A stretch of 64,000 nucleotides of DNA, from the NCBI RefSeq assembly GCF_003762835.1, contig NZ_RJWA01000001.1, forward strand, positions 930,001-994,000. The letters run 5' to 3'. Shown here piece by piece: positions 1-64,000 of this stretch. Source of the stretch: Micromonospora sp. HM5-17 (GTDB lineage Bacteria; Actinomycetota; Actinomycetes; Mycobacteriales; Micromonosporaceae). The position numbers and the translations under genes are program-made. Position 1 is the first letter of the stretch. Each line of letters starts with the position of its first letter. Below the pieces are notes generated by a model, which did no database searches, had not been told where the DNA came from, and saw nothing but the letters and a program-made list of their open reading frames with translations.

Positions 1-89
1 TGGAGGTTGTCGCGGCGGGTGGGGACCGATCGGCAGTCGAGCGCCGGGTCGGTCCTGGTGGCGGCGGCCGTACGTGATCGGCATCGCCC

Positions 90-701
90 GTGGATGGCGT
101 CGTCGAGGCCCTCACCGCGCTCTCCGGGTGGCCCGCACTCGTGGTGGTCGGTGGGCTCGCCTTTGGGGAGTCGGCCGCGTTCGTCGGGCTCTTCCTGCCT
201 GGCGAGACCGCGTTGCTGCTCGGCGGCGCGCTCGCGGCGACCGGCAGGGTCAGCCTGCCGGCGATGGTGGTCGTCTCGACGGTCGGCGCCATCGCCGGGG
301 ACAGTGTCGGCTACGAGATCGGCCGGTGGAGTGGTCCGCCGCTGCGCCGCAGCCGGGCCGGGCGGTGGGTGGGCGAGGAGCGCTGGAACCGTGCCGAGCG
401 GTTCGTCGCCCGGCACGGGCCGCTCGCGGTGATGCTGGGCCGGTGGGTTGGGGTACTCCGTACCCTGGTGCCGACCCTGGCCGGGATGAACCGGATGCCG
501 TACCGGCGGTTCCTGCTCTTCAACGCCCTCGGCGGCGCCGCCTGGGCGGCCACCGTCGTGCTGCTCGGCTACCTGGCCGGCGCCTCCTGGCGACGGGTGC
601 AGGCCCACGTCGGCGAGGCCGGCGCCGGCCTCGCCGCCCTGGTGGTCGCCGTCCTGCTGCTCCGGTGGGTGGTGCGCCGCCGCCGGCGTCGGCGTCGCTG
701 A
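90..701 (+). CDS. DedA family membrane protein
   Basis: This 203-aa protein is a polytopic inner-membrane protein of the DedA/SNARE-associated (VTT) family. Known members act as lipid scramblases or flippases (UptA/PopT recycle undecaprenyl phosphate) and support envelope homeostasis. The sequence shows the family's early FxExxxFxGxFxPGE-like segment at residues 24-40, with charged Glu residues inside hydrophobic helices. It also shows the GRWVGVLRTLVPTLAGMNRM region near residues 116-135, matching the conserved R(F)xPxxR...aG core. It ends in a membrane helix and a run of arginines. The start is a GTG that gives the usual DedA length; no strong ribosome binding site is visible. The exact substrate cannot be told from sequence. 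Confidence 0.9.
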   Translation: MDGVVEALTALSGWPALVVVGGLAFGESAAFVGLFLPGETALLLGGALAATGRVSLPAMVVVSTVGAIAGDSVGYEIGRWSGPPLRRSRAGRWVGEERWNRAERFVARHGPLAVMLGRWVGVLRTLVPTLAGMNRMPYRRFLLFNALGGAAWAATVVLLGYLAGASWRRVQAHVGEAGAGLAALVVAVLLLRWVVRRRRRRRR

Positions 702-730
702 CCGCCGGTTCGGCGCGACCGGTTGGTGCG

Positions 731-958
731 TCAGCGGGCGCCGACCGGGACGTTGCTGATGCTCGCCAGCAGCTCCTGCGCCCGCTGGGCCCGGTCGATG
801 TCCTCGCGCTGGATCTGTTCGATGAACTGCCGGATGTCGTCGTGCCCCTCGGCGTCGTTCTTGTACTGCTCGTAGACCTGGCCGCCCTTCAGAGCGTGGT
901 ACTGGATCGACACCAGGTCGTAGACGATGTTGTCGGCGTGGCCGTGCTTCTTGCTCAT
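731..958 (-). CDS. small conserved hydrophilic protein
   Basis: This 75-aa acidic protein has no membrane segment or signal peptide. It starts MSKKHGHADN and is rich in Gln, Asp, Glu and His, with a predicted helical centre (IRQFIEQIQREDIDRAQRAQ). I do not recognise a named function; short proteins of this kind are common in Micromonosporaceae. An in-frame ORF continues 46 codons further upstream, but I chose the internal ATG. It has a clear GGGAGGAG ribosome binding site about six bases before it, and the upstream residues are Arg/Glu/Ala low complexity typical of GC-rich noncoding sequence. It is convergent with the DedA gene, 29 bases away. Confidence 0.7.
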   Translation of the reverse strand: MSKKHGHADNIVYDLVSIQYHALKGGQVYEQYKNDAEGHDDIRQFIEQIQREDIDRAQRAQELLASISNVPVGAR

Positions 959-1205
959 CGCGGTCTCCTCCCTTGGTTCTCGCTCCTCCCGTGGCTCCCA
1001 CCGCCGCCTTCCCCTTTCCGGAGCGCTCGAACCTCGCCCCGCCCCGGCGCCCGAGGCGGCGGCTCGCACCGCCGTCCTTCGGTCGGGGTGCGCCAAAACG
1101 GTCGATACCGGCCAAAGATCAACGCGCCTCGGCTATCGGCGCTGACCGGGGACGACGTCTGACCCGGTGTACGCTGGCCGGGGCCGGCCGGCGAAGGTGA
1201 GAGTC

Positions 1206-1712
1206 ATGCAGAAGCGACCAAGCTGGGACGAATACTTCACGGACCTGGTCGTCCAGGTCGCCCGGCGCGCGACCTGCGACCGCGGCCGGTCCGGCTGTGT
1301 CGTCGTGCGGGACAAGCAGATCCTCTGCACCGGCTACGTCGGGTCGCCCCCCGGCCTCGACCACTGCGACGATGTCGGGCACCTGTTGAAGAATGTCACC
1401 GGCGCCGACGGGATCACCCGGCAGCACTGCGTACGCACGATCCACGCGGAGCAGAACGCGATCGCGCAGGCGGCGCGCCACGGCATCTCGCTCGTCGGCA
1501 GCACCTTCTACTGCTCCATGGAGCCGTGCCGGACCTGCGCCATGCTGATCGTCAGCGTCGGTGCGAGCCGGGTCGTGGCGCGGGCGGCGTACCACGCCGC
1601 CGAGGAGAGCCGGCTCATCCTGGCCGCGGCCAATGTCGCGTTGGAGGTGCTCGACACGAGCCCGGTCCAGTACGCCGGCCAGCTCGTCACCCCGAACGGG
1701 GCGGAGGGCTGA
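1206..1712 (+). CDS. dCMP deaminase family protein
   Basis: This 168-aa zinc-dependent cytidine/deoxycytidylate deaminase probably converts dCMP to dUMP for thymidylate synthesis in the cytoplasm. The catalytic signature is complete: His80-Ala-Glu82 (HAEQNA) supplies one zinc ligand and the proton-shuttling glutamate, and PCRTC (Cys108 and Cys111) supplies the other two ligands. The ComEB-like N-terminal pattern (PSWDEYF...A..RATCDR..VG..) is also present. An in-frame GTG lies 13 codons upstream, but the ATG here follows a GAAGGTGAG ribosome binding site and begins at the family's usual MxxRPSWDEYF. A related nucleoside or RNA deaminase is possible but less likely. Confidence 0.9.
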   Translation: MQKRPSWDEYFTDLVVQVARRATCDRGRSGCVVVRDKQILCTGYVGSPPGLDHCDDVGHLLKNVTGADGITRQHCVRTIHAEQNAIAQAARHGISLVGSTFYCSMEPCRTCAMLIVSVGASRVVARAAYHAAEESRLILAAANVALEVLDTSPVQYAGQLVTPNGAEG

Positions 1713-1961
1713 CCGTACCTCCCGGGCCCGGCCCGCTGCGGGGTCCCGGCGCCGACCGCCACCACCCGTGCCCGGGACCGACCGAGGCCGGATCAGCCCG
1801 ACATCCGTCATCTAGACTCCGCGGATGCACATCACACCGCCGTACGCGCCCGGGTCCGTCGCCGCGGTGTCGCCGCCCGCCGGGACGGGGGCGCGTGGAC
1901 AGGTTCTCGCCACGACGGATCGGCATCAGCCGGACCCGAACGGCCACGGGACGGTGAGCCG

Positions 1962-2315
1962 GTGATTCCCGAGGACTGGATCCCGTACCACCGCGAGGAG
2001 GATGGCGAGCTCGTCGGCTACCTGGTACCCGAGACGGACGGCCTGGTCCGGCCGGCGACCGTCTTCGGCTACCTGCTGGGCCCGCCGACATCGCGGCAGG
2101 ACGCGGAGCAGGTGCTGGACTCGGTCGGCCTGAGCTACCTCGCCGACCGCTGGCTCCTGCGGCTGCCCGACCGCGCCGACCCGATCGCGGTCCGGATCGT
2201 CGAGGCGAGTCCGACCCGGTTGGTGGTGCAGAACGCCGACTTCGGCTACGAGGGCGACATCGGCGCCCGCTTCGTCCTCGACGTACCCGAGACCGGGCGG
2301 CTCAGCCGAGCCTGA
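1962..2315 (+). CDS. conserved hypothetical protein
   Basis: This 117-aa soluble acidic protein begins IPEDWIPYHREEDGELVGYL and has no signal or membrane segment. I recognise no catalytic motif. Proteins with this opening are common in Micromonosporaceae and usually lack a functional name. The GTG start follows GGACGGTGAG, a reasonable ribosome binding site. Codon use matches the local GC-rich bias. The gene is convergent with the xylanase, and a strong hairpin lies between them. Confidence 0.65.
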   Translation: MIPEDWIPYHREEDGELVGYLVPETDGLVRPATVFGYLLGPPTSRQDAEQVLDSVGLSYLADRWLLRLPDRADPIAVRIVEASPTRLVVQNADFGYEGDIGARFVLDVPETGRLSRA

Positions 2316-2391
2316 GGTCGAAACCGGTCCCGACGAGAGCTGACGGGACCGGGTCCCGACGAGAGTCCGAGGTCGAAACCGGACCCGACGA
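2314..2391. repeat. imperfect direct repeat after a stop codon
   Basis: Two copies of a 23-base unit (GAGGTCGAAACCGG followed by t/a and CCCGACGA) lie at 2314-2336 and 2369-2391, 55 bases apart. A partial third copy lies between them. The first copy overlaps the stop codon of the preceding gene. Confidence 0.6.
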
Positions 2392-2392
2392 C

Positions 2393-2432
2393 GGGAGCCG
2401 GTGCGAGGGATCCGTCCCCCGCACCGGCTCCC
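2393..2432. terminator. bidirectional hairpin between convergent genes
   Basis: A perfect 13-bp stem (GGGAGCCGGTGCG, 2393-2405, pairing with 2420-2432) has a 14-nt loop. It sits between the convergent hypothetical gene and the xylanase, so it can serve as an intrinsic terminator on both strands. It has no U-tract, as is usual in actinomycetes. Confidence 0.7.
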
Positions 2433-2445
2433 GGTGTGGGTCGGG

Positions 2446-4071
<1,626 letters not shown>

Positions 4072-4221
4072 TCAACGGCGCCGATCCCGACCAGCCGGGG
4101 TCCGATGTAGACGGCATCCGGGCTGGATCGGCGCTTCCGTGGCTCGCCGCTTCCGCGTAACTGGCTGGTCGGCTCGGATAAGGTCGGCCGGATTCATCAC
4201 GGCTCGCCGATGGGTCTGACC

Positions 4222-4236
4222 GGCGAAAGTTTCCGG
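4222..4236. promoter_or_regulatory. candidate CGAAA-N-TTTCC palindrome
   Basis: CGAAAGTTTCC at 4224-4234 matches the xylanase palindrome CGAAA-N-TTTCG at ten of eleven positions. It lies about 370 bases upstream of the xylanase and 185 bases before the Hsp70-like gene, so it could act on either. Confidence 0.4.
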
Positions 4237-4418
4237 AACTATCGGTCACGTGATGTCTCGAGGCGCGCGCCGAGTGCGGACCGACCCATCCGCCGCCCCG
4301 AAACCGCCGTGCCGCGGTCGCCGTCCCGGTCCCGTGCCCGGCGTCGATCCATGGCTGCCGGGTCCGGTCGGGCCCGGGTTGACCCGGTACGTGGCAAGAA
4401 TGACGTAGGGTGGCGTCC

Positions 4419-7142
4419 GTGGCGGGCGAGGGATTCCGGCTCGGGATCGACTTCGGCACCTCGAACACCGTCGCCATGCTCGCCTTCCCTGACGGGCGGG
4501 TCCGGCCGCTGCTGTTCGACGGGTCCCCGCTGCTGCCGTCGGCGGTACACGCCGACCCGACCGCCGGGCTGCTGACCGGTCGGGACGCCACCCACGCCGC
4601 CCGGACACGGCCGGACTGTTTCGAGCCACATCCGAAGCGCTGCGTCGACGACGGCACGGTGCTGCTGGGTCAGGTCCAGGTGCCGGTGACGGACCTGGTC
4701 GCGGCGGTGCTCCGACGGGTCTCGGCGGAGGCGTCGCGGGTGACCGGCGGTCCGCTGCCGAAGGCGGTGCTGACCTGCCCGGCCGGCTGGGGGCCACGAC
4801 GGCGACGGGTCCTGGAGGCCGCCGCCCGGGCCGTCTTCGCCGACGTGGTGCTGGTGACCGAGCCGGTGGCCGCCGCGACCTACTTCGTCGCCGTCGCCGG
4901 CCGCCGGGTGCGGTCCGGGTCCTGCCTGATGGTGTACGACCTGGGCGCCGGGACGTTCGACGCCTCCGTGGTACGCCGTACGGCACGCGGATTCGAGATC
5001 CTCGCCGTCCGCGGCCTGCGCGACGTCGGGGGCCTCGACGTCGACGCGGCGATCGTCGACGCGCTCGGCGCCACCTACCGTGCCCGGGACGAGGCCCGCT
5101 GGACGCGTCTCGTCGAGCCGCAGGACCGGGCCGACCGGCGGGCATCCCGGGCGTTGTGGGACGACGTCCGCGCCGGCAAGGAGCTGCTCTCCCGGGCTGC
5201 CCACACCACCGTCCACGTGCCACTCTTCGACGACGAGGCGCCGTTGGGGCGCGAACACCTGGAGCGGCTGGCGCGACCGATCCTGGACCGCACGGTGGCG
5301 GCGAGCCGGCAGGTGCTCGCCGACGCGGGCGTCGAGGCCAAGGAGCTTGCCGGACTGTTCCTGGTTGGAGGAGCGAGCCGGATGCCGCTCGCCGCGGCCC
5401 TGCTACACCAGCGGCTCCGGGTCGCGCCGACCGTGGTCGAGCAGCCGGAGCTGGTCGTCGCCGAAGGCGCGCTGTACGCCGAGACCGCGCTTCACCGCGA
5501 GGGCGGCGAGGGCACGCGGCGTGCCGACGCGGACGCCGAGGGCGCGCGGCGCACCGACGCGGCACCGCCAGCCGGCGGTTCGCCGCGTCCCGCGGTCGCC
5601 GGGCCGGTCGGCGGTGCGCCGGGCCCCGCCGTCGCCACCACCGCCGGGTCGGCGCGGTCCGGCATCCGGGCCGACGACCCGCCGAGCCCGATCGCGGCTG
5701 ACCTCACCACCCGACCGGGGTCTCGCCGGCTGACCAGCGTCGCACTGGTGACGGCGGTGGTGCTCGGGGCGTTGGCGGCGGTCGGCGGCGATCAGCTGGT
5801 ACGTTCGGCCACCCCGGACGCGTTTCCGGCCGTACCCGAGCCGCTGCGTGCCGACTGCCGCGACGACGAGTCGGCCATGCGGGGCGCCACCCGGACGCTG
5901 CGGTGCCGCGACGCGCGGGGACGGCCGGCGTCGGTCGGACTCTTCGCCGACCGTGCCGCCGTCGAGTCCGCGTACGAGCAGGCGGTCCGCGAGGCCGGGG
6001 TCACCCGCGGAGAGGGCGACTGCGCCACGGACCCGGTCGGGGAGCACCGGTACCCGGCGACGGGCCCGGCCGCTGGTCGGGTCCTCTGCGTCACCGACGG
6101 AACCGGGACGACCCGCCTCGTCTGGACCGACGACCGGACCCACACCCTGACCCGCATCGAGGCGTCCGGCCCCGACGCCGGGCGGGCGCTGCGCGAGTCG
6201 TGGTTCGCCTGGACCGCCGCGCCGGCGTTCCCCACCGCCGAGGAGCGGTCGTTGGTCGACCTGCTGGGCGCCACCGACTGTCGGCGGGTGGGAATCGCCG
6301 AGCTGGACGACTTTCCCGGTGCGGTCGCCGGGGTGTCCTGCAAGCCGCAGGGCGTCGGGGCCCGGACGGTGTCGTACTACCGGTTCGGGGCCCTGGCCGA
6401 CCTTCAGGCGGCGATGGACGCCCACGCCGCGGCGGCCGAGGCGCCCACCGGCGTCGTCTGCGACGACGACACGCCCGGATTCCTCGGCTCCCGCCGCTAC
6501 GACCTGCGCAGCGTCGAGGTGGGCGTGGTGCTGTGCCGTCCCGGCGAGCAGAGCACCCTGGTGATGGAGTGGAGTGCCGAAGCCCTGTTGGTGGCCGGTC
6601 GGGCCGTCGGCACCGACGCCGCCGGGCTGTCCGCCTGGTGGCGTGTCTACTCCGGCCCGCCGATCGCGCAGACCGTCAGGGCGATCAACGCGGGATCCAC
6701 ACCGCCGTTCCCGACCGCCGAGGAGGCCGCGCTCCTCGAGCACATCCCGCAGCGGTCCCGGGTGAACTGTCTCCGCCCGTCCGCCGAGCAGGTGTGGCGG
6801 AACGTCGGCTCGGAGCCGGTGGTCGCCGTCGGATGCGGTCCCACCAGCGGCGCCCGGGTCGTCTTCTACTACCAGTTCCCGGATGCCGCGGCGATGCGGC
6901 GCAGCTACGGCACCCACCCGGCGAGCGACAAGAAGTGCACGGCGCTGCCCCGGCCGTTCCGCGGCGAAGCCCCGTACCGGCGTGGCCGGATGTCGGGCTG
7001 GCTGCGCTGCGGGACGGACGACGCCGGTAACCGGTGGCTGGAGTGGACCACCGACCAGGTGGCCATCCGGGCGTTCGCCTTCCAGGGCGGCGATCCGGCC
7101 GCGATGATCGACTGGTGGCGGCACGACGCCGGACCCGTCTGA
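4419..7142 (+). CDS. membrane-anchored Hsp70-like ATPase with 3-repeat Cys-rich ectodomain
   Basis: This is a protein of about 907 aa. Its N-terminal 350 residues form an Hsp70/actin-type nucleotide-binding domain: phosphate loop 1 (GIDFGTSNT, about residue 10), phosphate loop 2 (VYDLGAGTFD, about 173) and the adenosine motif (FLVGGASRMP, about 315). No Hsp70 substrate-binding domain follows. Instead there is a Pro/Ala-rich linker, one membrane helix (about 438-457, LTSVALVTAVVLGALAAVGG), and roughly 450 extracytoplasmic residues. Those residues form three repeats, each opening FP-x-x-E and carrying four cysteines and terminal Trp residues. The ATPase side should face the cytoplasm. A GTG at 4410 is also in frame but overlaps the -10-like TAGGGT (4406-4411), so GTG 4419, seven bases after it, is the likelier leaderless start. 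A paralogue lies at 20897-22939. The function is unknown; signal transduction across the membrane is inference. Confidence 0.85.
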   Translation: MAGEGFRLGIDFGTSNTVAMLAFPDGRVRPLLFDGSPLLPSAVHADPTAGLLTGRDATHAARTRPDCFEPHPKRCVDDGTVLLGQVQVPVTDLVAAVLRRVSAEASRVTGGPLPKAVLTCPAGWGPRRRRVLEAAARAVFADVVLVTEPVAAATYFVAVAGRRVRSGSCLMVYDLGAGTFDASVVRRTARGFEILAVRGLRDVGGLDVDAAIVDALGATYRARDEARWTRLVEPQDRADRRASRALWDDVRAGKELLSRAAHTTVHVPLFDDEAPLGREHLERLARPILDRTVAASRQVLADAGVEAKELAGLFLVGGASRMPLAAALLHQRLRVAPTVVEQPELVVAEGALYAETALHREGGEGTRRADADAEGARRTDAAPPAGGSPRPAVAGPVGGAPGPAVATTAGSARSGIRADDPPSPIAADLTTRPGSRRLTSVALVTAVVLGALAAVGGDQLVRSATPDAFPAVPEPLRADCRDDESAMRGATRTLRCRDARGRPASVGLFADRAAVESAYEQAVREAGVTRGEGDCATDPVGEHRYPATGPAAGRVLCVTDGTGTTRLVWTDDRTHTLTRIEASGPDAGRALRESWFAWTAAPAFPTAEERSLVDLLGATDCRRVGIAELDDFPGAVAGVSCKPQGVGARTVSYYRFGALADLQAAMDAHAAAAEAPTGVVCDDDTPGFLGSRRYDLRSVEVGVVLCRPGEQSTLVMEWSAEALLVAGRAVGTDAAGLSAWWRVYSGPPIAQTVRAINAGSTPPFPTAEEAALLEHIPQRSRVNCLRPSAEQVWRNVGSEPVVAVGCGPTSGARVVFYYQFPDAAAMRRSYGTHPASDKKCTALPRPFRGEAPYRRGRMSGWLRCGTDDAGNRWLEWTTDQVAIRAFAFQGGDPAAMIDWWRHDAGPV

Positions 7143-7195
7143 CCCGGACCGTACGTCGGGGTGACGCGGGCTGGCCGGTTAGCCAACCTGGACCG

Positions 7196-7238
7196 GGTGG
7201 CGCCGTCGTGGTGGGGCGGCGGCGGGCGGGGCGCCACC
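7196..7238 (+). terminator. candidate terminator after Hsp70-like gene
   Basis: GGTGGCGCC (7196-7204) pairs perfectly with GGCGCCACC (7230-7238) around a 25-nt G-rich loop. It lies 54 bases after the stop, between convergent genes. Confidence 0.4.
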
Positions 7239-7254
7239 GAGGCGGCCCCGGGGA

Positions 7255-7725
7255 TCAGCCCAGAACCGAACCGCTGATGCTGACGGTGCCGGTCCCCGTG
7301 CTGCGTCCGTTGGTCCTGGTCAGCACCTGGCCGTTGAACATGCCCACGAGTTCCACGTTGCCCCGGCGGTACTCGATTGTCAGGCTCCACTCGTGGGTCC
7401 GGCCGTCGGCCGGTACGTCCACCGACTGGCGCCACGGCAGGCGTACCGGCCCGCCCTCGGTGGCCCGACCGTCCAACACGTACGTGAACTTGTCGATCGT
7501 GGCCTTCCCGGTCGCCGTCAGCACGAGGATGTGCGGCTGCCGGGCGGCCTCCGTCGAGGTCGCGTCCACGGCCGCGCTGGCGGTGGCGGTCGCGCTCGCC
7601 GGCGGTACGGCGGCCGACGGGTCGGCTCCGGGAGGAGAGTCATCGGCACCGCAGCCGGCGAGGAGCGCGACGAGCACGACCAGACCTGCCGTCAGCGGGC
7701 GCGCGGCGGGCAGCATGTCTGCCAC
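7255..7725 (-). CDS. putative lipoprotein
   Basis: This 156-aa exported protein has a lipobox (LVALLAGC, with Cys at about residue 25), so it should be lipid-anchored on the outer face of the membrane. A low-complexity Ala/Pro/Thr stretch follows. The C-terminal domain of about 90 residues is beta-rich (HILVLTATGKATIDKFTYVLDG...WSLTIEYRRGNVELVGMF). It resembles the MmpS-like immunoglobulin-type domains found in actinomycete lipoproteins; this is a fold-level guess. The start is GTG at 7725 or ATG at 7716, and neither has a strong ribosome binding site. It lies directly downstream of the CPBP protease gene on the same strand (1-2 bases apart), so the two are probably co-transcribed. Confidence 0.75.
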   Translation of the reverse strand: MADMLPAARPLTAGLVVLVALLAGCGADDSPPGADPSAAVPPASATATASAAVDATSTEAARQPHILVLTATGKATIDKFTYVLDGRATEGGPVRLPWRQSVDVPADGRTHEWSLTIEYRRGNVELVGMFNGQVLTRTNGRSTGTGTVSISGSVLG

Positions 7726-7726
7726 A

Positions 7727-8632
7727 TTAGTCCACCATCGGTGATGGTGAAACGATTCGCTTCGGCCCGTCCGCCGCCGGTTTGTCCGCTCCCGGCCCGG
7801 CCGGGCCGGCGTCCGGGACCGACCGGAGACGGCCGCTGAGCAGGATCCAGGCGCAGATCGCGCCGAGCGGGATCAACGCCACCAGATCGACGACCGACGG
7901 ATCCAGACCGGCCCCCTCCACCAGCAGCGGAGCGGAGAGCCCGCTGATGATCATGTTGTTGCCGGCGTGGGCGACGCAGGGCACCCAGATACTCCCGGAC
8001 CGCAGGAACAACCAGGCCAGGATGACCGACTGCGCCACCATCAGCAGCGTCCAGGTGCCGATCCCGGCCAGCGGGTTGCCGTAGCTCGAGTAGTCGGTCA
8101 GGACGAGCGGGTAGTGCCAGACGGACCAGATGACTCCGGTGACCAGCGCGGCGCGGAGCGGGCCGCCGCCCACCCGTCGTTGCAGATAGGCCCGCCAGCC
8201 GAACTCCTCGCCCCAGAACACGGGCGCCAGCAGCAGGGGCGCCGCGAGCGCCAGCAGCAGCGCGGCGGGCTCGGCCGGTCCCGTGCCCGGGAGAGCCTGG
8301 CGCAGCCGCGTGAGGTCGAGGTGGTACAGCCCGAACCCGGCGGCCAGGCCGACGGTCGCGGCGAGTACCAGCACCGGACCGGCCCAGGCCAGCAGGTAGT
8401 GGCGGGCCGCCGCGCGCAGTCGCGGCCGGATGCCGGAGTCGCCGAAGCCCTCCCGGGTGACCCACCGCCGTACCACCAGCGCCGCGATGGCCGGCGAGAA
8501 CGCTATCGGGACCTGCACCAGCGGGTTGACCAGCGACATACCGGGCACGATTCGCGCGACGGCAATGGTTCCCCAGGCCAGACCGAAGGAGATGAGCAGG
8601 AACGCGAGTACGCCTCTGGCGGCTGGTTTCAT
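7727..8632 (-). CDS. CPBP family intramembrane glutamic endopeptidase
   Basis: This 301-aa polytopic membrane protein belongs to the CPBP/Abi family, related to the CAAX protease Rce1. The family signature is visible: EEFGWRAYL with paired Glu142-Glu143, a second motif WSVWHYPL with the catalytic His, and HAGNN near the C-terminus. Members are linked to prenyl-protein processing, bacteriocin self-immunity and regulated proteolysis; which one applies here is unknown. The ATG has a good AGGAGAAG ribosome binding site; the longer in-frame ORF upstream does not. It is divergent from the histidine kinase gene and abuts the lipoprotein gene. Confidence 0.88.
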   Translation of the reverse strand: MKPAARGVLAFLLISFGLAWGTIAVARIVPGMSLVNPLVQVPIAFSPAIAALVVRRWVTREGFGDSGIRPRLRAAARHYLLAWAGPVLVLAATVGLAAGFGLYHLDLTRLRQALPGTGPAEPAALLLALAAPLLLAPVFWGEEFGWRAYLQRRVGGGPLRAALVTGVIWSVWHYPLVLTDYSSYGNPLAGIGTWTLLMVAQSVILAWLFLRSGSIWVPCVAHAGNNMIISGLSAPLLVEGAGLDPSVVDLVALIPLGAICAWILLSGRLRSVPDAGPAGPGADKPAADGPKRIVSPSPMVD

Positions 8633-8891
8633 GATCGGGTCTTCTCCTGACTGGGTAGCCGCCGATTCCCCGGCCCGGAACGGCCCGATCCACGTGGTCA
8701 CAGTGCCTGCTCCGAGTACGGGCAACGGGCCCGAACTCCGGGGAATTCGGCAGCCCCGCGGGCGCGGTCGGCCGCGGGGCGGTGGGTAGCGGTGGGTGCG
8801 GTTGGTTGCCGTGTCTCGACGGTGGGCGCCGCCCCCGGTGAGGCAACCACCTCCGATGGGCGGCCGTCACTACGACCAGGTAGCGGACCGG

Positions 8892-8911
8892 GGGTATGGC
8901 CAGGCATACCC
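8892..8911. promoter_or_regulatory. operator, GGGTATG-N6-CATACCC, upstream of histidine kinase
   Basis: This is a perfect 7-bp inverted repeat with a six-base spacer (GCCAGG). The same element, in reverse-complement orientation, lies at 11151-11170 before the lipoprotein/ABC operon. The centre is 66.5 bases from the GTG at 8968, exactly the distance of the second copy from GTG 11227. It is the natural candidate for the binding site of the response regulator encoded between the two copies. Confidence 0.75.
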
Positions 8912-8967
8912 GCTGGTTATCGTCAGCCCTATCGGACGGGCCCAGCCGGGCGGCTATCGTGGCCAGG

Positions 8968-10347
8968 GTGCGTAGGGGCAGGCCACGGACGGCGCTGGAG
9001 GCGCTTTCCCTGCGCTGGCTGCCGGTCTCCGGCTGGCCGTGGCGGTCGGCCGGATACCTGCTCACCACCCTGCCGATGGCGGTGCCCCCGTTCGTGGTGC
9101 TCGCGATCCCCTGGCTGGTGCTGCTGGCCCGGCTGGCGGCCGGCAACTACCAGCCCGGCGGCATCGTGGTGCTGGTCCTGCTCGGAGTCGCGATGACCGC
9201 GGCGTTCGGGCCGTTGGTGGCGCCGCCGCTGGCCCGGCTGGAGCGGCTCCGCCTGCGCCTGGTCGACACCCGCCCGACCGGTACCGATGATCAGGACCCG
9301 ACCTGGCCGGGCGTCGGGTTTCCCCGGCCCGGATCCGAGCCCAACCGGCCGCTGTCCCGGCTGCGGGTCCGCTACACGAGTCCGGCCACCTGGCGCGAGG
9401 TCGCCTACGCCTGGCTGCTGGGCACCGTGGCACCCGCCCTGACGCTGGCCGTGCTGCTCGTCGTACTCATGCTCGCCACCTTCCTCGCCAGCCCGTTCCT
9501 CATCCTGGCGCAGCCGCCGGGCGGTGCGCCGGTCGCGCTGGGCTTCGGCAGCGCGGAGACCGTGGCGGAGGCCGTGCCGTACGCGATCGCCGGCATCCTG
9601 GCGCTCCCGCTGATCCCCTACCTGCTGACGCTGGCGGCCGGCGGGCACGCGGCGGTGGCGCGGGCCCTGCTCTCCGGTGACCAGACCGAGCGGTTACGCG
9701 CCGAGCTGGTCGAGGTGGCACAGTCCCGCCTACGGCTGGCGGACGCCTTCGAGGCCGAGCGGCGCCGGATCGAGCGCGACCTGCACGACGGTGCCCAGCA
9801 GAAGCTGGTCAGCCTCACCCTGCACCTGGGGCTCGCACGCCTCGACCTGCCACCCGACTCGCCCGCCGCGGTGAGCGTCGCCACCGCCCACGAGCAGGCC
9901 AAGCAGCTCATGAATGAGCTGCGCCAGCTCATTCACGGCATCCGGCCGCAGATCCTGACCGACCTCGGCCTGCCCGCCGCGCTCGGTGAACTCGCCGACC
10001 AGTCCCCGGTCCCGGTGACCGTCGACGCCGACCTGTCCGGCCGACTGCCCAGCCAGCTGGAACACACCGCGTACTTCGTGGCCGCCGAGGCGCTGACCAA
10101 CGTCGCCAAACACAGCGGCGCCACCAGCGCGACGGTGACGGTACGGCAACGCGGTACCGTGCTCTCCCTCGAGATCGCCGACAACGGCCGCGGCGGCGCC
10201 GACCCGAGCCGGGGCAGCGGCCTGACCGGTCTGGCCGACCGGGTGGCCGTGGCCGGCGGCCGACTGCTGCTGTCCAGCCCGGACGGCGGCCCGACAGTCC
10301 TGCGCGTGGAGCTACCGTGCCATCGCAACCAGCCATCATCCGAGTAG
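8968..10347 (+). CDS. sensor histidine kinase, NarL/DesK type
   Basis: This 459-aa membrane kinase probably autophosphorylates and passes phosphate to the adjacent response regulator. It has four hydrophobic segments: two near residues 22-70 and two near 140-235. The HisKA_3 dimerisation helix follows, with His273 in ERDLHDGAQQKLVSL. The HATPase domain has NVAKHSGAT (N box), DNGRGG (G1) and GSGLTGLADRV (G2). An ATG at 8896 is in frame but lies inside the operator. GTG 8968 sits seven bases after TATCGT (8955-8960), a -10-like hexamer, so I favour a leaderless start there; GTG 8959 is another option. The end overlaps the regulator gene by 31 bases, which suggests translational coupling. The signal is unknown. 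Confidence 0.9.
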   Translation: MRRGRPRTALEALSLRWLPVSGWPWRSAGYLLTTLPMAVPPFVVLAIPWLVLLARLAAGNYQPGGIVVLVLLGVAMTAAFGPLVAPPLARLERLRLRLVDTRPTGTDDQDPTWPGVGFPRPGSEPNRPLSRLRVRYTSPATWREVAYAWLLGTVAPALTLAVLLVVLMLATFLASPFLILAQPPGGAPVALGFGSAETVAEAVPYAIAGILALPLIPYLLTLAAGGHAAVARALLSGDQTERLRAELVEVAQSRLRLADAFEAERRRIERDLHDGAQQKLVSLTLHLGLARLDLPPDSPAAVSVATAHEQAKQLMNELRQLIHGIRPQILTDLGLPAALGELADQSPVPVTVDADLSGRLPSQLEHTAYFVAAEALTNVAKHSGATSATVTVRQRGTVLSLEIADNGRGGADPSRGSGLTGLADRVAVAGGRLLLSSPDGGPTVLRVELPCHRNQPSSE

Positions 10348-11030
10348 TCATCGCCGAAGACGGGGTCCTGCTCCGGGAGGGACTCGCCGGCCTGCTCGAG
10401 CGGTTCGGCTTCCAGACCGTGGCCAGCGTGGGCGACGCCGAGGCCCTCCGGAACGCCGTCGCCACCCACGCCCCCGACCTGGTCATCACCGACATCCGGA
10501 TGCCACCCAGCTACACCGACGAGGGGCTGCGCGCCGCCGTGGAGCTGCGACGCGCTCACCCCGGGCTGGCGGTCATCGCGCTCAGCCAGTACGTCCAACA
10601 CCGCTACGCGGCGGACCTGCTCGACTCCGGCGACGGCCGGGGCGTCGGCTACCTGCTGAAGGACCGGGTGGTCGACGTCGAGGACTTCGTCGCCGCCCTG
10701 CGCCGGGTGGTCGCCGGCGGGACCGCCGTGGACCCCCACGTCATCAGCCGACTGCTGCGCCGCCGCCGCGACCCGCTGTCCGCCCTGTCCCCGCGCGAGC
10801 GGGAGGTCCTCGCCCTCATGGCCGAGGGCCACTCCAACGCCGCCATCGCCCGGCAGCTGGTCGTATCCGAAGCCGCCGTCGGGAAACACGTCGGCAACAT
10901 CCTCACCAAGCTCCACCTTCCCCAGACCGAGGACACCAACCGCCGTGTTCTCGCGGTCCTGGCGTACCTGCGCAGCGACGACCAGGGCGCCGGCCCGGCC
11001 GGCGTCGGCCTGGACGGCACCCGCCCGTGA
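10317..11030 (+). CDS. NarL/LuxR-family response regulator
   Basis: This 237-aa regulator has an N-terminal receiver domain: the phosphoacceptor is Asp59 in VITDIRMPP and the conserved Lys is in YLLKDRV. A C-terminal LuxR-type helix-turn-helix follows (LSPREREVLALMAEGHSN...AVGKHVGNILTKL, about residues 157-205). The start is a GTG inside the 3' end of the kinase gene. It is the obvious candidate to bind the GGGTATG-N6-CATACCC sites before the kinase and the lipoprotein/ABC operon, which would make the system autoregulated. That pairing rests on the site positions, not on a known DNA-binding code. Confidence 0.93.
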   Translation: MPSQPAIIRVVIAEDGVLLREGLAGLLERFGFQTVASVGDAEALRNAVATHAPDLVITDIRMPPSYTDEGLRAAVELRRAHPGLAVIALSQYVQHRYAADLLDSGDGRGVGYLLKDRVVDVEDFVAALRRVVAGGTAVDPHVISRLLRRRRDPLSALSPREREVLALMAEGHSNAAIARQLVVSEAAVGKHVGNILTKLHLPQTEDTNRRVLAVLAYLRSDDQGAGPAGVGLDGTRP

Positions 11031-11150
11031 CCGGCGCCATCGGGCCGGACGCACCGTGACGTCCGAGGGCGGCGGACCCGACGAGCGCGCACCGGACGAG
11101 ACCACGATGTGTACGTGGCGGATGTGCGCTCGGTGACCGGCGCCGGTAGG

Positions 11151-11170
11151 GGGTATGCCTGGCCATACCA
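11151..11170. promoter_or_regulatory. operator, GGGTATG-N6-CATACCa, upstream of lipoprotein/ABC operon
   Basis: This is the second copy of the inverted repeat at 8892-8911, present as its reverse complement with the same central bases (CCTGGC). One outer base differs. Its centre is 66.5 bases before the start at 11227, identical to the first site. Confidence 0.75.
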
Positions 11171-11226
11171 CCACTTCGGCGTCCAGGCGTAGTGCCGGCC
11201 CGCGGCGTTGGTGATGTGCTGCGACG

Positions 11227-11952
11227 GTGAACTCGACACGCATCCTGCTGACCGTGCTGGCGGGTCTGGTGGTCGGTGTCGCCGGCTGCGCGGACCTGCG
11301 AGCGATCAACTCCGAGCGGGACGACCGACGGGAGTTCCCGTTCTCCGGCGACCGGTTGACCGTGCAGAGCGACGGCACCGACGTCCGCCTCATCCCCGGC
11401 GCCCGTGGTGTCGTGACCGTCGACCGGCACCTCACCGGCAAGGCCACGACGGACGGCGGCGCCTCGTGGTCGCTGACCGGCGACACGCTGAACCTCCGGG
11501 TCACCTGCAGCGGCTTCGTCCCGGACTGCGGAGGTACGCACGTCGTCGCCGTACCCGCCGAGGTGGCGGTCCAGCTGACCAGCCACAGCGGCTCCGTTCG
11601 GTCCGCCGGTCATCCCGGCGACCTGACCATCTCGGTCGAGGACGGCTGGCTGCGGGTGGAGGACCCCGTCGGCACGCTTCGGCTGACCGCGGAGTTGACC
11701 GTCGAGGTGACCGGGGCGCGCTCGACGGACGTGACCGCGACCTCGGAGGACCGGGACGTCACGCTGACCTTCGCCACGCCACCGAAACGGGTCGAGGCCC
11801 GCGCCCGGACGGGCGACGCCGAGGTACGGCTGCCCGCCGGGTTGGAGACCTACCGGGTCCGGGGCAGCGGTCTGCGGAGCGATCCCAACAGCGACCGGAC
11901 GGTCACCGCGATCGCGGACCACGGCACCGCCCGGGTCCGGAAGGGGGAGTGA
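11227..11952 (+). CDS. DUF4097-like lipoprotein
   Basis: This 241-aa exported protein has a signal peptide that ends in a lipobox (VVGVAGC, with Cys at about residue 21). The rest is a repetitive beta-rich body of the kind seen in DUF4097 'adhesin' proteins (phrases such as VQLTSHSGSVRSAG and LRLTAELTVEVTG), probably a right-handed beta-solenoid. Such proteins are often encoded beside ABC transporters and two-component systems that respond to envelope stress. Here it is the first gene of a three-gene operon: its stop overlaps the ATP-binding subunit's ATG by one base. The operator lies 57-76 bases upstream. The precise role is unknown. Confidence 0.82.
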   Translation: MNSTRILLTVLAGLVVGVAGCADLRAINSERDDRREFPFSGDRLTVQSDGTDVRLIPGARGVVTVDRHLTGKATTDGGASWSLTGDTLNLRVTCSGFVPDCGGTHVVAVPAEVAVQLTSHSGSVRSAGHPGDLTISVEDGWLRVEDPVGTLRLTAELTVEVTGARSTDVTATSEDRDVTLTFATPPKRVEARARTGDAEVRLPAGLETYRVRGSGLRSDPNSDRTVTAIADHGTARVRKGE

Positions 11953-12848
11953 TGCTGGAACTGCTCGACATCCAGAAGGTGTACCGGGGCGGGAAGGTGG
12001 CCGTGGACGGGCTGACCATCCGGCTCGGCACCGGCCTCGTGGGACTGCTCGGCCCGAACGGCGCCGGAAAGTCGTCGCTGATGCGGATCGCCGCGACCGT
12101 CACCCGGCCCACCCGGGGGCACGTCCGGTACGCGGGCACCGACGTGGTCGCCAAACCCAACGCACTCCGCCGGGTCCTCGGCTACCTGCCCCAGGACTTC
12201 GGGGTCTACCCCAACCTGACCGCGCGGGAGTTCCTGTCGTACCTGGCCGCCGCCAAGGGACTCTCCGCCCGCTCCGCCCGGGCCCGCATCGGCGAGCTGC
12301 TGGAGCTGGTCAACCTCAGCGCGGCGGGCAACCGCCCGCTCGGCAGGTACTCGGGCGGCATGCTCCGCCGGGTCGGGATCGCGCAGGCACTGCTCGGCGA
12401 CCCGGAGGTGGTGATCGTCGACGAGCCGACCGCCGGCCTGGACCCGGAGGAACGGGTACGGTTTCGCAACCTGCTCAGCGACCTGTCGGCGGACCGGATC
12501 GTGCTGCTCTCCACGCACATCGTCTCCGACGTGGAGTCGGTGGCGAACGACATCGCGATCGTCGCGCACGGCCGCCTGCTGCGCCGGGGTACCCCCGACG
12601 CGCTGCTGCGGGACGTCGACGGCCAGGTGTGGGAGGTGACCGTCGAGCCGGCGGAGACGAGCCGGATCCAGGAGCGGTACCCGGTCACCCGGATCGTGCG
12701 CACCGCGGCCGGCGTACGCGTGCGGCTGCTGGCGGCGGCGCCACCCGCACCGGACGCGCGGCGCGTGCCCCCGGACCTCGAGGACGCGTACCTCGCCGTC
12801 GTCCGGGCGGCCGGGCACCCCGAGCGAGTCGCGGGCGGGCTGCGGTGA
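11952..12848 (+). CDS. ABC transporter ATP-binding protein
   Basis: This 298-aa ATPase has Walker A (GPNGAGKS, about residues 36-43), the Q-loop (YLPQDFG), the signature motif (YSGGM, a variant of LSGGQ), Walker B (VVIVDEPTAGLDPEE) and the H-loop (LLSTHIVSD). These mark a CcmA/DrrA-type subunit that powers an ABC-2 permease. The roughly 80-residue C-terminal extension is typical of this group. The ATG overlaps the lipoprotein stop (TGATG), and the gene's TGA overlaps the permease GTG (GTGA), so the three genes are tightly coupled. The substrate is unknown; the link to the two-component system suggests antibiotic, lipid or peptide export. Confidence 0.93.
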   Translation: MLELLDIQKVYRGGKVAVDGLTIRLGTGLVGLLGPNGAGKSSLMRIAATVTRPTRGHVRYAGTDVVAKPNALRRVLGYLPQDFGVYPNLTAREFLSYLAAAKGLSARSARARIGELLELVNLSAAGNRPLGRYSGGMLRRVGIAQALLGDPEVVIVDEPTAGLDPEERVRFRNLLSDLSADRIVLLSTHIVSDVESVANDIAIVAHGRLLRRGTPDALLRDVDGQVWEVTVEPAETSRIQERYPVTRIVRTAAGVRVRLLAAAPPAPDARRVPPDLEDAYLAVVRAAGHPERVAGGLR

Positions 12849-14413
12849 TCGCCGGGCTCGCGCTCGCGGACTTCCGGGACCGGGTACGCCGGCCGGCGTA
12901 CGCGGCGATCGTGCTCGGGGCCGTCGGCCTGGGCTACCTGGCGGCGCCCGGCGCCGACGGGCGCTGGGTGATCCTGAACCTGGGCGGCTACCGAGGCGTC
13001 TACGACAGCGCCTACACCGCCGCCGTGATCGCGCTCGCGGGCGCGCTGTGGCTCATGCTCGGCGGCTTCTACGCGGTCCGGGACGCGATCCGGCGGGACG
13101 AGCGTACCGGCGTCGGCCAGCTGTTGGCCGCCGCCCCGATCAGCCGTGTCGCGTACCTGCTGGGGAAGTTCGCCAGCAACCTGCTGGTGCTCGCCTCGAT
13201 GGCCGGGGCACTCGCCGGCACCGCGCTGGTGATGCAGCTGGCCCGCGGCGAGTCCCGCGCCGTGGACCCGGTCGCCGTGCTGGAGCCGTTCGTGCTCCTC
13301 ACGTTGCCGGTGCTGGCGGTCACCGCGGCGGTCGCGGTGCTGTTCGACAGCGTACGCCTGCTCAGTGGCGGGATCGGCAACATCGTCTGGTTCTTCGGGT
13401 GGCTGGTGCTGGCCGTCGCCAGTCAGAGCTCGACCGCGCTGCTGGGCGGCATCGGCGTGGGATACCTCGCCGACTCGGTCCGCGCCGACCTGGCGGCCCA
13501 GGGCCTACCGCTGAAGGATGCCGAACTCGGCCTCGGCCTCATGTACGTCGACCAGCCACTTCGGACGTTCGACTGGTCGGGTCTGGACGTCGACGCCGGT
13601 CTGGTCGTCCAACGGACCTGCCTGGTGCTCGTCGCGATCGCCATGGCGGCACTGCCGGCGTTGTGGTTCCACCGGTTCGACCCCGCCCGGCGCGCGGGAG
13701 CGGCGATCGACTCCGGCCGGGGGGTCGGTGCGGTGATCAACTCCGTCCACGGCATCGGCGCGGCGGCCCCGGCGTCGCTGCCCGCGCAGCCTGCGGGTCA
13801 CGTCGGCCTGCCGAAGACAGCGGTCCGGCGGGGCAACCCTGCGCCGCGGCTGTTCGTCGGGGAACTGCGCATCCTCGTGCGGGCGGTCAGCCCCTGGTGG
13901 TGGCTCGGTGCGGCGGCCATCGTGGTCGTGGGCCTCGTGGTGCCGCCTCCCGCGGCGCTCCTGGCGGCCGGGATCTGGCCGGTCCTGATCTGGTCCCGGT
14001 TGGGCACGCAGCCGGTGGAGCACGACGTGGTGACGCTGCTCGGCGCGTACCCGGCGGCGCGCCGCCGGCTGCTGGCCGAGTGGGCGGCGGGACTGGCCGT
14101 CACCGTACTGGTCGGGTCGGGCCTGGCCGTCCGGATGCTGGTGACCGGCGACGGCGCCGGTCTGGCCGCCTGGGCCGCCGGCGCTCTGTTCGTGCCCTCG
14201 TTGGCGCTCGCGCTCGGCGTGGTGAGCCGTACCCAGCGGTTGTTCCAGGCCGTCTACGTGCCGCTGTGGTACGTGGTCGTGAACGACGTGGCGGCCCTGG
14301 ACTACCTCGGTGCCGTGCCGGGCGGCCCGGCGCCCGGGCTCGTCGCCGGTGCCGGGGTAACGCTGCTCGCGGCGGCCCTCGCGGTGACCGAGGCCCGACA
14401 CGCCCGACGATGA
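12845..14413 (+). CDS. ABC-2 type transporter permease
   Basis: This 522-aa integral membrane protein has about ten to twelve hydrophobic segments, two blocks of roughly six separated by a hydrophilic Ala/Gly/Pro-rich region near residues 275-325. That arrangement suits a duplicated ABC-2 permease core. The start is the GTG that overlaps the ATPase stop by four bases; the ORF extends further upstream only as a shadow of the ATPase. It is the third gene of the operon governed by the operator at 11151. Confidence 0.88.
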   Translation: MIAGLALADFRDRVRRPAYAAIVLGAVGLGYLAAPGADGRWVILNLGGYRGVYDSAYTAAVIALAGALWLMLGGFYAVRDAIRRDERTGVGQLLAAAPISRVAYLLGKFASNLLVLASMAGALAGTALVMQLARGESRAVDPVAVLEPFVLLTLPVLAVTAAVAVLFDSVRLLSGGIGNIVWFFGWLVLAVASQSSTALLGGIGVGYLADSVRADLAAQGLPLKDAELGLGLMYVDQPLRTFDWSGLDVDAGLVVQRTCLVLVAIAMAALPALWFHRFDPARRAGAAIDSGRGVGAVINSVHGIGAAAPASLPAQPAGHVGLPKTAVRRGNPAPRLFVGELRILVRAVSPWWWLGAAAIVVVGLVVPPPAALLAAGIWPVLIWSRLGTQPVEHDVVTLLGAYPAARRRLLAEWAAGLAVTVLVGSGLAVRMLVTGDGAGLAAWAAGALFVPSLALALGVVSRTQRLFQAVYVPLWYVVVNDVAALDYLGAVPGGPAPGLVAGAGVTLLAAALAVTEARHARR

Positions 14414-14604
14414 GCGGACCGGCGCGGCCGGCGCCGGTCGGCGGAGAACGCGGACCGGCGCCGGCCTGCTTCGGATCCAGCCGTCGCGGCGACCTGCGAC
14501 ACCGGTTCAGCCTTATGCGCTTGCATGCAGGGCGTTGTGTGAGTCAGTCGTTACGCTGGGACGCTCTGCGGATCAGCGCCGCAACACTCAAGGGGTGTGG
14601 ACGG
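14414..14604. other. intergenic region at the left edge of an atypical segment
   Basis: These 190 bases hold no convincing gene. From about 14500 the composition changes to a more AT-rich pattern (for example tatgcgcttgcatgc) that continues to about 17800. Confidence 0.4.
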
Positions 14605-15135
14605 ATGTGCGTCTTGGACGCTGCGACCAAGAAGGCCGAGGTCAGTAGGTTTCTGCAGCGATACCCCCAGACGGACCAGGCCGGCGACGAGCACCCCGCG
14701 CTGCAGGGATGTAGCGACATCCCTTGGTCCGAGATCCCAGGGTGTCCCGCCGGGATTCCGGCCCTGTTTCGCGGATTGCTCGACCCGGCTGCGGCTCCTG
14801 AAGCTGCGCGGGTGCTCAGCAACACGCTGATGTCGAGCCCCTTCCATCTGAGCGCAGCGATGCCCGTAGCGCTACGGTTTCTGCTTCGCCTCGCGGCCGA
14901 GCCGGACATTCCGGCACGGTCCCGGTTGCTCGATCTGTTGCTCGTCGTCGCTGAGCTATCCCAGCCAGTTGACCCAGAGGACGAGCGTGCCGTGCTGCTG
15001 TTTGGCGCTGACAACGATCATCCAGAGCGGGAACAGTGCCGCGCCGTGTTGTCTGACCATGCGTCGCTGCTGTACATGCTGCTCGGCGATGAGCTTCCGC
15101 CGGCGTTGCGAGATGGTGCGGTACGCCCGTCCTAG
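14605..15135 (+). CDS. hypothetical protein, predicted helical
   Basis: This 176-aa soluble protein begins MCVLDAATKKAEVSRFLQ and lacks a signal peptide or membrane helix. It is mostly predicted helix with Leu/Ala repeats (ALRFLLRLAAEPDIPARSRLLDLLLVVAEL), the pattern of a HEAT-like or immunity-type protein. I do not recognise a family. Base composition and codon use are less GC-biased than in the flanking genes, which suggests acquisition by transfer with the following genes. I chose the ATG preceded by GGGGTGTGGACGG; the ORF stays open far upstream only as a shadow of the permease. Its neighbours include a DUF218 protein and an integrase fragment. Confidence 0.65.
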   Translation: MCVLDAATKKAEVSRFLQRYPQTDQAGDEHPALQGCSDIPWSEIPGCPAGIPALFRGLLDPAAAPEAARVLSNTLMSSPFHLSAAMPVALRFLLRLAAEPDIPARSRLLDLLLVVAELSQPVDPEDERAVLLFGADNDHPEREQCRAVLSDHASLLYMLLGDELPPALRDGAVRPS

Positions 15136-15306
15136 ACAATCGGGCGGGCAGCGGGGCCCTCGGACCCGGATCATCAGCTTGGAAGGTCGTCTCTGTCTGC
15201 CGAGGTTTCCTCGCATCCGGGCCGGTAATGCTGAATAGTCGGCAGGGAGTCGAGGACATGTCTCCCCGCTGTGGTGAGCTGGTCAAGCCAGCAGATGACG
15301 GGGTGA

Positions 15307-15335
15307 CCTCGCCGTCCTTGGCCGCTCTGGCGAGG
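15307..15335 (-). terminator. candidate terminator after DUF218 gene
   Basis: CCTCGCC (15307-15313) pairs perfectly with GGCGAGG (15329-15335) around a 15-nt loop, 22 bases downstream of the DUF218 stop on the minus strand. Confidence 0.4.
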
Positions 15336-15356
15336 CTATGCGCTCGGCGACTGGCT

Positions 15357-16022
15357 CTACTGCACGAGTCTGCTGGTGTAGCCGGCGGCGACGAGGCGGT
15401 CGTAGGCGTGTCGGACCTCGGTGGGTACGTCCTGGGGGATGGCGAAGCCGAGTTCGGCGTACGTGTCGATGCGTTGGGTGTCGCCGACGAGCATGTTGAT
15501 GACTTTGTCGACGTCACCGATGCTGGTCACGTAGTCGTCCAGCGAGAGAGGGTGGGACGCGCAGACCACGTCAACCTCCGGCCACAGCTTTTTGCAGGTG
15601 GCGTACGCGCGGCGCTGTTGGTAGGGCCGCGACATCAGAAGGACCGAACGCGGTCTGATCTGGTGCTCGGTGAGTAGGCGTCGGGTGAATTCGATGTTCT
15701 GGCCGGTGTTCCTGGCCTGTGTCTCGATAAGGATCGCCTCGGCCGGGACGCCGTGGTCGATGGCGTACTCGCGGTAGTGGACTGCCTCGCCTCGGGGAAC
15801 CCGCTCGATGGTGGTGGGCGCGTTTGCTCCGGTGAAGACGAGGCGCGGGTACATCCTGCGGTGGAAGAGGTCGGTGGCGATCTTCGCGACGCCCAGGTCA
15901 TGGCTTCCGAGTCCGATCCCCACGTCGCATGGTCGGATCTCGTGGTTCATGTGGTGGTACGCCCACAGGCATTCGACGTCGGCCCGGTGGGCTGCGGGGA
16001 TGGCTGGTGGGGTCGTGGTCAC
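15357..16022 (-). CDS. YdcF/DUF218 family protein
   Basis: This 221-aa protein belongs to the DUF218/YdcF family, Rossmann-like proteins linked to envelope or vancomycin-resistance loci (SanA, ElyC). Visible features are IGLGSHDLGVAKIATDLF, the conserved FTGAN near residue 60, an EAVHYREYAIDHGVPAEAILIE-like block, and ARNTGQNIEFTRRLL, which matches the family's nTxeNa motif. There is no membrane anchor, unlike many members, so it is probably cytoplasmic. I chose the GTG at 16022 because GAAGGCGAG stands directly before it; ATGs at 16040 and 16133 are in frame. Codon bias is weaker than in surrounding genes, consistent with the transferred segment. Confidence 0.75.
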   Translation of the reverse strand: MTTTPPAIPAAHRADVECLWAYHHMNHEIRPCDVGIGLGSHDLGVAKIATDLFHRRMYPRLVFTGANAPTTIERVPRGEAVHYREYAIDHGVPAEAILIETQARNTGQNIEFTRRLLTEHQIRPRSVLLMSRPYQQRRAYATCKKLWPEVDVVCASHPLSLDDYVTSIGDVDKVINMLVGDTQRIDTYAELGFAIPQDVPTEVRHAYDRLVAAGYTSRLVQ

Positions 16023-16133
16023 GTGCTCGCCTTCAGTCATTCTGCATGCCTGTTGTTTCGGCAGGCCCTTGGCTCCGACGTCACTCCCCTTTGGCCTCGG
16101 GTCGTGGGCGCTCAGCCAACCTAGGAATGACAC

Positions 16134-16280
16134 ATGGCGGCGAAGCGCGTCCGGTATCGGGCCCGGTTGGCAGACCCACTCGTCGGCCAGGGCCGCGACG
16201 AGCAGTTCGCTCTGCTCGAAGCGCAGCAGGATTCCGCCGAGAGTCGAAACCGCCCAGCAGCGGAAGCGGCAGAGCGGTAA
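16134..16280 (+). CDS. possible 48-aa small protein
   Basis: This short basic ORF (MAAKRVRYRARLADPLVG... ending AAEAAER) starts at an ATG eight bases after AGGA. The Arg-rich start and Gln/Ala/Glu-rich end have no recognisable motif. It is divergent from the DUF218 gene and could be a real small protein, a leader or chance. The only support is the ribosome binding site and the position. Confidence 0.25.
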   Translation: MAAKRVRYRARLADPLVGQGRDEQFALLEAQQDSAESRNRPAAEAAER

Positions 16281-16704
16281 CGGTCACGTGTTTCGGCACG
16301 ATCGCACCATAGCAACGTCAAACCGCCAGATTAGAAGATCGTCGTGATTGCCCCGCTCCGGTGTCCGGTCAGCAGTGGGCGGAAACCGATCTTGCCACTG
16401 GTGACCGTCTACGGCATCAGCTTCTGGCACGTGGCTGGCACACGCTCGGCCTCGGCGTACGGCCGTCCGGCGTCGTACGGCGTTCCGCCCCAGCCTTCGG
16501 GCCGGGGCGGTTGCCGTGGCACCGGTGCAGCGCGTGCCTGGGTCGCGTACTCCGGCGGCAAGTTGCGAAGCGGCGCGGCGTCGATCGCCCCCGTCGTCGA
16601 CCGAGGCCGACCACCCGCGCGATCGTCACGGCCTGGGCGGCGCCAAGCCTCCTTGTACGTGACTGGCACCATCGACCATGGCCACTGCGTGGGACGGAGG
16701 CTCG
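16281..16704. other. region with no confident gene in the atypical segment
   Basis: Within about 420 bases I find no gene I trust. An 87-codon ORF on the minus strand (16409-16672) has fairly good third-position GC and an AAGGAGG run near its start, but the run lies after the ATG and the product resembles nothing I know. The stretch may hold decayed mobile-element sequence. Confidence 0.4.
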
Positions 16705-17187
16705 ATGGGTTGGGAGACAGTCATATCCACCGCCGCTGGTGTTCTCGCAACACTCTTGGGCGTCGCGGTGGGTGGCTGGATCAGCAATCGTGGCCAGAGT
16801 CGAGCATGGTCACGCTCGGTGCTGGCCGACGCGTGCGCGGCTCTGTTACAGGAGCAGGCCACGACCTACATGGCACTCGTGCGGTGGCGGTCCAAAGAGC
16901 TTGAGCGCGTCGACTGGGCGGGATGGAACGCCGCTCTCGCCCGGGTGCAGTTGGTGGGGTCCCCGAGCATCGTGGAAGCGGCCCTTGGGCTCGACTCGGC
17001 CTTTTGGCGCTTCAGCGCTGGCATCCGAGAGAACGTCGACGAGGTCGGCTGGCGCCAGCTCCGCGATGAGGTCGAAAAGCGGCGCCTTGCGTTTGTCAAC
17101 GCTGCCCGAATGCAGCTTTCCCCGTCAGCCGCCACCCTACGTCGCCTCGTCGGTAAGCCAGAGGAAACGAACCAGTCCACCCTGTAG
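16705..17187 (+). CDS. hypothetical single-TM protein
   Basis: This 160-aa protein has one N-terminal membrane helix (VISTAAGVLATLLGVAVGGWI, about residues 5-25). A long, probably helical cytoplasmic part follows (SRAWSRSVLADACAALLQEQ... then WRQLRDEVEKRRLAFVNAARMQL). The ATG follows GGACGGAGG at good spacing, which favours it over an in-frame ATG nine codons upstream. Short proteins of this layout recur next to integrative elements and phage genes in actinomycetes, but I cannot name the family. It sits 186 bases before the integrase fragment, so it may be cargo of that element. Confidence 0.65.
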   Translation: MGWETVISTAAGVLATLLGVAVGGWISNRGQSRAWSRSVLADACAALLQEQATTYMALVRWRSKELERVDWAGWNAALARVQLVGSPSIVEAALGLDSAFWRFSAGIRENVDEVGWRQLRDEVEKRRLAFVNAARMQLSPSAATLRRLVGKPEETNQSTL

Positions 17188-17372
17188 CGTTTCTGGTTCG
17201 TTCGAGTGTGGGACCGGGGTCGCTCGGCCCGCCGCGCCAGCCGATGCCGGCCGGAGACCGCCAGCAGGCCGAGCGCGGACGGGCCTGCACCGTGCTTGCG
17301 CGGCGCCTTGATCCAACCAAGATGGCGTACATATGTGTGGCCTGGGTGGAACAAACCGCCTGTTTAGAAGAC

Positions 17373-17597
17373 GTGTTGATCGTCGCCCCGAACCGGGTGG
17401 CGTCGCCGCCAGCGGGGCGGCCGTACGACCTGCGGCATGCTGGGGTGTCGCTGTGGTTGAACGCGGGCCTGCCGGCTCCGGAGGTTGCGCAGCGGGCCGG
17501 TCACTCCGTCGACGTGCTGCTCAGGGTGTACGCGAAGTGCATCGACGGTGACCGGGGTCGGATGAACGAACGTATCGAGGCGGCGCTGTCGGCGTGA
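17373..17597 (+). pseudogene. C-terminal fragment of a tyrosine recombinase (integrase)
   Basis: About 74 codons match the C-terminal end of actinomycete phage or AICE integrases. YDLRHAGVSLWLNAG carries the R-H-x-x pair, AGHSVDVLLRVYAKC holds the H/W-box region and the catalytic Tyr, and RMNERIEAAL is the tail. The N-terminal arm-binding and core domains and the first catalytic Arg are missing; the ORF upstream has no integrase similarity. The fragment points toward the 3' end of tRNA-Arg 225 bases away, the usual int/attachment-site arrangement. It is therefore likely the remains of an element that integrated in this tRNA gene. Confidence 0.7.
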
Positions 17598-17822
17598 TGA
17601 TCACGGGTAGGGTGCGAGGGGCCGTGGCCGGTGCTGCGGCCTCTCCGCTTTTGTGGCCGCTGACCTGCGCGAACGCGCCCGGGAAAGGGTTCAAGATCAT
17701 TGCACGTATTTTGCACGGACGGCGGCAGACGGCGGCTTCGGATGGCGATCGGCTGCCTACGAGATCACCTCGACCGGTGAGCGTTTCCGCTGGTCGGGCG
17801 GGGTTTTCGCTGATCTTCGGGG

Positions 17823-17895
17823 TGCCCCCGGCAGGATTCGAACCTGCGACACACGGTTTAGGAAACCGTTGCTCTATCCCCTGAGCTACGAGGGC
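17823..17895 (-). tRNA. tRNA-Arg(CCU)
   Basis: The minus strand folds into a complete cloverleaf. The acceptor stem is GCCCTCG/CGGGGGC, with one G-U pair. The D arm contains AGCTCAGGGGATAGAGC. The anticodon stem ACGGT/ACCGT has loop TTCCTAA, giving anticodon CCT (reads AGG). The T arm is GCAGG TTCGAAT CCTGC. The discriminator base is A. CCA is not encoded; ACCC follows. It lies immediately downstream of an integrase fragment, the common integration target of actinomycete elements. Confidence 0.95.
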
Positions 17896-18266
17896 GCGGC
17901 GATCACCACCACGTGGCGGCGGCTGTCAGCGTACCGCAGGGAGCCGCGGGGGCGCTTAGTGCCGGCGGCACCCTCGGCGGTTCGCACCTCGACTGCTCCG
18001 AGTCCGGTATCGGGGACGACCGGCATCGGCGATCACCCGGGTCGGTGACGCGTGTCACCAGCCGCAGCGCACAGCGCGTACGCGCGACAACCATCGTGCG
18101 GTGCCGGTGGCGGCGTGGTCGCGGCGGACCCGCGACGCCCTGTCCGGATGACACCCCTGCTCCTCGGGGGCCGGCCGGGCCGGCGTGCTCGCCCTGGGAC
18201 GGTGGAGTCCGGCGGCGGTTCGGCATGATGACCGGATGGGTGAGTACGGGACAGGTGAGCAACAGG
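17896..18266. other. intergenic region between tRNA-Arg and ADP-ribosylglycohydrolase
   Basis: About 370 bases hold the divergent promoter regions of the tRNA gene and the following gene. An ATG pair at 18225/18228 is in frame with that gene but lacks a well-placed ribosome binding site. I see no other feature. Confidence 0.4.
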
Positions 18267-19250
18267 ATGGGTGAGCACTCGACGGCAACCACGGGCCTGG
18301 GCCAGCGAGGGCGGCGAGACCGGATCGCCGGCGGGCTGCTCGGCGTGCACGCGGGCGACTCGCTCGGCGCGACCGCCGAGTTCATGTCCTGGGCCGAGAT
18401 CCACGCGATCTACCCGCAGGGGGTCAGGGAGATCATCGGCGGCGGCAAGCTCGGGTGGCCGGCCGGGCACGCCACCGACGACACGGACCTGACCCGTGCC
18501 GTACTGTTGGCGTACCTCTCGCCCGGCGGCGACGTGGTCCGAGCCGCGGCCGACAACATGGTGCGGTGGTGGCACGGCGACTGGCCGGGCCGGGAGCCGG
18601 GGAGCCGACCCCGCGACGCCGGCGGGGCGACCATCACCGGGCTGCGGCGGTACCAGCAGACCGAGGATCCGCGCCGTGCCGGGGCGGGGGAGGGCCAGGC
18701 CGGCAACGGTTCGCTGATGCGCTGCCTGCCGACCGCGCTGGCCGTCGCCGACCCGGAACGCCGGATCCGGGAGTCGATGGAGATTTCGGCGATCACCCAT
18801 GACGATCCGCGGTGCACCGTCTCCTGCGCCGCCTACAACGAGATCGCCGCCGCGCTGTTGGCGGGAGCGGCCCCGGAGGAGGCGGTGGGGGTGGGCCACC
18901 AGGTCGCCCTCCGGCTCGGCGGCGCCGACGTCGCGGACTCGATCGCGTACGGCCGGCGGCTGGACGTCGCCGAGGCCGCGACGACCGGCCGGAGCCTGCT
19001 CCCACACGGCGGCCGGGGTTTCGTACTCGATTCACTCAGCCTCGGCGTGGCGGCGCTGCTCGACCCGCGGCCCCTGCCCGAGGTGGTGATCGACGTCGCC
19101 CGGCTCGGCGGCGACACCGACACCAACGCCGCCATCGCGGGCGGGCTGCTCGGCATCCGGGACGGGCTCGCCGCCATACCGGAGCGCTGGCGCGCTGCGC
19201 TCCAGTTCACCGACGAGTTCCTTGCCGCGGCAGACGTGCTCGCCGGGTGA
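18267..19250 (+). CDS. ADP-ribosylglycohydrolase family protein
   Basis: This 327-aa hydrolase belongs to the DraG/ARH superfamily, which removes ADP-ribose from proteins or small molecules using two magnesium ions. The metal-binding motifs are clear: GVHAGDSLGATAEF near the N-terminus, ATDDTDLTRA (TDDTxxt, about residue 71) and GGDTDTNAAIAGGLLG (about residue 280). GNGSLMRCLPTAL is the family's G-sLMR-xP segment. Several in-frame starts exist between 18225 and 18267; I chose the ATG after ACAGG closest to the first conserved block. No partner ADP-ribosyltransferase is visible nearby. Confidence 0.9.
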   Translation: MGEHSTATTGLGQRGRRDRIAGGLLGVHAGDSLGATAEFMSWAEIHAIYPQGVREIIGGGKLGWPAGHATDDTDLTRAVLLAYLSPGGDVVRAAADNMVRWWHGDWPGREPGSRPRDAGGATITGLRRYQQTEDPRRAGAGEGQAGNGSLMRCLPTALAVADPERRIRESMEISAITHDDPRCTVSCAAYNEIAAALLAGAAPEEAVGVGHQVALRLGGADVADSIAYGRRLDVAEAATTGRSLLPHGGRGFVLDSLSLGVAALLDPRPLPEVVIDVARLGGDTDTNAAIAGGLLGIRDGLAAIPERWRAALQFTDEFLAAADVLAG

Positions 19251-19462
19251 TCCTCCCGCTGCCGTCCCGGCCTCCGGCCCCGGGTACGGCACGCGCCCGC
19301 TCCGGGAGCACCCGGCGCCGCGGCGCCGGGTGCGGGCGGTCGCAGCTGCGGCGGTCAGCGGCCGGGGTCGAGCACCTGATCCGGCAGATGCAGCTCGTCC
19401 CGGAGTGCCCGCCGGCCCGCGTCGGTGACCGTGACCGCCCGTCCGGTGCCGATCCGGACGAT

Positions 19463-20176
19463 TCAGCCCGCCTCGAAGGCGTGCCGGCATAATCCGGCGC
19501 CGACCGTGCCGCCGAGATGCGGCCGGCGCTCGGTCCAGTCCAGGCACGAGCGGACCGGCGGTCGCCGCGAGGCCGGGGGTGGCTCCGTGGCGACGCCGAG
19601 GCGGGCCAGCCACGCCACGCCCCGGTCGGTCAGGCTCAACCCGTGGGCCCAGGTGAGGAACCCCTGCGCGGTCATCGCGTCGGTGATCGCCACCCCGAGC
19701 ACCCCGGCCAGGTGGTCGTAGCAGGTCCGGGCCCGGGCCAGCGCCCGGCGCCGGTTGGCGGTCGACAGCGACCGGACCGGCATGGTCTCGGCGGGTACGG
19801 CGGCGGTCAGCGTCTCGATCAGCTCGGCGATCTCGGGGCCGGCCAACCGCAGGTAACGATGCCGGCCCTGGCGTTCCTCGACCAGCAGCCCGCCGTCGAC
19901 CAACCGGTGCAGGTGGGCGGTCGCGGTCGACGGCGCCACTCCGGCGTGTTGGGCCAGTTCGACCGCCGTCCAGGCACGGCCGTCGAGCAGCGCCAGGCAG
20001 AACGCCGCCCGGGTGCGGTCGGCGAGCAGGCCGGCGAGCGCGGCCAGCCCGGCGGCGTACTCCGGCGCCGGGCGGCCGGCGCGCCGACCGTGGCCGGCGT
20101 ACGCGGCGGGTCCGGCGGGGATCCGGCTGCTCGGCATGGCGACGCTGCCGGTCGTCGTCGCAGTGCTGCCTGTCAT
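19463..20176 (-). CDS. ArsR-type winged-helix regulator truncated by in-frame TGA
   Basis: This 237-aa transcription regulator has an ArsR-like winged-helix domain at about residues 43-110 (LLADRTRAAFCLALLDGRAWT, then VELAQHAGVAPSTATAHLHRLVDGGLLV). A helical C-terminal part follows. The reading frame stops at TGA (19463-19465) right after CRHAFEAG. The same frame then continues without break for 35 codons of good sequence (IVRIGTGRAVTVTDAGRRAL...LDPGR) to a second TGA at 19355-19357. One base change (TGG to TGA) or a sequencing error would explain this; the missing tail is an extra winged-helix-like segment. It is divergent from the flavin reductase gene, which it probably regulates. Confidence 0.8.
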   Translation of the reverse strand: MTGSTATTTGSVAMPSSRIPAGPAAYAGHGRRAGRPAPEYAAGLAALAGLLADRTRAAFCLALLDGRAWTAVELAQHAGVAPSTATAHLHRLVDGGLLVEERQGRHRYLRLAGPEIAELIETLTAAVPAETMPVRSLSTANRRRALARARTCYDHLAGVLGVAITDAMTAQGFLTWAHGLSLTDRGVAWLARLGVATEPPPASRRPPVRSCLDWTERRPHLGGTVGAGLCRHAFEAG

Positions 20177-20241
20177 CGTGGCAATGGTGCCCGGCGGAAA
20201 CTTCGGCCGGCAACGAACCGTCGGGTGGCTACCGTCACCGC

Positions 20242-20922
20242 ATGAGCACCGTGAGCAGCGACAATCCGTCCTCGGCGGCCGCCGCCCGCCACCTGACCAT
20301 CCGGCCCCGGATCCTGTACTTCGGCACTCCGGTGGTGTTGGTCAGCACCGAGAACGACGACGGAAGCGCCAACCTCGCCCCGATCTCCTCGACCTGGGCG
20401 CTCGGGCAGACCGTCGTACTCGGGCTCGGGTCGGAGGGTCAGACGGCGTGGAACCTGTGCGCGCGACCCGAGCTGGTGATCAACCTGCCCGCGTCGCGAC
20501 AGTGGCGGGCGGTGGAGCGCCTGGCTCCGCTGACCGGGCGGTATCCGGTGCCGGAGCACAAGCGGGCCGTCTTCCGGTACGAGCCGGCCAAGTTCGCCGC
20601 CGCCGGGCTCCACCCCGAGCCGTCCGAGCTGGTCAGGCCGCCCCGGGTCGCCGAGTGCCCGATCCAGCTGGAGTGTCACGCGGTGGCGGTCCGGCCGGCC
20701 GCTGCCGGCGGGTTCGTCATCGTCGAGGCAGAGGTACGGCGGGTCCACGCCGATCCGCGGATCGTGGTTCCCGGTACGCAGCACATCGACCCGGCGGCCT
20801 GGAACCCGCTGATCTACAACTTCCGGCACTACTTCGGCCTCGGTCCGGAACTCGGGCAGAGCTTCCGCACCGAGACGCCACGGTCGACCGAGGTGCTCAG
20901 CGGACCCGCTCGTACTCGGTGA
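20242..20922 (+). CDS. flavin reductase family protein
   Basis: This 226-aa protein has the FMN-binding split-barrel fold of flavin reductase-like proteins. Typical phrases are PVVLVSTENDDGSANLAPISSTWALG near residues 30-55 and ELVINLPASRQW. Related proteins bind FMN and either supply reduced flavin to monooxygenases or act as oxidoreductases. The ATG lies six bases after TACCGT (20230-20235), a -10-like hexamer, so the mRNA is probably leaderless. It is divergent from the ArsR-type regulator, 65 bases away, an arrangement typical of a regulator/target pair. Its last 26 bases overlap the 3' end of the convergent Hsp70-like gene. Confidence 0.85.
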   Translation: MSTVSSDNPSSAAAARHLTIRPRILYFGTPVVLVSTENDDGSANLAPISSTWALGQTVVLGLGSEGQTAWNLCARPELVINLPASRQWRAVERLAPLTGRYPVPEHKRAVFRYEPAKFAAAGLHPEPSELVRPPRVAECPIQLECHAVAVRPAAAGGFVIVEAEVRRVHADPRIVVPGTQHIDPAAWNPLIYNFRHYFGLGPELGQSFRTETPRSTEVLSGPARTR

Positions 20923-22939
20923 CGCCGTTGCCGAAGATCCGCATCGTGTCGCCGTCGCAGATGTACTCGATCGGTTCCAGCAGCAGTTGCAGCGGTTCCC
21001 GGTTGTTGCGGCTGCTGCCGCGGTAGAGGTCCATCGTCCCCTTGGCCCGGACGCCGCTGATGTACTCGAATCCGTCGCGGTGGTAGACGTTCGCCGTGGC
21101 GGTGCCCCGGATCCGGGAGCGCCACCGTACGCCGCCTACCGTGGAATACGAGTCCGTGCTCTTGTCGAAGTCGAGTTTGACCTTGCCGTCCGGGGTGTAG
21201 GTCTGGACGACCCCTTTCCTGCCGGTGAACTGCACCTTGCGGCCGTCGATGTAGTTGAAGGACTGCTGCGCGACCGACCGCCAGGTGCCGATCATGCAGC
21301 TGTCGACGCCGTTGACACTCGTCGGGGTGGGGGTCGGGGTCGGTGACGGGCTGACGTTGCCGAGCGTCGCCCCGCTCGGTCCCTCGCCCGGCGACCCCGC
21401 CAGGTTTCCACGGTCGCCGCCCTGGGCGCTGACAACCACGGCCGTCGCGACGATCAGGCCGAGTACCCCGATCGCCGCCCCGGCCACACTCGCCATCCGG
21501 CTCCATCGGGACCACCAGGCGGCGAGGCGGGCCGCTGAGCGGCTTCCGGCCGCGGCCGGCCGGCCGCCCGCCGCGTCGGTCGCGACCCCGCCCGCAGGCT
21601 CCGTGCCGTCCACGGTCCCGCCCGCGGTCCCCATGCCGTTCGGGACGCCGGCGGTCCCGGCGCCGTCGGTGGGTCCCACACCGGCCCCGGCGGCTCCCGT
21701 CGGTCCCGACACCCCGGGCGCCGTCGGCGCCCCGGCCAGGGCCCGGGCCGTCGCGGGGGCGACCGCCGTGGTCGGCCGTTCGACGGTCGTGGCGGTCGCC
21801 GCGGCCGAGCCCGGCGTCGTCGCCTCCGCCGGCGTCGTCGACGTCACCGGCACCGGTACCGGTGCGACGCCGGTCTCCGGCACCCGGAGGCTGCCCTCGG
21901 CCACCACCAGCTCCGGCTGGTCGACGACGCTCGGGGCGAGCCCGAACTCGCGGTGCAGCGCGGTGGCGACCGCCGGCATCCGGCTGGCGCCGCCGACGAG
22001 GAGGATGGCGGCGAGCGAGTCCGGGGTGCCGGCCCGATCCAGCACCCCGCGGGCCACCCGCACGGTCCGGTCCAGCACCGGCGCGGCGACCTGCTCCAAC
22101 TCCTCTCGTCCCAGCGGCACGTCAAGGTCGAACAGCGGTACGTGGACCATCGTCCGGCTGGCCCGGCTCAGCATCTCCTTGCCGGCCCGTACGTTCGTCC
22201 ACAGTTGCTGGTTCGCCCGCCGGTCGCCCGGGGTGGCCGGAGCGGTGAGTCGCTGCCAGAGCGCGGCGTCGCGGACTCCGACACTCTCGCCGAGCCGGCT
22301 GACGACGGCCGCGTCGATGTCGAGCCCGCCATGGTCGGCCAGTCCCTCGGTCGCCAACACCTCGAACCCGGCCTCGGTGCGGCGTACCACGGTCACGTCG
22401 AAGGCGCCGGCGCCGAGGTCGTAGACGAGGGCGGACCCGCCGACCGGCAGTCGTCGCCCGGCTACCTCGACGAAGTAGTGCGTGGCGGCGACCGGTTCGG
22501 GTACGAGGCGTACGCTCGGCAGCACCCGTCGGGCGGCGGCCAGCAGCGTCGCGCGACGTCGCGCGCCCCAGGCGGCCGGGCAGGTCAGCACCGCCTCGGT
22601 GACCGGTTGGTCGGTGATCAACCGGACCTCGGCGACGACCCGGCCGAGCGGCGCCCCGAAGAGCTCGCTCACGCTGATCTCGCGGCCGCCGAGCAACACC
22701 GTGCCGTCGTCCACACACCGTTTCGGGTACGGCTCGAGGGACTCCGGAAAGGACAGCCCGGTGTGCAGGGCGTCCTGGCCGACGAGGAGTCGGTTCCCGG
22801 TCTCCGCGCAGACCGCGGAGCGCAGCAGCGGGGATCCGTCGAACAACACCGGACGGGGCTCCCGGCCGGGAAGAGCCAGCACGGCCACGGTGTGGTACGT
22901 GCCGAGGTCGATGCCGAGTCTCGCGCCTGCGCCGCCCAC
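20897..22939 (-). CDS. membrane-anchored Hsp70-like ATPase with beta-rich ectodomain
   Basis: This 680-aa paralogue of the protein at 4419-7142 has an Hsp70-type nucleotide-binding domain: GIDLGTYHT (about residue 9), VYDLGAGAFD (about 170, with Ala where Thr is usual) and LLVGGASRMP (about 314). A Thr/Ala/Gly/Pro-rich linker (about 350-470), one membrane helix (about 481-503) and an ectodomain of about 130 residues follow. The ectodomain starts CMIGTWRS and contains repeated beta-strand patterns and two cysteines, so it is lipocalin-like and unrelated to the ectodomain of the first paralogue. There is no substrate-binding domain. The GTG is six bases after TACCGT on the minus strand, again a leaderless arrangement. 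Its 3' end overlaps the flavin reductase gene tail to tail. Confidence 0.85.
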   Translation of the reverse strand: MGGAGARLGIDLGTYHTVAVLALPGREPRPVLFDGSPLLRSAVCAETGNRLLVGQDALHTGLSFPESLEPYPKRCVDDGTVLLGGREISVSELFGAPLGRVVAEVRLITDQPVTEAVLTCPAAWGARRRATLLAAARRVLPSVRLVPEPVAATHYFVEVAGRRLPVGGSALVYDLGAGAFDVTVVRRTEAGFEVLATEGLADHGGLDIDAAVVSRLGESVGVRDAALWQRLTAPATPGDRRANQQLWTNVRAGKEMLSRASRTMVHVPLFDLDVPLGREELEQVAAPVLDRTVRVARGVLDRAGTPDSLAAILLVGGASRMPAVATALHREFGLAPSVVDQPELVVAEGSLRVPETGVAPVPVPVTSTTPAEATTPGSAAATATTVERPTTAVAPATARALAGAPTAPGVSGPTGAAGAGVGPTDGAGTAGVPNGMGTAGGTVDGTEPAGGVATDAAGGRPAAAGSRSAARLAAWWSRWSRMASVAGAAIGVLGLIVATAVVVSAQGGDRGNLAGSPGEGPSGATLGNVSPSPTPTPTPTSVNGVDSCMIGTWRSVAQQSFNYIDGRKVQFTGRKGVVQTYTPDGKVKLDFDKSTDSYSTVGGVRWRSRIRGTATANVYHRDGFEYISGVRAKGTMDLYRGSSRNNREPLQLLLEPIEYICDGDTMRIFGNGVTEYERVR

Positions 22940-23135
22940 GCCATCACGGTACGGGAGGCCCGCCCGTCCGGGCCGTACCGCGTACGGGCGGAGCGTCCAC
23001 GGTGAGGTGATCCACGCATGGAAATGCCTGGTGTGTCGCGGCGACGGCTCTGGCGACGGCCCGGACCTGCTCGTCGCCGACGTGCCGGGACGCCGCGTGG
23101 GCGTGCGGCGGCCGGTCCCCGGGTCGGGAAGACGG

Positions 23136-23173
23136 CGCGGGCCCGGCCGAGGGGGGAAGCGGCTGGGCCCGCG
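23136..23173 (-). terminator. terminator downstream of hsp20
   Basis: CGCGGGCCCGGCCG (23136-23149) pairs with 23160-23173 over 14 positions with one G-U-compatible mismatch, around a 10-nt loop. It lies 47 bases after the hsp20 stop and before the Hsp70-like gene on the same strand, so it should separate the two transcripts. Confidence 0.6.
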
Positions 23174-23219
23174 GGCTCAACGGTGTTCGGTGATGAATCT
23201 GTCGTTCGTGCGCGGTGGC

Positions 23220-23720
23220 TCAGGCGGCCTTCGCCTCGGCCGTACCGTCACCCGACTCCAGCGTCGGGGCGGTCGTCGTGCCGGAGGTGATGGCGATCCG
23301 CCGGGCTCCGGTGCCCGCGTACGCGCCGGCCACCCGGACCTGCAGCACGCCCGCGTCGTACGAGGCGCTGACCGCGTCCGCCGTGACGTGCGACGGCAGC
23401 CGGAACGACCGGTGGAACGAGCCGTACCGGACCTCGCGCAGGCTGCGACCGTCCCGATCCTCGGCCCGCTCGTCGCGGCGCTCACCGCGGACAACCAGCT
23501 GGTCACGGTCGACCTCGACCGTCACGTCCTTCTCCACGTCCAGGCCGGGAAGCTCGAGCCGGACCACCGCGTCGTCGCCATCCCGGACGATCTCGGCGGC
23601 CGGAGTGAAGCCGGTCGGCCGGGTGGTCGGCCAGGTCGTGACGGTGCCGAAGGCCTCGCGGATCAGCGCGTCGAACTCCGCGAACGGGTCGCGCCGGGTC
23701 CACAGCGACAGAGTGCTCAT
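23220..23720 (-). CDS. Hsp20/alpha-crystallin small heat-shock protein
   Basis: This 166-aa holdase chaperone begins MSTLSLWTRRDPFAEFDALIR. It carries the alpha-crystallin domain at about residues 42-140 (VVRLELPGLDVEKDVTVEVD, LVVRGERRDE, RSFRLPSHVTADAVSASYDAGVLQVRV), including the conserved A-x-x-x-n-G-v-L segment. It should oligomerise and bind unfolding proteins in the cytoplasm. The ATG follows GGGAGA. A nearly perfect HspR-type inverted repeat 57 bases upstream predicts heat-shock repression by HspR. It is encoded upstream of the Hsp70-like gene but is separated from it by a terminator-like hairpin. Confidence 0.93.
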   Translation of the reverse strand: MSTLSLWTRRDPFAEFDALIREAFGTVTTWPTTRPTGFTPAAEIVRDGDDAVVRLELPGLDVEKDVTVEVDRDQLVVRGERRDERAEDRDGRSLREVRYGSFHRSFRLPSHVTADAVSASYDAGVLQVRVAGAYAGTGARRIAITSGTTTAPTLESGDGTAEAKAA

Positions 23721-23776
23721 GGTGCATCTCCCTCAGTTGCCATCTGACCGGTTGTCTCGACCGGCATCCATGACAA

Positions 23777-23797
23777 CTTGAGCCGACCCGACTCAAT
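23777..23797. promoter_or_regulatory. HAIR-type HspR operator
   Basis: CTTGAGC-N7-ACTCAAT matches the HspR-associated inverted repeat (CTTGAGT-N7-ACTCAAG) at 12 of 14 positions, with the correct seven-base spacer. It lies 57-77 bases upstream of hsp20, overlapping its likely -35 region. Control of hsp20-type genes by HspR is established in other actinomycetes. Confidence 0.8.
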
Positions 23798-23826
23798 TCC
23801 CGGCTGTGGTCCGGTTCACAGGGTGG

Positions 23827-24741
23827 CTAGGAGGGGCTCTCCGCCGCGTCCCGGGCCGCCTCCTCCGTCGCCGGCCGGGTCCGGAGGAACGCCTCGATCC
23901 CGTCCAGCACCCGGGGAAGTCCGAACTCGAAGGAACGGGCCGGATCGGTGGCGGCCCGGTACTCGGCCCCGGCCACCTCGCCGACCCGGGCCGCCACCGG
24001 GAACCGCGCCACGTCGAAGACCTGCTCCAGCAGGGGGGCGTACGCGTACCACCACTGCTCGTCGGTCATGCCGGTACGCTGCTCGGCCTGGTCCGCCTCC
24101 ACCGCGGCGCGGGCCGCCCCGTGCACGTAGTCGCCGAGCAGGGTGACGACGAGGTCCATCTCGATCTCGGTGAGGCCGAGCCCGTCGACCGCGGCGAGTT
24201 CCTGGTTCCACCGGGCCATCAGGTTGGGCCCGAGCACCGGGCGGCTGGTCGCGACCTGGAGCAGCCAGGGGTGACGTCGGTAGCGGGCGTAGTTCTGCCG
24301 GGCCAGCCGTTCGAGCCGGGTCCGCCAGTCCTCTGCGCCGGTCACCTTCCCGCCGGAGGCCCTCCCGCCGGCCCCCGCCTCCGTGGCTCTCGTCTCCTCG
24401 GCCGCCGTCTCTCCGGCTGTCGTCCGGCGGTCGGTGGCTCGGGCTCCCGCCGTGGTCGGCTCGGGCTCCTCGCCGTACACCGTGTCGAGCATGAGGTCGA
24501 GCAGTTCCGCCTTGCCGGGGACGTACGTGTAGAGGGACATCGCGGTGACCCCGAGCTGGTCGGCGACCCGCCGCATGGAGAGACCGGTGAGCCCCTCCGC
24601 GTCGGCGATCTCGATTGCGGCCCGGGCGATCTGCGCCACGGTCAGCCTCGGCTTCGGTCCGCGCCGGGGCCGTTCGGGGCCGCCCCAGAGCAGTTCCATG
24701 CTCCGCTTCGGGTCGCCGGTGCCGCTGTACTCCGTCGTCAC
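23827..24741 (-). CDS. TetR/AcrR family regulator
   Basis: This 304-aa repressor-type protein has an N-terminal TetR helix-turn-helix at about residues 35-80 (LTVAQIARAAIEIADAEGLTGLSMRRVADQLGVTAMSLYTYVPGKAELLDLML). It has a TetR_C-like ligand domain to the end, interrupted by a low-complexity Ala/Thr/Arg insert near residues 95-135. The GTG start follows CGGGAGAA; the longer in-frame ORF upstream runs through the operator and is less likely. It is divergent from the alpha/beta hydrolase gene, and the shared 267-base region contains a good palindrome, so it probably regulates both. Confidence 0.9.
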   Translation of the reverse strand: MTTEYSGTGDPKRSMELLWGGPERPRRGPKPRLTVAQIARAAIEIADAEGLTGLSMRRVADQLGVTAMSLYTYVPGKAELLDLMLDTVYGEEPEPTTAGARATDRRTTAGETAAEETRATEAGAGGRASGGKVTGAEDWRTRLERLARQNYARYRRHPWLLQVATSRPVLGPNLMARWNQELAAVDGLGLTEIEMDLVVTLLGDYVHGAARAAVEADQAEQRTGMTDEQWWYAYAPLLEQVFDVARFPVAARVGEVAGAEYRAATDPARSFEFGLPRVLDGIEAFLRTRPATEEAARDAAESPS

Positions 24742-24810
24742 GCCGTCATTCTCCCGACCGCCCCGAAATCGGCCGGTCCGCCGTCCGATGGGCCGCGCCG
24801 CCGCGGACAT

Positions 24811-24833
24811 AACTCTGTACATCGTACGCGGTT
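24811..24833. promoter_or_regulatory. candidate TetR operator, AAC-N3-GTAC-ATC-GTAC-N3-GTT
   Basis: The arms AACTCTGTAC (24811-24820) and GTACGCGGTT (24824-24833) are inverted with seven of ten positions matching. They lie between the divergent TetR and hydrolase genes. TGTAC/GTACA half-sites are common for actinomycete TetR proteins of this type; the pairing is inference. Confidence 0.6.
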
Positions 24834-25008
24834 AATCGTCGCCGGGTGCCCGCGCGTCGGGCGAGATGTCGCCGCTCGTCCCAGTGGCGGATCACGCCGG
24901 TCACGAGCGTGGCGGCGCGGATTGGTGCCGCCGGGGCGGGGTATCCGCCCGACAGTCCAGGCTCGTCACGACGGCCCAACCGGCCGCTACCGCTCGGAAG
25001 AGGACATC

Positions 25009-25854
25009 ATGCCCCTCATCCCCGCCGAACCCACCCCGCCCGACAGCATCGTGCTGATCCACGGGATGTGGCTGACGCCGCGCAGCTGGGAGCAGTGGGC
25101 GGACCGTTACCGGCATGCCGGGTTCCGGGTCCTCACCCCGGCCTGGCCCGGGATGGAGGAGGAGGTCGAGGAGGTACGGCGCGATCCGGCCGCGCTCGCC
25201 GACCTGAACATTACCCAAATCGTCGACCACTACGAGGGGATCGTCCGGAGCCTGGACAAGCCACCCATCATCATGGGCCACTGCTTCGGGGGTGCCTTCA
25301 CCCAGCTGCTGCTCGACCGAGGGCTCGGCGCGGCGGGGGTGGCCATCGACACCGCCCCGATCAAGGGCGTGCTGCCGTTGCCGATGTCGACGGTGAAGGC
25401 GAGCCTCCCGGTACTCCGCAACCCGATCAACCGGCACCGGGCCGTGCCGCTGCCGTTCGACCAGTTCCACCACCGGTTCACCAACACCATGTCCCGGGAC
25501 GAGGCCGAGCGGATCTACCACCGGTACGCCGTACCGGCCGCCGGCAACGTGCTGTTCGAGGCCGCGCTGGCGAACCTCAACCCGCGTACGGCGCTGCGGG
25601 TCGACTTCGGCAACGATCGGCGGGCACCGCTGCTGCTGATCGCCGACGGCGCGGACCGGGTCGCGCCACCGGCGATCAGCAAGGCGACCGCCGGCCGGTA
25701 CCGGAAGTCGACCGCGATCACCGGCTACAAGGAGTTCCCCGGCCGGCCGCACTACACCCTGGGGCAGGCCGGCTGGGAAGAGGTGGCCGACTACGCGCTC
25801 ACCTGGGCATGCCAGGCCGCGAAGTCCCGCCGACCACTGCCGAGCAACCCCTGA
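25009..25854 (+). CDS. alpha/beta hydrolase with Cys at the nucleophile position
   Basis: This 281-aa alpha/beta hydrolase has the oxyanion-hole motif near residues 17-22 (LIHGMW), the nucleophile elbow GHCFGG (about residue 92), an acid in LLIADGADRV (about 207) and a His in FPGRPHYTL (about 247). The elbow has Cys instead of the usual Ser, as in dienelactone hydrolases. Substitution of the nucleophile usually changes the substrate range. The ATG follows GGAAGAGG. The gene is divergent from a TetR regulator with a shared operator, so it is probably an inducible detoxification or catabolic enzyme. Proteins of this kind are common in actinomycetes and have no assigned substrate. Confidence 0.85.
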   Translation: MPLIPAEPTPPDSIVLIHGMWLTPRSWEQWADRYRHAGFRVLTPAWPGMEEEVEEVRRDPAALADLNITQIVDHYEGIVRSLDKPPIIMGHCFGGAFTQLLLDRGLGAAGVAIDTAPIKGVLPLPMSTVKASLPVLRNPINRHRAVPLPFDQFHHRFTNTMSRDEAERIYHRYAVPAAGNVLFEAALANLNPRTALRVDFGNDRRAPLLLIADGADRVAPPAISKATAGRYRKSTAITGYKEFPGRPHYTLGQAGWEEVADYALTWACQAAKSRRPLPSNP

Positions 25855-25931
25855 CGCCCGCCAGTGGCCGGGCGGTCCCCGACCCCCGTCAGCGGTCGGG
25901 CGAGCAGCCCCTGACGCCGGTCAGTGGCCGG
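25841..25931. repeat. imperfect direct repeat, 60-base period
   Basis: A 31-base unit at 25841-25871 recurs at 25901-25931 with 28 identical positions, and a diverged half copy lies between them. The first copy contains the stop codon of the hydrolase gene. It fills the gap between convergent genes. Confidence 0.7.
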
Positions 25932-25989
25932 CGGGCGAGCAGTCCACCGGCGGGCGGCTGACGCTGGTGCCGGATCGCGAGACCGGGCC

Positions 25990-26925
25990 TCAGTCGACCG
26001 CCACGGCGATCTTGCCAACCGTTCCGCTGTTGCTGAAGTCCGCGAACGCCTGCGGCACCTCGTCGAGCAGGTAGGTCCGGGCGATCGACGGCCGCAACCG
26101 GCCGGCGGCGACCTCGGTGGCCAGGTGGTCCAGGACGATCCGGTCCGGGACCGCGTCGATCGCGGTGACGCTCAGGTCCCGGCCGCCGAGCTGCTCCGGA
26201 CCGACGCCGAGGCTGGAGGCGAACCGGCCCCCCGGCACCACCAGGTCGGCGAGCTGCACCGGGTCGCCGGCCAGGTGCACGACGGCGTCGACTCCGGCCG
26301 GCGCCAGCCGCCGTACCTGGGCCGCCAGGTCGCCCCCGCGGTCCACGGTGTGCGCGGCCCCCAACTCGTACATCAGGTCCGACTGCGGACCCGGTTGGGC
26401 GGTGGCGATCACCGAGGCGCCCCGGGCGGCGGCGAGCTGCACGGCGTAGTGGCCGACACCGCCGGTCGCGCCGGAGATCAGCACCAGTTCACCGTGTCCG
26501 GGAGCCACCGCGTCCACGCAGGCCAAGGCGGCGACCCCGGCCAGGCCGAGCACCCCGGCGGCCCGGTAGTCGATCCCGGCCGGCAGCGGGGCCAGACCGA
26601 TCTCCTCCGGTACGACCACGTACTCGCTGAACGACCCGTCGCCGAGCCGGGGCTTGGCGACGACGCCGAAGACCTTCTCCCCGGGCATGAAGCCCGACAC
26701 TCCCGGACCGACCTCGGTGATGATCCCGGCGAAGTCCCGGCCGAGCACCACCGGGAACTGGTGTTCGATCTCCCCGTCGAGGAAGCCGCCGACGAGCTTC
26801 GCGTCGTACGCGTTCAGGGAGGACGCCTGCACCTCGATCTTCACGTCCCCGCCGACCGGCGACGGTTCCGGCACATCCCGGACCTCCGGCATCGCCCCGT
26901 ACGACTCCGCGATCACCGCGCGCAT
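25990..26925 (-). CDS. NADP-dependent zinc-free alcohol dehydrogenase-like oxidoreductase
   Basis: This 311-aa protein belongs to the medium-chain dehydrogenase/reductase family, quinone oxidoreductase type. It shows a GroES-like N-terminal domain (VGGDVKIEVQASSLNAYDAKL, VVLGRDFAGIITEVGPGVSGF) and a Rossmann cofactor domain with SGATGGVGHYAVQLA at about residue 150. The zinc-binding cysteines of classical alcohol dehydrogenases are absent, so it is likely an NADPH-dependent quinone or enone reductase. The ATG follows GGGGAGGCGGG. It is convergent with the alpha/beta hydrolase. Confidence 0.92.
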   Translation of the reverse strand: MRAVIAESYGAMPEVRDVPEPSPVGGDVKIEVQASSLNAYDAKLVGGFLDGEIEHQFPVVLGRDFAGIITEVGPGVSGFMPGEKVFGVVAKPRLGDGSFSEYVVVPEEIGLAPLPAGIDYRAAGVLGLAGVAALACVDAVAPGHGELVLISGATGGVGHYAVQLAAARGASVIATAQPGPQSDLMYELGAAHTVDRGGDLAAQVRRLAPAGVDAVVHLAGDPVQLADLVVPGGRFASSLGVGPEQLGGRDLSVTAIDAVPDRIVLDHLATEVAAGRLRPSIARTYLLDEVPQAFADFSNSGTVGKIAVAVD

Positions 26926-27015
26926 GACCCGCCTCCCCAGCGTCTCGTCCGATCCGACCCCGCTGGGTTCCCGCCGGTCCTGTCGGCATGCGTACCACGG
27001 GTGTGGCGGGGCGGG

Positions 27016-27738
27016 TCAGTCGAAGAAGCGGGCGAGGTGGGACGGGTCCGGGCCGGGATCGTCCGGGCCGAGTGGCGTCAGGTCGGCGAAGATCGAGGCG
27101 CCGTCGCAGCCGGCGTGCAGCGGGTACCAGCGCGGGGCGCCGGGGTGGCGCTGGCAGATGTGCTTGATCGTCTGGACGTCCAGCAGCCGGACGTGGGTCG
27201 GGTCGGCGACCGCGTTCACATGCCCCCACCAGGGGCTCATCACGTGCAGGACGCCACCCGGCCGGAGCACCCGGTGACACTCGTCGATCAGGGTCAGGAA
27301 GTCGATCAGGTGTTCCAGGATGTGCACCGTGAAGATCACGTCGACCGAGTCGTCGGCCAGCGGCAGGGACGCGGAGAGGTCGGCCTGGGCGTCGACCCCC
27401 GGCACGATCCGCAGGTCCAGACCGAGGTTCCCGGGGTACTGCTTGGCGGCGCCGCAGCCCAGGTCGACGACGACCGGGTCCCGCCCGGCGACCCGGACCC
27501 GGGACCAGACCGCCAGGACCCCGTCGAGCCGGCCGACGAGCGTCCGTACCGTCCGCAGTTCGTCGGCGTCCGCGACCTCGCCGGTCAGGTGCGCCACCCC
27601 CCGGTCGAACCGGGCCTCCACCGCGGTCCCGCGCAGCCGGTCGTCGTGCTTGACCAGGTCGGCGTACGCCCGACCGAGGAACTCGTCGATCGCCCGCAAC
27701 CGGTCTCCGGAGGGCGCCCTGTGCAGTTGCGCGACCAT
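27016..27738 (-). CDS. BON domain-SAM methyltransferase fusion
   Basis: This is a 240-aa two-domain protein. Residues about 30-85 (GTAVEARFDRGVAHLTGEVA...LDGVLAVWSRVRVAG) have the alternating pattern of a BON domain, a module usually found in secreted or membrane-associated proteins. Residues about 88-240 form a class I SAM-dependent methyltransferase: VVDLGCGAAKQYP (motif I), DSVDVIFTVHILEHL (motif III-like) and LRPGGVLHVMSP. No signal peptide is visible. The ATG has GCGGAGG at good spacing, better than an in-frame start 14 codons upstream. The methylated substrate is unknown. The fusion is unusual and is discussed as a finding. Confidence 0.8.
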   Translation of the reverse strand: MVAQLHRAPSGDRLRAIDEFLGRAYADLVKHDDRLRGTAVEARFDRGVAHLTGEVADADELRTVRTLVGRLDGVLAVWSRVRVAGRDPVVVDLGCGAAKQYPGNLGLDLRIVPGVDAQADLSASLPLADDSVDVIFTVHILEHLIDFLTLIDECHRVLRPGGVLHVMSPWWGHVNAVADPTHVRLLDVQTIKHICQRHPGAPRWYPLHAGCDGASIFADLTPLGPDDPGPDPSHLARFFD

Positions 27739-27896
27739 GCCCACCTCCGCGCCCGGGCTACCCGAAATCATCCGTCCCATGCCTGGGTGCGGGGCCCGTT
27801 CGGCAACCGCGGGTCCCCGCGCCGTGCCGTCGGCTCGCCGGAGTCCCGGTGTCCGGTTGGGCGGTTCCGCCCGTCAGCGCGCAGACTGTGGCGGTG

Positions 27897-28646
27897 ATGA
27901 CGACGCTGGCAATCGACTGCGGCGGCGGAGGGATCAAGGCGTCGGTTCTCGACGAGGCCGGCACCATGCGGGCCCGGCCGCTCCGGGTGCCGACGCCGTA
28001 CCCCCTGCCGACCAGCCTCTTCGTCAAGACGCTCCTCGACCTTGCGGCGCAGCTCCCGGCCGCCGACCGGGTCACCGTGGGGATGCCGGGGATGATCCGA
28101 CACGGCGTGGTGGTGGCGACCCCGCACTACGTCACCCGCGGCGGTCCCCGTACCAAGCCGGACCCCACCCTGGTCGCGGAGTGGTCCGGGTTCGACGCGC
28201 AGCGCGCGCTCGCCGAGGCGTTCGGCCTGCCCACGCTGGTGCTGAACGACGCCGAGGTACACGGAGCCGGGGTGGTTGCCGGGACCGGGCTGGAGCTGGT
28301 GCTGACCCTCGGCACCGGCCTGGGCTGCGCGCTCTTCGACGGCGGGATGCTCGCCCCGCACCTGGAGCTCTCCCAGGCCCCGGTCCGGTGGGGGATGAGC
28401 TACGACACGTATGTCGGGGAGCCGGAACGGCGCCGGCTCGGTGACACCTTCTGGTCGCGTCGCGTCCGAGCCGTCGTCGAGGGGCTGCGCCCGGTCTTCC
28501 GCTGGGACCGGCTCTACCTCGGCGGCGGAAACGCCCGGCTGATCCGCCCGGAGCAGTTGGCCCGGATGGGCGACGACGTGGTGGTCGTACCGAACAGCGC
28601 CGGAATCGTCGGCGGCGTACGCGCCTGGACGATTCGCCGGAGCTGA
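27897..28646 (+). CDS. ROK-family sugar kinase-like protein
   Basis: This 249-aa protein has the ROK/ASKHA ATPase fold. The N-terminal phosphate loop is AIDCGGGGIKASVLDE, the central catalytic-region Asp is in LVLNDAEVHGAG (about residue 120), and LTLGTGLGCALF is phosphate loop 2. It is most like polyphosphate/ATP glucokinase-type ROK kinases, but the zinc-binding Cys cluster of many ROK members is absent, so the sugar cannot be assigned. The ATG at 27897 follows GTGGCGGTG; an upstream in-frame start adds 16 unconvincing residues. It stands alone on the plus strand, divergent from the BON-methyltransferase gene. Confidence 0.85.
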   Translation: MTTLAIDCGGGGIKASVLDEAGTMRARPLRVPTPYPLPTSLFVKTLLDLAAQLPAADRVTVGMPGMIRHGVVVATPHYVTRGGPRTKPDPTLVAEWSGFDAQRALAEAFGLPTLVLNDAEVHGAGVVAGTGLELVLTLGTGLGCALFDGGMLAPHLELSQAPVRWGMSYDTYVGEPERRRLGDTFWSRRVRAVVEGLRPVFRWDRLYLGGGNARLIRPEQLARMGDDVVVVPNSAGIVGGVRAWTIRRS

Positions 28647-28766
28647 CCCGGTCGCCGGTGATGTGCCACCGTTCCGCCGTGTAGGCGCCGCATCGGGAAC
28701 AGTCGCGCGGCTGGCGGTGTTGTGCCAGCGTCAGGGCAGGGGTGGCGACAGGTGGAGGTGAGGCGA

Positions 28767-29135
28767 ATGGATCTTCTGGCCGAGTACCGGCGGGCGACCA
28801 TGTACTTCGAGTCCGGAGACCCCTCCGCGGCGGTCCGGATACTGGAACCGATCGTCGAGGCGGCACCCGAGAACACCGCCGTACGACAGCTGCTGGCCCG
28901 GGCCTACTTCCAGACGGCCCAGCTCGGCCGTGCCGAGGAGCAGCTCCGGACCCTGGTGAACCGCGACCCGAGCGACCACTACGCGCACCACGTACTGGGC
29001 CGGACCCTGGAGCGGGTCGGCCGGCCGGTGGAGGCGCTGCGACACCTGCGGATCGCCGCCGCGATGTACGCGGAGAACGACGACTACCGGACCGCCGTCG
29101 AACGGGTGCAGACCCGGATCAGCGGCCGGCGATGA
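28767..29135 (+). CDS. TPR-repeat protein
   Basis: This 122-aa soluble protein is built of about three tetratricopeptide repeats (YRRATMYFESGDPSAAVRILEPIVEAAPEN, QLLARAYFQTAQLGRAEEQLRTLVNRDPSD, HHVLGRTLERVGRPVEALRHLRIAAAM). TPR arrays mediate protein-protein contacts; the partner is unknown. The ATG has an excellent GGAGGTGAG ribosome binding site; 15 upstream codons in the longer ORF are spurious. It is on the same strand as the Smr gene about 100 bases downstream. Confidence 0.88.
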   Translation: MDLLAEYRRATMYFESGDPSAAVRILEPIVEAAPENTAVRQLLARAYFQTAQLGRAEEQLRTLVNRDPSDHYAHHVLGRTLERVGRPVEALRHLRIAAAMYAENDDYRTAVERVQTRISGRR

Positions 29136-29232
29136 GCCCCCGAACGGGTGCGGTGGCGGCGGTGGGGACGGTGGCGGCCCTCTCCGGCCTACCATGGCTC
29201 ACCATGGACCCTGCTGCGCCGGCGGGCGCGCG

Positions 29233-29487
29233 ATGAAACTCAAGCTCGACCTGCACGACATCTTCAACCGCGGGCACGACATCGACCGGGCGTTGCGCGG
29301 AATCCTGGACGAGGCGGTGGCGAAGAAGGCGACCCTGGTCGAGATCATTCCCGGCAAGGGCTCCGGCCAGCTCAAGAAACGAGTGCTGCGATTCCTCGAC
29401 CAGAAGGAGATCAGGCAGCTCTACCACCGCGTCGAAAAGGACTCCAAGAACTTCGGTCGGTTGTTCGTCCACTTCAGATGGAAGTAG
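29233..29487 (+). CDS. Smr-domain protein
   Basis: This 84-aa protein consists almost entirely of a Smr domain: LDLHDIFNRGHDIDRALRGIL (the LDLH signature), then LVEIIPGKGSGQLKKRVLRFL (the HGKG-like loop, here PGKG). Smr domains bind DNA or RNA and some nick nucleic acids; stand-alone bacterial versions have been linked to RNA cleavage and ribosome rescue. The His of the HGxG motif is replaced by Pro, so nuclease activity is uncertain. The ATG is 97 bases after the TPR gene. A strong hairpin follows the stop directly. Confidence 0.82.
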   Translation: MKLKLDLHDIFNRGHDIDRALRGILDEAVAKKATLVEIIPGKGSGQLKKRVLRFLDQKEIRQLYHRVEKDSKNFGRLFVHFRWK

Positions 29488-29514
29488 CGACGACAGGTCC
29501 TCGGACCTGCGTCG
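29488..29514 (+). terminator. terminator after Smr gene
   Basis: CGACG-(A)-CAGGTCC pairs with GGACCTG-CGTCG, giving 12 paired bases, one bulged A and a tight loop. It begins at the base after the TAG stop. Confidence 0.7.
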
Positions 29515-29712
29515 GACAATCCGGGGGACGGCCGCTCGATCGGCACCATCCCGGTGCCAGGCCCTGCGACGCGCGTCGACGGTAGGCCATCGTGGGCCAG
29601 CCATGCCAGGATGGCCTGCTGCGGGGGCGCTCGTCAGAACGACATCGGCGGGTGGTCCGACCGCTGCCCCGGCTCGTTCGTCATCCGCCGTCGCGCCGGC
29701 CGCCGGAGAAGG

Positions 29713-30090
29713 TCAGGCCGGCTGGCTGGTGGGGGCTGACCGGGGCGCCTGGTTGCTGGTCCCGTTGTTGGAGACGGCCGGGGCGGCACCGACGCCCGCG
29801 ACGGTCAACCCGGCCAGGAGCAGCGCGATCCATTCGTGCGCGTCCAGGCCGCCGAGGATCACCGTGGCGAGGACCTGGAGGACGCTGAGGATCACCGCGA
29901 CCGCGGTCTTGGCCCAGCGGTACTGCGGCGTGAGCGGCACGAGGTAGACCCCGACGGCCGTGGCCGTGGCGATGGCGATCTGGACGCCCTCTTCCGGGGC
30001 GATGTGCTGGTCGCCGGAGAGGGCGCCGTACGCGACGGTGAGCGCCGCCCCGACGACGGCGGCGAGGGCCTTGCCGTACTTGCGGATCAT
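29713..30090 (-). CDS. small two- to three-TM holin-like protein
   Basis: This 125-aa membrane protein has hydrophobic segments near residues 8-22 (ALAAVVGAALTVAYGAL), 34-52 (VQIAIATATAVGVYLVPL), 60-78 (TAVAVILSVLQVLATVIL) and 85-103 (WIALLLAGLTVAGVGAAPAV). A Ser/Asn/Pro tail follows. The length, the short charged N-terminus and the hydrophobic core resemble actinophage holin-like proteins, but no lysin gene or other phage gene is nearby. The ATG has GAGGAG at good spacing. It is convergent with the Smr gene. Confidence 0.7.
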   Translation of the reverse strand: MIRKYGKALAAVVGAALTVAYGALSGDQHIAPEEGVQIAIATATAVGVYLVPLTPQYRWAKTAVAVILSVLQVLATVILGGLDAHEWIALLLAGLTVAGVGAAPAVSNNGTSNQAPRSAPTSQPA

Positions 30091-30580
30091 GTGTTGTCTC
30101 CTCGGGGGTCGGACCCGCCGGTTCCGCGGTCGGCGTCGGCTGTGGTGGCCTGGGCTGGTTGTCGGGAGACGGGCGGAGAGTGTCATGGTCCCGGGCCCGG
30201 CCCGCGCTGTCAGTCCTAGATTTTCCGGAACCGCCGTATTCGGCCGGCGTATCACCCGGTGGGGGAGCCGCCGGCGGCCGGCGGCGTGCTCCGACGCCGG
30301 TTGCGTCGGAAATCCGACACCATCCGGGTCTACGGGCCGGGAAGCCGGACGCGCTCGCGTGGGAGCGGAAACATATAGAGATCAATCATTGCGACCGTGC
30401 CGGTCCGATGTGGTTTGTTGGCCTGTCACCGACCCACGGGACGATGATCGCGTAGCGGAATGGGAAAATTGATGGTCATTGCAGGTTGAGGGCGGATTGC
30501 GACGCTCTTGTGGGAAATGGAGGCATACTTCGAATTATACGTAAACTATGATCGCGTTCGATCTCCGTTAATATTGCCCA
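30091..30580. other. AT-rich intergenic region upstream of DAAO-like gene
   Basis: Nearly 500 bases separate the holin-like gene and the D-amino acid oxidase-like gene. From about 30360 the sequence is clearly AT-rich for this genome (runs such as aaacatatagagatcaatcat and gaattatacgtaaactatga). I see no gene in it. It may hold the promoter of the oxidase gene, but no confident -35/-10 pair can be set. Confidence 0.5.
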
Positions 30581-31537
30581 ATGGGAAGTTCTGGGGAGTG
30601 GGACGCGCTGGTCATCGGCGCCGGGGTGTCCGGACTGACCACGGCGATCCGCCTTGCGGAAGCGGGATTCAGGGTCAGGGTACGGGCCGCCCGCCCGCCG
30701 CAGGAGACGACCTCCGCCGCGGCCGGTGCGAGCTGGGGGCCGTACATGGTCAGTGATGCCCGGGTGTTGCTCTGGAGCGAGCAGACCCGGCTGGCGCTCG
30801 AGAAGCTCTCCGAGGACCCGGCCACGGGGGTACGGCTCGTCCGGGGCGTCGAGGCGTCCCCGCGGCCGGTGGAGGCGCCATCCTGGATGCGGGGGATCAG
30901 CGACTTCGAGAGCTGTCCGCCCGACGAACTTCCGCCCGGATACGCCTGCGGATGGCGGTACACGATCCCGCTGGTCAGCATGCCGCGATATCTGGACTAC
31001 CTGGTGAACAGATTGCGATCGGCCAATGTGTCGATCGAGATAGCGCCGATCTCGTCCTTCCGCGAGGTGAGCGGCCTGGCCCGGCTGCTGGTGAACTGCA
31101 CCGGACTGGGCGCCCGGAGTCTCGTCCCCGACGACCAGGTCTACCCGACCCGGGGGCAGCTCGTGGTCGTCGACAACCCCGGAATCGACCACTTCTTCCA
31201 GGACCATGTCGAGGACGAGAAACTGACGTACTTCCTGCCGCACGGTGACCACGTCGTGCTCGGCGGCAGCGCAATACCGGGCTCGGAGAGCCTGGACCCG
31301 GACCCCGTCGCGGCCCGGGCCATCGTGGACCGCTGCGCCGCCGTGGAGCCCCGGCTCCGAGACGCCCGGGTACGGCGGATCCTGGTCGGACTGCGTCCGT
31401 CCCGGTCCCGGGTACGGGTGGAGTGGGCCACGGTCGACGGGGTGCCGGTGCTGCACAACTACGGGCACGGTGGGTCGGGGGTGACCCTCTCCTGGGGCTG
31501 CGCCGACGAGGTGCTGTCGCTCAGCGGTCTCCAGTGA
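30581..31537 (+). CDS. D-amino acid oxidase-like FAD oxidoreductase
   Basis: This 318-aa flavoenzyme of the DAO family is closest to D-amino acid oxidases. Such enzymes convert D-amino acids to 2-oxo acids with release of hydrogen peroxide and ammonia. The FAD-binding dinucleotide fold is at the start (ALVIGAGVSGLTTAIRLAEAG). The DAAO pattern TTSAAAGASWGPY follows near residue 43. The family's GLRPSRSRVRVEW carries the substrate Arg, and the C-terminal GHGGSGVTLSWGCA is the DAAO signature. No signal peptide is present. Its ATG is preceded by an AT-rich upstream region that differs from the flanks. D-aspartate oxidase is an alternative. Confidence 0.9.
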   Translation: MGSSGEWDALVIGAGVSGLTTAIRLAEAGFRVRVRAARPPQETTSAAAGASWGPYMVSDARVLLWSEQTRLALEKLSEDPATGVRLVRGVEASPRPVEAPSWMRGISDFESCPPDELPPGYACGWRYTIPLVSMPRYLDYLVNRLRSANVSIEIAPISSFREVSGLARLLVNCTGLGARSLVPDDQVYPTRGQLVVVDNPGIDHFFQDHVEDEKLTYFLPHGDHVVLGGSAIPGSESLDPDPVAARAIVDRCAAVEPRLRDARVRRILVGLRPSRSRVRVEWATVDGVPVLHNYGHGGSGVTLSWGCADEVLSLSGLQ

Positions 31538-31645
31538 ACGGGCCGGCCACGTGCCCGTTCGGACCGAGCGGAACGGCCGCGCGCTGTCCCTGCTGAGCAC
31601 ACCGGCCCACGCGCATCCGGAGATCGTCGGCCGCCGTCCCTCGAA

Positions 31646-31681
31646 GGGGGGATGGCGTACCCCCCGCCTTCTGGGTTGACA
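31646..31681 (+). promoter_or_regulatory. hairpin GGGGGG/CCCCCC followed by TTGACA
   Basis: GGGGGG (31646-31651) and CCCCCC (31660-31665) can pair around eight bases. TTGACA (31676-31681), a perfect sigma-70-type -35, follows, with TACTGT about ten bases further. The hairpin may end the oxidase transcript. TTGACA may drive the methyltransferase gene at 31810. Confidence 0.4.
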
Positions 31682-31809
31682 TACTGTGACCGCTCTCTGA
31701 CCGGTCGCACCACCGCCGGTCGAGACGATGTCGAGACAGCTTCGCGTCACCGCGTGCCGGTTCCGAGGTCGGCACCGTCGTCGGCGCCGGGGAACAGGGA
31801 CGGTTCGAG

Positions 31810-32604
31810 ATGAGTGCGGTGGAACTGCGCCAGGAACGGTCCGACGGCGAGCCGGGCGCGTCCCCGCGCCAGCCGTCGGCCTCCAACAACCAGGTCAACT
31901 GGGACCGGTTCGACTCCGAGGCGTACGTCGCGCACAATTACCGCGCGGTCCGCGACGACGACCGGCAGATCATGGTCATCGTGCGCGACTTCTTCGCCGG
32001 CCAGGACCTGGCGCCCGAGTCCCGCGCGGTCGACGTCGGCACCGGGGCGAACCTCTATCCGGCGCTGGCGATGCTGCCGTTCTGTGCACATCTGGACCTG
32101 TGGGAGCTCGGCAGCGCCAACGTGGAGTGGATCCGTCGGCAGATCCCGCACTTCGATGACAACTGGCTGGACTTCTGGGACGTCTACCGGGCACAGCCGG
32201 CGTACCGGGCGGTCGCCGATCCCCGGGCGATCTTCGCCAGCCGGGCCGAGGTGCACCGGGCCAGCGTCTTCGCGCTTCCGTCCCGTACGTGGGATCTGGG
32301 CACCATGTTCTTCGTCGCCTGTTCGATGTCGGCCGACCTCGCCGAGTTCCGGCGGGCGGTGCACGCCTTCGTGACGGCGCTCAAGCCGGGGGCGCCCTTC
32401 GCCGCCGCCTTCATGGCAGAGTCCCAGGGCTACCACGTCGGCGGGGAGTGGTTCCCCGCGGTCGCCGTCGATGACGCCGAGGTCACCGCGGCGCTGGCGC
32501 CGGTCGCGGACGGCGTACGTGTCGAGCGGATCGACCTCGGCGACCCCCTCCGGGACGGGTACGCCGGCATGATCGTGGCGACCGGTCGGTCGGGCTCGGA
32601 GTAG
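31810..32604 (+). CDS. SAM-dependent methyltransferase, SCO2525/NNMT-like
   Basis: This 264-aa cytoplasmic methyltransferase has a short disordered N-terminus, then NNQVNWDRFDSEAYVAHNY. The SAM-binding motif AVDVGTGANLYPALAML is at about residue 75, and a class I core follows (DLGTMFFVACSMSADL, then FAAAFMAESQGYHVG). The overall pattern resembles the NNMT/PNMT/TEMT-type family known from Streptomyces coelicolor SCO2525. The substrate is unknown. The genes usually found beside SCO2525 are not present here. It is convergent with a two-TM protein gene 38 bases away. Confidence 0.82.
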   Translation: MSAVELRQERSDGEPGASPRQPSASNNQVNWDRFDSEAYVAHNYRAVRDDDRQIMVIVRDFFAGQDLAPESRAVDVGTGANLYPALAMLPFCAHLDLWELGSANVEWIRRQIPHFDDNWLDFWDVYRAQPAYRAVADPRAIFASRAEVHRASVFALPSRTWDLGTMFFVACSMSADLAEFRRAVHAFVTALKPGAPFAAAFMAESQGYHVGGEWFPAVAVDDAEVTAALAPVADGVRVERIDLGDPLRDGYAGMIVATGRSGSE

Positions 32605-32642
32605 TCGGCAGGTCCCGGAGCAGACCCCGCGGCGATGGGTGG

Positions 32643-33815
32643 TCACCCGGCCACCGCCTCCGGGCCGGTCGGGTCCGTCATGTCCGGGGCGCTCGGGTCC
32701 GGCGCGTCCGGAACCGGGGCGGTGGTGGCCGTCGCCACCGGCCGGAAGACGAGGTTGTTCCGCTCGTCCACGCTGACCGCCTGGACGCCTTCCGCGGACC
32801 AGAGGTCGGCGAACTCGTTGCTCCGTCGCTCCACCCGCTCCGGATCGGTGACCAGGGTGATGTTGACGACGATCGGATTGAGCCGACTGTCCATGTTGGA
32901 GGCCGTGGTGGTCGTCTGGTAGCTGAGCATCCGGTCGAAGAGCACGAAGTCGTGCAGGCGGGCGTGCGCGGCGGGGGCGATGGTGGCGTCGAGGATCCGT
33001 ACCTCGACCCCGATCCCGAGGTGCATCCGCAGGACGTGGTGCAGCTCCCGCGGGTCCAGGCCCTTGCGGTCGAGGATGAAGATGCGCTGCACGCGTACGC
33101 CCCGGGTCCGGATCGCGTGCCGCTGGGCGTCGAGGTAGCGCTGGCCGAAGTCCGTGGACCAGAGCCCGCCGTCGATGAAGCCGCGCCCTCCGGCGTCCAC
33201 CGTGCTCAGGCTCGTCGCCTGGATCTCGTGCCGGGCGACCCGGGTCAGGCCGAGGAGCCAGTCCCGATCCTCGCCCTCGTAGGTGAGGTCGCTCCGGTCG
33301 CCCATCTGCTTCAGGTACTCGGCCATCCGGGTGATCTCCGCCTGCGCGAAGTCCTGGATGAGTCGTGGGGCGTCAGAAGTGATCTTCGTACGGTTGCGGA
33401 CCAGCTTCGCGATCTGGGTGATCTCCTCGGGCTGCAGTTGGGAGGCCTCGCGGAGCCCGAACAGTTCCTCGGCCAGGTGGATCTTGGAAAAGCCCTCCCG
33501 CATCCGGCGTTCGGTCTCCGTCGCGTGTCGGCTGAACTGACGGAGCATCCGGGCCTGGTGGTCGTCGAAGCTCCGGATCAGCGCTTCGAGTCTGCGTTCC
33601 ACCTCGACGAGGTACTGGGCGATGAAGACCACTCCCGCGACGAACAACGACGCCCCGATATTCCAGATCATTTCGGGCTGCTGGTCGTCGGGCAGCAGCT
33701 CGGAGATCCCGAACGCCACCCAGAAACTGACGAAACTGATGAGAATCTTCGTTATCAGCCGTCGATGACCGGTGGGTGGGGTAGACGTTTCGCGCGGGTT
33801 GGGCTGCACCGTCAT
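32643..33815 (-). CDS. two-TM protein with coiled coil and C-terminal PLD-like domain
   Basis: This 390-aa protein has two adjacent membrane helices (about residues 20-41 and 49-70). A long helical, charged region follows (RRLEALIRSFDDHQARMLRQFSRHATETERRM..., about 72-115). A soluble C-terminal domain (about 160-360) has the rhythm of DUF6879/phospholipase D-like folds, including RVQRIFILDRKGLD and HDFVLFDRMLSYQTTTT. The HxK(x)4D catalytic motif is not evident, so a binding or signalling role is likelier. The C-terminus is Pro/Asp-rich. The ATG has GGAGG five bases before it. It is convergent with the SCO2525-like methyltransferase. I cannot assign a function. Confidence 0.7.
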   Translation of the reverse strand: MTVQPNPRETSTPPTGHRRLITKILISFVSFWVAFGISELLPDDQQPEMIWNIGASLFVAGVVFIAQYLVEVERRLEALIRSFDDHQARMLRQFSRHATETERRMREGFSKIHLAEELFGLREASQLQPEEITQIAKLVRNRTKITSDAPRLIQDFAQAEITRMAEYLKQMGDRSDLTYEGEDRDWLLGLTRVARHEIQATSLSTVDAGGRGFIDGGLWSTDFGQRYLDAQRHAIRTRGVRVQRIFILDRKGLDPRELHHVLRMHLGIGVEVRILDATIAPAAHARLHDFVLFDRMLSYQTTTTASNMDSRLNPIVVNITLVTDPERVERRSNEFADLWSAEGVQAVSVDERNNLVFRPVATATTAPVPDAPDPSAPDMTDPTGPEAVAG

Positions 33816-34245
33816 CCTCCGCTGGACAGGGCAGGGTGATCAGGGTTCCCGGCTGGGCCACGCTGCCCGGAGGTCGGCGCCGTCCGCCGCCGGGTGCCGC
33901 AGGTCGAGGAATGGGACGGCGACGGGTCGAGATGGGACGGTGCCGGCGGCGCAGCCGGCGGAACGGAATGGTGTCGGCTGGACGGAATGGTGTCGGCGGT
34001 GCGGTCGGTCGGGGAACGAATCTGGTTCCATTATGCGAGACCGATTCCACAGGCCGGTGACGAAATTCCGCCGCCGCCCGCGCGACCCCGCCGGCGGCGG
34101 TGACCACGGCGGCCGCGCCGGTCCGGCGCGAACCGCCGGCAGCGGACCGGAGGGTGATCGCGCTCTCCCTTCCGCTGAGTTGGCGCGGCGTCCCGACGAC
34201 ATGACGGAGACTGGTGACGACCGAGCGGACCGACAGGAGGGACCG
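33816..34245. other. intergenic region with short direct repeats
   Basis: About 430 bases lie between the two-TM protein start and a small ORF. They contain a perfect 16-base direct repeat (33963-33978 and 33982-33997) and the motif GGGACGG several times, but no gene I can support. Confidence 0.4.
33963..33997. repeat. tandem 16-base direct repeat
   Basis: ACGGAATGGTGTCGGC occurs at 33963-33978 and again at 33982-33997 (19-base period) in the divergent intergenic region. Confidence 0.7.
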
Positions 34246-34353
34246 ATGACGGCGCCGGCGGACGGCAGGAGCCCGATCGAGGTCCTGCGCGACCCGGACC
34301 TGCCCCGGCGGGACGGCCGGGGAGTGCGTGTGAAGCTGTCGCGGCGTGGTTGA
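34246..34353 (+). CDS. 35-aa small protein upstream of inositol monophosphatase
   Basis: A short ORF (MTAPADGRSPIEVLRDPDLP, ending KLSRRG) starts at an ATG with a near-ideal GACAGGAGGGACCG ribosome binding site. Its stop (34351-34353) overlaps the GTG start of the phosphatase gene by eight bases. It may be a real small protein or a translational coupler. No family is recognised. An in-frame ATG at 34201 would lengthen it by 15 residues, but the ribosome binding site favours 34246. Confidence 0.55.
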   Translation: MTAPADGRSPIEVLRDPDLPRRDGRGVRVKLSRRG

Positions 34354-35155
34354 CCCGGTCGTGGACGAGGTCGGGGCGCTGCTCCGTGAGGCGGCCGCCC
34401 GCGCGATCCTGCCGCTGTTTCGTCAGCTCGGCGACACCGATGTGACGGAGAAGGCCCCCGGCGAGCTGGTGACGGTCGCCGATCGCCGGTCCGAGGAGAT
34501 CCTCGACGCCGGGCTGCGGCGGATCCGCCCCGGCTCGCTGGTGGTCGGCGAGGAGGGCGTCGCGGCGGACCCGGCCGTGCTCGACCGGCTTCGTGGGCCC
34601 GCTGAGGTGTGGGTGGTCGATCCGCTGGACGGGACCGCGAACTTCGCCGCCGGGCGGCGCCCGTTCGCGGTGATGGTGGCGCTGCGGAGCGCCGGGGTGA
34701 CCCGGATCGGCTGGATCCTCGACCCGGTCACGGACACCCTGCTGGTCGGCCGTGCCGGCGCCGGGGCGTACCGGGACGGGCTCGCGGTCCGGACCGCTCC
34801 GGACGTGCTCGAGCCGGAGGCGCTCCGGGGTGCCGTGCCGACCCGGTTCCTCCCGTCCGACCTGCGCGAGCGGATCCGCGCCGGCGGGCGCCGGCTCGGC
34901 GAGCTGCTTCCCGGGCTGCACTGCGCGGGGCAGGAGTACGCCGACATCCTCGCCGGGCGTCAGCACTTCGCCCTCTTCTGGCGGACCCTGCCCTGGGACC
35001 ACGTCCCCGGGGCGCTGATCGTGCGGGAGGCGGGTGGCGTGGTGCGCCGGTTCGACGGCAGCGCGTACGACCCGACCGACGGCCGAACCGGGCTGCTGGT
35101 CGCCGCCAACGAACAGATCTGGCGGACCGTCCACGCCGCACTCCTCGGAAACTGA
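34346..35155 (+). CDS. inositol monophosphatase family protein
   Basis: This 269-aa magnesium-dependent phosphatase of the IMPase/FBPase fold has the metal ligands in VVGEEG (about residue 67), WVVDPLDGTANF (about 90) and WDHVPGALIVREAGG (about 216). Substrates of the family include inositol-1-phosphate, histidinol phosphate and 3'-phosphoadenosine phosphates; which one applies here is not clear from sequence. The GTG start overlaps the end of the 35-aa ORF, implying translational coupling. Confidence 0.92.
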   Translation: MVDPVVDEVGALLREAAARAILPLFRQLGDTDVTEKAPGELVTVADRRSEEILDAGLRRIRPGSLVVGEEGVAADPAVLDRLRGPAEVWVVDPLDGTANFAAGRRPFAVMVALRSAGVTRIGWILDPVTDTLLVGRAGAGAYRDGLAVRTAPDVLEPEALRGAVPTRFLPSDLRERIRAGGRRLGELLPGLHCAGQEYADILAGRQHFALFWRTLPWDHVPGALIVREAGGVVRRFDGSAYDPTDGRTGLLVAANEQIWRTVHAALLGN

Positions 35156-35482
35156 ATCGCGCTCCGATCCATTCCGGTCGGTGGAGTTCGAGCCGGGCCC
35201 GTCAGCCAGCCGCGGACAGGCCTTGGATCTCCACCCATCGATGGATTAACCGGGGTACCGGCGGCTCCCGGAGGTGCCGCGCCGGCGGCTCCATCGTGTC
35301 CGGGCCGGTCGGTATGGCCGTTTTGGCGCAGTCGTCGCCTGAGCCGACAGCGCTCGCGACTTCCGGTAGGCTGACCGGCGGTCTCCGCCGGGTGGCGCCG
35401 TCTGGGCGCCGGGCGGTGCCGCCGCCGAACGGTCACTGTGGATCCTGCGGGGTCGGCGGCCGACGCGGAAGGAATAGCTTTC
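35156..35482. other. structured leader region of the M15-like peptidase gene
   Basis: About 330 bases hold a -10-like TAGGCT (35367-35372). Two stacked GC hairpins follow: CCGGCGG-tct-CCGCCGG (35375-35391) and GGCGCC/GGCGCC (35394-35399 with 35405-35410). The leader between these and the start is about 70 nt. I do not recognise a known riboswitch in it. Confidence 0.45.
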
Positions 35483-36532
35483 GTGCGCATGACGGCCATC
35501 GCGCGGCTGCATGGGCCGCGCCGAGTCACGGCGTGGCTGGTCTCCGCCGTACTCCTCGCCGTGGCACCCACTCTTCTGGTGGCGCCGGCCGCCCGCCCCG
35601 CGGCCGCCGCGCCGAGCAGCCCCGGCGACGAGGGTGGCACCAAGAAGCTGCGCGACGCGCTGGAGGCGGCCACAAAGGGGCACGTCGAGGCGACCAACAG
35701 GCTGGAGAACTCCAGGAAGCGGCAGAAGCAACTCGGTGAGGAGCTGAAGCGGGTCGAGGCCGAGATCGCCACCCTCACCGAGGAGGTGGGGGTGATCGCC
35801 GCCGAGTCGTACCGGCGGGGTCGGCTCACCCCCTTCTCGGCGCTGCTGAACAGCGCCTCGCCCGAGGCGTTCCTGGAGCGTGCCGCCCGGCTCGAGATGA
35901 TCTCGCAGCGCAACGACAAGCAGTTGCGGCTGCTCGGCGAGGCGCTCGATCGGGCCACCCGGGCAAAGCAGGCGATCGACGCCGAGGTCCGGGAGCAGAA
36001 GCGGCAGGTCGAGATCATCGCCAAGAAGAAGCGGGACGCCGAGCGGGCCCTCGCCGCGGTCGGCGGCGGAGCGGCAGGTGGGCTGATCAGCGCGAACTCC
36101 CCGCTGGCGAAGCCGGCGCCGCGCAACTCGGACGGTTCCTGGCCGCGGGAGTCGTGCAGCGTCGACGACCCGACCACCTCCGGCTGCATCACGCCCCGCA
36201 CCCTGCACGCGCTGAACCAGGCCAAGGCGAACGGCTACCGCCGGCACGTCTCCTGCTACCGCAGCGGCGGTGGCGGCGAGCACCCGAAGGGCCGGGCCTG
36301 CGACTTCTCCGCCGCCGCCGGCGGGTTCGAAAACCGGGACGCGACCGGGGGCGACAAGAGCTACGGCGACGCCGTCGCGGCGTTCTTCGTCAAGAACGCC
36401 AGCCGGCTGGGCGTGATGTACGTGATCTGGTATCGGAAGATCTGGATGCCGGGGACCGGGTGGCGGGCGTACAACGGGAACGGCGATCCCGCCTCGGATC
36501 ACACGAACCACGTTCATCTGTCGATGTTGTAG
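35483..36532 (+). CDS. secreted coiled-coil protein with M15-like (ARB_07466) C-terminal domain
   Basis: This 349-aa exported protein has a signal peptide at residues 1-43 (hydrophobic AWLVSAVLLAVAPTLLVAPA, Ala-rich cleavage region). A long coiled coil (about 50-190) is rich in Glu, Lys, Arg and Gln. The C-terminal domain (about 210-349) carries HPKGRACDF, matching the HxxGxAxD metal site of M15/LAS peptidases, and HTNHVHLSM, giving the HxH pair. These features predict a zinc-dependent peptidoglycan-acting enzyme or a regulator of one, with the coiled coil as partner interface, as in actinomycete cell-wall hydrolase regulators. The start is GTG after GGAAGGA. A downstream ATG two codons on is also possible. 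Confidence 0.85.
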   Translation: MRMTAIARLHGPRRVTAWLVSAVLLAVAPTLLVAPAARPAAAAPSSPGDEGGTKKLRDALEAATKGHVEATNRLENSRKRQKQLGEELKRVEAEIATLTEEVGVIAAESYRRGRLTPFSALLNSASPEAFLERAARLEMISQRNDKQLRLLGEALDRATRAKQAIDAEVREQKRQVEIIAKKKRDAERALAAVGGGAAGGLISANSPLAKPAPRNSDGSWPRESCSVDDPTTSGCITPRTLHALNQAKANGYRRHVSCYRSGGGGEHPKGRACDFSAAAGGFENRDATGGDKSYGDAVAAFFVKNASRLGVMYVIWYRKIWMPGTGWRAYNGNGDPASDHTNHVHLSML

Positions 36533-36568
36533 CCCGAATCCGGCCGTCGACTACGTACCATCGCTGCG

Positions 36569-38131
36569 ATGGACGCTTCCCAGCCCGAGGTGATCGACCC
36601 GGGTACGCAGCCGAAACAGTCGGCGCAGGGCCCGGACCGGGCCCTGCCGCCGGGACTCGCCGCGGCGCTGGTCTTCCTCTCCAGCGGCGCCGTCCTCGTG
36701 CTGGAGACGGCGTCGCTGCGGCTGGTGGGCCCGTACGTCGGGGTCACGCTCCAGGTCACCAGCTCGGTGATCGGCGTGGCGCTGGCCGCGATCGCGTACG
36801 GTGCCTGGGTCGGTGGTTGGCTCGCCGACCGCCGCGACCCGCGGACGCTGCTCGCCCCGGCGCTGCTGTTGGCCGGCATCACCACCGCGCTGAGTCTGCC
36901 GATCGTCCGGTACGCCGGGGAGGTGCTGCGTGGCGATGCCGCCGTCGGCATCCTGCTGCTCACCGCGCTGGCGATCTTCCTGCCGGCGGCGCTGCTCTCC
37001 GCGATCACCCCGATGGTGGTCACGTTGCAGCTCGGCGACCTGCGCCGGACCGGCCAGGTGGTCGGCCGGCTCTCCAGCATCGGCACCCTCGGCGGGATCA
37101 CCGCCACCCTGGTCACCGGGTTCGTGCTGGTCGCGGCCCTGCCCAGCAGCGTCATCATCATCAGCCTGGCGGTGCTGCTCGGGCTGACCGGACTGGCCGT
37201 CGGCGGCTACCTGCATCGTCGTCGCACCACGCTGCCCCGGGCGTCCCGGGCCACCGCCGCGCTGGCCGTGCTGGGGCTCGCCGGTGCCTCGCTCTCGGCG
37301 GTCGCCCCGACCCCGTGCGACGTGGAGACCGCGTACCACTGCGCCTCGGTGGAACCGGACCCGGCGAACTCCACCGGACGGCTGCTGGTGCTCAACTCGG
37401 CGTGGCACTCCTACGTGGACCTGGCCGACCCGACCCACCTCGAGTTCGCGTACACCCAGTGGCTCGGGGCGGTGGCGGACGTGCTCGCCCCGGCCGGGCA
37501 GGCACTGGAGGCCGTCCACCTCGGGGGTGGCGGCTTCACCATGCCGCGCTACCTCACCGCGACCCGTCCCGGCACCCGCAACGAGGTGTACGAGATCGAC
37601 GGTGAGCTGGTCGAACTCGGCCGCCGCGAACTCGACGTACGCCTCGGGCCGGAGCTGCGGGCCCGGATCGGCGACGCGCGGATGCTGATCGGCGAACGGC
37701 CGGACCGGAGCGCGGACCTGGTGATCGGGGACGCCTTCGGGCACCTCGTGGTGCCGTGGCATCTGGCGACCCGGGAGATGGCCGCCGAGATCCGCCGGGT
37801 GGTGCGGCCGGGCGGGATCTACGCGCAGAACGTCATCGACCACCCGCCGCTGCGCTTCATCCGGGCCGAGGTGGCCACGGTGGCGGCCGAGTTCCCGCAC
37901 GTCGCGCTGATCGCGCCGCCGGCCGCCATCGCCGGGAAGCAGGGGGCGAACTTCGTCATCGTCGCCTCGGCCGCGCCGCTGCCGCTGGAGCCGCTGCGCC
38001 AGCGGCTCAGCACGACGGCCCGGGAGCCGGTCATCCTGCTGTCCGGTGCCGACCTCGACAACTTCGTCGACGACGCGCTGGTCCTCACCGACGAGTACGC
38101 CCCGGTCGACCAACTGCTGGCCACCGCCTAG
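36569..38131 (+). CDS. membrane-fused spermidine synthase-like protein
   Basis: This 520-aa protein has an N-terminal half with about seven to eight membrane helices (residues 28-240). A C-terminal spermidine synthase-like/SAM-binding domain follows (about 270-510): VHLGGGGFTMPRYL, YEIDGELVELGRREL, ADLVIGDAFG and RRVVRPGGIYAQNV. The family couples a transporter-like module to a polyamine-synthase fold; substrates are unproven. The ATG is seven bases after TACCAT (36556-36561), consistent with a leaderless mRNA. It is convergent with the ktrA-type gene, 19 bases apart. Confidence 0.9.
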   Translation: MDASQPEVIDPGTQPKQSAQGPDRALPPGLAAALVFLSSGAVLVLETASLRLVGPYVGVTLQVTSSVIGVALAAIAYGAWVGGWLADRRDPRTLLAPALLLAGITTALSLPIVRYAGEVLRGDAAVGILLLTALAIFLPAALLSAITPMVVTLQLGDLRRTGQVVGRLSSIGTLGGITATLVTGFVLVAALPSSVIIISLAVLLGLTGLAVGGYLHRRRTTLPRASRATAALAVLGLAGASLSAVAPTPCDVETAYHCASVEPDPANSTGRLLVLNSAWHSYVDLADPTHLEFAYTQWLGAVADVLAPAGQALEAVHLGGGGFTMPRYLTATRPGTRNEVYEIDGELVELGRRELDVRLGPELRARIGDARMLIGERPDRSADLVIGDAFGHLVVPWHLATREMAAEIRRVVRPGGIYAQNVIDHPPLRFIRAEVATVAAEFPHVALIAPPAAIAGKQGANFVIVASAAPLPLEPLRQRLSTTAREPVILLSGADLDNFVDDALVLTDEYAPVDQLLATA

Positions 38132-38150
38132 CCCGCGCGGCACACGTGGT

Positions 38151-38831
38151 TCAGCTCATCGTGGCGAACCGGCGGACCTGGTCGATCGATCCCTCGAGGA
38201 CGAGGGCACAGTCCTCGGTGATCACCATGTCCGGCGCGATCGGCAGGACCGTACCGTCGGGGCGGCTCACGGCGAGGAACGTCACGCCGTACGCGTCCCG
38301 CGCGTCGATCTCGCCCAGCCGGCGGCCGTAGAACGAGGCCGGTGCCCGGGTCTTCGCGATGGCGACGTCGTTGCCGATCTCGATGAAGTCGAGGAGCTGG
38401 CTGACGATGAGGTTGGCCACCCGCTCGGCGACGGCCGCCTCGGGAAAGATCACGTGATGGGCGCCGACCGCCGAGAGGATCTTCGCATGCTGCTCGGAGG
38501 TGGCCCGGCCCCAGATCTCGGGCAGGCCGAGTTCGGCGAGGGCCAGGACGCTCAACACGCTCTGCTCGACGGCGGTGCCGATCGCCACCACGGCCCGCTG
38601 GAAGTCCGTCACGCCGAGCTGGCGCAGCGCCTCGCCGTCGGTCGCGTCGGCCTGGACCACGTGGGTGAAGCGGTGCGACCACCGCTCGACCGTGTCCGGG
38701 TTGTCGTCGACCGCGAGCACCTCGTGGCCGAGTCGGGTCAGCGAGTCGGCGACCTGGGCGCCGAACCGGCCGAGCCCGATCACCAGGACCGTCTCCGCGC
38801 CGGCGGCGTACCGCCTCCGCCTAACCGACAA
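38151..38831 (-). CDS. potassium-channel RCK subunit, KtrA/TrkA type
   Basis: This 226-aa cytoplasmic gating subunit of a K+ uptake system has an N-terminal RCK-N NAD(H)/ATP-binding Rossmann domain (VLVIGLGRFGAQVADSL, then VLAVDDNPDTV and VVQADATD). A C-terminal TrkA-C domain follows (about 140-226). It forms a ring under the membrane subunit encoded just upstream. The most plausible start is TTG at 38831, which overlaps the KtrB stop by 11 bases and gives the normal KtrA length. No strong ribosome binding site is visible, consistent with coupling. Confidence 0.92.
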   Translation of the reverse strand: MSVRRRRYAAGAETVLVIGLGRFGAQVADSLTRLGHEVLAVDDNPDTVERWSHRFTHVVQADATDGEALRQLGVTDFQRAVVAIGTAVEQSVLSVLALAELGLPEIWGRATSEQHAKILSAVGAHHVIFPEAAVAERVANLIVSQLLDFIEIGNDVAIAKTRAPASFYGRRLGEIDARDAYGVTFLAVSRPDGTVLPIAPDMVITEDCALVLEGSIDQVRRFATMS

Positions 38832-40230
38832 TGGGGCGCTCCTCGGGATAGCGGTACCGGCGGTGCCGGGCGTGCAGGGCGAGCGCGGAGCCCGCGACCA
38901 GGGTGCCGACCCGGCCGACGAACATGAGCAGGATCAGCACCACCTGCGCCCCGGCCGGCAGGTGGGGCGTGATGCCGGTGCTCAGACCGGCGGTGGAGAA
39001 CGCCGAGATCGTCTCGAACACGACCTTGTACTGCCGTATCCCGGAGGTGAAGCCGAGCAGCGCCAGGGACGAGCCGACGACCAGGGCCACCCCGAGCAGG
39101 GCGACGGTCAGCGCCTGCCGCTGTGCGCTCCCGGCGATCCTACGTCGGCCGACCACCACGTCGGCCTCGCCCCGCAACTGTGCCCAGATGACGAAGGCGA
39201 GCAGGAAGAACGTCGTCACCTTGATCCCGCCGGCGGTGGAGGCGCTGCCGCCACCGATGAACATCAGGCCGATGACGATCGCCAGCGTCTCGTCCGCCAT
39301 CGCGTCGTAGTCCAGGCTCTGTGGTCCGCCCGACCGGGGAATCGTTCCCTGTACGAAGGCCGCCAGCACCTTGCTCGGCAGGCTGAGTGGTCCCAGGGTC
39401 TCGGGGTTGCGCCACTCCAGGCCGAGCACGGTGACGAAGCCGATCGCCAGCAGGCTGAGCGAGCCGAAGACGGTGATCCGGGTGTGCACCGACCAGCGGT
39501 CCGGAGTCCGCCAGCCGCGGGCGAGTTCGGACAGCACCGGGAAGCCGGTGGCGCCGATGATCACTCCGATGGTCAGCGGCAGGCAGATCCACCAGTCGTC
39601 GACGAATGTCCGAAGGCTGTCGGGGAACAGCGTGAAGCCGCAGTTGTTGAAGGCCTGGATCGCGTGGAAGACGCCGTACCAGAGGGCGCGTCCGACGGAG
39701 TAGTCGTAGGCGAAGAAGAGGCGGCCGGCCACGATCAGCGCGATCGCCGCCTCGCAGCGCAGCACGATGCCGGCGATCTGGAGCAGCAGCCGCCGGGGGT
39801 TGCCGAGGTCCGCCCGAGGGCTCTCCGCCTGGAGGAGCAGGCGGTTGCGCAGCCCGAGTCGTTTCGCCACGAGCAGTGCCAGCAGCATGGCGGCGGTCAT
39901 CACCCCCAACCCGCCGATCTGGGTGAGCAGCGCGATGACCACGTGGCCGAACGGGCTCCAGTAGTCGGGCGTGTGGGTCAGCGCGAGCCCGGTGGTGGAG
40001 AGCGCCGAGGTCGCGGTGAAGAGGGCGACCAGGAATGGGGTGGCGCCCGGAGCGCTCTTGGCGATCGGCAGCAGGAGCGCGGCGGTCCCGATGGCGATGA
40101 TCGCCATAGCGGCGAGGGGCACGCTCCGGACCGGATGTCCCAGAACGCGGCGTACCCGGATCCCCCGATCCGTCACGCGACCAGTGTCATTCGGCCAGGG
40201 GCGAGCATCGGGACAACTATTCGGATTCAT
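38821..40230 (-). CDS. K+ transporter membrane subunit, KtrB/TrkH family
   Basis: This 469-aa protein is the ion-conducting subunit of a Ktr/Trk system. Four pseudo-repeated M1-P-M2 units carry selectivity-filter glycines in TSALSTTGLAL, QAFNNCGFTLF, GGGSASTAGGIKV and SAFSTAGLSTG. It has at least eight membrane helices and pairs with KtrA, whose gene overlaps the end. The ATG is five bases after TACACT on the minus strand (40236-40241), so it probably has its own leaderless promoter although the receptor gene ends only 30 bases upstream. An alternative start is GTG 40176. Confidence 0.93.
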   Translation of the reverse strand: MNPNSCPDARPWPNDTGRVTDRGIRVRRVLGHPVRSVPLAAMAIIAIGTAALLLPIAKSAPGATPFLVALFTATSALSTTGLALTHTPDYWSPFGHVVIALLTQIGGLGVMTAAMLLALLVAKRLGLRNRLLLQAESPRADLGNPRRLLLQIAGIVLRCEAAIALIVAGRLFFAYDYSVGRALWYGVFHAIQAFNNCGFTLFPDSLRTFVDDWWICLPLTIGVIIGATGFPVLSELARGWRTPDRWSVHTRITVFGSLSLLAIGFVTVLGLEWRNPETLGPLSLPSKVLAAFVQGTIPRSGGPQSLDYDAMADETLAIVIGLMFIGGGSASTAGGIKVTTFFLLAFVIWAQLRGEADVVVGRRRIAGSAQRQALTVALLGVALVVGSSLALLGFTSGIRQYKVVFETISAFSTAGLSTGITPHLPAGAQVVLILLMFVGRVGTLVAGSALALHARHRRYRYPEERPIVG

Positions 40231-40260
40231 CCCAAAGTGTACGCGGTCACCGGTGGGTGC

Positions 40261-40887
40261 TCAGGCGGGCCGGCAGCCCGGGTCGGGTTCGCCGTCGGCC
40301 ACCCCGCAGTGGAAGACCTCGACCGGCTCGGCCGCCACGTCGGGCACCCGGACCACCCGCATCAGCGAGATGCGTTTCGCCACCGGTTCGCCGGAGTCGG
40401 GTGCGAAGCGGATCGGCCCGGCCACCCCCGGGAAGCCCTGCTCCGCGTTCTGCCGCAGCACCTCGACGTGCACCCCGAGCGGGTTGAGCGCCCGCGGGTC
40501 CCAGCGCTGGCGCGGGTTGGCGTGCCGGAGCCGGGCCGCCAGCGCCTCCACCGCGCGGATCATCATGGTCGCCGCGTCGTACGCCAGGCTGACCCGCTCG
40601 CCGACCTGAACAGGGGCGTCGTCCCGACACCGGGGCTGGTCGAGCAGCCCGTCGGCCTGGATCCAGGTCAGGAAGCTGCTTCGTACGTCGTCCCGACGGT
40701 CCCGGGCGGCCCGCAGCCTCGCGCAGGTCGCCAGGGCGGCCTTCGACACGTACGTCACCGGGAGGTTGCCCGGCGCGCTCACCCGTAGGCTCGGGTTGGC
40801 CATGTAGCGGTTGACGGAGTCGTCGGCGACCAGGTGCCGGGGCGGGTTCGGGCCGCACTCCTTCAGCGCCCGCAGGAAGCCGTCGAA
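40261..40887 (-). pseudogene. 3' part of TM receptor gene beyond in-frame TAG
   Basis: The reading frame of the receptor gene (40888-42969) continues without shift past its TAG for 208 further codons to a stop at 40261-40263. It encodes FDGFLRALKECGPNPPRHLVADDSVNRY, then VTYVSKAALATC..., LAYDAATMMIRAVEALA... and a Cys-Gly-Val tail. This is the second lobe of a periplasmic binding-protein fold of the branched-chain amino-acid receptor type, with DA(A)TMMIRAVE matching the family's hinge/helix region. An ATG at 40803 could start a separate 180-aa product, but there is no ribosome binding site. I treat it as the severed C-terminal part. Confidence 0.75.
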
Positions 40888-42969
40888 CTAGGACCAGCGT
40901 CCCGCGAAGATCAGCATCCCGGGATAGCCGCACTCGTCGGTCAACCGCTGACCGGTACGCCACTCGTCGACCCGGTCGAGCCGGTCGCCGAAGCGTCGTC
41001 GCAGGCCGTCGACCAGGGTGCTGACGTACAGGTCCTCGGTCAGCGAGCTGTTCTCGCCCGTGGTGTAGTACACCCGCGCCTCGTCGACCCGCAGCACCTG
41101 CCGGGCGTACTCGGCCATCAGCACGACCTGGTCGCGGTTGGGCGCGGACATCTGGAGGTAGAGGTCGGAGTTGGCGTCCATGTCGTCCGCGGAGAGGGTC
41201 GGCGCGAGGGCCGGCAGGCCGATCCGGTTGAGTTCGCGCAGCGCGAGCGCCGTGCTGGTGCGGCTGTCGACCAGACCCACCACCCCGAGCACGGTCGGGT
41301 CCTTTCGGGCCAGCTCCGCCAGCATCGCCACCGCCGGTCCGGCGTGCCGCATCTGGCGCCCGCCGTTGGCGACGACGGTCCGGAGCAGCGCCGCGCCGTC
41401 CGCGCCGGCCGACTCCTGCAGCAGCGCGTACTGCGCGGTCGCCATCCCCTCCAACTCCTCGCGTTCGGAGACGTACGACTCCTCGTCGGCCCGGGTGCGG
41501 TTGCCGGTCAGTGTGCCCAGGTAGACCAGGGTGAGGAACGGCCGGCGCCGGTCGCTGCGTTCCCAGACCTGCCGGGCGGCGACGTTCTGGGCGAAGATCC
41601 ACCGCTGGATGCTCCGGAGCCGGTCCTGCCCCGGGTCCCGGTTGAAGACGTGGGCGGCGGAGTCGCTGTAGCCGACGCACTCGCCGCCGATCAGTCGGAC
41701 CGACACCGCGGCCTCCAGGGACGCGACCGGGTGGCAGTCCAGGGACCAGCGGCGGTCCGCCCAGACCGCTCCGGAGCCGACGAGGAGCAGGCAGAGTGCG
41801 GCGGGCAGGAACCGGCGCGACCACCACGGTGGGCTCGGCGGGGTGAAGGCGTGGGCGCCGCCCCGGGGTTCGGCCCCGGTGACGCTGGGGTCGCCGACCA
41901 GCAACACGAGGAGCCAGGCACCGGGCCGGCGCAGCCGCCGGGTCTCCGGCAGCACGTCGGCCCACTCGGCGTACGCCTCGTCCGCGTCGACCAGGGGATG
42001 GGGGTCGGGCAGTTCGGGTGGCGCGGCCGAGCCGGAGACGACGACCAGCAGCGGGTCGTTGCGGCCGGTCTCGTTCCGGACGTCGTTGATCAGCCGGGCC
42101 AGGGTGTGTCCGGCGTCGCCCGGGGTGACCCGGTCGAGCAGCAGCACCGGGTACGCCGTGCGTCGCCATTCCCCGGGCCGCCAGATCCGCCGCCGGTACG
42201 CCTGCCGCAGGTCCTCCAGGAAGGCGTGGACGAGCAGCTTGTGAACCTGGTCGGGCTGCTCGTTGTCGCGCCACCCCGCGGCGAGGCGCTCGGCGAAGCC
42301 GAGGAAGGTCACCGACTGTCGGGGCGCGAGGTACTGCTGGCGCATGAACCACCGGTAGTGGCGGCCGAACAGCGGCACCCGCCCGGAGACCGCGACCCGG
42401 AAGACGATGCTGGGGATCGCCCGCCGGACCAGCCAGAAGGCGAACTGGTACGCGGTGGTGACGGCGTCCTCGCCCCCGCTCGGCACCCCGGCGGCGGTGT
42501 CGGCGACGGCCGGTCGCCCGCGCCGGTCCCGGAGCCGCCGGGCCAGGGTCCGGCGGCGGTCGCCCGCGTCCACCTCCTCGGCCGAGCTCTGGTGGAGCAG
42601 CCAGTCCGCGAGCGGGTAGTGCCGGAACCGGAGCCGTTCTCCGCCGAACGCCTCCAGGGAGAGGTGGCGGTACACCTCGCGCAGCACGGCGGCGAGGTCA
42701 CCCTCGGCGGCGGACGTCGCCGGGAGGGCCGACACGTCGAGGACGGCGTGGGGGATCCGCCGTCGCTGTCCCCGGCCGAGGAGCCGGTGGAGCAGACCGA
42801 TCAGGTCGGGCGCCCCGCCGGCGCGGACGAGCCAGATCACCGGAAGGCGTCGCTCGCCCCGCCGGGGGCGGCGGAGCAGACCGGCCAGGAGCGCGAGGAA
42901 CTCCGAGCCACCGGACGGAAGACGTTCCCGGCCTGTCGCCGGCTGCTTCCTGGCTGCCAGCTCCGCCAT
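40888..42969 (-). CDS. TM receptor: NTPase-like N-terminus plus periplasmic-binding domain, cut by TAG
   Basis: The open part encodes 693 aa; the intact gene would encode about 902 aa (40261-42969). Residues 1-370 are cytoplasmic and resemble a P-loop/NACHT-like effector region (LPVIWLVRAGGAPDLIGLLHRLL, YPVLLLDRVTPGDAGHTL), but no perfect Walker A is visible. One membrane helix follows (about 386-406, LPAALCLLLVGSGAVWA). The ectodomain resembles the first lobe of a LivJ/LivK-type ligand-binding protein (FLTLVYLGTL, VLGVVGLVDSRTSTALALRELN, GLPALAPTLSADDMD). The frame stops at TAG (40888-40890) within the fold, after FAGRWS. The ATG has GGAGGTG. Likely a ligand-sensing membrane receptor, now interrupted or misassembled. 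Confidence 0.75.
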   Translation of the reverse strand: MAELAARKQPATGRERLPSGGSEFLALLAGLLRRPRRGERRLPVIWLVRAGGAPDLIGLLHRLLGRGQRRRIPHAVLDVSALPATSAAEGDLAAVLREVYRHLSLEAFGGERLRFRHYPLADWLLHQSSAEEVDAGDRRRTLARRLRDRRGRPAVADTAAGVPSGGEDAVTTAYQFAFWLVRRAIPSIVFRVAVSGRVPLFGRHYRWFMRQQYLAPRQSVTFLGFAERLAAGWRDNEQPDQVHKLLVHAFLEDLRQAYRRRIWRPGEWRRTAYPVLLLDRVTPGDAGHTLARLINDVRNETGRNDPLLVVVSGSAAPPELPDPHPLVDADEAYAEWADVLPETRRLRRPGAWLLVLLVGDPSVTGAEPRGGAHAFTPPSPPWWSRRFLPAALCLLLVGSGAVWADRRWSLDCHPVASLEAAVSVRLIGGECVGYSDSAAHVFNRDPGQDRLRSIQRWIFAQNVAARQVWERSDRRRPFLTLVYLGTLTGNRTRADEESYVSEREELEGMATAQYALLQESAGADGAALLRTVVANGGRQMRHAGPAVAMLAELARKDPTVLGVVGLVDSRTSTALALRELNRIGLPALAPTLSADDMDANSDLYLQMSAPNRDQVVLMAEYARQVLRVDEARVYYTTGENSSLTEDLYVSTLVDGLRRRFGDRLDRVDEWRTGQRLTDECGYPGMLIFAGRWS

Positions 42970-43130
42970 CGCGCACCTCCGACCACGACCGTGGGTGGCT
43001 GTCACATGACCACAGTGTGGTCGCGTGAGACAAGGGTCACCCGGACCGGCTGCGCCGCGGCCGTCGGCGGGCCCGGCGCGGGGCCCGCCGACGGCGCGGT
43101 CGACGGTTCTGCGCTGTCGTCGTGGCGCCG

Positions 43131-44597
43131 TCAGTGCGCCGGCGGCGGGGTTTCGGCGGCGCTGGCGGCCTGGCTCCGGCCGGGCAGTCCGAGCGCGAGG
43201 ACGGCTCCGGCGGCGACCGTCACCGCCCCGACGGTCACGGCCGGCCTCAGCCCGGCCACGAACGACTCCGGGTCGGTGTACGCGCCACTTCTGGCGAAGA
43301 CCGAGGCGAGGACGGCCACCCCGACCGCCACCCCGAGTTCCCGGATCGTGTTGTTGGTGCCGGAGGCGATGCCCCGGGCCGACACCGGCACGCTGCTCAT
43401 GGTGACGGTGCTGACCGGTGCGAACGTCAGGCCCATGCCGACGCCGGCCAGGACCATGGGCACGACCAGGGTCGGGTAGCCGGTGTCGGCGGCACTGACC
43501 AGCGCCATCCAGCCGAGTGCGACGGCGAGCAGCGCCTGCCCCGTGGCGATCAGGACGCGGCTTCCGACGCGGCCCATCAGCAGCCCGGCGATCGGGGCGA
43601 CCACCATCGGCGCCATGGTCCACGGCATCGTACGGATGCCGGCGGCGAGCGGACTGAGTCCCTGGGCCACCTGGAAGTACTGGGCCAGCAGGAACACCGA
43701 GCCGAAGACGCCGACGGCGAACATGAACGCCACCGCGTTGACCAGGCTGAACGCGCGGGAGCGGAACAGCCCCAGCGCCAGCATCGGGGCGGGCGCACGC
43801 CGCTCCCACCAGAGGAACACGCCCAGCAGACAGAGTCCGGCGGCCAGCGCGCCGACCACCGGCGTCGAGGTCCAGCCGTGGTCCTGGCCGCGGACGATGC
43901 CCCAGATCAGCGCCAGCAGCCCGGTCGTGGAGAGGATCAGGCCGACCGGATCGAGCCGGGCGTCCGGGCCGTGGGACTCGCGCAGGACGGCCGCCGCCAG
44001 CACCACGGCGATCAGTCCGACGGGCACGTTCAGCCAGAAGATCCAGGCCCAGTCGAGTCCGTCGGCGACGGCTCCGCCCACCACCGGGCCGACCGCGACG
44101 CCCAGTCCGCTGATCCCGCCCCAGATGCCGATCGCGGCGTCCCGGAGCCGTTCGGGGACCGCCCCGGCGAGCAGGGTGAGTGACAGCGGCAGTACGGCGG
44201 CTCCGGCCACGCCCTGCACCGCCCGGGCGGCGGTGAGCATCCACGGCTCGGTGGCGAGCGCGCAGGCGGCGGAGGCGGCGGTGAAGAGCGCGATGCCGGC
44301 GAGGAAGACCCGGCGCCGGCCGAGCCGGTCGCCGAGGGCGGAGGCGGTGAGCAGCAGCGCCGCGAACGGCAGCGTGTAGGCGTTGACGAACCACTGCAGG
44401 TCGGCCAGGGACGCGCCGAGGTCGGCCTTGATCACCGGAAGTGCCGTGGTCACCACGAGGTTGTCGAGGGTGACCATGAGCATCGGCACGCCGACCGCGG
44501 CGAGCACGGCGGCCAGCGGACGCGGGGCCGGATCGGCGCGGACGGTCGCGGCCGGCTTGGGAGGCGAGCCGGCCGACACGACGGTGCGTGGGGTCAT
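43131..44597 (-). CDS. MFS multidrug transporter, DHA2 (EmrB/QacA) type
   Basis: This 488-aa drug/proton antiporter of the major facilitator superfamily has 14 predicted membrane helices. It carries motif A (GDRLGRRRVF, about residue 86), motif C-like GLGVAVGPVVGGAVAD (about 155), and the LDNLVVTTALPVIKADL start typical of DHA2 members. It should export lipophilic compounds or antibiotics; the substrate cannot be told. I chose the ATG at residue 79 of a longer ORF because the upstream part is Arg/Ser-rich antisense of RecQ. It is divergent from RecQ with about 74 bases between. Confidence 0.92.
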   Translation of the reverse strand: MTPRTVVSAGSPPKPAATVRADPAPRPLAAVLAAVGVPMLMVTLDNLVVTTALPVIKADLGASLADLQWFVNAYTLPFAALLLTASALGDRLGRRRVFLAGIALFTAASAACALATEPWMLTAARAVQGVAGAAVLPLSLTLLAGAVPERLRDAAIGIWGGISGLGVAVGPVVGGAVADGLDWAWIFWLNVPVGLIAVVLAAAVLRESHGPDARLDPVGLILSTTGLLALIWGIVRGQDHGWTSTPVVGALAAGLCLLGVFLWWERRAPAPMLALGLFRSRAFSLVNAVAFMFAVGVFGSVFLLAQYFQVAQGLSPLAAGIRTMPWTMAPMVVAPIAGLLMGRVGSRVLIATGQALLAVALGWMALVSAADTGYPTLVVPMVLAGVGMGLTFAPVSTVTMSSVPVSARGIASGTNNTIRELGVAVGVAVLASVFARSGAYTDPESFVAGLRPAVTVGAVTVAAGAVLALGLPGRSQAASAAETPPPAH

Positions 44598-44670
44598 GCG
44601 GCGGGTGACGCCCCGCGCGGCGCCCACCGCTCGGCGAGACGGCCGCGCCGGCCGCTGGTAGAAATGCCGG

Positions 44671-46800
44671 ATGGGTGACGACCGGGCAGAGGTGCGGGGG
44701 CGGGCCGAGGCGGTGCTGCGCCGGCTTGCCGGCGAGCGGGCGCGGCTGCGGGACGACCAGTGGCGGGCGATCGAGGCGCTGGTGGTCGAGCGGCGGCGGG
44801 TGCTCTGCGTGCAACGCACCGGCTGGGGCAAGTCCGCGGTCTACTTCGTGGCGACCGCGCTGCTGCGCCAGGCGCGTCCGGGCGGCCGGAGCGCCGGGCC
44901 GACCGTGATCGTCTCGCCGCTGCTGGCGTTGATGCGCAACCAGGTCGAGGCGGCGGCCCGGGCCGGGATCCAGGCCCGCACCATCAACTCGGCGAACCCG
45001 GACGAGTGGGACGAGATCACCGCGGAGATCGCGGCCGGCACGGTCGACGTCCTGCTGATCAGCCCGGAACGGCTGAACAACCCGGACTTCCGGGACGGCG
45101 TGCTGCCCCGCCTGGCGGCCACCACCGGGCTGCTGGTGGTGGACGAGGCGCACTGCGTCTCCGACTGGGGGCACGACTTCCGCCCCGACTACCGCCGGCT
45201 CCGGACCTTCCTGGCCGAGCTGCCCGCCGGTACGCCGGTGCTGGCCACCACCGCCACCGCCAACGCCCGGGTCACCGAGGACGTGGCGGAGCAGCTCGGC
45301 GACGCCCTGGTGCTGCGCGGCCCGCTGGATCGTGAGTCGCTTCGGCTGGCCGTACTCGACCTGCCGAGCCCGGCGCACCGGCTCGGCTGGCTCGCCGATC
45401 ACCTGGACCGGCTGCCCGGCTCGGGAATCATCTACACCCTCACCGTGGCGGCGGCCGGCGAGACCGCCGAGTTCCTGCGAACCCGGGGGTACACCGTCGC
45501 GGCGTACACCGGGCAGTCCGACGACGCGCAGCGGCGCGCCGCCGAGCGGGACCTGTTGGACAACAAGCTCAAGGCACTCGTGGCGACCTCGGCGCTGGGA
45601 ATGGGCTTCGACAAGCCGGACCTGGGTTTCGTGGTGCACCTGGGCGCCCCGCCGTCGCCGATCGCCTACTACCAGCAGGTCGGCCGGGCCGGCCGGGCGG
45701 TCGGGGAGGCCGAGGTGCTGCTGCTGCCCGGCCCCGAGGACGTGGCGGTCTGGCGCTACTTCGCCTCGCTGGCCTTCCCACCCGAGGAGCAGGTCCGCGC
45801 GGTGCTCGCCGCCCTCTCGCCGGACCGTCCGCTCTCCACCCCGGCCCTGGAGCCGATCGTGGACCTGCGCCGCGCCCGGCTGGAACTGATGCTGAAGGTC
45901 CTCGACGTGGACGGCGCGGTCCGGCGGGTTCGGGGCGGCTGGATCGCCACCGGTGAGCCCTGGCACTACGACGCGGCCCGGTTGCGCCGGGTCGCCGAGG
46001 CCCGCGCCGCCGAGCAGCGGGCCATGCTGGAGTACGCCGCGACCGACGGCTGCCGGATGGAGTTCCTGCGCCGCTGCCTGGACGACCCGCAGGCGGCGCC
46101 CTGCGGGCGCTGCGACCGGTGCGTCGGCCCCCGGTTTCCGGTCGAGGTGTCGGCGCCGGGACTCGCGGCGGCACAGGCGTTCCTGGGCCGTCCCGGCGTC
46201 GAGATCACGCCGAAGAAGCTCTGGCCGGCCGGGCTGGAGGCGGTCGGCGTACCGCTGCGGGGCCGGATCGGCCCGGCCGAGCAGGCGTTGCCCGGCCGGG
46301 CGGTCGGGCGTCTGGCCGACCTGGGCTGGGGCGTGCGGTTGCGTGGCCTGGTCGGCCCGGAGGCCGGCGACGCCGAGCTGCCACCCGAGGTGGCGGACGC
46401 GGTCATCGAGGTGCTGAAGGCCTGGGCACACGGCGACGACCCGTGGCCGGCCCGGCCGGTCGGCGTGGTCGCGGTCGGGTCCCGACGGCGGCCGAGGCTG
46501 GTCCGGGGCCTGGCCGAGCGGATCGCCGCGGTGGGCCGCCTTCCGCTGCTCGGCGAGGTGGCCCACCGCGGGTCGGCCGGCGCGGGCCCGCGGGGCAACA
46601 GTGCCCAACGGGTACGCGCGCTGCACGACGCGTTCGTCCTGCCCGAACCGGTGACGGCCGCGCTGGCCGGACTGGCCGGGCCGGTGCTGCTCGTCGACGA
46701 CCTGGTGGACACCGGCTGGACCATGACCATCGTCGCCCGGCTGCTGCGGCAGGCCGGCGCGCCCGCGGTGCTGCCGTTCGCCCTCGCCGTCACCGCCTGA
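44671..46800 (+). CDS. RecQ-family DNA helicase with C-terminal phosphoribosyltransferase domain
   Basis: This 709-aa protein begins with a complete RecQ helicase core: motif I QRTGWGKS (Lys54), DEAHC (about 154), TTATAN (motif III), ALGMGFDKPDLGFVVH and QQVGRAGR (motif VI). A zinc-binding Cys cluster follows (GCRMEFLRRC...CGRCDRC, about 453-475). After the RQC-like region, residues about 560-709 form a PRTase-type fold whose signature is VLLVDDLVDTGWTMT, the PRPP-binding loop of phosphoribosyltransferases. The helicase should unwind DNA during recombination or repair. The role of the PRTase part is unknown. It lies divergent from an MFS pump. Confidence 0.9.
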   Translation: MGDDRAEVRGRAEAVLRRLAGERARLRDDQWRAIEALVVERRRVLCVQRTGWGKSAVYFVATALLRQARPGGRSAGPTVIVSPLLALMRNQVEAAARAGIQARTINSANPDEWDEITAEIAAGTVDVLLISPERLNNPDFRDGVLPRLAATTGLLVVDEAHCVSDWGHDFRPDYRRLRTFLAELPAGTPVLATTATANARVTEDVAEQLGDALVLRGPLDRESLRLAVLDLPSPAHRLGWLADHLDRLPGSGIIYTLTVAAAGETAEFLRTRGYTVAAYTGQSDDAQRRAAERDLLDNKLKALVATSALGMGFDKPDLGFVVHLGAPPSPIAYYQQVGRAGRAVGEAEVLLLPGPEDVAVWRYFASLAFPPEEQVRAVLAALSPDRPLSTPALEPIVDLRRARLELMLKVLDVDGAVRRVRGGWIATGEPWHYDAARLRRVAEARAAEQRAMLEYAATDGCRMEFLRRCLDDPQAAPCGRCDRCVGPRFPVEVSAPGLAAAQAFLGRPGVEITPKKLWPAGLEAVGVPLRGRIGPAEQALPGRAVGRLADLGWGVRLRGLVGPEAGDAELPPEVADAVIEVLKAWAHGDDPWPARPVGVVAVGSRRRPRLVRGLAERIAAVGRLPLLGEVAHRGSAGAGPRGNSAQRVRALHDAFVLPEPVTAALAGLAGPVLLVDDLVDTGWTMTIVARLLRQAGAPAVLPFALAVTA

Positions 46801-46844
46801 CAGCTCTCGGCGGCGCGCACCGGGCCGGCGGGTAGCCTGCGGAC

Positions 46845-47891
46845 ATGACCCAGCAGCAGTCGGTCCGGGACGGGACGCGGCCGGTCGCCGGGCGGCCGGA
46901 GACCGCCGAGCGGTCCGGCCCGCGTCCTGCCGGCGACCGGTCGGAGCGAGCCGATGCGACGGAGGCGGAAGTCTCGGCCGTACCGGACCGGGGTACGGTC
47001 CGGCTGGCGCTGACGATCGCCGGCCTGCTGCTGGCCCTGCTGGGCGGGTTCGCGCTCGGTCGGACGAACGCCGGCCCCGGCACGGCATCCGCGGGTGCCG
47101 CGGGCACCGGCTCGGCCACCGCCGACCACACCCACCCCGCGGGGACGCCATCGCACGCGCACCCGGGCGCCGGCCCGGGCGGCGGCGACGCGGGCGGACT
47201 GACGCTGAGCGCCGCCGGATACACCCTGGTCCCGGCCGGTACGTCGTTCACCGCGGGCCGCCGGGACGACCTCACCTTCCGGATCCAGGGACCGGACCGT
47301 CGGACGGTGACCGGGTTCGCGGTGGTGCACGAGAAGCCGATGCACCTGATCGTCGTCCGTCGGGACCTCACCGGCTACCAGCACCTGCACCCGACGATGA
47401 CGCCGGACGGCACCTGGAGCGTGCCGATCACCCTGCCCGACCCGGGGATCTGGCGGGCGTACGCCGACTTCACCGTGCGCGAGGCCGGTGGCGCCGAGGT
47501 GCCGCTGACGCTCGGGGTCGATCTGGTCGTCGCGGGCGCCTACGTCCCGCGTCCGCTGCCGGCCCCGGCCCGCGAGGCGACGGTCGGCGAGCTCACCGTG
47601 ACGTACGAGGGGACGGGGCAGGTCGGGGCCAGCGCGCCGCTGCTGTTCCGGGTCTTCGCCGGCGGGAACCCGGTCACCGCGATCGAGCCCTACCTCGGGG
47701 CGTACGGGCACCTGGTGGCGGTGCGCGAGGGCGACCTGGCGTACCTGCACGTCCATCCGGAGCCCGAGCTGGTCGATGGGGCGGTGAAGTTCTGGATCAC
47801 CGTGCCGAGCCCCGGGCGCTACCGCCTCTACCTCGATGTTCAGGTCGGCGGGGTGGTGCGTACCGCCGGGTTCACCATGACCGTCGACTGA
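46845..47891 (+). CDS. membrane-anchored His-rich exported protein
   Basis: This 348-aa protein has a hydrophilic N-terminus and one membrane helix (about residues 52-72, LALTIAGLLLALLGGFALG). A His-rich linker follows (ADHTHPAGTPSHAHPG). The extracytoplasmic beta-rich region has further HLHPTMTPDG and HVHPEPE motifs, suggesting metal binding (copper or zinc). The fold looks like two cupredoxin/Ig-like domains; a role as metal-binding or DUF-type exported protein is inference. The ATG is six bases after TAGCCT (46833-46838), consistent with a leaderless mRNA. It is convergent with the methyltransferase gene. Confidence 0.78.
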   Translation: MTQQQSVRDGTRPVAGRPETAERSGPRPAGDRSERADATEAEVSAVPDRGTVRLALTIAGLLLALLGGFALGRTNAGPGTASAGAAGTGSATADHTHPAGTPSHAHPGAGPGGGDAGGLTLSAAGYTLVPAGTSFTAGRRDDLTFRIQGPDRRTVTGFAVVHEKPMHLIVVRRDLTGYQHLHPTMTPDGTWSVPITLPDPGIWRAYADFTVREAGGAEVPLTLGVDLVVAGAYVPRPLPAPAREATVGELTVTYEGTGQVGASAPLLFRVFAGGNPVTAIEPYLGAYGHLVAVREGDLAYLHVHPEPELVDGAVKFWITVPSPGRYRLYLDVQVGGVVRTAGFTMTVD

Positions 47892-47931
47892 GTCGTGGGG
47901 CCGTTCCGTCGACTGATGAGTCGCGGGGCCG
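47881..47931. repeat. imperfect tandem repeat at gene end
   Basis: CCGTCGACTGA(n)GTCGYGGGGCCG occurs at 47881-47903 and, with a three-base insertion, at 47906-47931. The first copy contains the stop codon of the preceding gene. Confidence 0.55.
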
Positions 47932-47982
47932 CTGGGGATCGCCGGGGCCGCCGCGGGCAGGAGGCCCCGGGTCGCGCCGAAC

Positions 47983-49224
47983 TCAGGACCGCGCCGGACC
48001 AGGGGCCGTGAGCAGGGTCTCCAGGCGCGGGGTGACCCGCCACTGGCTGACCAGCCCGGCATAGTCGTCCCGCTGCCGCGCGGTCGGTGCGGCGCCGGTG
48101 CGCCGGGCCCGCAGCAGCAGGTTGCGCGGGGTGTGCTGGGAGTCGACGAACTCCACCACCTCGACCCGGTAGCCGTGCAGCCGGAGCAGGGCGGCCCGCA
48201 GAGCGTCGGTGAGGACGTCCGCGAAGCGCTCGCGCAGGATGCCCTGCCGGACCAGCGGGTCGTACGGCGCCGGTGCCGGGTGGGCCCGCAACTGCGCGGC
48301 GAGGTCGTGGTGGCAGCACGGGGCGGCCAGCACCCATCGGGCACCCCACCACACCGCCCGGGCCAGCGCCTCGTCGGTTGCGGTGTCGCAGGCGTGCAGG
48401 GCCAGCACCAGGTCGGGGGCCGGCTCCACCACCGCGTCGAGGATGGTGCCGGCGACGAAGCGGACCCGGTCGCCGTACCCGAGCTGGTCGGCCAGCGCGG
48501 TGTTGCGGCGCCGCTGGTCCTCACGGACGTCGACGCCGACGAGCTCCACCTCGATTCCGCGCCCGGTCAGGTAGCGGTACGCGGCGAAGGTCAGGTACGC
48601 GTTGCCGCAGCCGAGGTCGACCACGCGCAGCGGGCCGGTCAGCCCGGCCGGGAGGGTGGCGTCCAGGGCGCGGAGGAAGGCGTCGACCTGTCGCCGCTTG
48701 GCGGCGCTGCCACCGATCGTCGCGAAGAGCGGGTCGCCGGGATCGAGAAGGTGCTTCCGGACCCGGTCGTGTCCCGTGGCTGGTCGGGCCGGACGGTCGG
48801 CGGGCGGGTCACCCTCCGCGTCCCCGCCCGGCCCGGCGGCTCGGACGGACGCTTCGGCGCGGTCGGGCTGTGGGCGCCGCGCCGGGGCGCGGTGTAGCTG
48901 AGCCTCGCCGCGCTTGGTCACCCGGAGCTGTACGGTGCTGGTCGCCGTCTCCACGTACCAGTTGCCGAACGGCTCGGCCAACAGGGCGTCCACCGCCGCC
49001 TCCGCCTCGGGACCGAACCGAACGTTGCGGGTGTACGGCCGTGCGCCGTCGTCGGTGACGACCTGGAGCCGGGGGCCGGCCTTGAGCGTCACCGGGCGCA
49101 GCTCGGCGCGGACCACGCTCGGAGTCTGACCCCGGCGGCGCCCGGCGGCAACGGCCCTGGTCAGCCCTGGGTCGAACAGGAGCGCGCGTACTTCGGCGAG
49201 CGCGACGCCGAGATCCTGGGGCAT
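47983..49224 (-). CDS. class I SAM-dependent methyltransferase
   Basis: This 413-aa two-part protein has an N-terminal region (about 1-150) of unknown fold. A C-terminal class I methyltransferase core follows (about 180-345): VVDLGCGNAYLTFAAY (motif I), VGVDVRED (motif II) and LVLALHACDTATD (motif IV-like), plus WVLAAPCCHHDL. The APCCHH pattern resembles the GSTCD/RlmJ-like methyltransferases that act on RNA or protein; the substrate is unproven. I chose the ATG at 49224 because GGAGTGGAG precedes it; a GTG three codons upstream is in frame. It is convergent with the His-rich protein gene. Confidence 0.85.
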   Translation of the reverse strand: MPQDLGVALAEVRALLFDPGLTRAVAAGRRRGQTPSVVRAELRPVTLKAGPRLQVVTDDGARPYTRNVRFGPEAEAAVDALLAEPFGNWYVETATSTVQLRVTKRGEAQLHRAPARRPQPDRAEASVRAAGPGGDAEGDPPADRPARPATGHDRVRKHLLDPGDPLFATIGGSAAKRRQVDAFLRALDATLPAGLTGPLRVVDLGCGNAYLTFAAYRYLTGRGIEVELVGVDVREDQRRRNTALADQLGYGDRVRFVAGTILDAVVEPAPDLVLALHACDTATDEALARAVWWGARWVLAAPCCHHDLAAQLRAHPAPAPYDPLVRQGILRERFADVLTDALRAALLRLHGYRVEVVEFVDSQHTPRNLLLRARRTGAAPTARQRDDYAGLVSQWRVTPRLETLLTAPGPARS

Positions 49225-49344
49225 GTTCTCCACTCCCCGCCGCCGGCGTCTCCCGCCGGTCGGCGCCCGGCCCGTTCCCGTCGGCCGGTCTCCGCGAGCC
49301 GTCGCCGCCAGCGGATGCCGGCGCCGGCTCGGTACGTCGTCTCG

Positions 49345-51051
49345 TCAGTCCTCGGCGGGCGCTTCACCGACGGCGGCCGGGGTGGCCTCGGCCTCGGTGC
49401 CCCCGGCCCCGGAGCGACGGCGGCGTCGCCGTCGACGCCGCGGCTTGGGGTCGGTGCCGGACTCGACCGCCGCGGCGTCGGTGGCGTCGGGCTCGCCGGC
49501 GGTCCCGGCCGTGGCCTCCGGCTCGGTGGTCGGTCCGGCGATCACCTCACCCGCCCGGCGCCGGCGGCGACGCCGCCGTCGCGGCGCCTCGTCGCCGCCA
49601 ACCTCCGACTCAGGAGAGTCCGGTCCGGTCTGGTCGGTCGGTCCGGTGTCGCTGCCGCGCCGGCGCCGGCGGGACCGGCCGGAACCGTCGGCCCGGCCCG
49701 GGCCGCGCCGGCCTCCCGGACCCCGCGACGACCGGCCCCCGAGGTCCTCCTCGGCCTCGGCCGCGAGCCCGGCACGGGTCCGCGCGCTCGACGGCAGCGT
49801 CCCCGGGGCCCCCTCGGGGATGTCCAGGTCGGTGTAGAGGTGGGCGGAGGTGTGGTACGTCTCCGGCGGCTCCGGCATGTCCAGCCCGAGCGTCTTGTCG
49901 ATGATCCGCCACCGGGGCATGTCGTCCCAGTCCACGAACGTCACCGCGACGCCGGTGGCGCCGGCCCGGCCGGTCCGGCCGATCCGGTGGGTGTACGTGT
50001 CCTGGTCTTCCGGGCAGTCGTAGTTGATGACGTGGGTGACGCCGGTGACGTCCAGCCCGCGCGCGGCCACGTCGGTGGCGACCAGAATGTCGATCTTGCC
50101 GGATCGGAACGCCCGCAGGGCGCGTTCCCGGGCACCCTGGCCCAGGTCGCCGTGGACGGCGGCCACCGCGAACCCGCGGAAGTCGAGGTCGTCGGCGACC
50201 CGGTCGGCGGCGCGCTTGGTTCGGGTGAAGATCATCGTGAGGCCACGACCCCGGGCCTGGAGAATCCGGGCGACGATCTCGATCTTGTTCAGCGCGTGCG
50301 TGCGGTAGACCACCTGGCGGGTCTGCGGCGACGGTCCGGTCTCAGCGATGTGCCCGGCGTGGATGGTGACCGGCTGCCGCAGGAACCGCCGCGACAGCGC
50401 CACGATCGGATCGGGCATGGTGGCGGAGAAGAGCATGGTCTGCCGGTTCTCCGGCAGCATCGCCAGGATTTTCTCGACATCGTCCAGGAAGCCCAGGTCG
50501 AGCATCCGGTCCGCCTCGTCGAGCACCAACGCCCGGACCCGGTCCAGCCGGAGCTGCTTCTGCTTGGCCAGGTCCAGCAGCCGGCCGGGCGTGCCGACCA
50601 GGATCTCGACGCCCTTGCGCAGCGCGGCGACCTGTGGCTCGTACGCCACACCGCCGTAGATCGGCAGCACCCGGACACCCCGGGTCTGGCCGGCCGTGGC
50701 GATATCCTTCGCGACCTGCAGGCCCAGCTCCCGCGTCGGTACGACGACGAGCGCCTGGGGCAGCCCGTCCCCGCCCTCGGCCGGGGCGAGGACCCGCTCC
50801 AGCAGCGGAATGCCGAAGCCGAGGGTCTTACCGGTCCCGGTCGGCGCCTGGCCGATCAGGTCCGAACCCCGGAGCGCGATCGGCAGGGCGTACTCCTGGA
50901 TCGCGAAGGCCCGGGTGATGCCGACCGCGGCGAGCGCCGCCACGGTCTCCTCGCGCGCGCCCAGCTCCGCGAAGGTGGGAGCCCCGGGACGTACCAGTGC
51001 GGTAGCTGTCGGCGCCGGGCCGGCCGCGGTGTTGTCGGTGTGATCGCTCAT
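49345..51051 (-). CDS. DEAD-box RNA helicase (RhlE type)
   Basis: This 568-aa ATP-dependent RNA helicase orders the motifs Q (FAIQEYALP), I (APTGTGKT, about 68), Ia (PTRELGLQ), II (DEAD, about 177), III (SATMPD), IV-V (VATDVAARGLD) and VI (HRIGRTGRAG). The C-terminus has a basic disordered tail with three arginine runs ([27 protein letters not shown]), likely for RNA binding. It corresponds to M. tuberculosis Rv3211 (RhlE) by position in the Rv3206c-Rv3211 neighbourhood. The ATG MSDHTDN is favoured over an upstream in-frame start. It should act in mRNA remodelling and ribosome assembly. Confidence 0.93.
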   Translation of the reverse strand: MSDHTDNTAAGPAPTATALVRPGAPTFAELGAREETVAALAAVGITRAFAIQEYALPIALRGSDLIGQAPTGTGKTLGFGIPLLERVLAPAEGGDGLPQALVVVPTRELGLQVAKDIATAGQTRGVRVLPIYGGVAYEPQVAALRKGVEILVGTPGRLLDLAKQKQLRLDRVRALVLDEADRMLDLGFLDDVEKILAMLPENRQTMLFSATMPDPIVALSRRFLRQPVTIHAGHIAETGPSPQTRQVVYRTHALNKIEIVARILQARGRGLTMIFTRTKRAADRVADDLDFRGFAVAAVHGDLGQGARERALRAFRSGKIDILVATDVAARGLDVTGVTHVINYDCPEDQDTYTHRIGRTGRAGATGVAVTFVDWDDMPRWRIIDKTLGLDMPEPPETYHTSAHLYTDLDIPEGAPGTLPSSARTRAGLAAEAEEDLGGRSSRGPGGRRGPGRADGSGRSRRRRRGSDTGPTDQTGPDSPESEVGGDEAPRRRRRRRRRAGEVIAGPTTEPEATAGTAGEPDATDAAAVESGTDPKPRRRRRRRRRSGAGGTEAEATPAAVGEAPAED

Positions 51052-51512
51052 GTGGTTGTGGGGGTGCCCTCTCGTGGTGCGCCCCGTTCGTCCAAAGGGC
51101 GCGATGTCTGCTGTGGCGCGGGCCACACGGTCGACGGCGCTTCGCCGAGGAAGAGACCGGGCCGCACGCGCGCCGCGCGGGGCAGAATCTCCGGGGAACG
51201 TCAGGGACTCCGGCGGGAACCTCGGCGCCCGTGAGCGGGAACCGTCGGGACCCCGTGGAACTCTGCTGTCTGCGGCAACTGAGCCATGCTACCTGAGCCG
51301 GCGAGACGTCGTCGCTACTCTGCGGAGACGCGGTACCCGGGATGGTCGGCTGTGACGGTGGTTACCCTCCGCCGTCTTCGGCCGAGGGCCGGGCGGTCGC
51401 TGGGGGCGCCACCGGCTGGCCGAACCGCCGGATGATCGCCGCGGCCAGGAGGAACGGTCCGGCGCGTCCGGTTCCGGGCACCGAGGAGACCGATGGGCGG
51501 TAACCTGCGGGC
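51052..51512. other. divergent intergenic region, helicase and ferritin-like gene
   Basis: About 460 bases hold the divergent promoters. TAACCT (51501-51506) is a -10-like hexamer six bases before the ferritin-like start. I see no additional gene; open frames are Arg/Gly-rich shadows. Confidence 0.4.
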
Positions 51513-52352
51513 GTGTCCGCCCCCGTGGAACCCGTTCCCGCCGCGTCCGTCGATCCCCCGACCCCGGCCCCGCTCGGTGCCGGTTCACCGGCTCCGGGCA
51601 CCGCCGCTCCGCCGGCCCCGGCTTCACTCGGTGCCGGCTTGCCAGCTCCCGCTCCGGCGAGCGTCGCCCGGTCCGCCGCGGACCCGGACCAGCCGGAGCC
51701 GCCCCCGGCACCCACCCACCAAGCCGTCGTCGACCTGCTCGGCCTGGTCGCGTACGGCGAACTGCTCGCCTTCGAGCGGATGGCCGCCGACGCCCGGCTC
51801 GCGCCCGACCTGACCCGACGGGCGGTGCTGAGCGAGATGGCGGCGGCGGAGATCACCAACTACCGGCGCCTCGCCGACCGCCTGACCGAACTCGGGATCG
51901 CCCCGGAGGAGGCGATGTCGCCGTTCGTGGCCGCGCTGCGGTCGTACCACGACTCGACCGAGCCGAAGGACTGGCTGGAGGCGCTGACCAAGGCGTACGT
52001 CGGTGACGGCATCGCCGACGACTTCTTCCGGGAGATGGCCGCCTTCCTCGGCGAACCCGACCGGCGGCTCGTCCTCGACGTGCTACACAGCTCCCGCTAC
52101 GACGAGTTCGCCGCGGAGGAGATCCGGCGGGCCATCGCCGCCGACCCGAAGGTCGCGAACCGGCTCTCGATGTGGGCTCGGCGGCTGGTCGGGGAGGGAC
52201 TCTCCCAGGCGGTCCGGGTGGCCGGCGAGCGGAGCGCGTTGGCCGCGCTGACCGGGGTCGGCCGCGACGGGCAGTCCGGGGTCCCGGACCTGTTCAAACG
52301 CCTGACCGCCGCCCACACCGCGCGGATGTCGGCGGTGGGGCTGAACAACTGA
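51513..52352 (+). CDS. ferritin-like fold protein
   Basis: This 279-aa protein has an unusually long Ala/Pro-rich low-complexity N-terminus (about residues 1-65). A helical bundle of the ferritin-like/MiaE-type fold follows: VAYGELLAFERMAADA, LSEMAAAEITNYRRLADRL, ALTKAYVGDGIADDFFREMAAFL, FAAEEIRRAIAADPKVANRLSMWARRL. The scattered Glu/His/Asp pairs could bind a diiron centre. It corresponds by order to M. tuberculosis Rv3210c. The GTG is six bases after TAACCT, suggesting a leaderless transcript. The exact function (tRNA-modification enzyme-like or iron-related) is open. Confidence 0.82.
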   Translation: MSAPVEPVPAASVDPPTPAPLGAGSPAPGTAAPPAPASLGAGLPAPAPASVARSAADPDQPEPPPAPTHQAVVDLLGLVAYGELLAFERMAADARLAPDLTRRAVLSEMAAAEITNYRRLADRLTELGIAPEEAMSPFVAALRSYHDSTEPKDWLEALTKAYVGDGIADDFFREMAAFLGEPDRRLVLDVLHSSRYDEFAAEEIRRAIAADPKVANRLSMWARRLVGEGLSQAVRVAGERSALAALTGVGRDGQSGVPDLFKRLTAAHTARMSAVGLNN

Positions 52353-52395
52353 CCGGTCCGGGCGGACGGGTGGGTGCTCCGGTCGCCCGGACCGG
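52353..52395. terminator. bidirectional terminator, 12-bp perfect stem
   Basis: CCGGTCCGGGCG (52353-52364) pairs perfectly with 52384-52395 around a 19-nt loop. It begins right after the ferritin-like stop and lies before the convergent DUF3107 gene. Confidence 0.75.
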
Positions 52396-52415
52396 AGCGG
52401 GTCGACGGAGTCTGG

Positions 52416-52646
52416 TCAGCGGACGACGAACCCGACCGCCCGCGGAGCCGCCTCGGCGATCTCGACGTACGCCACCTTGTCGGTGGGGACGATGACCCGC
52501 CGGCCCTTCTCGTCGGTCAGGCACAGGGTGTTGCCGCCGGTGTCGCTGAGGGCTTCCGTCACGATCTGCTCGATCTCGGCCGGCGTTTGCGCGCTCTCCA
52601 GGACGAGCTCGCGCGGCGCGTACTGCACGCCGATCTTGACCTCCAC
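52416..52646 (-). CDS. DUF3107 family protein
   Basis: This 76-aa soluble protein is conserved across actinobacteria (M. tuberculosis Rv3208A, TB9.4). It begins MEVKIGVQYAPRELVLE and ends in PTDKVAYVEIAEAAPRAVGFV. The family's function is not established. It is encoded on the same strand as the TetR gene upstream and convergent with the ferritin-like gene, as in mycobacteria. The ATG follows GAGGAGG closely. Confidence 0.92.
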   Translation of the reverse strand: MEVKIGVQYAPRELVLESAQTPAEIEQIVTEALSDTGGNTLCLTDEKGRRVIVPTDKVAYVEIAEAAPRAVGFVVR

Positions 52647-52712
52647 GGGGCCTCCTCATTCAGGGCGAGAGATCCGCCGCCGGCAAGGCTATCCGATCGT
52701 CACGGGGGAGGG

Positions 52713-53351
52713 TCAGGCCGACTCGCCCTGGAGCGGAAAGCTCGCGATCCCCCGCCAGGTGAGACCGGTCAGCAGCGCCTCAGCCTCCTCCTTCGGCACC
52801 TTCCGGCCGTTCGCCAGCCAGAACTGGGCCGCCGTCTCGGCCGCGCCGACCAGCCCGGAGGCGAGCAGTTCGGCATGGGGGCGGCTCACCCCGGTGTCCG
52901 AGATGATCGTGTCGGTGATCGCCGCGATGCAGCCCTGCTCGACCCGTTCCACCCGCTCCCGCACGGCCGGCTCGTTACGCAGGTCCGACTCGAAGACCAG
53001 CCGGAACGCCCCGCTCTCGTGGTCGACGAAGTCGAAGTACGCCCGGACCGCGCCGCTGACCCGCTCCTTGTTGTCCGTGGTCGCCGCCATGGCCTCCCGG
53101 ACCTTGGCGACGATGGCGTCGCAGTGGGTGTCCAGCAGCGCCAGGTAGAGCTCCAGCTTGCCGGGGAAGTGCTGGTACAGGACCGGCTTGGAGACGCCCG
53201 CCCGCTCGGCGATGTCGTCCATCGCCGCCGCGTGGTACCCCTGGGCGACGAAGACCTCCTGCGCCGCCGCCAGCAGCTGCTTGCGTCGCGCCGAGCGAGG
53301 CAGCCGAGTCGGTCGGCCGGCGGTCTGCGCGTCGTCGCTCACCTGGGTCAC
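52713..53351 (-). CDS. TetR/AcrR family regulator (Rv3208 type)
   Basis: This 212-aa repressor-type protein has its helix-turn-helix at about residues 17-62 (ARRKQLLAAAQEVFVAQGYHAAAMDDIAERAGVSKPVLYQHFPGKLELYLALL) and a ligand-binding helical domain to the end. It corresponds to M. tuberculosis Rv3208. The GTG start follows ACGGAGG; other in-frame GTG/ATG codons lie further upstream (53357, 53399). It is followed on the same strand by DUF3107, 66 bases away, and is divergent from a large low-complexity protein gene. A role as regulator of that block is likely but unproven. Confidence 0.92.
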   Translation of the reverse strand: MTQVSDDAQTAGRPTRLPRSARRKQLLAAAQEVFVAQGYHAAAMDDIAERAGVSKPVLYQHFPGKLELYLALLDTHCDAIVAKVREAMAATTDNKERVSGAVRAYFDFVDHESGAFRLVFESDLRNEPAVRERVERVEQGCIAAITDTIISDTGVSRPHAELLASGLVGAAETAAQFWLANGRKVPKEEAEALLTGLTWRGIASFPLQGESA

Positions 53352-53509
53352 GGTCACCTCCGTTTCGCCTCGCACGTCGCCGACCCCCGTTCCGATCATC
53401 GTTCCGGGCCGCGGGTCGACGCACCCGGGCGCGGAATTAGCCTGCCGCTGTAACTTATCGGCACTGCCACCACACGGTAGCCTCAGCGGGGGCGACCAAG
53501 GAGCGCACG

Positions 53510-56200
53510 GTGGACGAAACAGGGCAACCCGGGGCCCCCACACCGGGAGAGAACGGTAACGGGGCAGGTCCGCAGGGTGACCCGGCGCGTTCGGCGAATG
53601 GCTGGGCGGCCGACGCGGGCTGGCCCGGTGCGGACGGTGGGGCCGACGCCGCCGGACGGCAGTGGCGGCAGTCCGCGGAGCCGGCGTCGGGTCAGGGCTG
53701 GGCAGACAGGTCGACACCGTACGGTCCGTCCCCGTTCCCCGGGGCGCCGGCCGGTTCCCAGGAGCTGCGGCAGCCGGTCAACGGCGTTCACGTGGGTGAG
53801 GCGAGCGACGCCGAGCGGAGCTGGTCCGGCGGGCGGACGTCGCCGGGCGAGCCCGGCTACCCGTACGCGCCGGAGGCGGAGTCGTACCCCCGGCACTCGT
53901 CGGGGCCGGAGGTGGCCACCCCGGAGGACTACGCCGGCTCGCTGACGCCGTCCCCGGGGAGCGGCGACGCGGACGCGGGTGACCCGGCCCGACACGGGTA
54001 CGCCGAGCAGGAGTCCGGAACGGCGCGCCCAGCCTCCCGCTGGGAGCCGGCCCACGGACACCCCGGCCCGACCTCCGGGCTACCGGCCGCGGTGTCCGGA
54101 CCGCCGCCCCAGACGTCGGCGCCGCCGTACGACGAGCCCGGTACGGCGGAGATCAGCGAGCAGCGGTCGTTCCCGGCCACGAGCGGCGGCGACCGCGGGG
54201 CGCGCGAGCGGACCGCGCTGCTGCCCGCGCCTCCCCGCCAGTCGAGTCGAGTCTCGTCCGCGGTCTCCGGCCCCGAGGCCATGCTGGGTGGACCCGGCGG
54301 GGCGGAGAGCGGCTCCGGCGGTGGGCCGGGCGCCCCGAACGGCGCCGCCGGAGGGCCGGCCGAGCCGCACGCACCCGGACACGCCTGGTCGTCGGGCTGG
54401 GCGCCGCGGTGGGCCGCGCCGAGCCCGGCGCCGACGAGCGGCCCGGCCGGCGTTCCGCCGAACGGCGACCCCGCGCCCGGTGTCCCGGTCGGCGGCGCCG
54501 AGCCGGCCGACGAGGCCCGGGGCGGCGGACACCGCCGGGACGCGGAAGCCCACCCCGACCGGGGCGCCTGGTCGCCTCCGAGCTGGGCGGAGCAGTCGGT
54601 GCAGCGTCTCCCCGTGCAGCGGCAGCCCGCCGAGTCGGCGGGGGGTTCCGGGGCACGGGATGGTGGTGCCCGCGAGTCGGGACACCGAGACGGTCATCCC
54701 CACCAGCCGGCGTACCCGACTGGTCTGACCAGCCTCGCGCCCGCCGACTCGTCGGGCCACCACACGGGCCCGGGGGCCCAGCCGGGGCCGGACGGTCTCG
54801 GCTATCCGTCGGGGCCGGGCGCGGCACGGCACCCCGAGTCGTCGGGCTACCCGGCCGCCGGCGGTGACGGATATCCGGCCGCGTCTCCCGGCGGTTACGG
54901 GCCGGCGGAGCCGAGCCACCCGCCGGCGGCCCCGGGCGGCTACGCGTCGGCCGACCCCGGCGGATACCCGGCCCGCCGCGAGGCGCTTGCCCTGCCGACC
55001 GCGTCGGGCGGTCCCGGCACGGGGTACCCGCGCCCGGTCGGCGAGTCGGCCCCGATGGTCCGCCCGGCCGAGCAGGGCGTCGATGCGCTGCCGCAGCGCA
55101 TTCCCGCCGAGCCCGACGTTCCCACCGTGCCGGAGCCGCCCGCCGTCGAGCCTCCCACCGAGACGCCGGAACTTGCCCGTATCGCCACCCACCTGCGCCG
55201 GGAGGACGGTCCGGTGCAGCCCCGGGAGCGACCTGACGGATTCGACGTCGACGCGATCGTGGCGGCGGTACGGGGAGTGCCGGGGGTCCGGGACGCCTCC
55301 GTGCGGACGACCCCGGCCGGCGCGCACAGCCTCCGGCTGGACCTCGCGGACGGCGCCGACCCGGCCGAGGTGAGCCGACAGGTGGCCCGGCTGCTCCAGG
55401 AACGGATGGGGCTGGCGGCAGCGCCCCGGAACCTGCCCGCTCCGGCGTCGAGCGAGCCGGGCCGGGGCCGTGCCCCGGGCGCACCGCACGGGGCCGGGCA
55501 GCCCCGGCACGCGCCGGCGGGCGCGTCCCGGCCGGGTGGCTCCGCCCCGGGCGGGCCGTCCGGCGCCGCCGCCGGGGCGTACGGGCCCCCGACCGAGGTG
55601 CCCCGCCGGCGCCGACAGAGTCCGCCCCGAAGCCGCCCGACCGGGGGCGAGCACCCGGAGGAGGCGTCGGAACCCGGCCGGGCCCCGGCTGGCCCCGGTG
55701 GGGCGGGACCCACCACCGTCGGGGCCTACTCGGGCAGCCCGGTGACGACCACCGAGACGGCCCCGTCCCGGCCACTCAACCCGGGGGCACCGCCGGGGCC
55801 GCGGGTGATCATCGATCACGTGCAGGTCAGTACGTTCGGCCTGGACGCCACGGTCGAGGTCCGGCTCGCCGCCGGTGACCGCCCGGCCGCCGGGCTGGCC
55901 ACCGGTCCGGCGGTCGACGGGTACGTGCTGCGACTCTGTGCCGTCGCGGCGGCCGCGGCAATCGACGAGTTGCTCAGCTCCTCGACCCGGGTCACCGAAC
56001 GGGGACGCTGCTTCGTCGAGCACGCGGCCGTCGTGCCGTTCGGCAGCTGCGAGGTGGCGACCGTGGTGGTGCTGCTGGTCTGCGACGGATGGGTCGAACA
56101 GCTCGCCGGATCGGCGCTGGTCGCGGGCGACCCGCGGCAGGCCGTCGTCCGGGCCACCCTCGCCGCGGTCAACCGCCGGCTGGAGGCGCTGCTGGCCTGA
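53510..56200 (+). CDS. large proline/glycine-rich protein with folded C-terminus
   Basis: In this 896-aa protein roughly the first 560 residues are low-complexity Pro/Ala/Gly/Ser-rich sequence without cysteine, with many short imperfect repeats of SGYPA/GYP type. A small folded domain follows (about 580-635: VDAIVAAVRGVPGVRDASVRTTPAGAHSLRLDLADG, resembling a heavy-metal-associated or asp23-like alpha-beta fold). A C-terminal domain (about 765-896, IIDHVQVSTFGLDATVEVRLAAGD...RLCAVAAAAAIDELL) has the helix/strand rhythm of a conserved Micromonosporaceae protein. There is no signal peptide or membrane helix. GTG follows AAGGAG. It is divergent from the TetR gene. Its function is unknown. Confidence 0.75.
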   Translation: MDETGQPGAPTPGENGNGAGPQGDPARSANGWAADAGWPGADGGADAAGRQWRQSAEPASGQGWADRSTPYGPSPFPGAPAGSQELRQPVNGVHVGEASDAERSWSGGRTSPGEPGYPYAPEAESYPRHSSGPEVATPEDYAGSLTPSPGSGDADAGDPARHGYAEQESGTARPASRWEPAHGHPGPTSGLPAAVSGPPPQTSAPPYDEPGTAEISEQRSFPATSGGDRGARERTALLPAPPRQSSRVSSAVSGPEAMLGGPGGAESGSGGGPGAPNGAAGGPAEPHAPGHAWSSGWAPRWAAPSPAPTSGPAGVPPNGDPAPGVPVGGAEPADEARGGGHRRDAEAHPDRGAWSPPSWAEQSVQRLPVQRQPAESAGGSGARDGGARESGHRDGHPHQPAYPTGLTSLAPADSSGHHTGPGAQPGPDGLGYPSGPGAARHPESSGYPAAGGDGYPAASPGGYGPAEPSHPPAAPGGYASADPGGYPARREALALPTASGGPGTGYPRPVGESAPMVRPAEQGVDALPQRIPAEPDVPTVPEPPAVEPPTETPELARIATHLRREDGPVQPRERPDGFDVDAIVAAVRGVPGVRDASVRTTPAGAHSLRLDLADGADPAEVSRQVARLLQERMGLAAAPRNLPAPASSEPGRGRAPGAPHGAGQPRHAPAGASRPGGSAPGGPSGAAAGAYGPPTEVPRRRRQSPPRSRPTGGEHPEEASEPGRAPAGPGGAGPTTVGAYSGSPVTTTETAPSRPLNPGAPPGPRVIIDHVQVSTFGLDATVEVRLAAGDRPAAGLATGPAVDGYVLRLCAVAAAAAIDELLSSSTRVTERGRCFVEHAAVVPFGSCEVATVVVLLVCDGWVEQLAGSALVAGDPRQAVVRATLAAVNRRLEALLA

Positions 56201-56209
56201 CCGATCCCG

Positions 56210-56240
56210 CCGGCCGGGCACTCCGTCGAGGCCCGGCCGG
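56210..56240 (+). terminator. terminator after the 896-aa gene
   Basis: CCGGCCGGGC (56210-56219) pairs perfectly with GCCCGGCCGG (56231-56240) around an 11-nt loop, about 10 bases after the stop. Confidence 0.65.
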
Positions 56241-56437
56241 GGTCCGGTCCACTGAATCGGCGCGCGGCCCCCGGCCCCGCCACCCGGGCACCCCGGGCGC
56301 GGGTCGGGCCGGCACGGGGAAGCCGGCGCCGACCGGCGAGGGGGAGGGGGACGTACCTCCGCCCTCCCCGCGTCGACGCCGGCCGGTTTTCCCGTGAGCG
56401 CCCGGCGCCGACCCGGCCCGGGCGGCACACTTGGACG

Positions 56438-57400
56438 ATGAAGCGTGCGTTGCTGGAGGCGGACGAGCTGCTCGTCCGGACCGAGGTGCCGCCGCCCTGG
56501 CCCGGCCGTACGGTACGGATCGACGGCCTCGTCACTCACGTCCGGGACACCCCCGCCACCTCTCCCGACGCCGAGCCGGCGCTCTACGTGCACGGCCTGG
56601 GTGGCTCGGCGCAGAACTGGACCGACCTCGCCGGCCTGCTCGCCGACCGGCTCGACGGCCAGGCCATCGACCTGCCCGGGTTCGGCCTGAGCGACCCGGG
56701 CCGCCGGTACACGGTCCCGGCCCTCGCCGACCGGGTCGTCCGGTACCTCGAACACTCCGGCCGGGGGCCGGTGCACCTTTTCGGCAACTCGCTCGGCGGC
56801 GCGATCGCGGTACGCGTCGCCGGGCTCCGTCCCGACCTGGTCCGTACCCTCACCCTCATCTCGCCGGCCATGCCGTTCCTCGACCCGCGGCGCTCGGCGC
56901 AGAGTCGGATGCTGCCGCTGCTGGCGCTGCCCGGGGCGGAGCGGCTCGCCGCCCGCTGGCTGACCCAGCTACCGCCGGAGGAGATGGCCCGCCAGGTGAT
57001 GGAGGCGTGCGTCGCGGACCTGAGCCGGATCTGCGATCAGCGCCGCCGGGAGGCGATCGAGGAGATCAGAATCCGCTACACCACGGCGCACTACGCCAGC
57101 GCGTACGTGCGGACGCTGCGCGGCCTGGTCGGCAGCTTCGTCCGGGCGTACCTGCCCGGTGCCGGGTCGCTGTGGCGGATCGCCCGGATGATCAGCGCGC
57201 CGACCCTGGTGATCGGTGGTTGGCAGGACCGCCTGGTCGACGTCCGGGTGCCGGCCCAGGTGGCCCGGGCGATCCCGGACAGCCGGCTGCTGATGCTTGA
57301 CGGCGTCGGCCACGTCGCCCAGCTGGAGGTGCCCCGGACCGTCGCCCGGGCGGTGGTCGCACTGCTCAACGAGGCGCGCCGGACCGCATCCCCGGCGTGA
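56438..57400 (+). CDS. alpha/beta hydrolase
   Basis: This 320-aa soluble hydrolase of the alpha/beta superfamily has the oxyanion region YVHGLGGSAQNW (about 49), the nucleophile Ser in FGNSLGG (about 118), an Asp in VIGGWQDRLVD (about 261) and His in DGVGHVAQLE (about 287). A small insert covers the lid. It may be an esterase, lipase or haloperoxidase-like enzyme. CACACT lies six bases before the ATG, a weak -10-like arrangement. It is followed by the DUF3152 genes on the same strand. Confidence 0.9.
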   Translation: MKRALLEADELLVRTEVPPPWPGRTVRIDGLVTHVRDTPATSPDAEPALYVHGLGGSAQNWTDLAGLLADRLDGQAIDLPGFGLSDPGRRYTVPALADRVVRYLEHSGRGPVHLFGNSLGGAIAVRVAGLRPDLVRTLTLISPAMPFLDPRRSAQSRMLPLLALPGAERLAARWLTQLPPEEMARQVMEACVADLSRICDQRRREAIEEIRIRYTTAHYASAYVRTLRGLVGSFVRAYLPGAGSLWRIARMISAPTLVIGGWQDRLVDVRVPAQVARAIPDSRLLMLDGVGHVAQLEVPRTVARAVVALLNEARRTASPA

Positions 57401-57531
57401 CCGCGCTGGCTCGCATCCCCCGGGTGACCTCGGAATACGCGTCGTCGTGTCGTCGGGGCGGGCGGGACCGGTCCGCAGCCGGTGGATCAGGCGAGGCAAC
57501 AAGATCGGGTTCGGTCGCGTCTCAAGAAGAC

Positions 57532-58386
57532 GTGACCAACCCTGATCCCGAGACAGAGTCAGCCGGCGTCAAACCCCGGCCGCCCCGGTTTCGTTATCTC
57601 GCGGTCGCGCTGCTCGGCGTGGCCGGTGTGGTCGCGGTACTGGGGATCCTGGTGCCGCCGCCCACCAACCTGCCGGAGGCGGACGACACACCGCCCCCCG
57701 CCGGGGCCGCCGGGTACGCCGCACCGCCGGGTGCGACGGCCAGCCCGAGCCCCACACCGTCGGTGACGCCCCCGCCGGTGCTGCAACTCTCCGGGCCGGT
57801 GCCGTCCGCCGGACCGGGAACCTTCAGCTATGCCAGGGGTCGGGGCGAGGTGCTCGGACGTGCCGGCACGCTGCGGAGGTTCCGGGTCGCCCTGGAGCGC
57901 GGCACCGGCGAGGACCTCGACGAGTTCGTCACGAAGGTGGACGAGACGTTGGCCGACCAGCGGAGCTGGATCGGGAGCGGGCGGCTCCGGTTGCAACGGG
58001 TCTCCGGCGACGACCGGCACGACTTCACGATCTACCTGGTGACCGCCCGTACGGCCCGGAGGATGTGTGCGGAGTCCGGAGTGGACATCCGGGTCGACGG
58101 AAAGCCCTACACCTCCTGTCGGGGCACGGGAAGGGTGATCATCAACCTGGACCGGTGGCGGCTCTCGGTGCCGCACTTCGTCCGGGCCAGGGTGCCGCTG
58201 GACACGTACCGGAGCTACGTGCTCAACCACGAGGTGGGGCACGAACTGGGCCACCGACACGAACGCTGCCCCCGCGCGGGCCGGCCGGCCCCGGTGATGA
58301 TGCAGCAGACGCTCTTCCTCAGGGGCTGTACGGCGAACCCGTGGCCGTACCTGAACGGCAAGCGGTACGCCGGCCCGCCACTGTGA
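57532..58386 (+). CDS. DUF3152 protein, secreted with metzincin-type motif (copy 1)
   Basis: This 284-aa protein has one N-terminal membrane helix (about residues 22-42, YLAVALLGVAGVVAVLGIL). A Pro/Ser/Thr-rich linker and a C-terminal domain of about 190 residues follow, belonging to DUF3152. The motif HEVGHELGHRH matches HExxHxxGxxH, the zinc site of metzincin-type peptidases. PVMMQQT a few residues on may be the Met-turn. It should be a membrane-anchored extracytoplasmic metallopeptidase-like protein; activity is not proven. The order with MoeZ matches M. tuberculosis Rv3207c. I chose GTG 57532; an in-frame GTG at 57397 overlaps the hydrolase stop and adds 45 Arg/Ser-rich residues. Confidence 0.87.
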   Translation: MTNPDPETESAGVKPRPPRFRYLAVALLGVAGVVAVLGILVPPPTNLPEADDTPPPAGAAGYAAPPGATASPSPTPSVTPPPVLQLSGPVPSAGPGTFSYARGRGEVLGRAGTLRRFRVALERGTGEDLDEFVTKVDETLADQRSWIGSGRLRLQRVSGDDRHDFTIYLVTARTARRMCAESGVDIRVDGKPYTSCRGTGRVIINLDRWRLSVPHFVRARVPLDTYRSYVLNHEVGHELGHRHERCPRAGRPAPVMMQQTLFLRGCTANPWPYLNGKRYAGPPL

Positions 58387-58454
58387 CAGCGGATCTGGTC
58401 GATCGGTGAGTCGACTGGTGTCGACATCGGCGGCGTGGCACCCTGAGCCCCGCG

Positions 58455-59498
58455 ATGGCGGTCCCGGCACAGCATCCCGATTCCGTCGAGGCGCGGCGCC
58501 TCGGTGACCGGCACGCGCCCGGGGTGCGACCCGGGCGCACCCCCGGGTGGGAGGGTGCACAGACGCGGGCGCCGGACGCCGGCCCTGCCTCCGTCGCCGG
58601 GCCGACCCTCCCCGATCACGCCGGCCATCCCCTGGCCGACGGTGCCGCCGCCGGGCGTGCCCCGCGGCCCGGGGATGGGCCGACACGGCAGCGGCTGGCC
58701 CGGGCCCGGGCCCGGCGGCGTCGCCGCCGTGTCGCGACCGTCGCCCTCCTCGTCGCCAGCGCCGTCATCGCCCTGGTCGGGTTGGCGCGCGGCTGGCCGG
58801 TCGGCTCCGGTGGCGTGGCCGGAGTGGCGGCCGCCGGGGCCGACCGGGAGGGCGCCGCCGCGGCCACGGTCGGCGACCCGGACGCCGCCGGCGCCGCGTC
58901 CGGGTCGCCGGCGGCGGAGGCGGACGCCGACTATCCGACCACCGGTTCCGGCACCTTCGGGTACGCCGGCGGTGGCCGAACCCTCGGCTCCGGCGGTGAG
59001 CTGTGGCGGTACCGGGTCGCGGTGGAGCGCGGGATGGGCCAGGACGTCGACGGGTTCGCCGCCGAGGTCGACGCGATCCTCGGCGATCCGCGCGGGTGGA
59101 CCGCCGCGGAACGGGTCCGGTTCCAGCGGGTCGGCAGGACGGCGGCGGCGCGCTTCACCATCTTCCTGGCCACCCCGGGCACCTCGGAGCGGATGTGCGC
59201 GGAGGCCGGGCTGCACACCGAGCGGTACGGCTCGTGCCACACCCCCGGGAAGGTCATCCTGAACGTCGCCCGGTGGCTGACCGCGGTACCGGACTACGGC
59301 GCGCCGATCGAGGTCTATCGGGCGTACGCGCTGAACCATGAGGTCGGGCACGAACTCGGGGAGGGACACCAGGCGTGTCCGCGCCCGGGTGCCCCGGCCC
59401 CGGTGATGCAGCAGCAGACGTACGGGCTGCGTGGCTGCGCGCCGAACGGCTGGCCGTACGTGGACGGGCGACGGTACACGGGCCCGGCGATCCCCTGA
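58455..59498 (+). CDS. DUF3152 protein, membrane-anchored, metzincin-type motif (copy 2)
   Basis: This 347-aa paralogue of the preceding protein has a hydrophilic N-terminus (about 1-90) with a run of Arg (ARARRRRRRV), one membrane helix (about 93-112, ATVALLVASAVIALVGLARG), a variable linker and the same DUF3152 domain. Its zinc motif is HEVGHELGEGH, and PVMQQQT stands in the Met-turn position. The catalytic Glu and all three His are kept, so both copies could be active. It follows the first copy by 69 bases on the same strand, a tandem duplication with diverged linkers. Confidence 0.87.
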   Translation: MAVPAQHPDSVEARRLGDRHAPGVRPGRTPGWEGAQTRAPDAGPASVAGPTLPDHAGHPLADGAAAGRAPRPGDGPTRQRLARARARRRRRRVATVALLVASAVIALVGLARGWPVGSGGVAGVAAAGADREGAAAATVGDPDAAGAASGSPAAEADADYPTTGSGTFGYAGGGRTLGSGGELWRYRVAVERGMGQDVDGFAAEVDAILGDPRGWTAAERVRFQRVGRTAAARFTIFLATPGTSERMCAEAGLHTERYGSCHTPGKVILNVARWLTAVPDYGAPIEVYRAYALNHEVGHELGEGHQACPRPGAPAPVMQQQTYGLRGCAPNGWPYVDGRRYTGPAIP

Positions 59499-59500
59499 GC

Positions 59501-59525
59501 GGGCGTACCGCCTTCGGTGCCGCCC
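59501..59525 (+). terminator. candidate terminator after DUF3152 copy 2
   Basis: GGGCGTACCG, loop CCTT, then CGGTGCCGCCC can pair with one bulge, just after the stop codon. It separates the DUF3152 genes from moeZ. Confidence 0.45.
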
Positions 59526-59667
59526 AAGGATGTTCCCGCTCTCGGATTTCGGGCAGGTGTCTCAGCTCATGGTCGATATTGCCCGCCGCGAGCGACAATG
59601 GCTCGACATGCCAGTGTCGATGCGCTCAGCCGCCGGCTGAGCGAGGAACGGAACCGGGGAGTCCACC

Positions 59668-60849
59668 GTGTCACTGCCCCCGCTCGTCGAACCCGCCGCC
59701 GAGCTGACCGTTGACGAGATCCGTCGTTACTCGCGCCACCTGATCATCCCTGACGTCGGGGTCGAGGGGCAGAAGCGCCTGAAGAACTCCCGGGTGCTCT
59801 GTGTCGGTGCCGGAGGGCTCGGCTCGCCCGCACTGCTGTACCTGGCCGCCGCCGGGGTCGGCACGCTCGGGATCATCGACTTCGACACCGTCGACGCGTC
59901 GAACCTGCAGCGGCAGATCATTCACGGCGTCTCCGACGTCGGCCGGCCGAAGGCCGAGTCGGCCGCGGCCAGCATCCGGGAGATCAACCCGCTGGTCAAC
60001 GTGGTCATCCACAACACCGCGCTGGACCGGGACAACGTCCTGGACATCTTCGCCCAGTACGACCTGATCGTCGACGGGACGGACAACTTCGCCACCCGGT
60101 ACATGGTCAACGACGCGGCGGTGCTGCTTGGCAAGCCGTACGTCTGGGGGTCGATCTACCGCTTCGACGGCCAGGCGTCGGTCTTCTGGGCCGAGCACGG
60201 TCCCTGCTACCGCTGCCTCTACCCGGAGCCGCCGCCGCCCGGCATGGTGCCGTCCTGCGCGGAGGGCGGGGTGCTCGGTGTGCTCTGCGCCTCGATCGGC
60301 GCGATCCAGGTGACCGAGGCGATCAAGCTGCTCACCGGGACCGGCGAGCCGCTGGTCGGGTCGCTGATGATCTACGACGCGCTGGAGATGACGTACCGGA
60401 AGATCAAGGTCCGCAAGGACCCGAACTGCGTGCTCTGCGGCGGGAACCCGACGCTCACCGCCCTGCTGGATGACTACGAGGACTTCTGCGGCGCGGTTTC
60501 GGCCGACGCCGAGGCGGCGGTGGTCGACTCGACCATCTCGGTGCGGGAGCTGAAGGAGTGGCAGGACGCCGGTAAGGACATCTTCCTGGTCGACGTCCGG
60601 GAGCCGGCGGAGTACGAGATCGTCCGGATCCCCGGCTCCACCCTGATTCCGAAGGGCGAGATCCTCTCCGGGGCGGCCCTGGCCCGGCTGCCGCAGGACA
60701 AGCAGATCGTGCTGCACTGCAAGTCCGGCGTACGGTCCGCCGAGGCGCTCGCCGCGGTGAAGGCCGCCGGGTTCCGAGACGCGGTGCACGTCCAGGGCGG
60801 CGTGCTCGCCTGGGTCAAGCAGATCGACCCGTCCCTGCCCAGCTACTGA
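59668..60849 (+). CDS. moeZ: adenylyltransferase/sulfurtransferase MoeZ
   Basis: This 393-aa enzyme activates sulfur-carrier proteins (MoaD, ThiS, CysO type) by adenylation and transfers sulfur to them for molybdopterin, thiamine and cysteine pathways. The ThiF/MoeB adenylation domain spans about residues 1-270: GAGGLGSPALLYLA (about 48) and IDFDTVDASNLQRQ. Zinc is held by CYRC and CVLC pairs. A C-terminal rhodanese domain follows with active-site Cys in HCKSGVRS (about 351). GTG start gives the full family length. Its position corresponds to M. tuberculosis Rv3206c (MoeZ). A strong terminator follows. Confidence 0.96.
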   Translation: MSLPPLVEPAAELTVDEIRRYSRHLIIPDVGVEGQKRLKNSRVLCVGAGGLGSPALLYLAAAGVGTLGIIDFDTVDASNLQRQIIHGVSDVGRPKAESAAASIREINPLVNVVIHNTALDRDNVLDIFAQYDLIVDGTDNFATRYMVNDAAVLLGKPYVWGSIYRFDGQASVFWAEHGPCYRCLYPEPPPPGMVPSCAEGGVLGVLCASIGAIQVTEAIKLLTGTGEPLVGSLMIYDALEMTYRKIKVRKDPNCVLCGGNPTLTALLDDYEDFCGAVSADAEAAVVDSTISVRELKEWQDAGKDIFLVDVREPAEYEIVRIPGSTLIPKGEILSGAALARLPQDKQIVLHCKSGVRSAEALAAVKAAGFRDAVHVQGGVLAWVKQIDPSLPSY

Positions 60850-60862
60850 CGCGTCTCACCCC

Positions 60863-60896
60863 AGGGGCGGCCGGCGGAGACCCGCCGGCCGCCCCT
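60863..60896 (+). terminator. strong terminator after moeZ
   Basis: A perfect 15-bp stem (60863-60877 with 60882-60896; AGGGGCGGCCGGCGG on the left) is closed by the tetraloop AGAC, 13 bases after the stop codon. Confidence 0.85.
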
Positions 60897-61000
60897 GTCG
60901 TCTGTCCGGGGGCCGGCGCGGACCTGTCCGCGGGTGCGGACCGCCGGTGGGGCTGGGCGGCGGTGTGTCCGGGTGACAGCGGTGACATCGCCGCGTGATG

Positions 61001-61014
61001 TAGTAGATGTACTA
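61001..61014. promoter_or_regulatory. TAGTA-N4-TACTA palindrome before ABC operon
   Basis: A perfect inverted repeat TAGTA-GATG-TACTA lies 39 bases upstream of the ATG at 61053. It matches the type of operator bound by GntR-family (YtrA-like) regulators. The operon itself ends with an XRE-type gene, so which protein binds is unknown. Confidence 0.6.
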
Positions 61015-61052
61015 TCTTTTCTCGTAGGTGTTAGACGAGAGGGGGCAGGTCT

Positions 61053-62024
61053 ATGACCGTGCTCGAAGAGTCGAGCCCGCCGCCGGAGCCGGTCGGCCCG
61101 CCGGACGACCAACCCGTGATCGACGTCCGCGATCTGCGGATGCGGTACGGCAGCACCGACGTGCTGACCGGGGTCACCTTCGCCGCCCACCCCGGAGAGG
61201 TGGTGGCGCTGCTGGGCCCGAACGGAGCGGGCAAGACCACCACCATCGAGATCCTGGAAGGCTTCCGGATGCGCTCGGCCGGTGAGGTCCGGGTGCTGGG
61301 GGTGGACCCGGCGCGCGGCGACGAGCGCTGGCGGGCCCGCCTCGGCGTGGTGCTCCAGTCCTGGCGGGACCACGCGAAGTGGCGGGTACGGGAACTCCTC
61401 GCCCACCTCGGCTCGTACTACCTGCCGTACTCGACCCCACAGGCGTCCCGGCCGTGGGATGTCGACGACCTCGTGGACGCCGTCGGCCTGACCCCGCATG
61501 CGCACAAGCGGGTCAACCAGCTCTCCGGCGGGCAGCGGCGCCGGCTCGACGTGGCGATCGGCATCGTCGGCCGCCCCGAACTGCTCTTCCTCGACGAGCC
61601 CACCGCCGGCTTCGACCCCGAGGCCCGGCGGGAGTTCCACGACCTGGTGCACCGCCTGGCCGACCTGGAGCAGACCACCATCCTGCTCACCACCCACGAC
61701 CTCGACGAGGCGGAGAAGCTGGCCGACCGGATCCTCATCCTGGCCGGCGGATCGATCATCGCTGACGGCTCGGCCGAGCAGCTCGCCCGGCGGATATCGG
61801 CGAAGGCCGAGGTGAGGTGGAGCCGACACGGCGAGCGGTTCGTGCACTCCACCACGGACGCGACCCGCTTCGTCCGGGACCTGTTCCGCCAGTACGGCGA
61901 CGACCTCGAGGACCTGGAGATCCGGCGGGCCACCCTGGAGGACACCTACATGGCGCTGGTCCGTGAGGTCGAGTCCGGGCGCAGCGGCACGGCACTGCGT
62001 GAGCTCTCCGGAGCGGACCGGTGA
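61053..62024 (+). CDS. ABC transporter ATP-binding protein
   Basis: This 323-aa ATPase of the DrrA/CcmA type has Walker A (GPNGAGKT, about residue 54), signature LSGGQRRRLD (about 157), Walker B (LLFLDEPTAGFDPEA), the switch His (TTHDLDE) and a roughly 90-residue C-terminal extension. The ATG follows GAGGGGGCAGG. It is the first gene of a three-gene operon with the permease and an XRE regulator; the operator TAGTA-N4-TACTA lies 39 bases before the start. The cargo, probably a drug or lipid, is unknown. Confidence 0.94.
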   Translation: MTVLEESSPPPEPVGPPDDQPVIDVRDLRMRYGSTDVLTGVTFAAHPGEVVALLGPNGAGKTTTIEILEGFRMRSAGEVRVLGVDPARGDERWRARLGVVLQSWRDHAKWRVRELLAHLGSYYLPYSTPQASRPWDVDDLVDAVGLTPHAHKRVNQLSGGQRRRLDVAIGIVGRPELLFLDEPTAGFDPEARREFHDLVHRLADLEQTTILLTTHDLDEAEKLADRILILAGGSIIADGSAEQLARRISAKAEVRWSRHGERFVHSTTDATRFVRDLFRQYGDDLEDLEIRRATLEDTYMALVREVESGRSGTALRELSGADR

Positions 62025-62140
62025 GCGCGAGGAGCGAGTCGGCACCCGGGGGTCGCGTACCGGGCGCGGCCGGGGCGGCTGGGGAGAGGAACCAGGGAGC
62101 CGGCCCGCGGGTGGCACGGCCGGGAGCGAAAGGTGGAACG

Positions 62141-62992
62141 GTGAACCCGATGCTGGCGGCGGCGCGTGCCGGGCTGGTACGTGGCGGGATCGAGGTACGG
62201 CACACCCTGACCAACGCGCAGGACCTGTGGAACTACCTCTTCCCCAACCTGATCTTCCTGGTCGTCATGTTCTTCATGCGGAACGCGACCGTGCCCGGCA
62301 CCACCTTCTCGCTCGGGGCCCGCACCCTGCCGAGCCTGCTCGGTGGGGGCGTGGCGTTCGGCGCCATGGTGACGATGATGATGACGCTCGCCCTCGAGCG
62401 CGAGGACGGTACGCTACTCCGGGCCAAGGCGGTCCCGCACGGCATGCTTGGCTACCTCATCGGCAAGGTCGTGCAGGTGGCCGGGATGACCGTGGTCAGC
62501 TCCGTCGTCCTGGTGGTCCCGGGGATGCTGCTGGTGGACGGGCTGGCGCCCGGCGGCCCGGTTGCCGGGCTGACCCTGCTCGGAGTGGTGCTGCTCGGCC
62601 TGGTCGCCTGCCTGCCGCTCGGCGCCATCTTCGGCTCGCTCTTCGAGAACCCGCGCAACCTCGGAGTGATCACGCTGCCTATCATGGGCCTCGTCGCCAT
62701 CTCCGGGATCTTCTATCCGATCAACGGCTTCCCGACCTGGTTGCAGTGGATCGGACAGGCGTTTCCGATCTACTGGCTTGGCCTCGGTATGCGTTCGGCG
62801 CTGTTGCCGGACGAACTGGCGGCGGCCGAGATCGGCGGATCCTGGCGGCACCTGGAGACGTTCGGCATGCTCGGCGCCTGGGCCGTGCTCGGGCTGCTGA
62901 TCGCGCCGGTCGTGCTGCGCCGGATGGCCCGGCGGGAGTCCGGGTCGGCCGTGGCGGCCCGCAGGGAGAAGGCGATGCAGAGGACCACCTGA
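62141..62992 (+). CDS. ABC-2 type permease
   Basis: This 283-aa membrane protein has about six helices and ABC-2 permease features, including FLVVMFFMRNATVPGTTF and SGIFYPINGFPTWLQWIGQAFPIYW near the C-terminus. It forms the exporter with the ATPase just upstream. The GTG at 62141 has AGGTGG before it. An earlier in-frame GTG at 62021 overlaps the ATPase stop by four bases but adds a 40-residue Gly/Ala-rich segment that looks noncoding. The 3' end overlaps the XRE gene ATG by one base. Confidence 0.88.
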   Translation: MNPMLAAARAGLVRGGIEVRHTLTNAQDLWNYLFPNLIFLVVMFFMRNATVPGTTFSLGARTLPSLLGGGVAFGAMVTMMMTLALEREDGTLLRAKAVPHGMLGYLIGKVVQVAGMTVVSSVVLVVPGMLLVDGLAPGGPVAGLTLLGVVLLGLVACLPLGAIFGSLFENPRNLGVITLPIMGLVAISGIFYPINGFPTWLQWIGQAFPIYWLGLGMRSALLPDELAAAEIGGSWRHLETFGMLGAWAVLGLLIAPVVLRRMARRESGSAVAARREKAMQRTT

Positions 62993-63234
62993 TGAGTGAG
63001 GCGATCTACAACCGCATCGCCGTCCTGCGGGCCGAGCGGGGCATCTCGCGCCGGGAGCTGGCCGAGGCGCTCGGGGTGCACTACCAGACGATCGGTTACC
63101 TGGAGCGTGGCGAGTACAACCCGAGCCTGTATCTGGCGCTGCGGATCGCCCGGTTCTTCGAGGTGCCGGTGGAGGCCGTCTTCTCCACCGAGCCGTTTCC
63201 CCGGATCGGCGCGACCCATCAGGTGGTGGCCTGA
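62992..63234 (+). CDS. XRE-family small helix-turn-helix regulator
   Basis: This 80-aa DNA-binding protein consists of one XRE/lambda-repressor helix-turn-helix: AVLRAERGISRRELAEALGVHYQTIGYLERGEYNPSLYLALRIARFF. It is typical of YozG-type regulators encoded with transporters. Its ATG overlaps the permease stop (TGATG), so it is co-translated with the exporter. It may repress its own operon. Confidence 0.93.
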   Translation: MSEAIYNRIAVLRAERGISRRELAEALGVHYQTIGYLERGEYNPSLYLALRIARFFEVPVEAVFSTEPFPRIGATHQVVA

Positions 63235-63284
63235 CCGGAGGCAGTGGGGCGTCGTCGGGCCGGAGACGGTTCTGGGGTGGGGCC

Positions 63285-63332
63285 GGGTGACCCGTTCGGG
63301 GCGGTCAGGCGTGATCCCGTCGCGGGTCACCC
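63285..63332. terminator. candidate bidirectional terminator
   Basis: GGGTGACCCG (63285-63294) pairs perfectly with CGGGTCACCC (63323-63332) around a 28-nt loop. It lies between the convergent XRE and proA genes. Confidence 0.5.
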
Positions 63333-63350
63333 GGATGGCCGTTCGGGCGG

Positions 63351-64000
63351 TCAGCCCCGCAGGTGGCCGTCGCCGGTGACGACGTACTTGGTGGAGGTCA
63401 GCTCCGGCAGGCCCATCGGCCCCCGGGCGTGCAGCTTCTGGGTCGAGATGCCGATCTCGGCACCGAACCCGAACTCCCCGCCGTCGGTGAACCGGGTGCT
63501 GGCGTTGACCATCACCGCCGCCGCGTCGACCCGCGCGACGAAGGCTCGGGCCGCCGCCATCGACTCCGTGACGATCGCCTCGGTGTGCTGCGAGCCGTAC
63601 CGGTTGATGTGCGCGACCGCCGCGTCGAGCGAGTCGACGACGGCGGCGGAGATGTCCGCGGAGAGGTACTCGGTGCCGTAGTCCTCCTCGGTGGCCGGGA
63701 CCACGTCGGGGGAGTACGCCGCCACCTCCGGCGAGCCGTGCACCGTCACCCCGGCCTCGTGCAGGGCGGCCAGCACCCTGGGCAGGAACGCGTCGGCGAT
63801 GTCGGCGTGCACCAGCAGCGACTCGGCGGTGTTGCAGGTCGACAGGCGCTGGGTCTTGGAGTTGAGCACGATCGCCAGCGCCTTGTCGAGGTCGGCGGCG
63901 GCGTCGACGTAGACGTGGCAGTTGCCGACCCCGGTCTCGATCACCGGCACCGTGGACTCCTCGACCACGGTGCGGATCAGCGATGCCCCGCCGCGCGGGA
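63351..64000 (-). CDS. proA: glutamate-5-semialdehyde dehydrogenase (C-terminal part; gene runs off the window)
   Basis: The window ends inside this gene; the N-terminal part lies beyond position 64000 on the minus strand. The visible 216 codons match the catalytic and C-terminal regions of ProA (gamma-glutamyl phosphate reductase), which reduces glutamyl-5-phosphate to the semialdehyde in proline synthesis. Markers are [15 protein letters not shown], the catalytic Cys in [38 protein letters not shown] and the C-terminal [22 protein letters not shown]. The frame is open to the edge. The gene is convergent with the ABC/XRE operon. Confidence 0.95.

Follow-up and report, generated by a model that had tools for sequence, protein, structure and literature searches.

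The described proteins closest to the one reported here are the Hsp70 chaperones DnaK and HscA, which are soluble, and the receptor Ser/Thr kinases of actinobacteria, exemplified by PknD with its propeller and PknH with its extracytoplasmic sensor. Excerpts of PMC3601408 attribute two intramolecular disulfides to the PknH sensor. HSP70-domain proteins that lack a peptide-binding domain occur in GAP1-N2 GTPase conflict systems, according to passages of Kaur et al. (2020, PMC7159879). Searches of the open-access PMC literature, which takes in few subscription journals, yielded no description of membrane receptors built on an Hsp70 nucleotide-binding domain (NBD).

The locus considered here lies in a stretch of 64,000 nucleotides from Micromonospora sp. 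HM5-17, the whole of which is called the window. The reading towards which we lean is that its gene at 4419-7142 encodes a single-pass membrane receptor with a three-unit sensor outside, an Hsp70 NBD acting as a switch inside and an output that is exchangeable among relatives. The features on which this proposal is based are as follows.

4419..7142, + strand: receptor-type Hsp70-like protein, 907 aa, GTG start; full-length relatives at L002, L015 and L016
4434..5474, + strand: Hsp70/actin-fold NBD, aa 6-352, predicted cytoplasmic (PF00012; comparison with the genome's own DnaK)
5730..5786, + strand: single predicted transmembrane helix, aa 438-456, by hydropathy only
5823..6224, + strand: ectodomain unit 1, four Cys, W-x-x-W
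6225..6656, + strand: ectodomain unit 2, FPTAE start, four Cys, WW
6705..7139, + strand: ectodomain unit 3, FPTAE start, four Cys, WW; own AlphaFold2 model with pLDDT 91.9
7255..7725, - strand: small MmpS-like lipoprotein, 156 aa, lipobox LLAGC, conserved neighbour lying tail-to-tail beside the receptor gene
20897..22939, - strand: paralogue with an Hsp70 NBD (59% identical), a transmembrane helix and a different ectodomain (CxIGTW type), of the same class as the receptor-type protein

Domain layout and nucleotide site

The open reading frame named in the first-pass annotation is present, with an alternative in-frame GTG at 4410 that would give 910 instead of 907 residues. It stands between one divergent and one convergent neighbour, and a search of window positions 4000-7900 brought up neither a promoter nor a terminator consensus. 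A Pfam scan of the window protein matches PF00012 (E=2.5e-30, profile positions 110-368 of 599) and also MreB/Mbl (E=2.5e-8), and the DxGT, DLGxGTxD and GGxSR motif residues by which membership of the Hsp70 superfamily was judged align with the DnaK of the same genome. Because the PF00012 match covers only that part of the profile, the protein has no substrate-binding domain, in agreement with the first reading. The hydrophobic VLLLDV linker of DnaK is likewise missing, its column being empty in the alignment, and the NCBIfam DnaK/HscA scores fall far under their cut-offs (e.g. 131.8 vs 708.55 bits). Lacking this linker as well as the substrate-binding half, the protein is unlikely to run a canonical chaperone cycle.

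The NBD had been called intact and had been placed directly before the membrane helix. Intactness holds for the PF00012 match and the nucleotide motifs but not for the missing linker or for the position of DnaK Lys70, where the alignment to the genome's own DnaK places a Thr; the helix is in fact separated from the NBD by a Pro/Ala/Gly-rich linker of about 85 residues. Hydropathy gives one hydrophobic segment (KD19 2.22) with basic residues more numerous on its N-side, so an N-in/C-out orientation is expected, and the 439 residues that follow the helix, with exactly 12 Cys, would lie outside.

Lys70 of DnaK is catalytic, and its loss leaves nucleotide binding in place and impairs hydrolysis. 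The position holds T, V, Q, L, E, I, S or A, and never Lys, in all 36 family members aligned, and across 28 class loci it is Lys in two and Arg in one. The residues that contact phosphate, magnesium and adenosine are kept, with D8, D194, D201 and R342 in 36/36 and E171 in 35/36. Given a changed Lys70 beside retained nucleotide-binding residues, an ATP-binding switch rather than a chaperone appears the likeliest role for the domain, and the ATPase part of the first reading is in doubt. The MreB/Mbl match and the conserved nucleotide site would also suit a motor, scaffold or polymer tethered to the membrane and resembling MreB/FtsA or a chaperone, whose ATP cycling moves or anchors the ectodomain and which acts as an effector instead of a sensor. 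We regard this as unlikely: judged by Hsp70 catalysis, the Lys70 change in 36/36 members speaks against a fast ATPase, and further points on both sides come from the ectodomain, the neighbouring gene and the relatives of the NBD.

The four-cysteine ectodomain and its outputs

The part outside consists of three units whose homology is beyond chance at the level of sequence profiles, with profile-profile E-values of 9e-10 (1 vs 2), 3.2e-9 (1 vs 3) and 2.1e-16 (2 vs 3). Single-sequence Smith-Waterman z-scores are 17.7 (2 vs 3), 3.7 (1 vs 3) and 2.1 (1 vs 2); on single sequences the relation is clear for units 2 and 3 alone, the score for units 1 and 2 was reached by 42 of 1000 shuffles, and this last pair is clear with family profiles only. 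The matching Cys spacings first noted from the letters are borne out (16/39/22 in unit 1, 20/40/25 in unit 2 and 22/34/24 in unit 3), and all 12 Cys are kept in 20/20 ectodomains aligned; the sensor is probably disulfide-bonded. The two further marks proposed for each repeat, an FP-x-x-E start and a terminal Trp pair, apply to units 2 and 3 but not to unit 1, whose FP does not align with FP-x-x-E and which has W-x-x-W in place of WW. AlphaFold2 models (pLDDT 87 and 91.9) share the same helix/strand order across units.

The repeat family had been called unrecognised. No Pfam match to the ectodomain was found at E<=1 and no NCBIfam match at E<=1 for the 469-residue C-terminal piece; the unit is unmatched by any Pfam model in all unit-bearing proteins scanned, and the ectodomain has no relative among PDB sequences, where three weak matches (E 0.19-0.22) are to photosystem subunits over about 32 positions. 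Membership of PknH_C (PF14032) was considered and rejected, with no Pfam match at E<=1 and an hhalign comparison of 36 units with nine PknH_C sequences giving E=0.063 and a probability of 0.9%. The description as unrecognised thus stands for Pfam and NCBIfam but is tempered by a borderline structural resemblance to the PknH-sensor fold class: the unit models lean, not decisively, to the Mog1/PsbP/PknH-sensor fold, to which TiME also belongs, with scores at the level that common arrangements reach. The absence of a family from the VIA-align lists was not counted as evidence against that family.

The suggestion that the repeat be sought on other cytoplasmic domains proved productive. The three-unit ectodomain is shared by proteins with an Hsp70 NBD, a Ser/Thr kinase or a caspase-like protease (PF00656), while single units occur elsewhere. 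Hsp70-type carriers are the window protein, L002, L004/L015, L005/L016 and, in two frames, L006; the Hsp70 module was identified by Pfam in the window protein, L002 and L004 and assigned by similarity in the others. The caspase-type carriers L008 and L012 are identified by Pfam as PF00656 and both have the YAGHG/DCCYSG motifs (2/2). Pfam identifies kinases in L009, L010 and L011, and reading of the translations together with motifs adds Saccharopolyspora L017, seven Amycolatopsis loci (L019-L024 and L026) and Actinocatenispora L025; the HRD..N and DFG motifs are present in 12/12 kinase loci examined. L003/L014 and L007/L018 end before the N-terminal module. Output type clusters on a tree of 20 ectodomains, and three outputs amount to at least two changes; the tree's own count of four treats two rows of unassigned output as a separate label, and the tree is silent on which output came first.

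Units also occur on further proteins. The single-unit profile A1 matches 25/296 class genomes at E<=1e-5. Single units follow a helix on kinases (L099, L102 and L113 by Pfam, L101 by similarity) and on Hsp70 NBDs, identified by Pfam in L068/L096 and by profile in L036 and L107, and units are found on the Pro-rich proteins L093, L095 and L097, which are without a Pfam match, and in the small secreted-looking proteins L108 and L115 from another family of the same order. The genome family of L108 and L115 is rich in PknH_C and MmpS copies and for that reason is probably the mycobacteria. The architecture of a sensor or receptor is well supported by sequence, because the ectodomain sits on kinases and caspase-like proteases and its units on further membrane proteins, and the pattern suggests one sensor with exchangeable outputs. 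Of the initial description of an ATPase wired to an outside sensor, the output swaps therefore favour the sensor, and the changed Lys70 tells against an intact ATPase. Kinases and caspases are signalling or effector enzymes, and an ectodomain shared with them speaks against the motor or scaffold.

The swap to a caspase-like protease in L008 and L012 is also what one might expect of a conflict or programmed-death arm in multicellular actinobacteria, in which detection of phage, predators or rivals at the surface would trigger a kinase, caspase or Hsp70-type output inside the cell. Passages of Kaur et al. (2020, PMC7159879) place HSP70 domains without a peptide-binding domain, kinases and transmembrane parts in conflict systems, the PADLOC caspase model matches the caspase relative (E=5e-7), and the kinase relative has many PADLOC matches, to PD-T4-6 and other kinase models. 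These matches may reflect shared catalytic domains only, and the Hsp70 protein, the window paralogue and the lipoprotein have no PADLOC match at E<=0.001. Among the window neighbours scanned there is no GTPase, tubulin, GrpE, MoxR or vWA gene, and a search of viral contigs with A1 confirmed no relative of the ectodomain among 75 pattern-matched stretches. On this evidence a conflict role seems quite improbable.

The spread of the three-unit form also bears on whether the gene is real. The ectodomain is found at E<=0.001 in 13/150 family genomes, in 12 of the 13 in its three-unit form, and is 71% identical in Plantactinospora alkalitolerans (L014) and in the same-genus genome G001. A chance fusion or assembly artefact, joining an Hsp70 gene to the gene of an unrelated secreted protein with no joint function, could draw on the absence of the ectodomain from 4/7 genomes of the genus and on relatives whose draft sequences are broken or locally odd (L006 split over two frames, a divergent NBD stretch in L015). 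It is contradicted by orthologues, the same fusion recurring with its frame open in no fewer than three further genomes (L002, L015 and L016) with a full-length identity to the window protein of 59-63% for L015 and L016, and we give it hardly any credence.

The convergent lipoprotein gene

The window neighbours with a Pfam match are a GH10 xylanase, a deaminase, VTT, Rce1-like, histidine kinase and response regulator proteins and an ABC transporter, with no MmpL-like gene among those scanned, and no conserved cytoplasmic partner gene stands beside the three Hsp70-type versions compared. The conserved neighbour is instead the convergent lipoprotein, a relative of which lies in the matching tail-to-tail place in 15/18 loci and under all three outputs: the Hsp70 types of the window, L002, L015 and L016, the caspase types L008 and L012, the kinase types L017, L019-L024 and L026, and L018, which is missing its N-terminal half. 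It is absent from L009, L010 and L025, all kinase types. The 18 loci were drawn from L001-L026 and the window, leaving out L001 (the copy from the window itself), L013 (one unit only), L011, L006, L014 (cut contig) and the duplicates or probable duplicates of named records L003, L004, L005 and L007. Since flanks reached at most 1.5 kb in genome-search loci, up to 6 kb in named records and 12 kb in the window, absence of the neighbour carries less weight for short loci.

Counted by genome, the lipoprotein accompanies the ectodomain gene in nine of 12 family genomes (G000, G001, G004, G025, G052, G081, G100, G105 and G113); G017, G055 and G089 have the ectodomain with no lipoprotein match, and G003 has a strong lipoprotein match with no receptor domain within its 3.4-kb locus. 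Of the rows of alignment A7, 11 extend to the lipobox and every one of these has its Cys, in nine of them within a strict [LVI][ASTVI][GAS]C lipobox as judged by eye, and codon differences favour third positions modestly. Against eight MmpS sequences the lipoprotein aligns over 74 columns with hhalign E=8.9e-5 and a probability of 60%; mismatched pairs give E-values of 0.48 and 0.52. No Pfam match above cut-off, PF05423 included, was obtained for the window lipoprotein or four relatives, and its profile has no convincing PDB relative, the best (E 0.01) being a designed NTF2-fold protein. Weaker relatives form the C-terminal part of the kinases L136, L137 and L139. MmpS proteins are accessories of envelope lipid export, and an MmpS-like neighbour would be in keeping with a motor or scaffold at the envelope. 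Conservation of the lipoprotein across three outputs argues for its working with the ectodomain, as it probably does. An FHA-like gene occurs within the same 18 loci at 6/11 kinase-type loci and at L018, and at 0/4 Hsp70 and 0/2 caspase loci; L017 and L025 give FHA scores that fall short of the Pfam threshold, and L023 gives none.

In the receptor that we favour, the three-unit, probably disulfide-bonded sensor would bind an envelope component or external ligand, probably together with the lipoprotein encoded tail-to-tail. A change of shape or assembly would then pass through the one helix to the NBD inside, which would serve as an ATP/ADP-dependent binding switch for a cytoplasmic partner and not as a chaperone; signalling may also run in the reverse direction. 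The output would be exchangeable, as relatives put a Ser/Thr kinase or caspase-like protease behind the shared sensor. Should this hold, one type of stimulus would be expected to elicit three outputs that can be measured, in proteins that carry a kinase, a caspase or an Hsp70 module behind one sensor.

The expanded NBD family and known systems

Besides a single DnaK, six divergent Hsp70-type proteins are encoded in this genome. Five of them form one NBD family, in which the four paralogues share 51-63% identity with the NBD of the receptor-type protein. In all five a helix is predicted after the NBD; beyond it lies the four-Cys triple (window), a domain of the CxIGTW type (20897-22939; L058/L076), which is without a Pfam match, a WD40 propeller (L061/L089) or PQQ (L063/L091). 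At E<=1e-80 the NBD family is present in 45/61 family genomes, with 333 matches, a median of three per genome and a maximum of at least 34, a floor set by the 34 candidates scored per genome; in a class-wide draw of 60 genomes, 12 have a match at E<=1e-40. Larger genomes tend weakly towards more copies (Spearman 0.30, p=0.019). Such a lineage-specific expansion would also accord with a part in conflict.

Among 29 family members, a helix follows the NBD in 26; 17 have more than 150 residues beyond it and nine have fewer than 100, with a tail-anchored look; the three that show no helix are all cut by the locus end. In the class sample, five of whose 28 members come from this genome, a helix is found in 19/28 and none in 9/28. 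Given the short tails or missing helices of some members, not all proteins of the NBD family are receptors. Downstream of the NBD, Pfam places a non-Hsp70 domain above its cut-off in 10/30 proteins and recognises none in 20/30, the 30 having been picked by hand from 57 NBD loci and the last ten partly for telling-looking ectodomains. The domains include periplasmic-binding proteins (L082, L177 and L180), a ricin-type lectin (L067) and WD40/PQQ/Vgb propellers (L069, L085, L089, L091, L173 and L181), of which L085 is without a predicted transmembrane helix. That some relatives carry ligand-binding domains counts against the motor or scaffold.

A wider proposal, on which we are evenly divided, is that Actinobacteria, chiefly Micromonosporaceae, possess a class of one-helix receptors, in some species with dozens of members per genome, whose cytoplasmic signalling module is an Hsp70 NBD without the chaperone half. 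The class would parallel the receptor Ser/Thr kinases and share interchangeable ectodomains with them (four-Cys units, propellers, lectins and periplasmic-binding proteins). If so, the ATP-binding half of Hsp70 has been recruited many times, on at least 34 occasions within a single genome, to serve as the internal switch of membrane receptors, which would form a largely unnoticed bacterial type besides histidine kinases, Ser/Thr kinases and chemoreceptors, and Hsp70 ATP/ADP switching without the substrate-binding half would become directly testable.

Set against known systems, the window protein resembles PknD and PknH in its order of a cytoplasmic nucleotide-binding module, one helix and a globular extracytoplasmic sensor, and its ectodomain itself occurs on kinases; it differs in having an Hsp70 NBD as the inner module and an ectodomain that is not PknH_C by the comparisons above. 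With DnaK and HscA it shares an actin-like NBD with phosphate and adenosine motifs, but it lacks their substrate-binding domain and VLLLDV linker, has Lys70 substituted and adds a predicted anchor and ectodomain. A truncated Hsp70 module in actinobacteria is common to the GAP1-N2 GTPase systems as presented in the passages of Kaur et al. (2020), from which the window locus differs in showing no GTPase, tubulin or GrpE gene among the neighbours scanned and in having a transmembrane helix and ectodomain fused to the NBD. The neighbouring gene aligns with the MmpS family (PF05423) over the 74 columns noted, although MmpS proteins are transmembrane-anchored and the window neighbour is a lipoprotein. 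A receptor with exchangeable output is a kind already known. What this analysis adds is that one sensor is combined with different outputs, that a lipoprotein gene is conserved next to it, that the units are spread more widely, and that the NBD class is expanded and partly receptor-like.

Receptor-type Hsp70 genes and downstream genes in the window

The window carries a second receptor-type Hsp70 on the strand opposite to the main one, and the genes downstream of the main receptor encode a histidine kinase and a response regulator, followed by ABC transporters:

20897-22939, minus strand, second receptor-type Hsp70
8896-14413, plus strand, Sensor-domain histidine kinase, response regulator, then ABC transporter genes

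In the NBD of the second receptor-type Hsp70, the DLGT motif directly precedes a Tyr and the Thr199 position is occupied by Ala. Because of these two residues, the nucleotide site of this product may be further altered.

Neighbors of the kinase versions and weak relatives of the lipoprotein domain

An FHA-like gene adjoins the receptor gene at six loci where the shared three-unit ectodomain is joined to a Ser/Thr kinase (L009, L010, L017, L020, L023 and L025), and also at L018, which is cut before its N-terminal module and has no assigned output. No FHA-like gene was seen beside the Hsp70 or caspase versions among those examined. Separately, the Ser/Thr kinases at L136, L137 and L139 have a C-terminal part that is a weak relative of the domain in the neighbor lipoprotein, the small MmpS-like protein encoded beside the main receptor.

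The four-Cys unit and the Hsp70 NBD in other architectures

Small, apparently secreted proteins with the four-Cys unit are found in another family of the same order (L108 and L115), with L115 comprising a run of several consecutive frames of this type. A protein predicted to have approximately eight membrane helices also ends in a four-Cys unit (L035, genome G033, contig C57).

Hsp70 NBDs precede a predicted helix and recognized ectodomains at four other loci, with a ricin-type lectin at L067 and periplasmic-binding-protein domains at L082, L177 and L180. A soluble-looking Hsp70-like protein is encoded at L062 (genome G000, contig C23:614226-615017). From sequence reading, we take a nearby ORF to resemble a STAND/LuxR-type regulator and the gene opposite to encode an IniB-like repeat protein.
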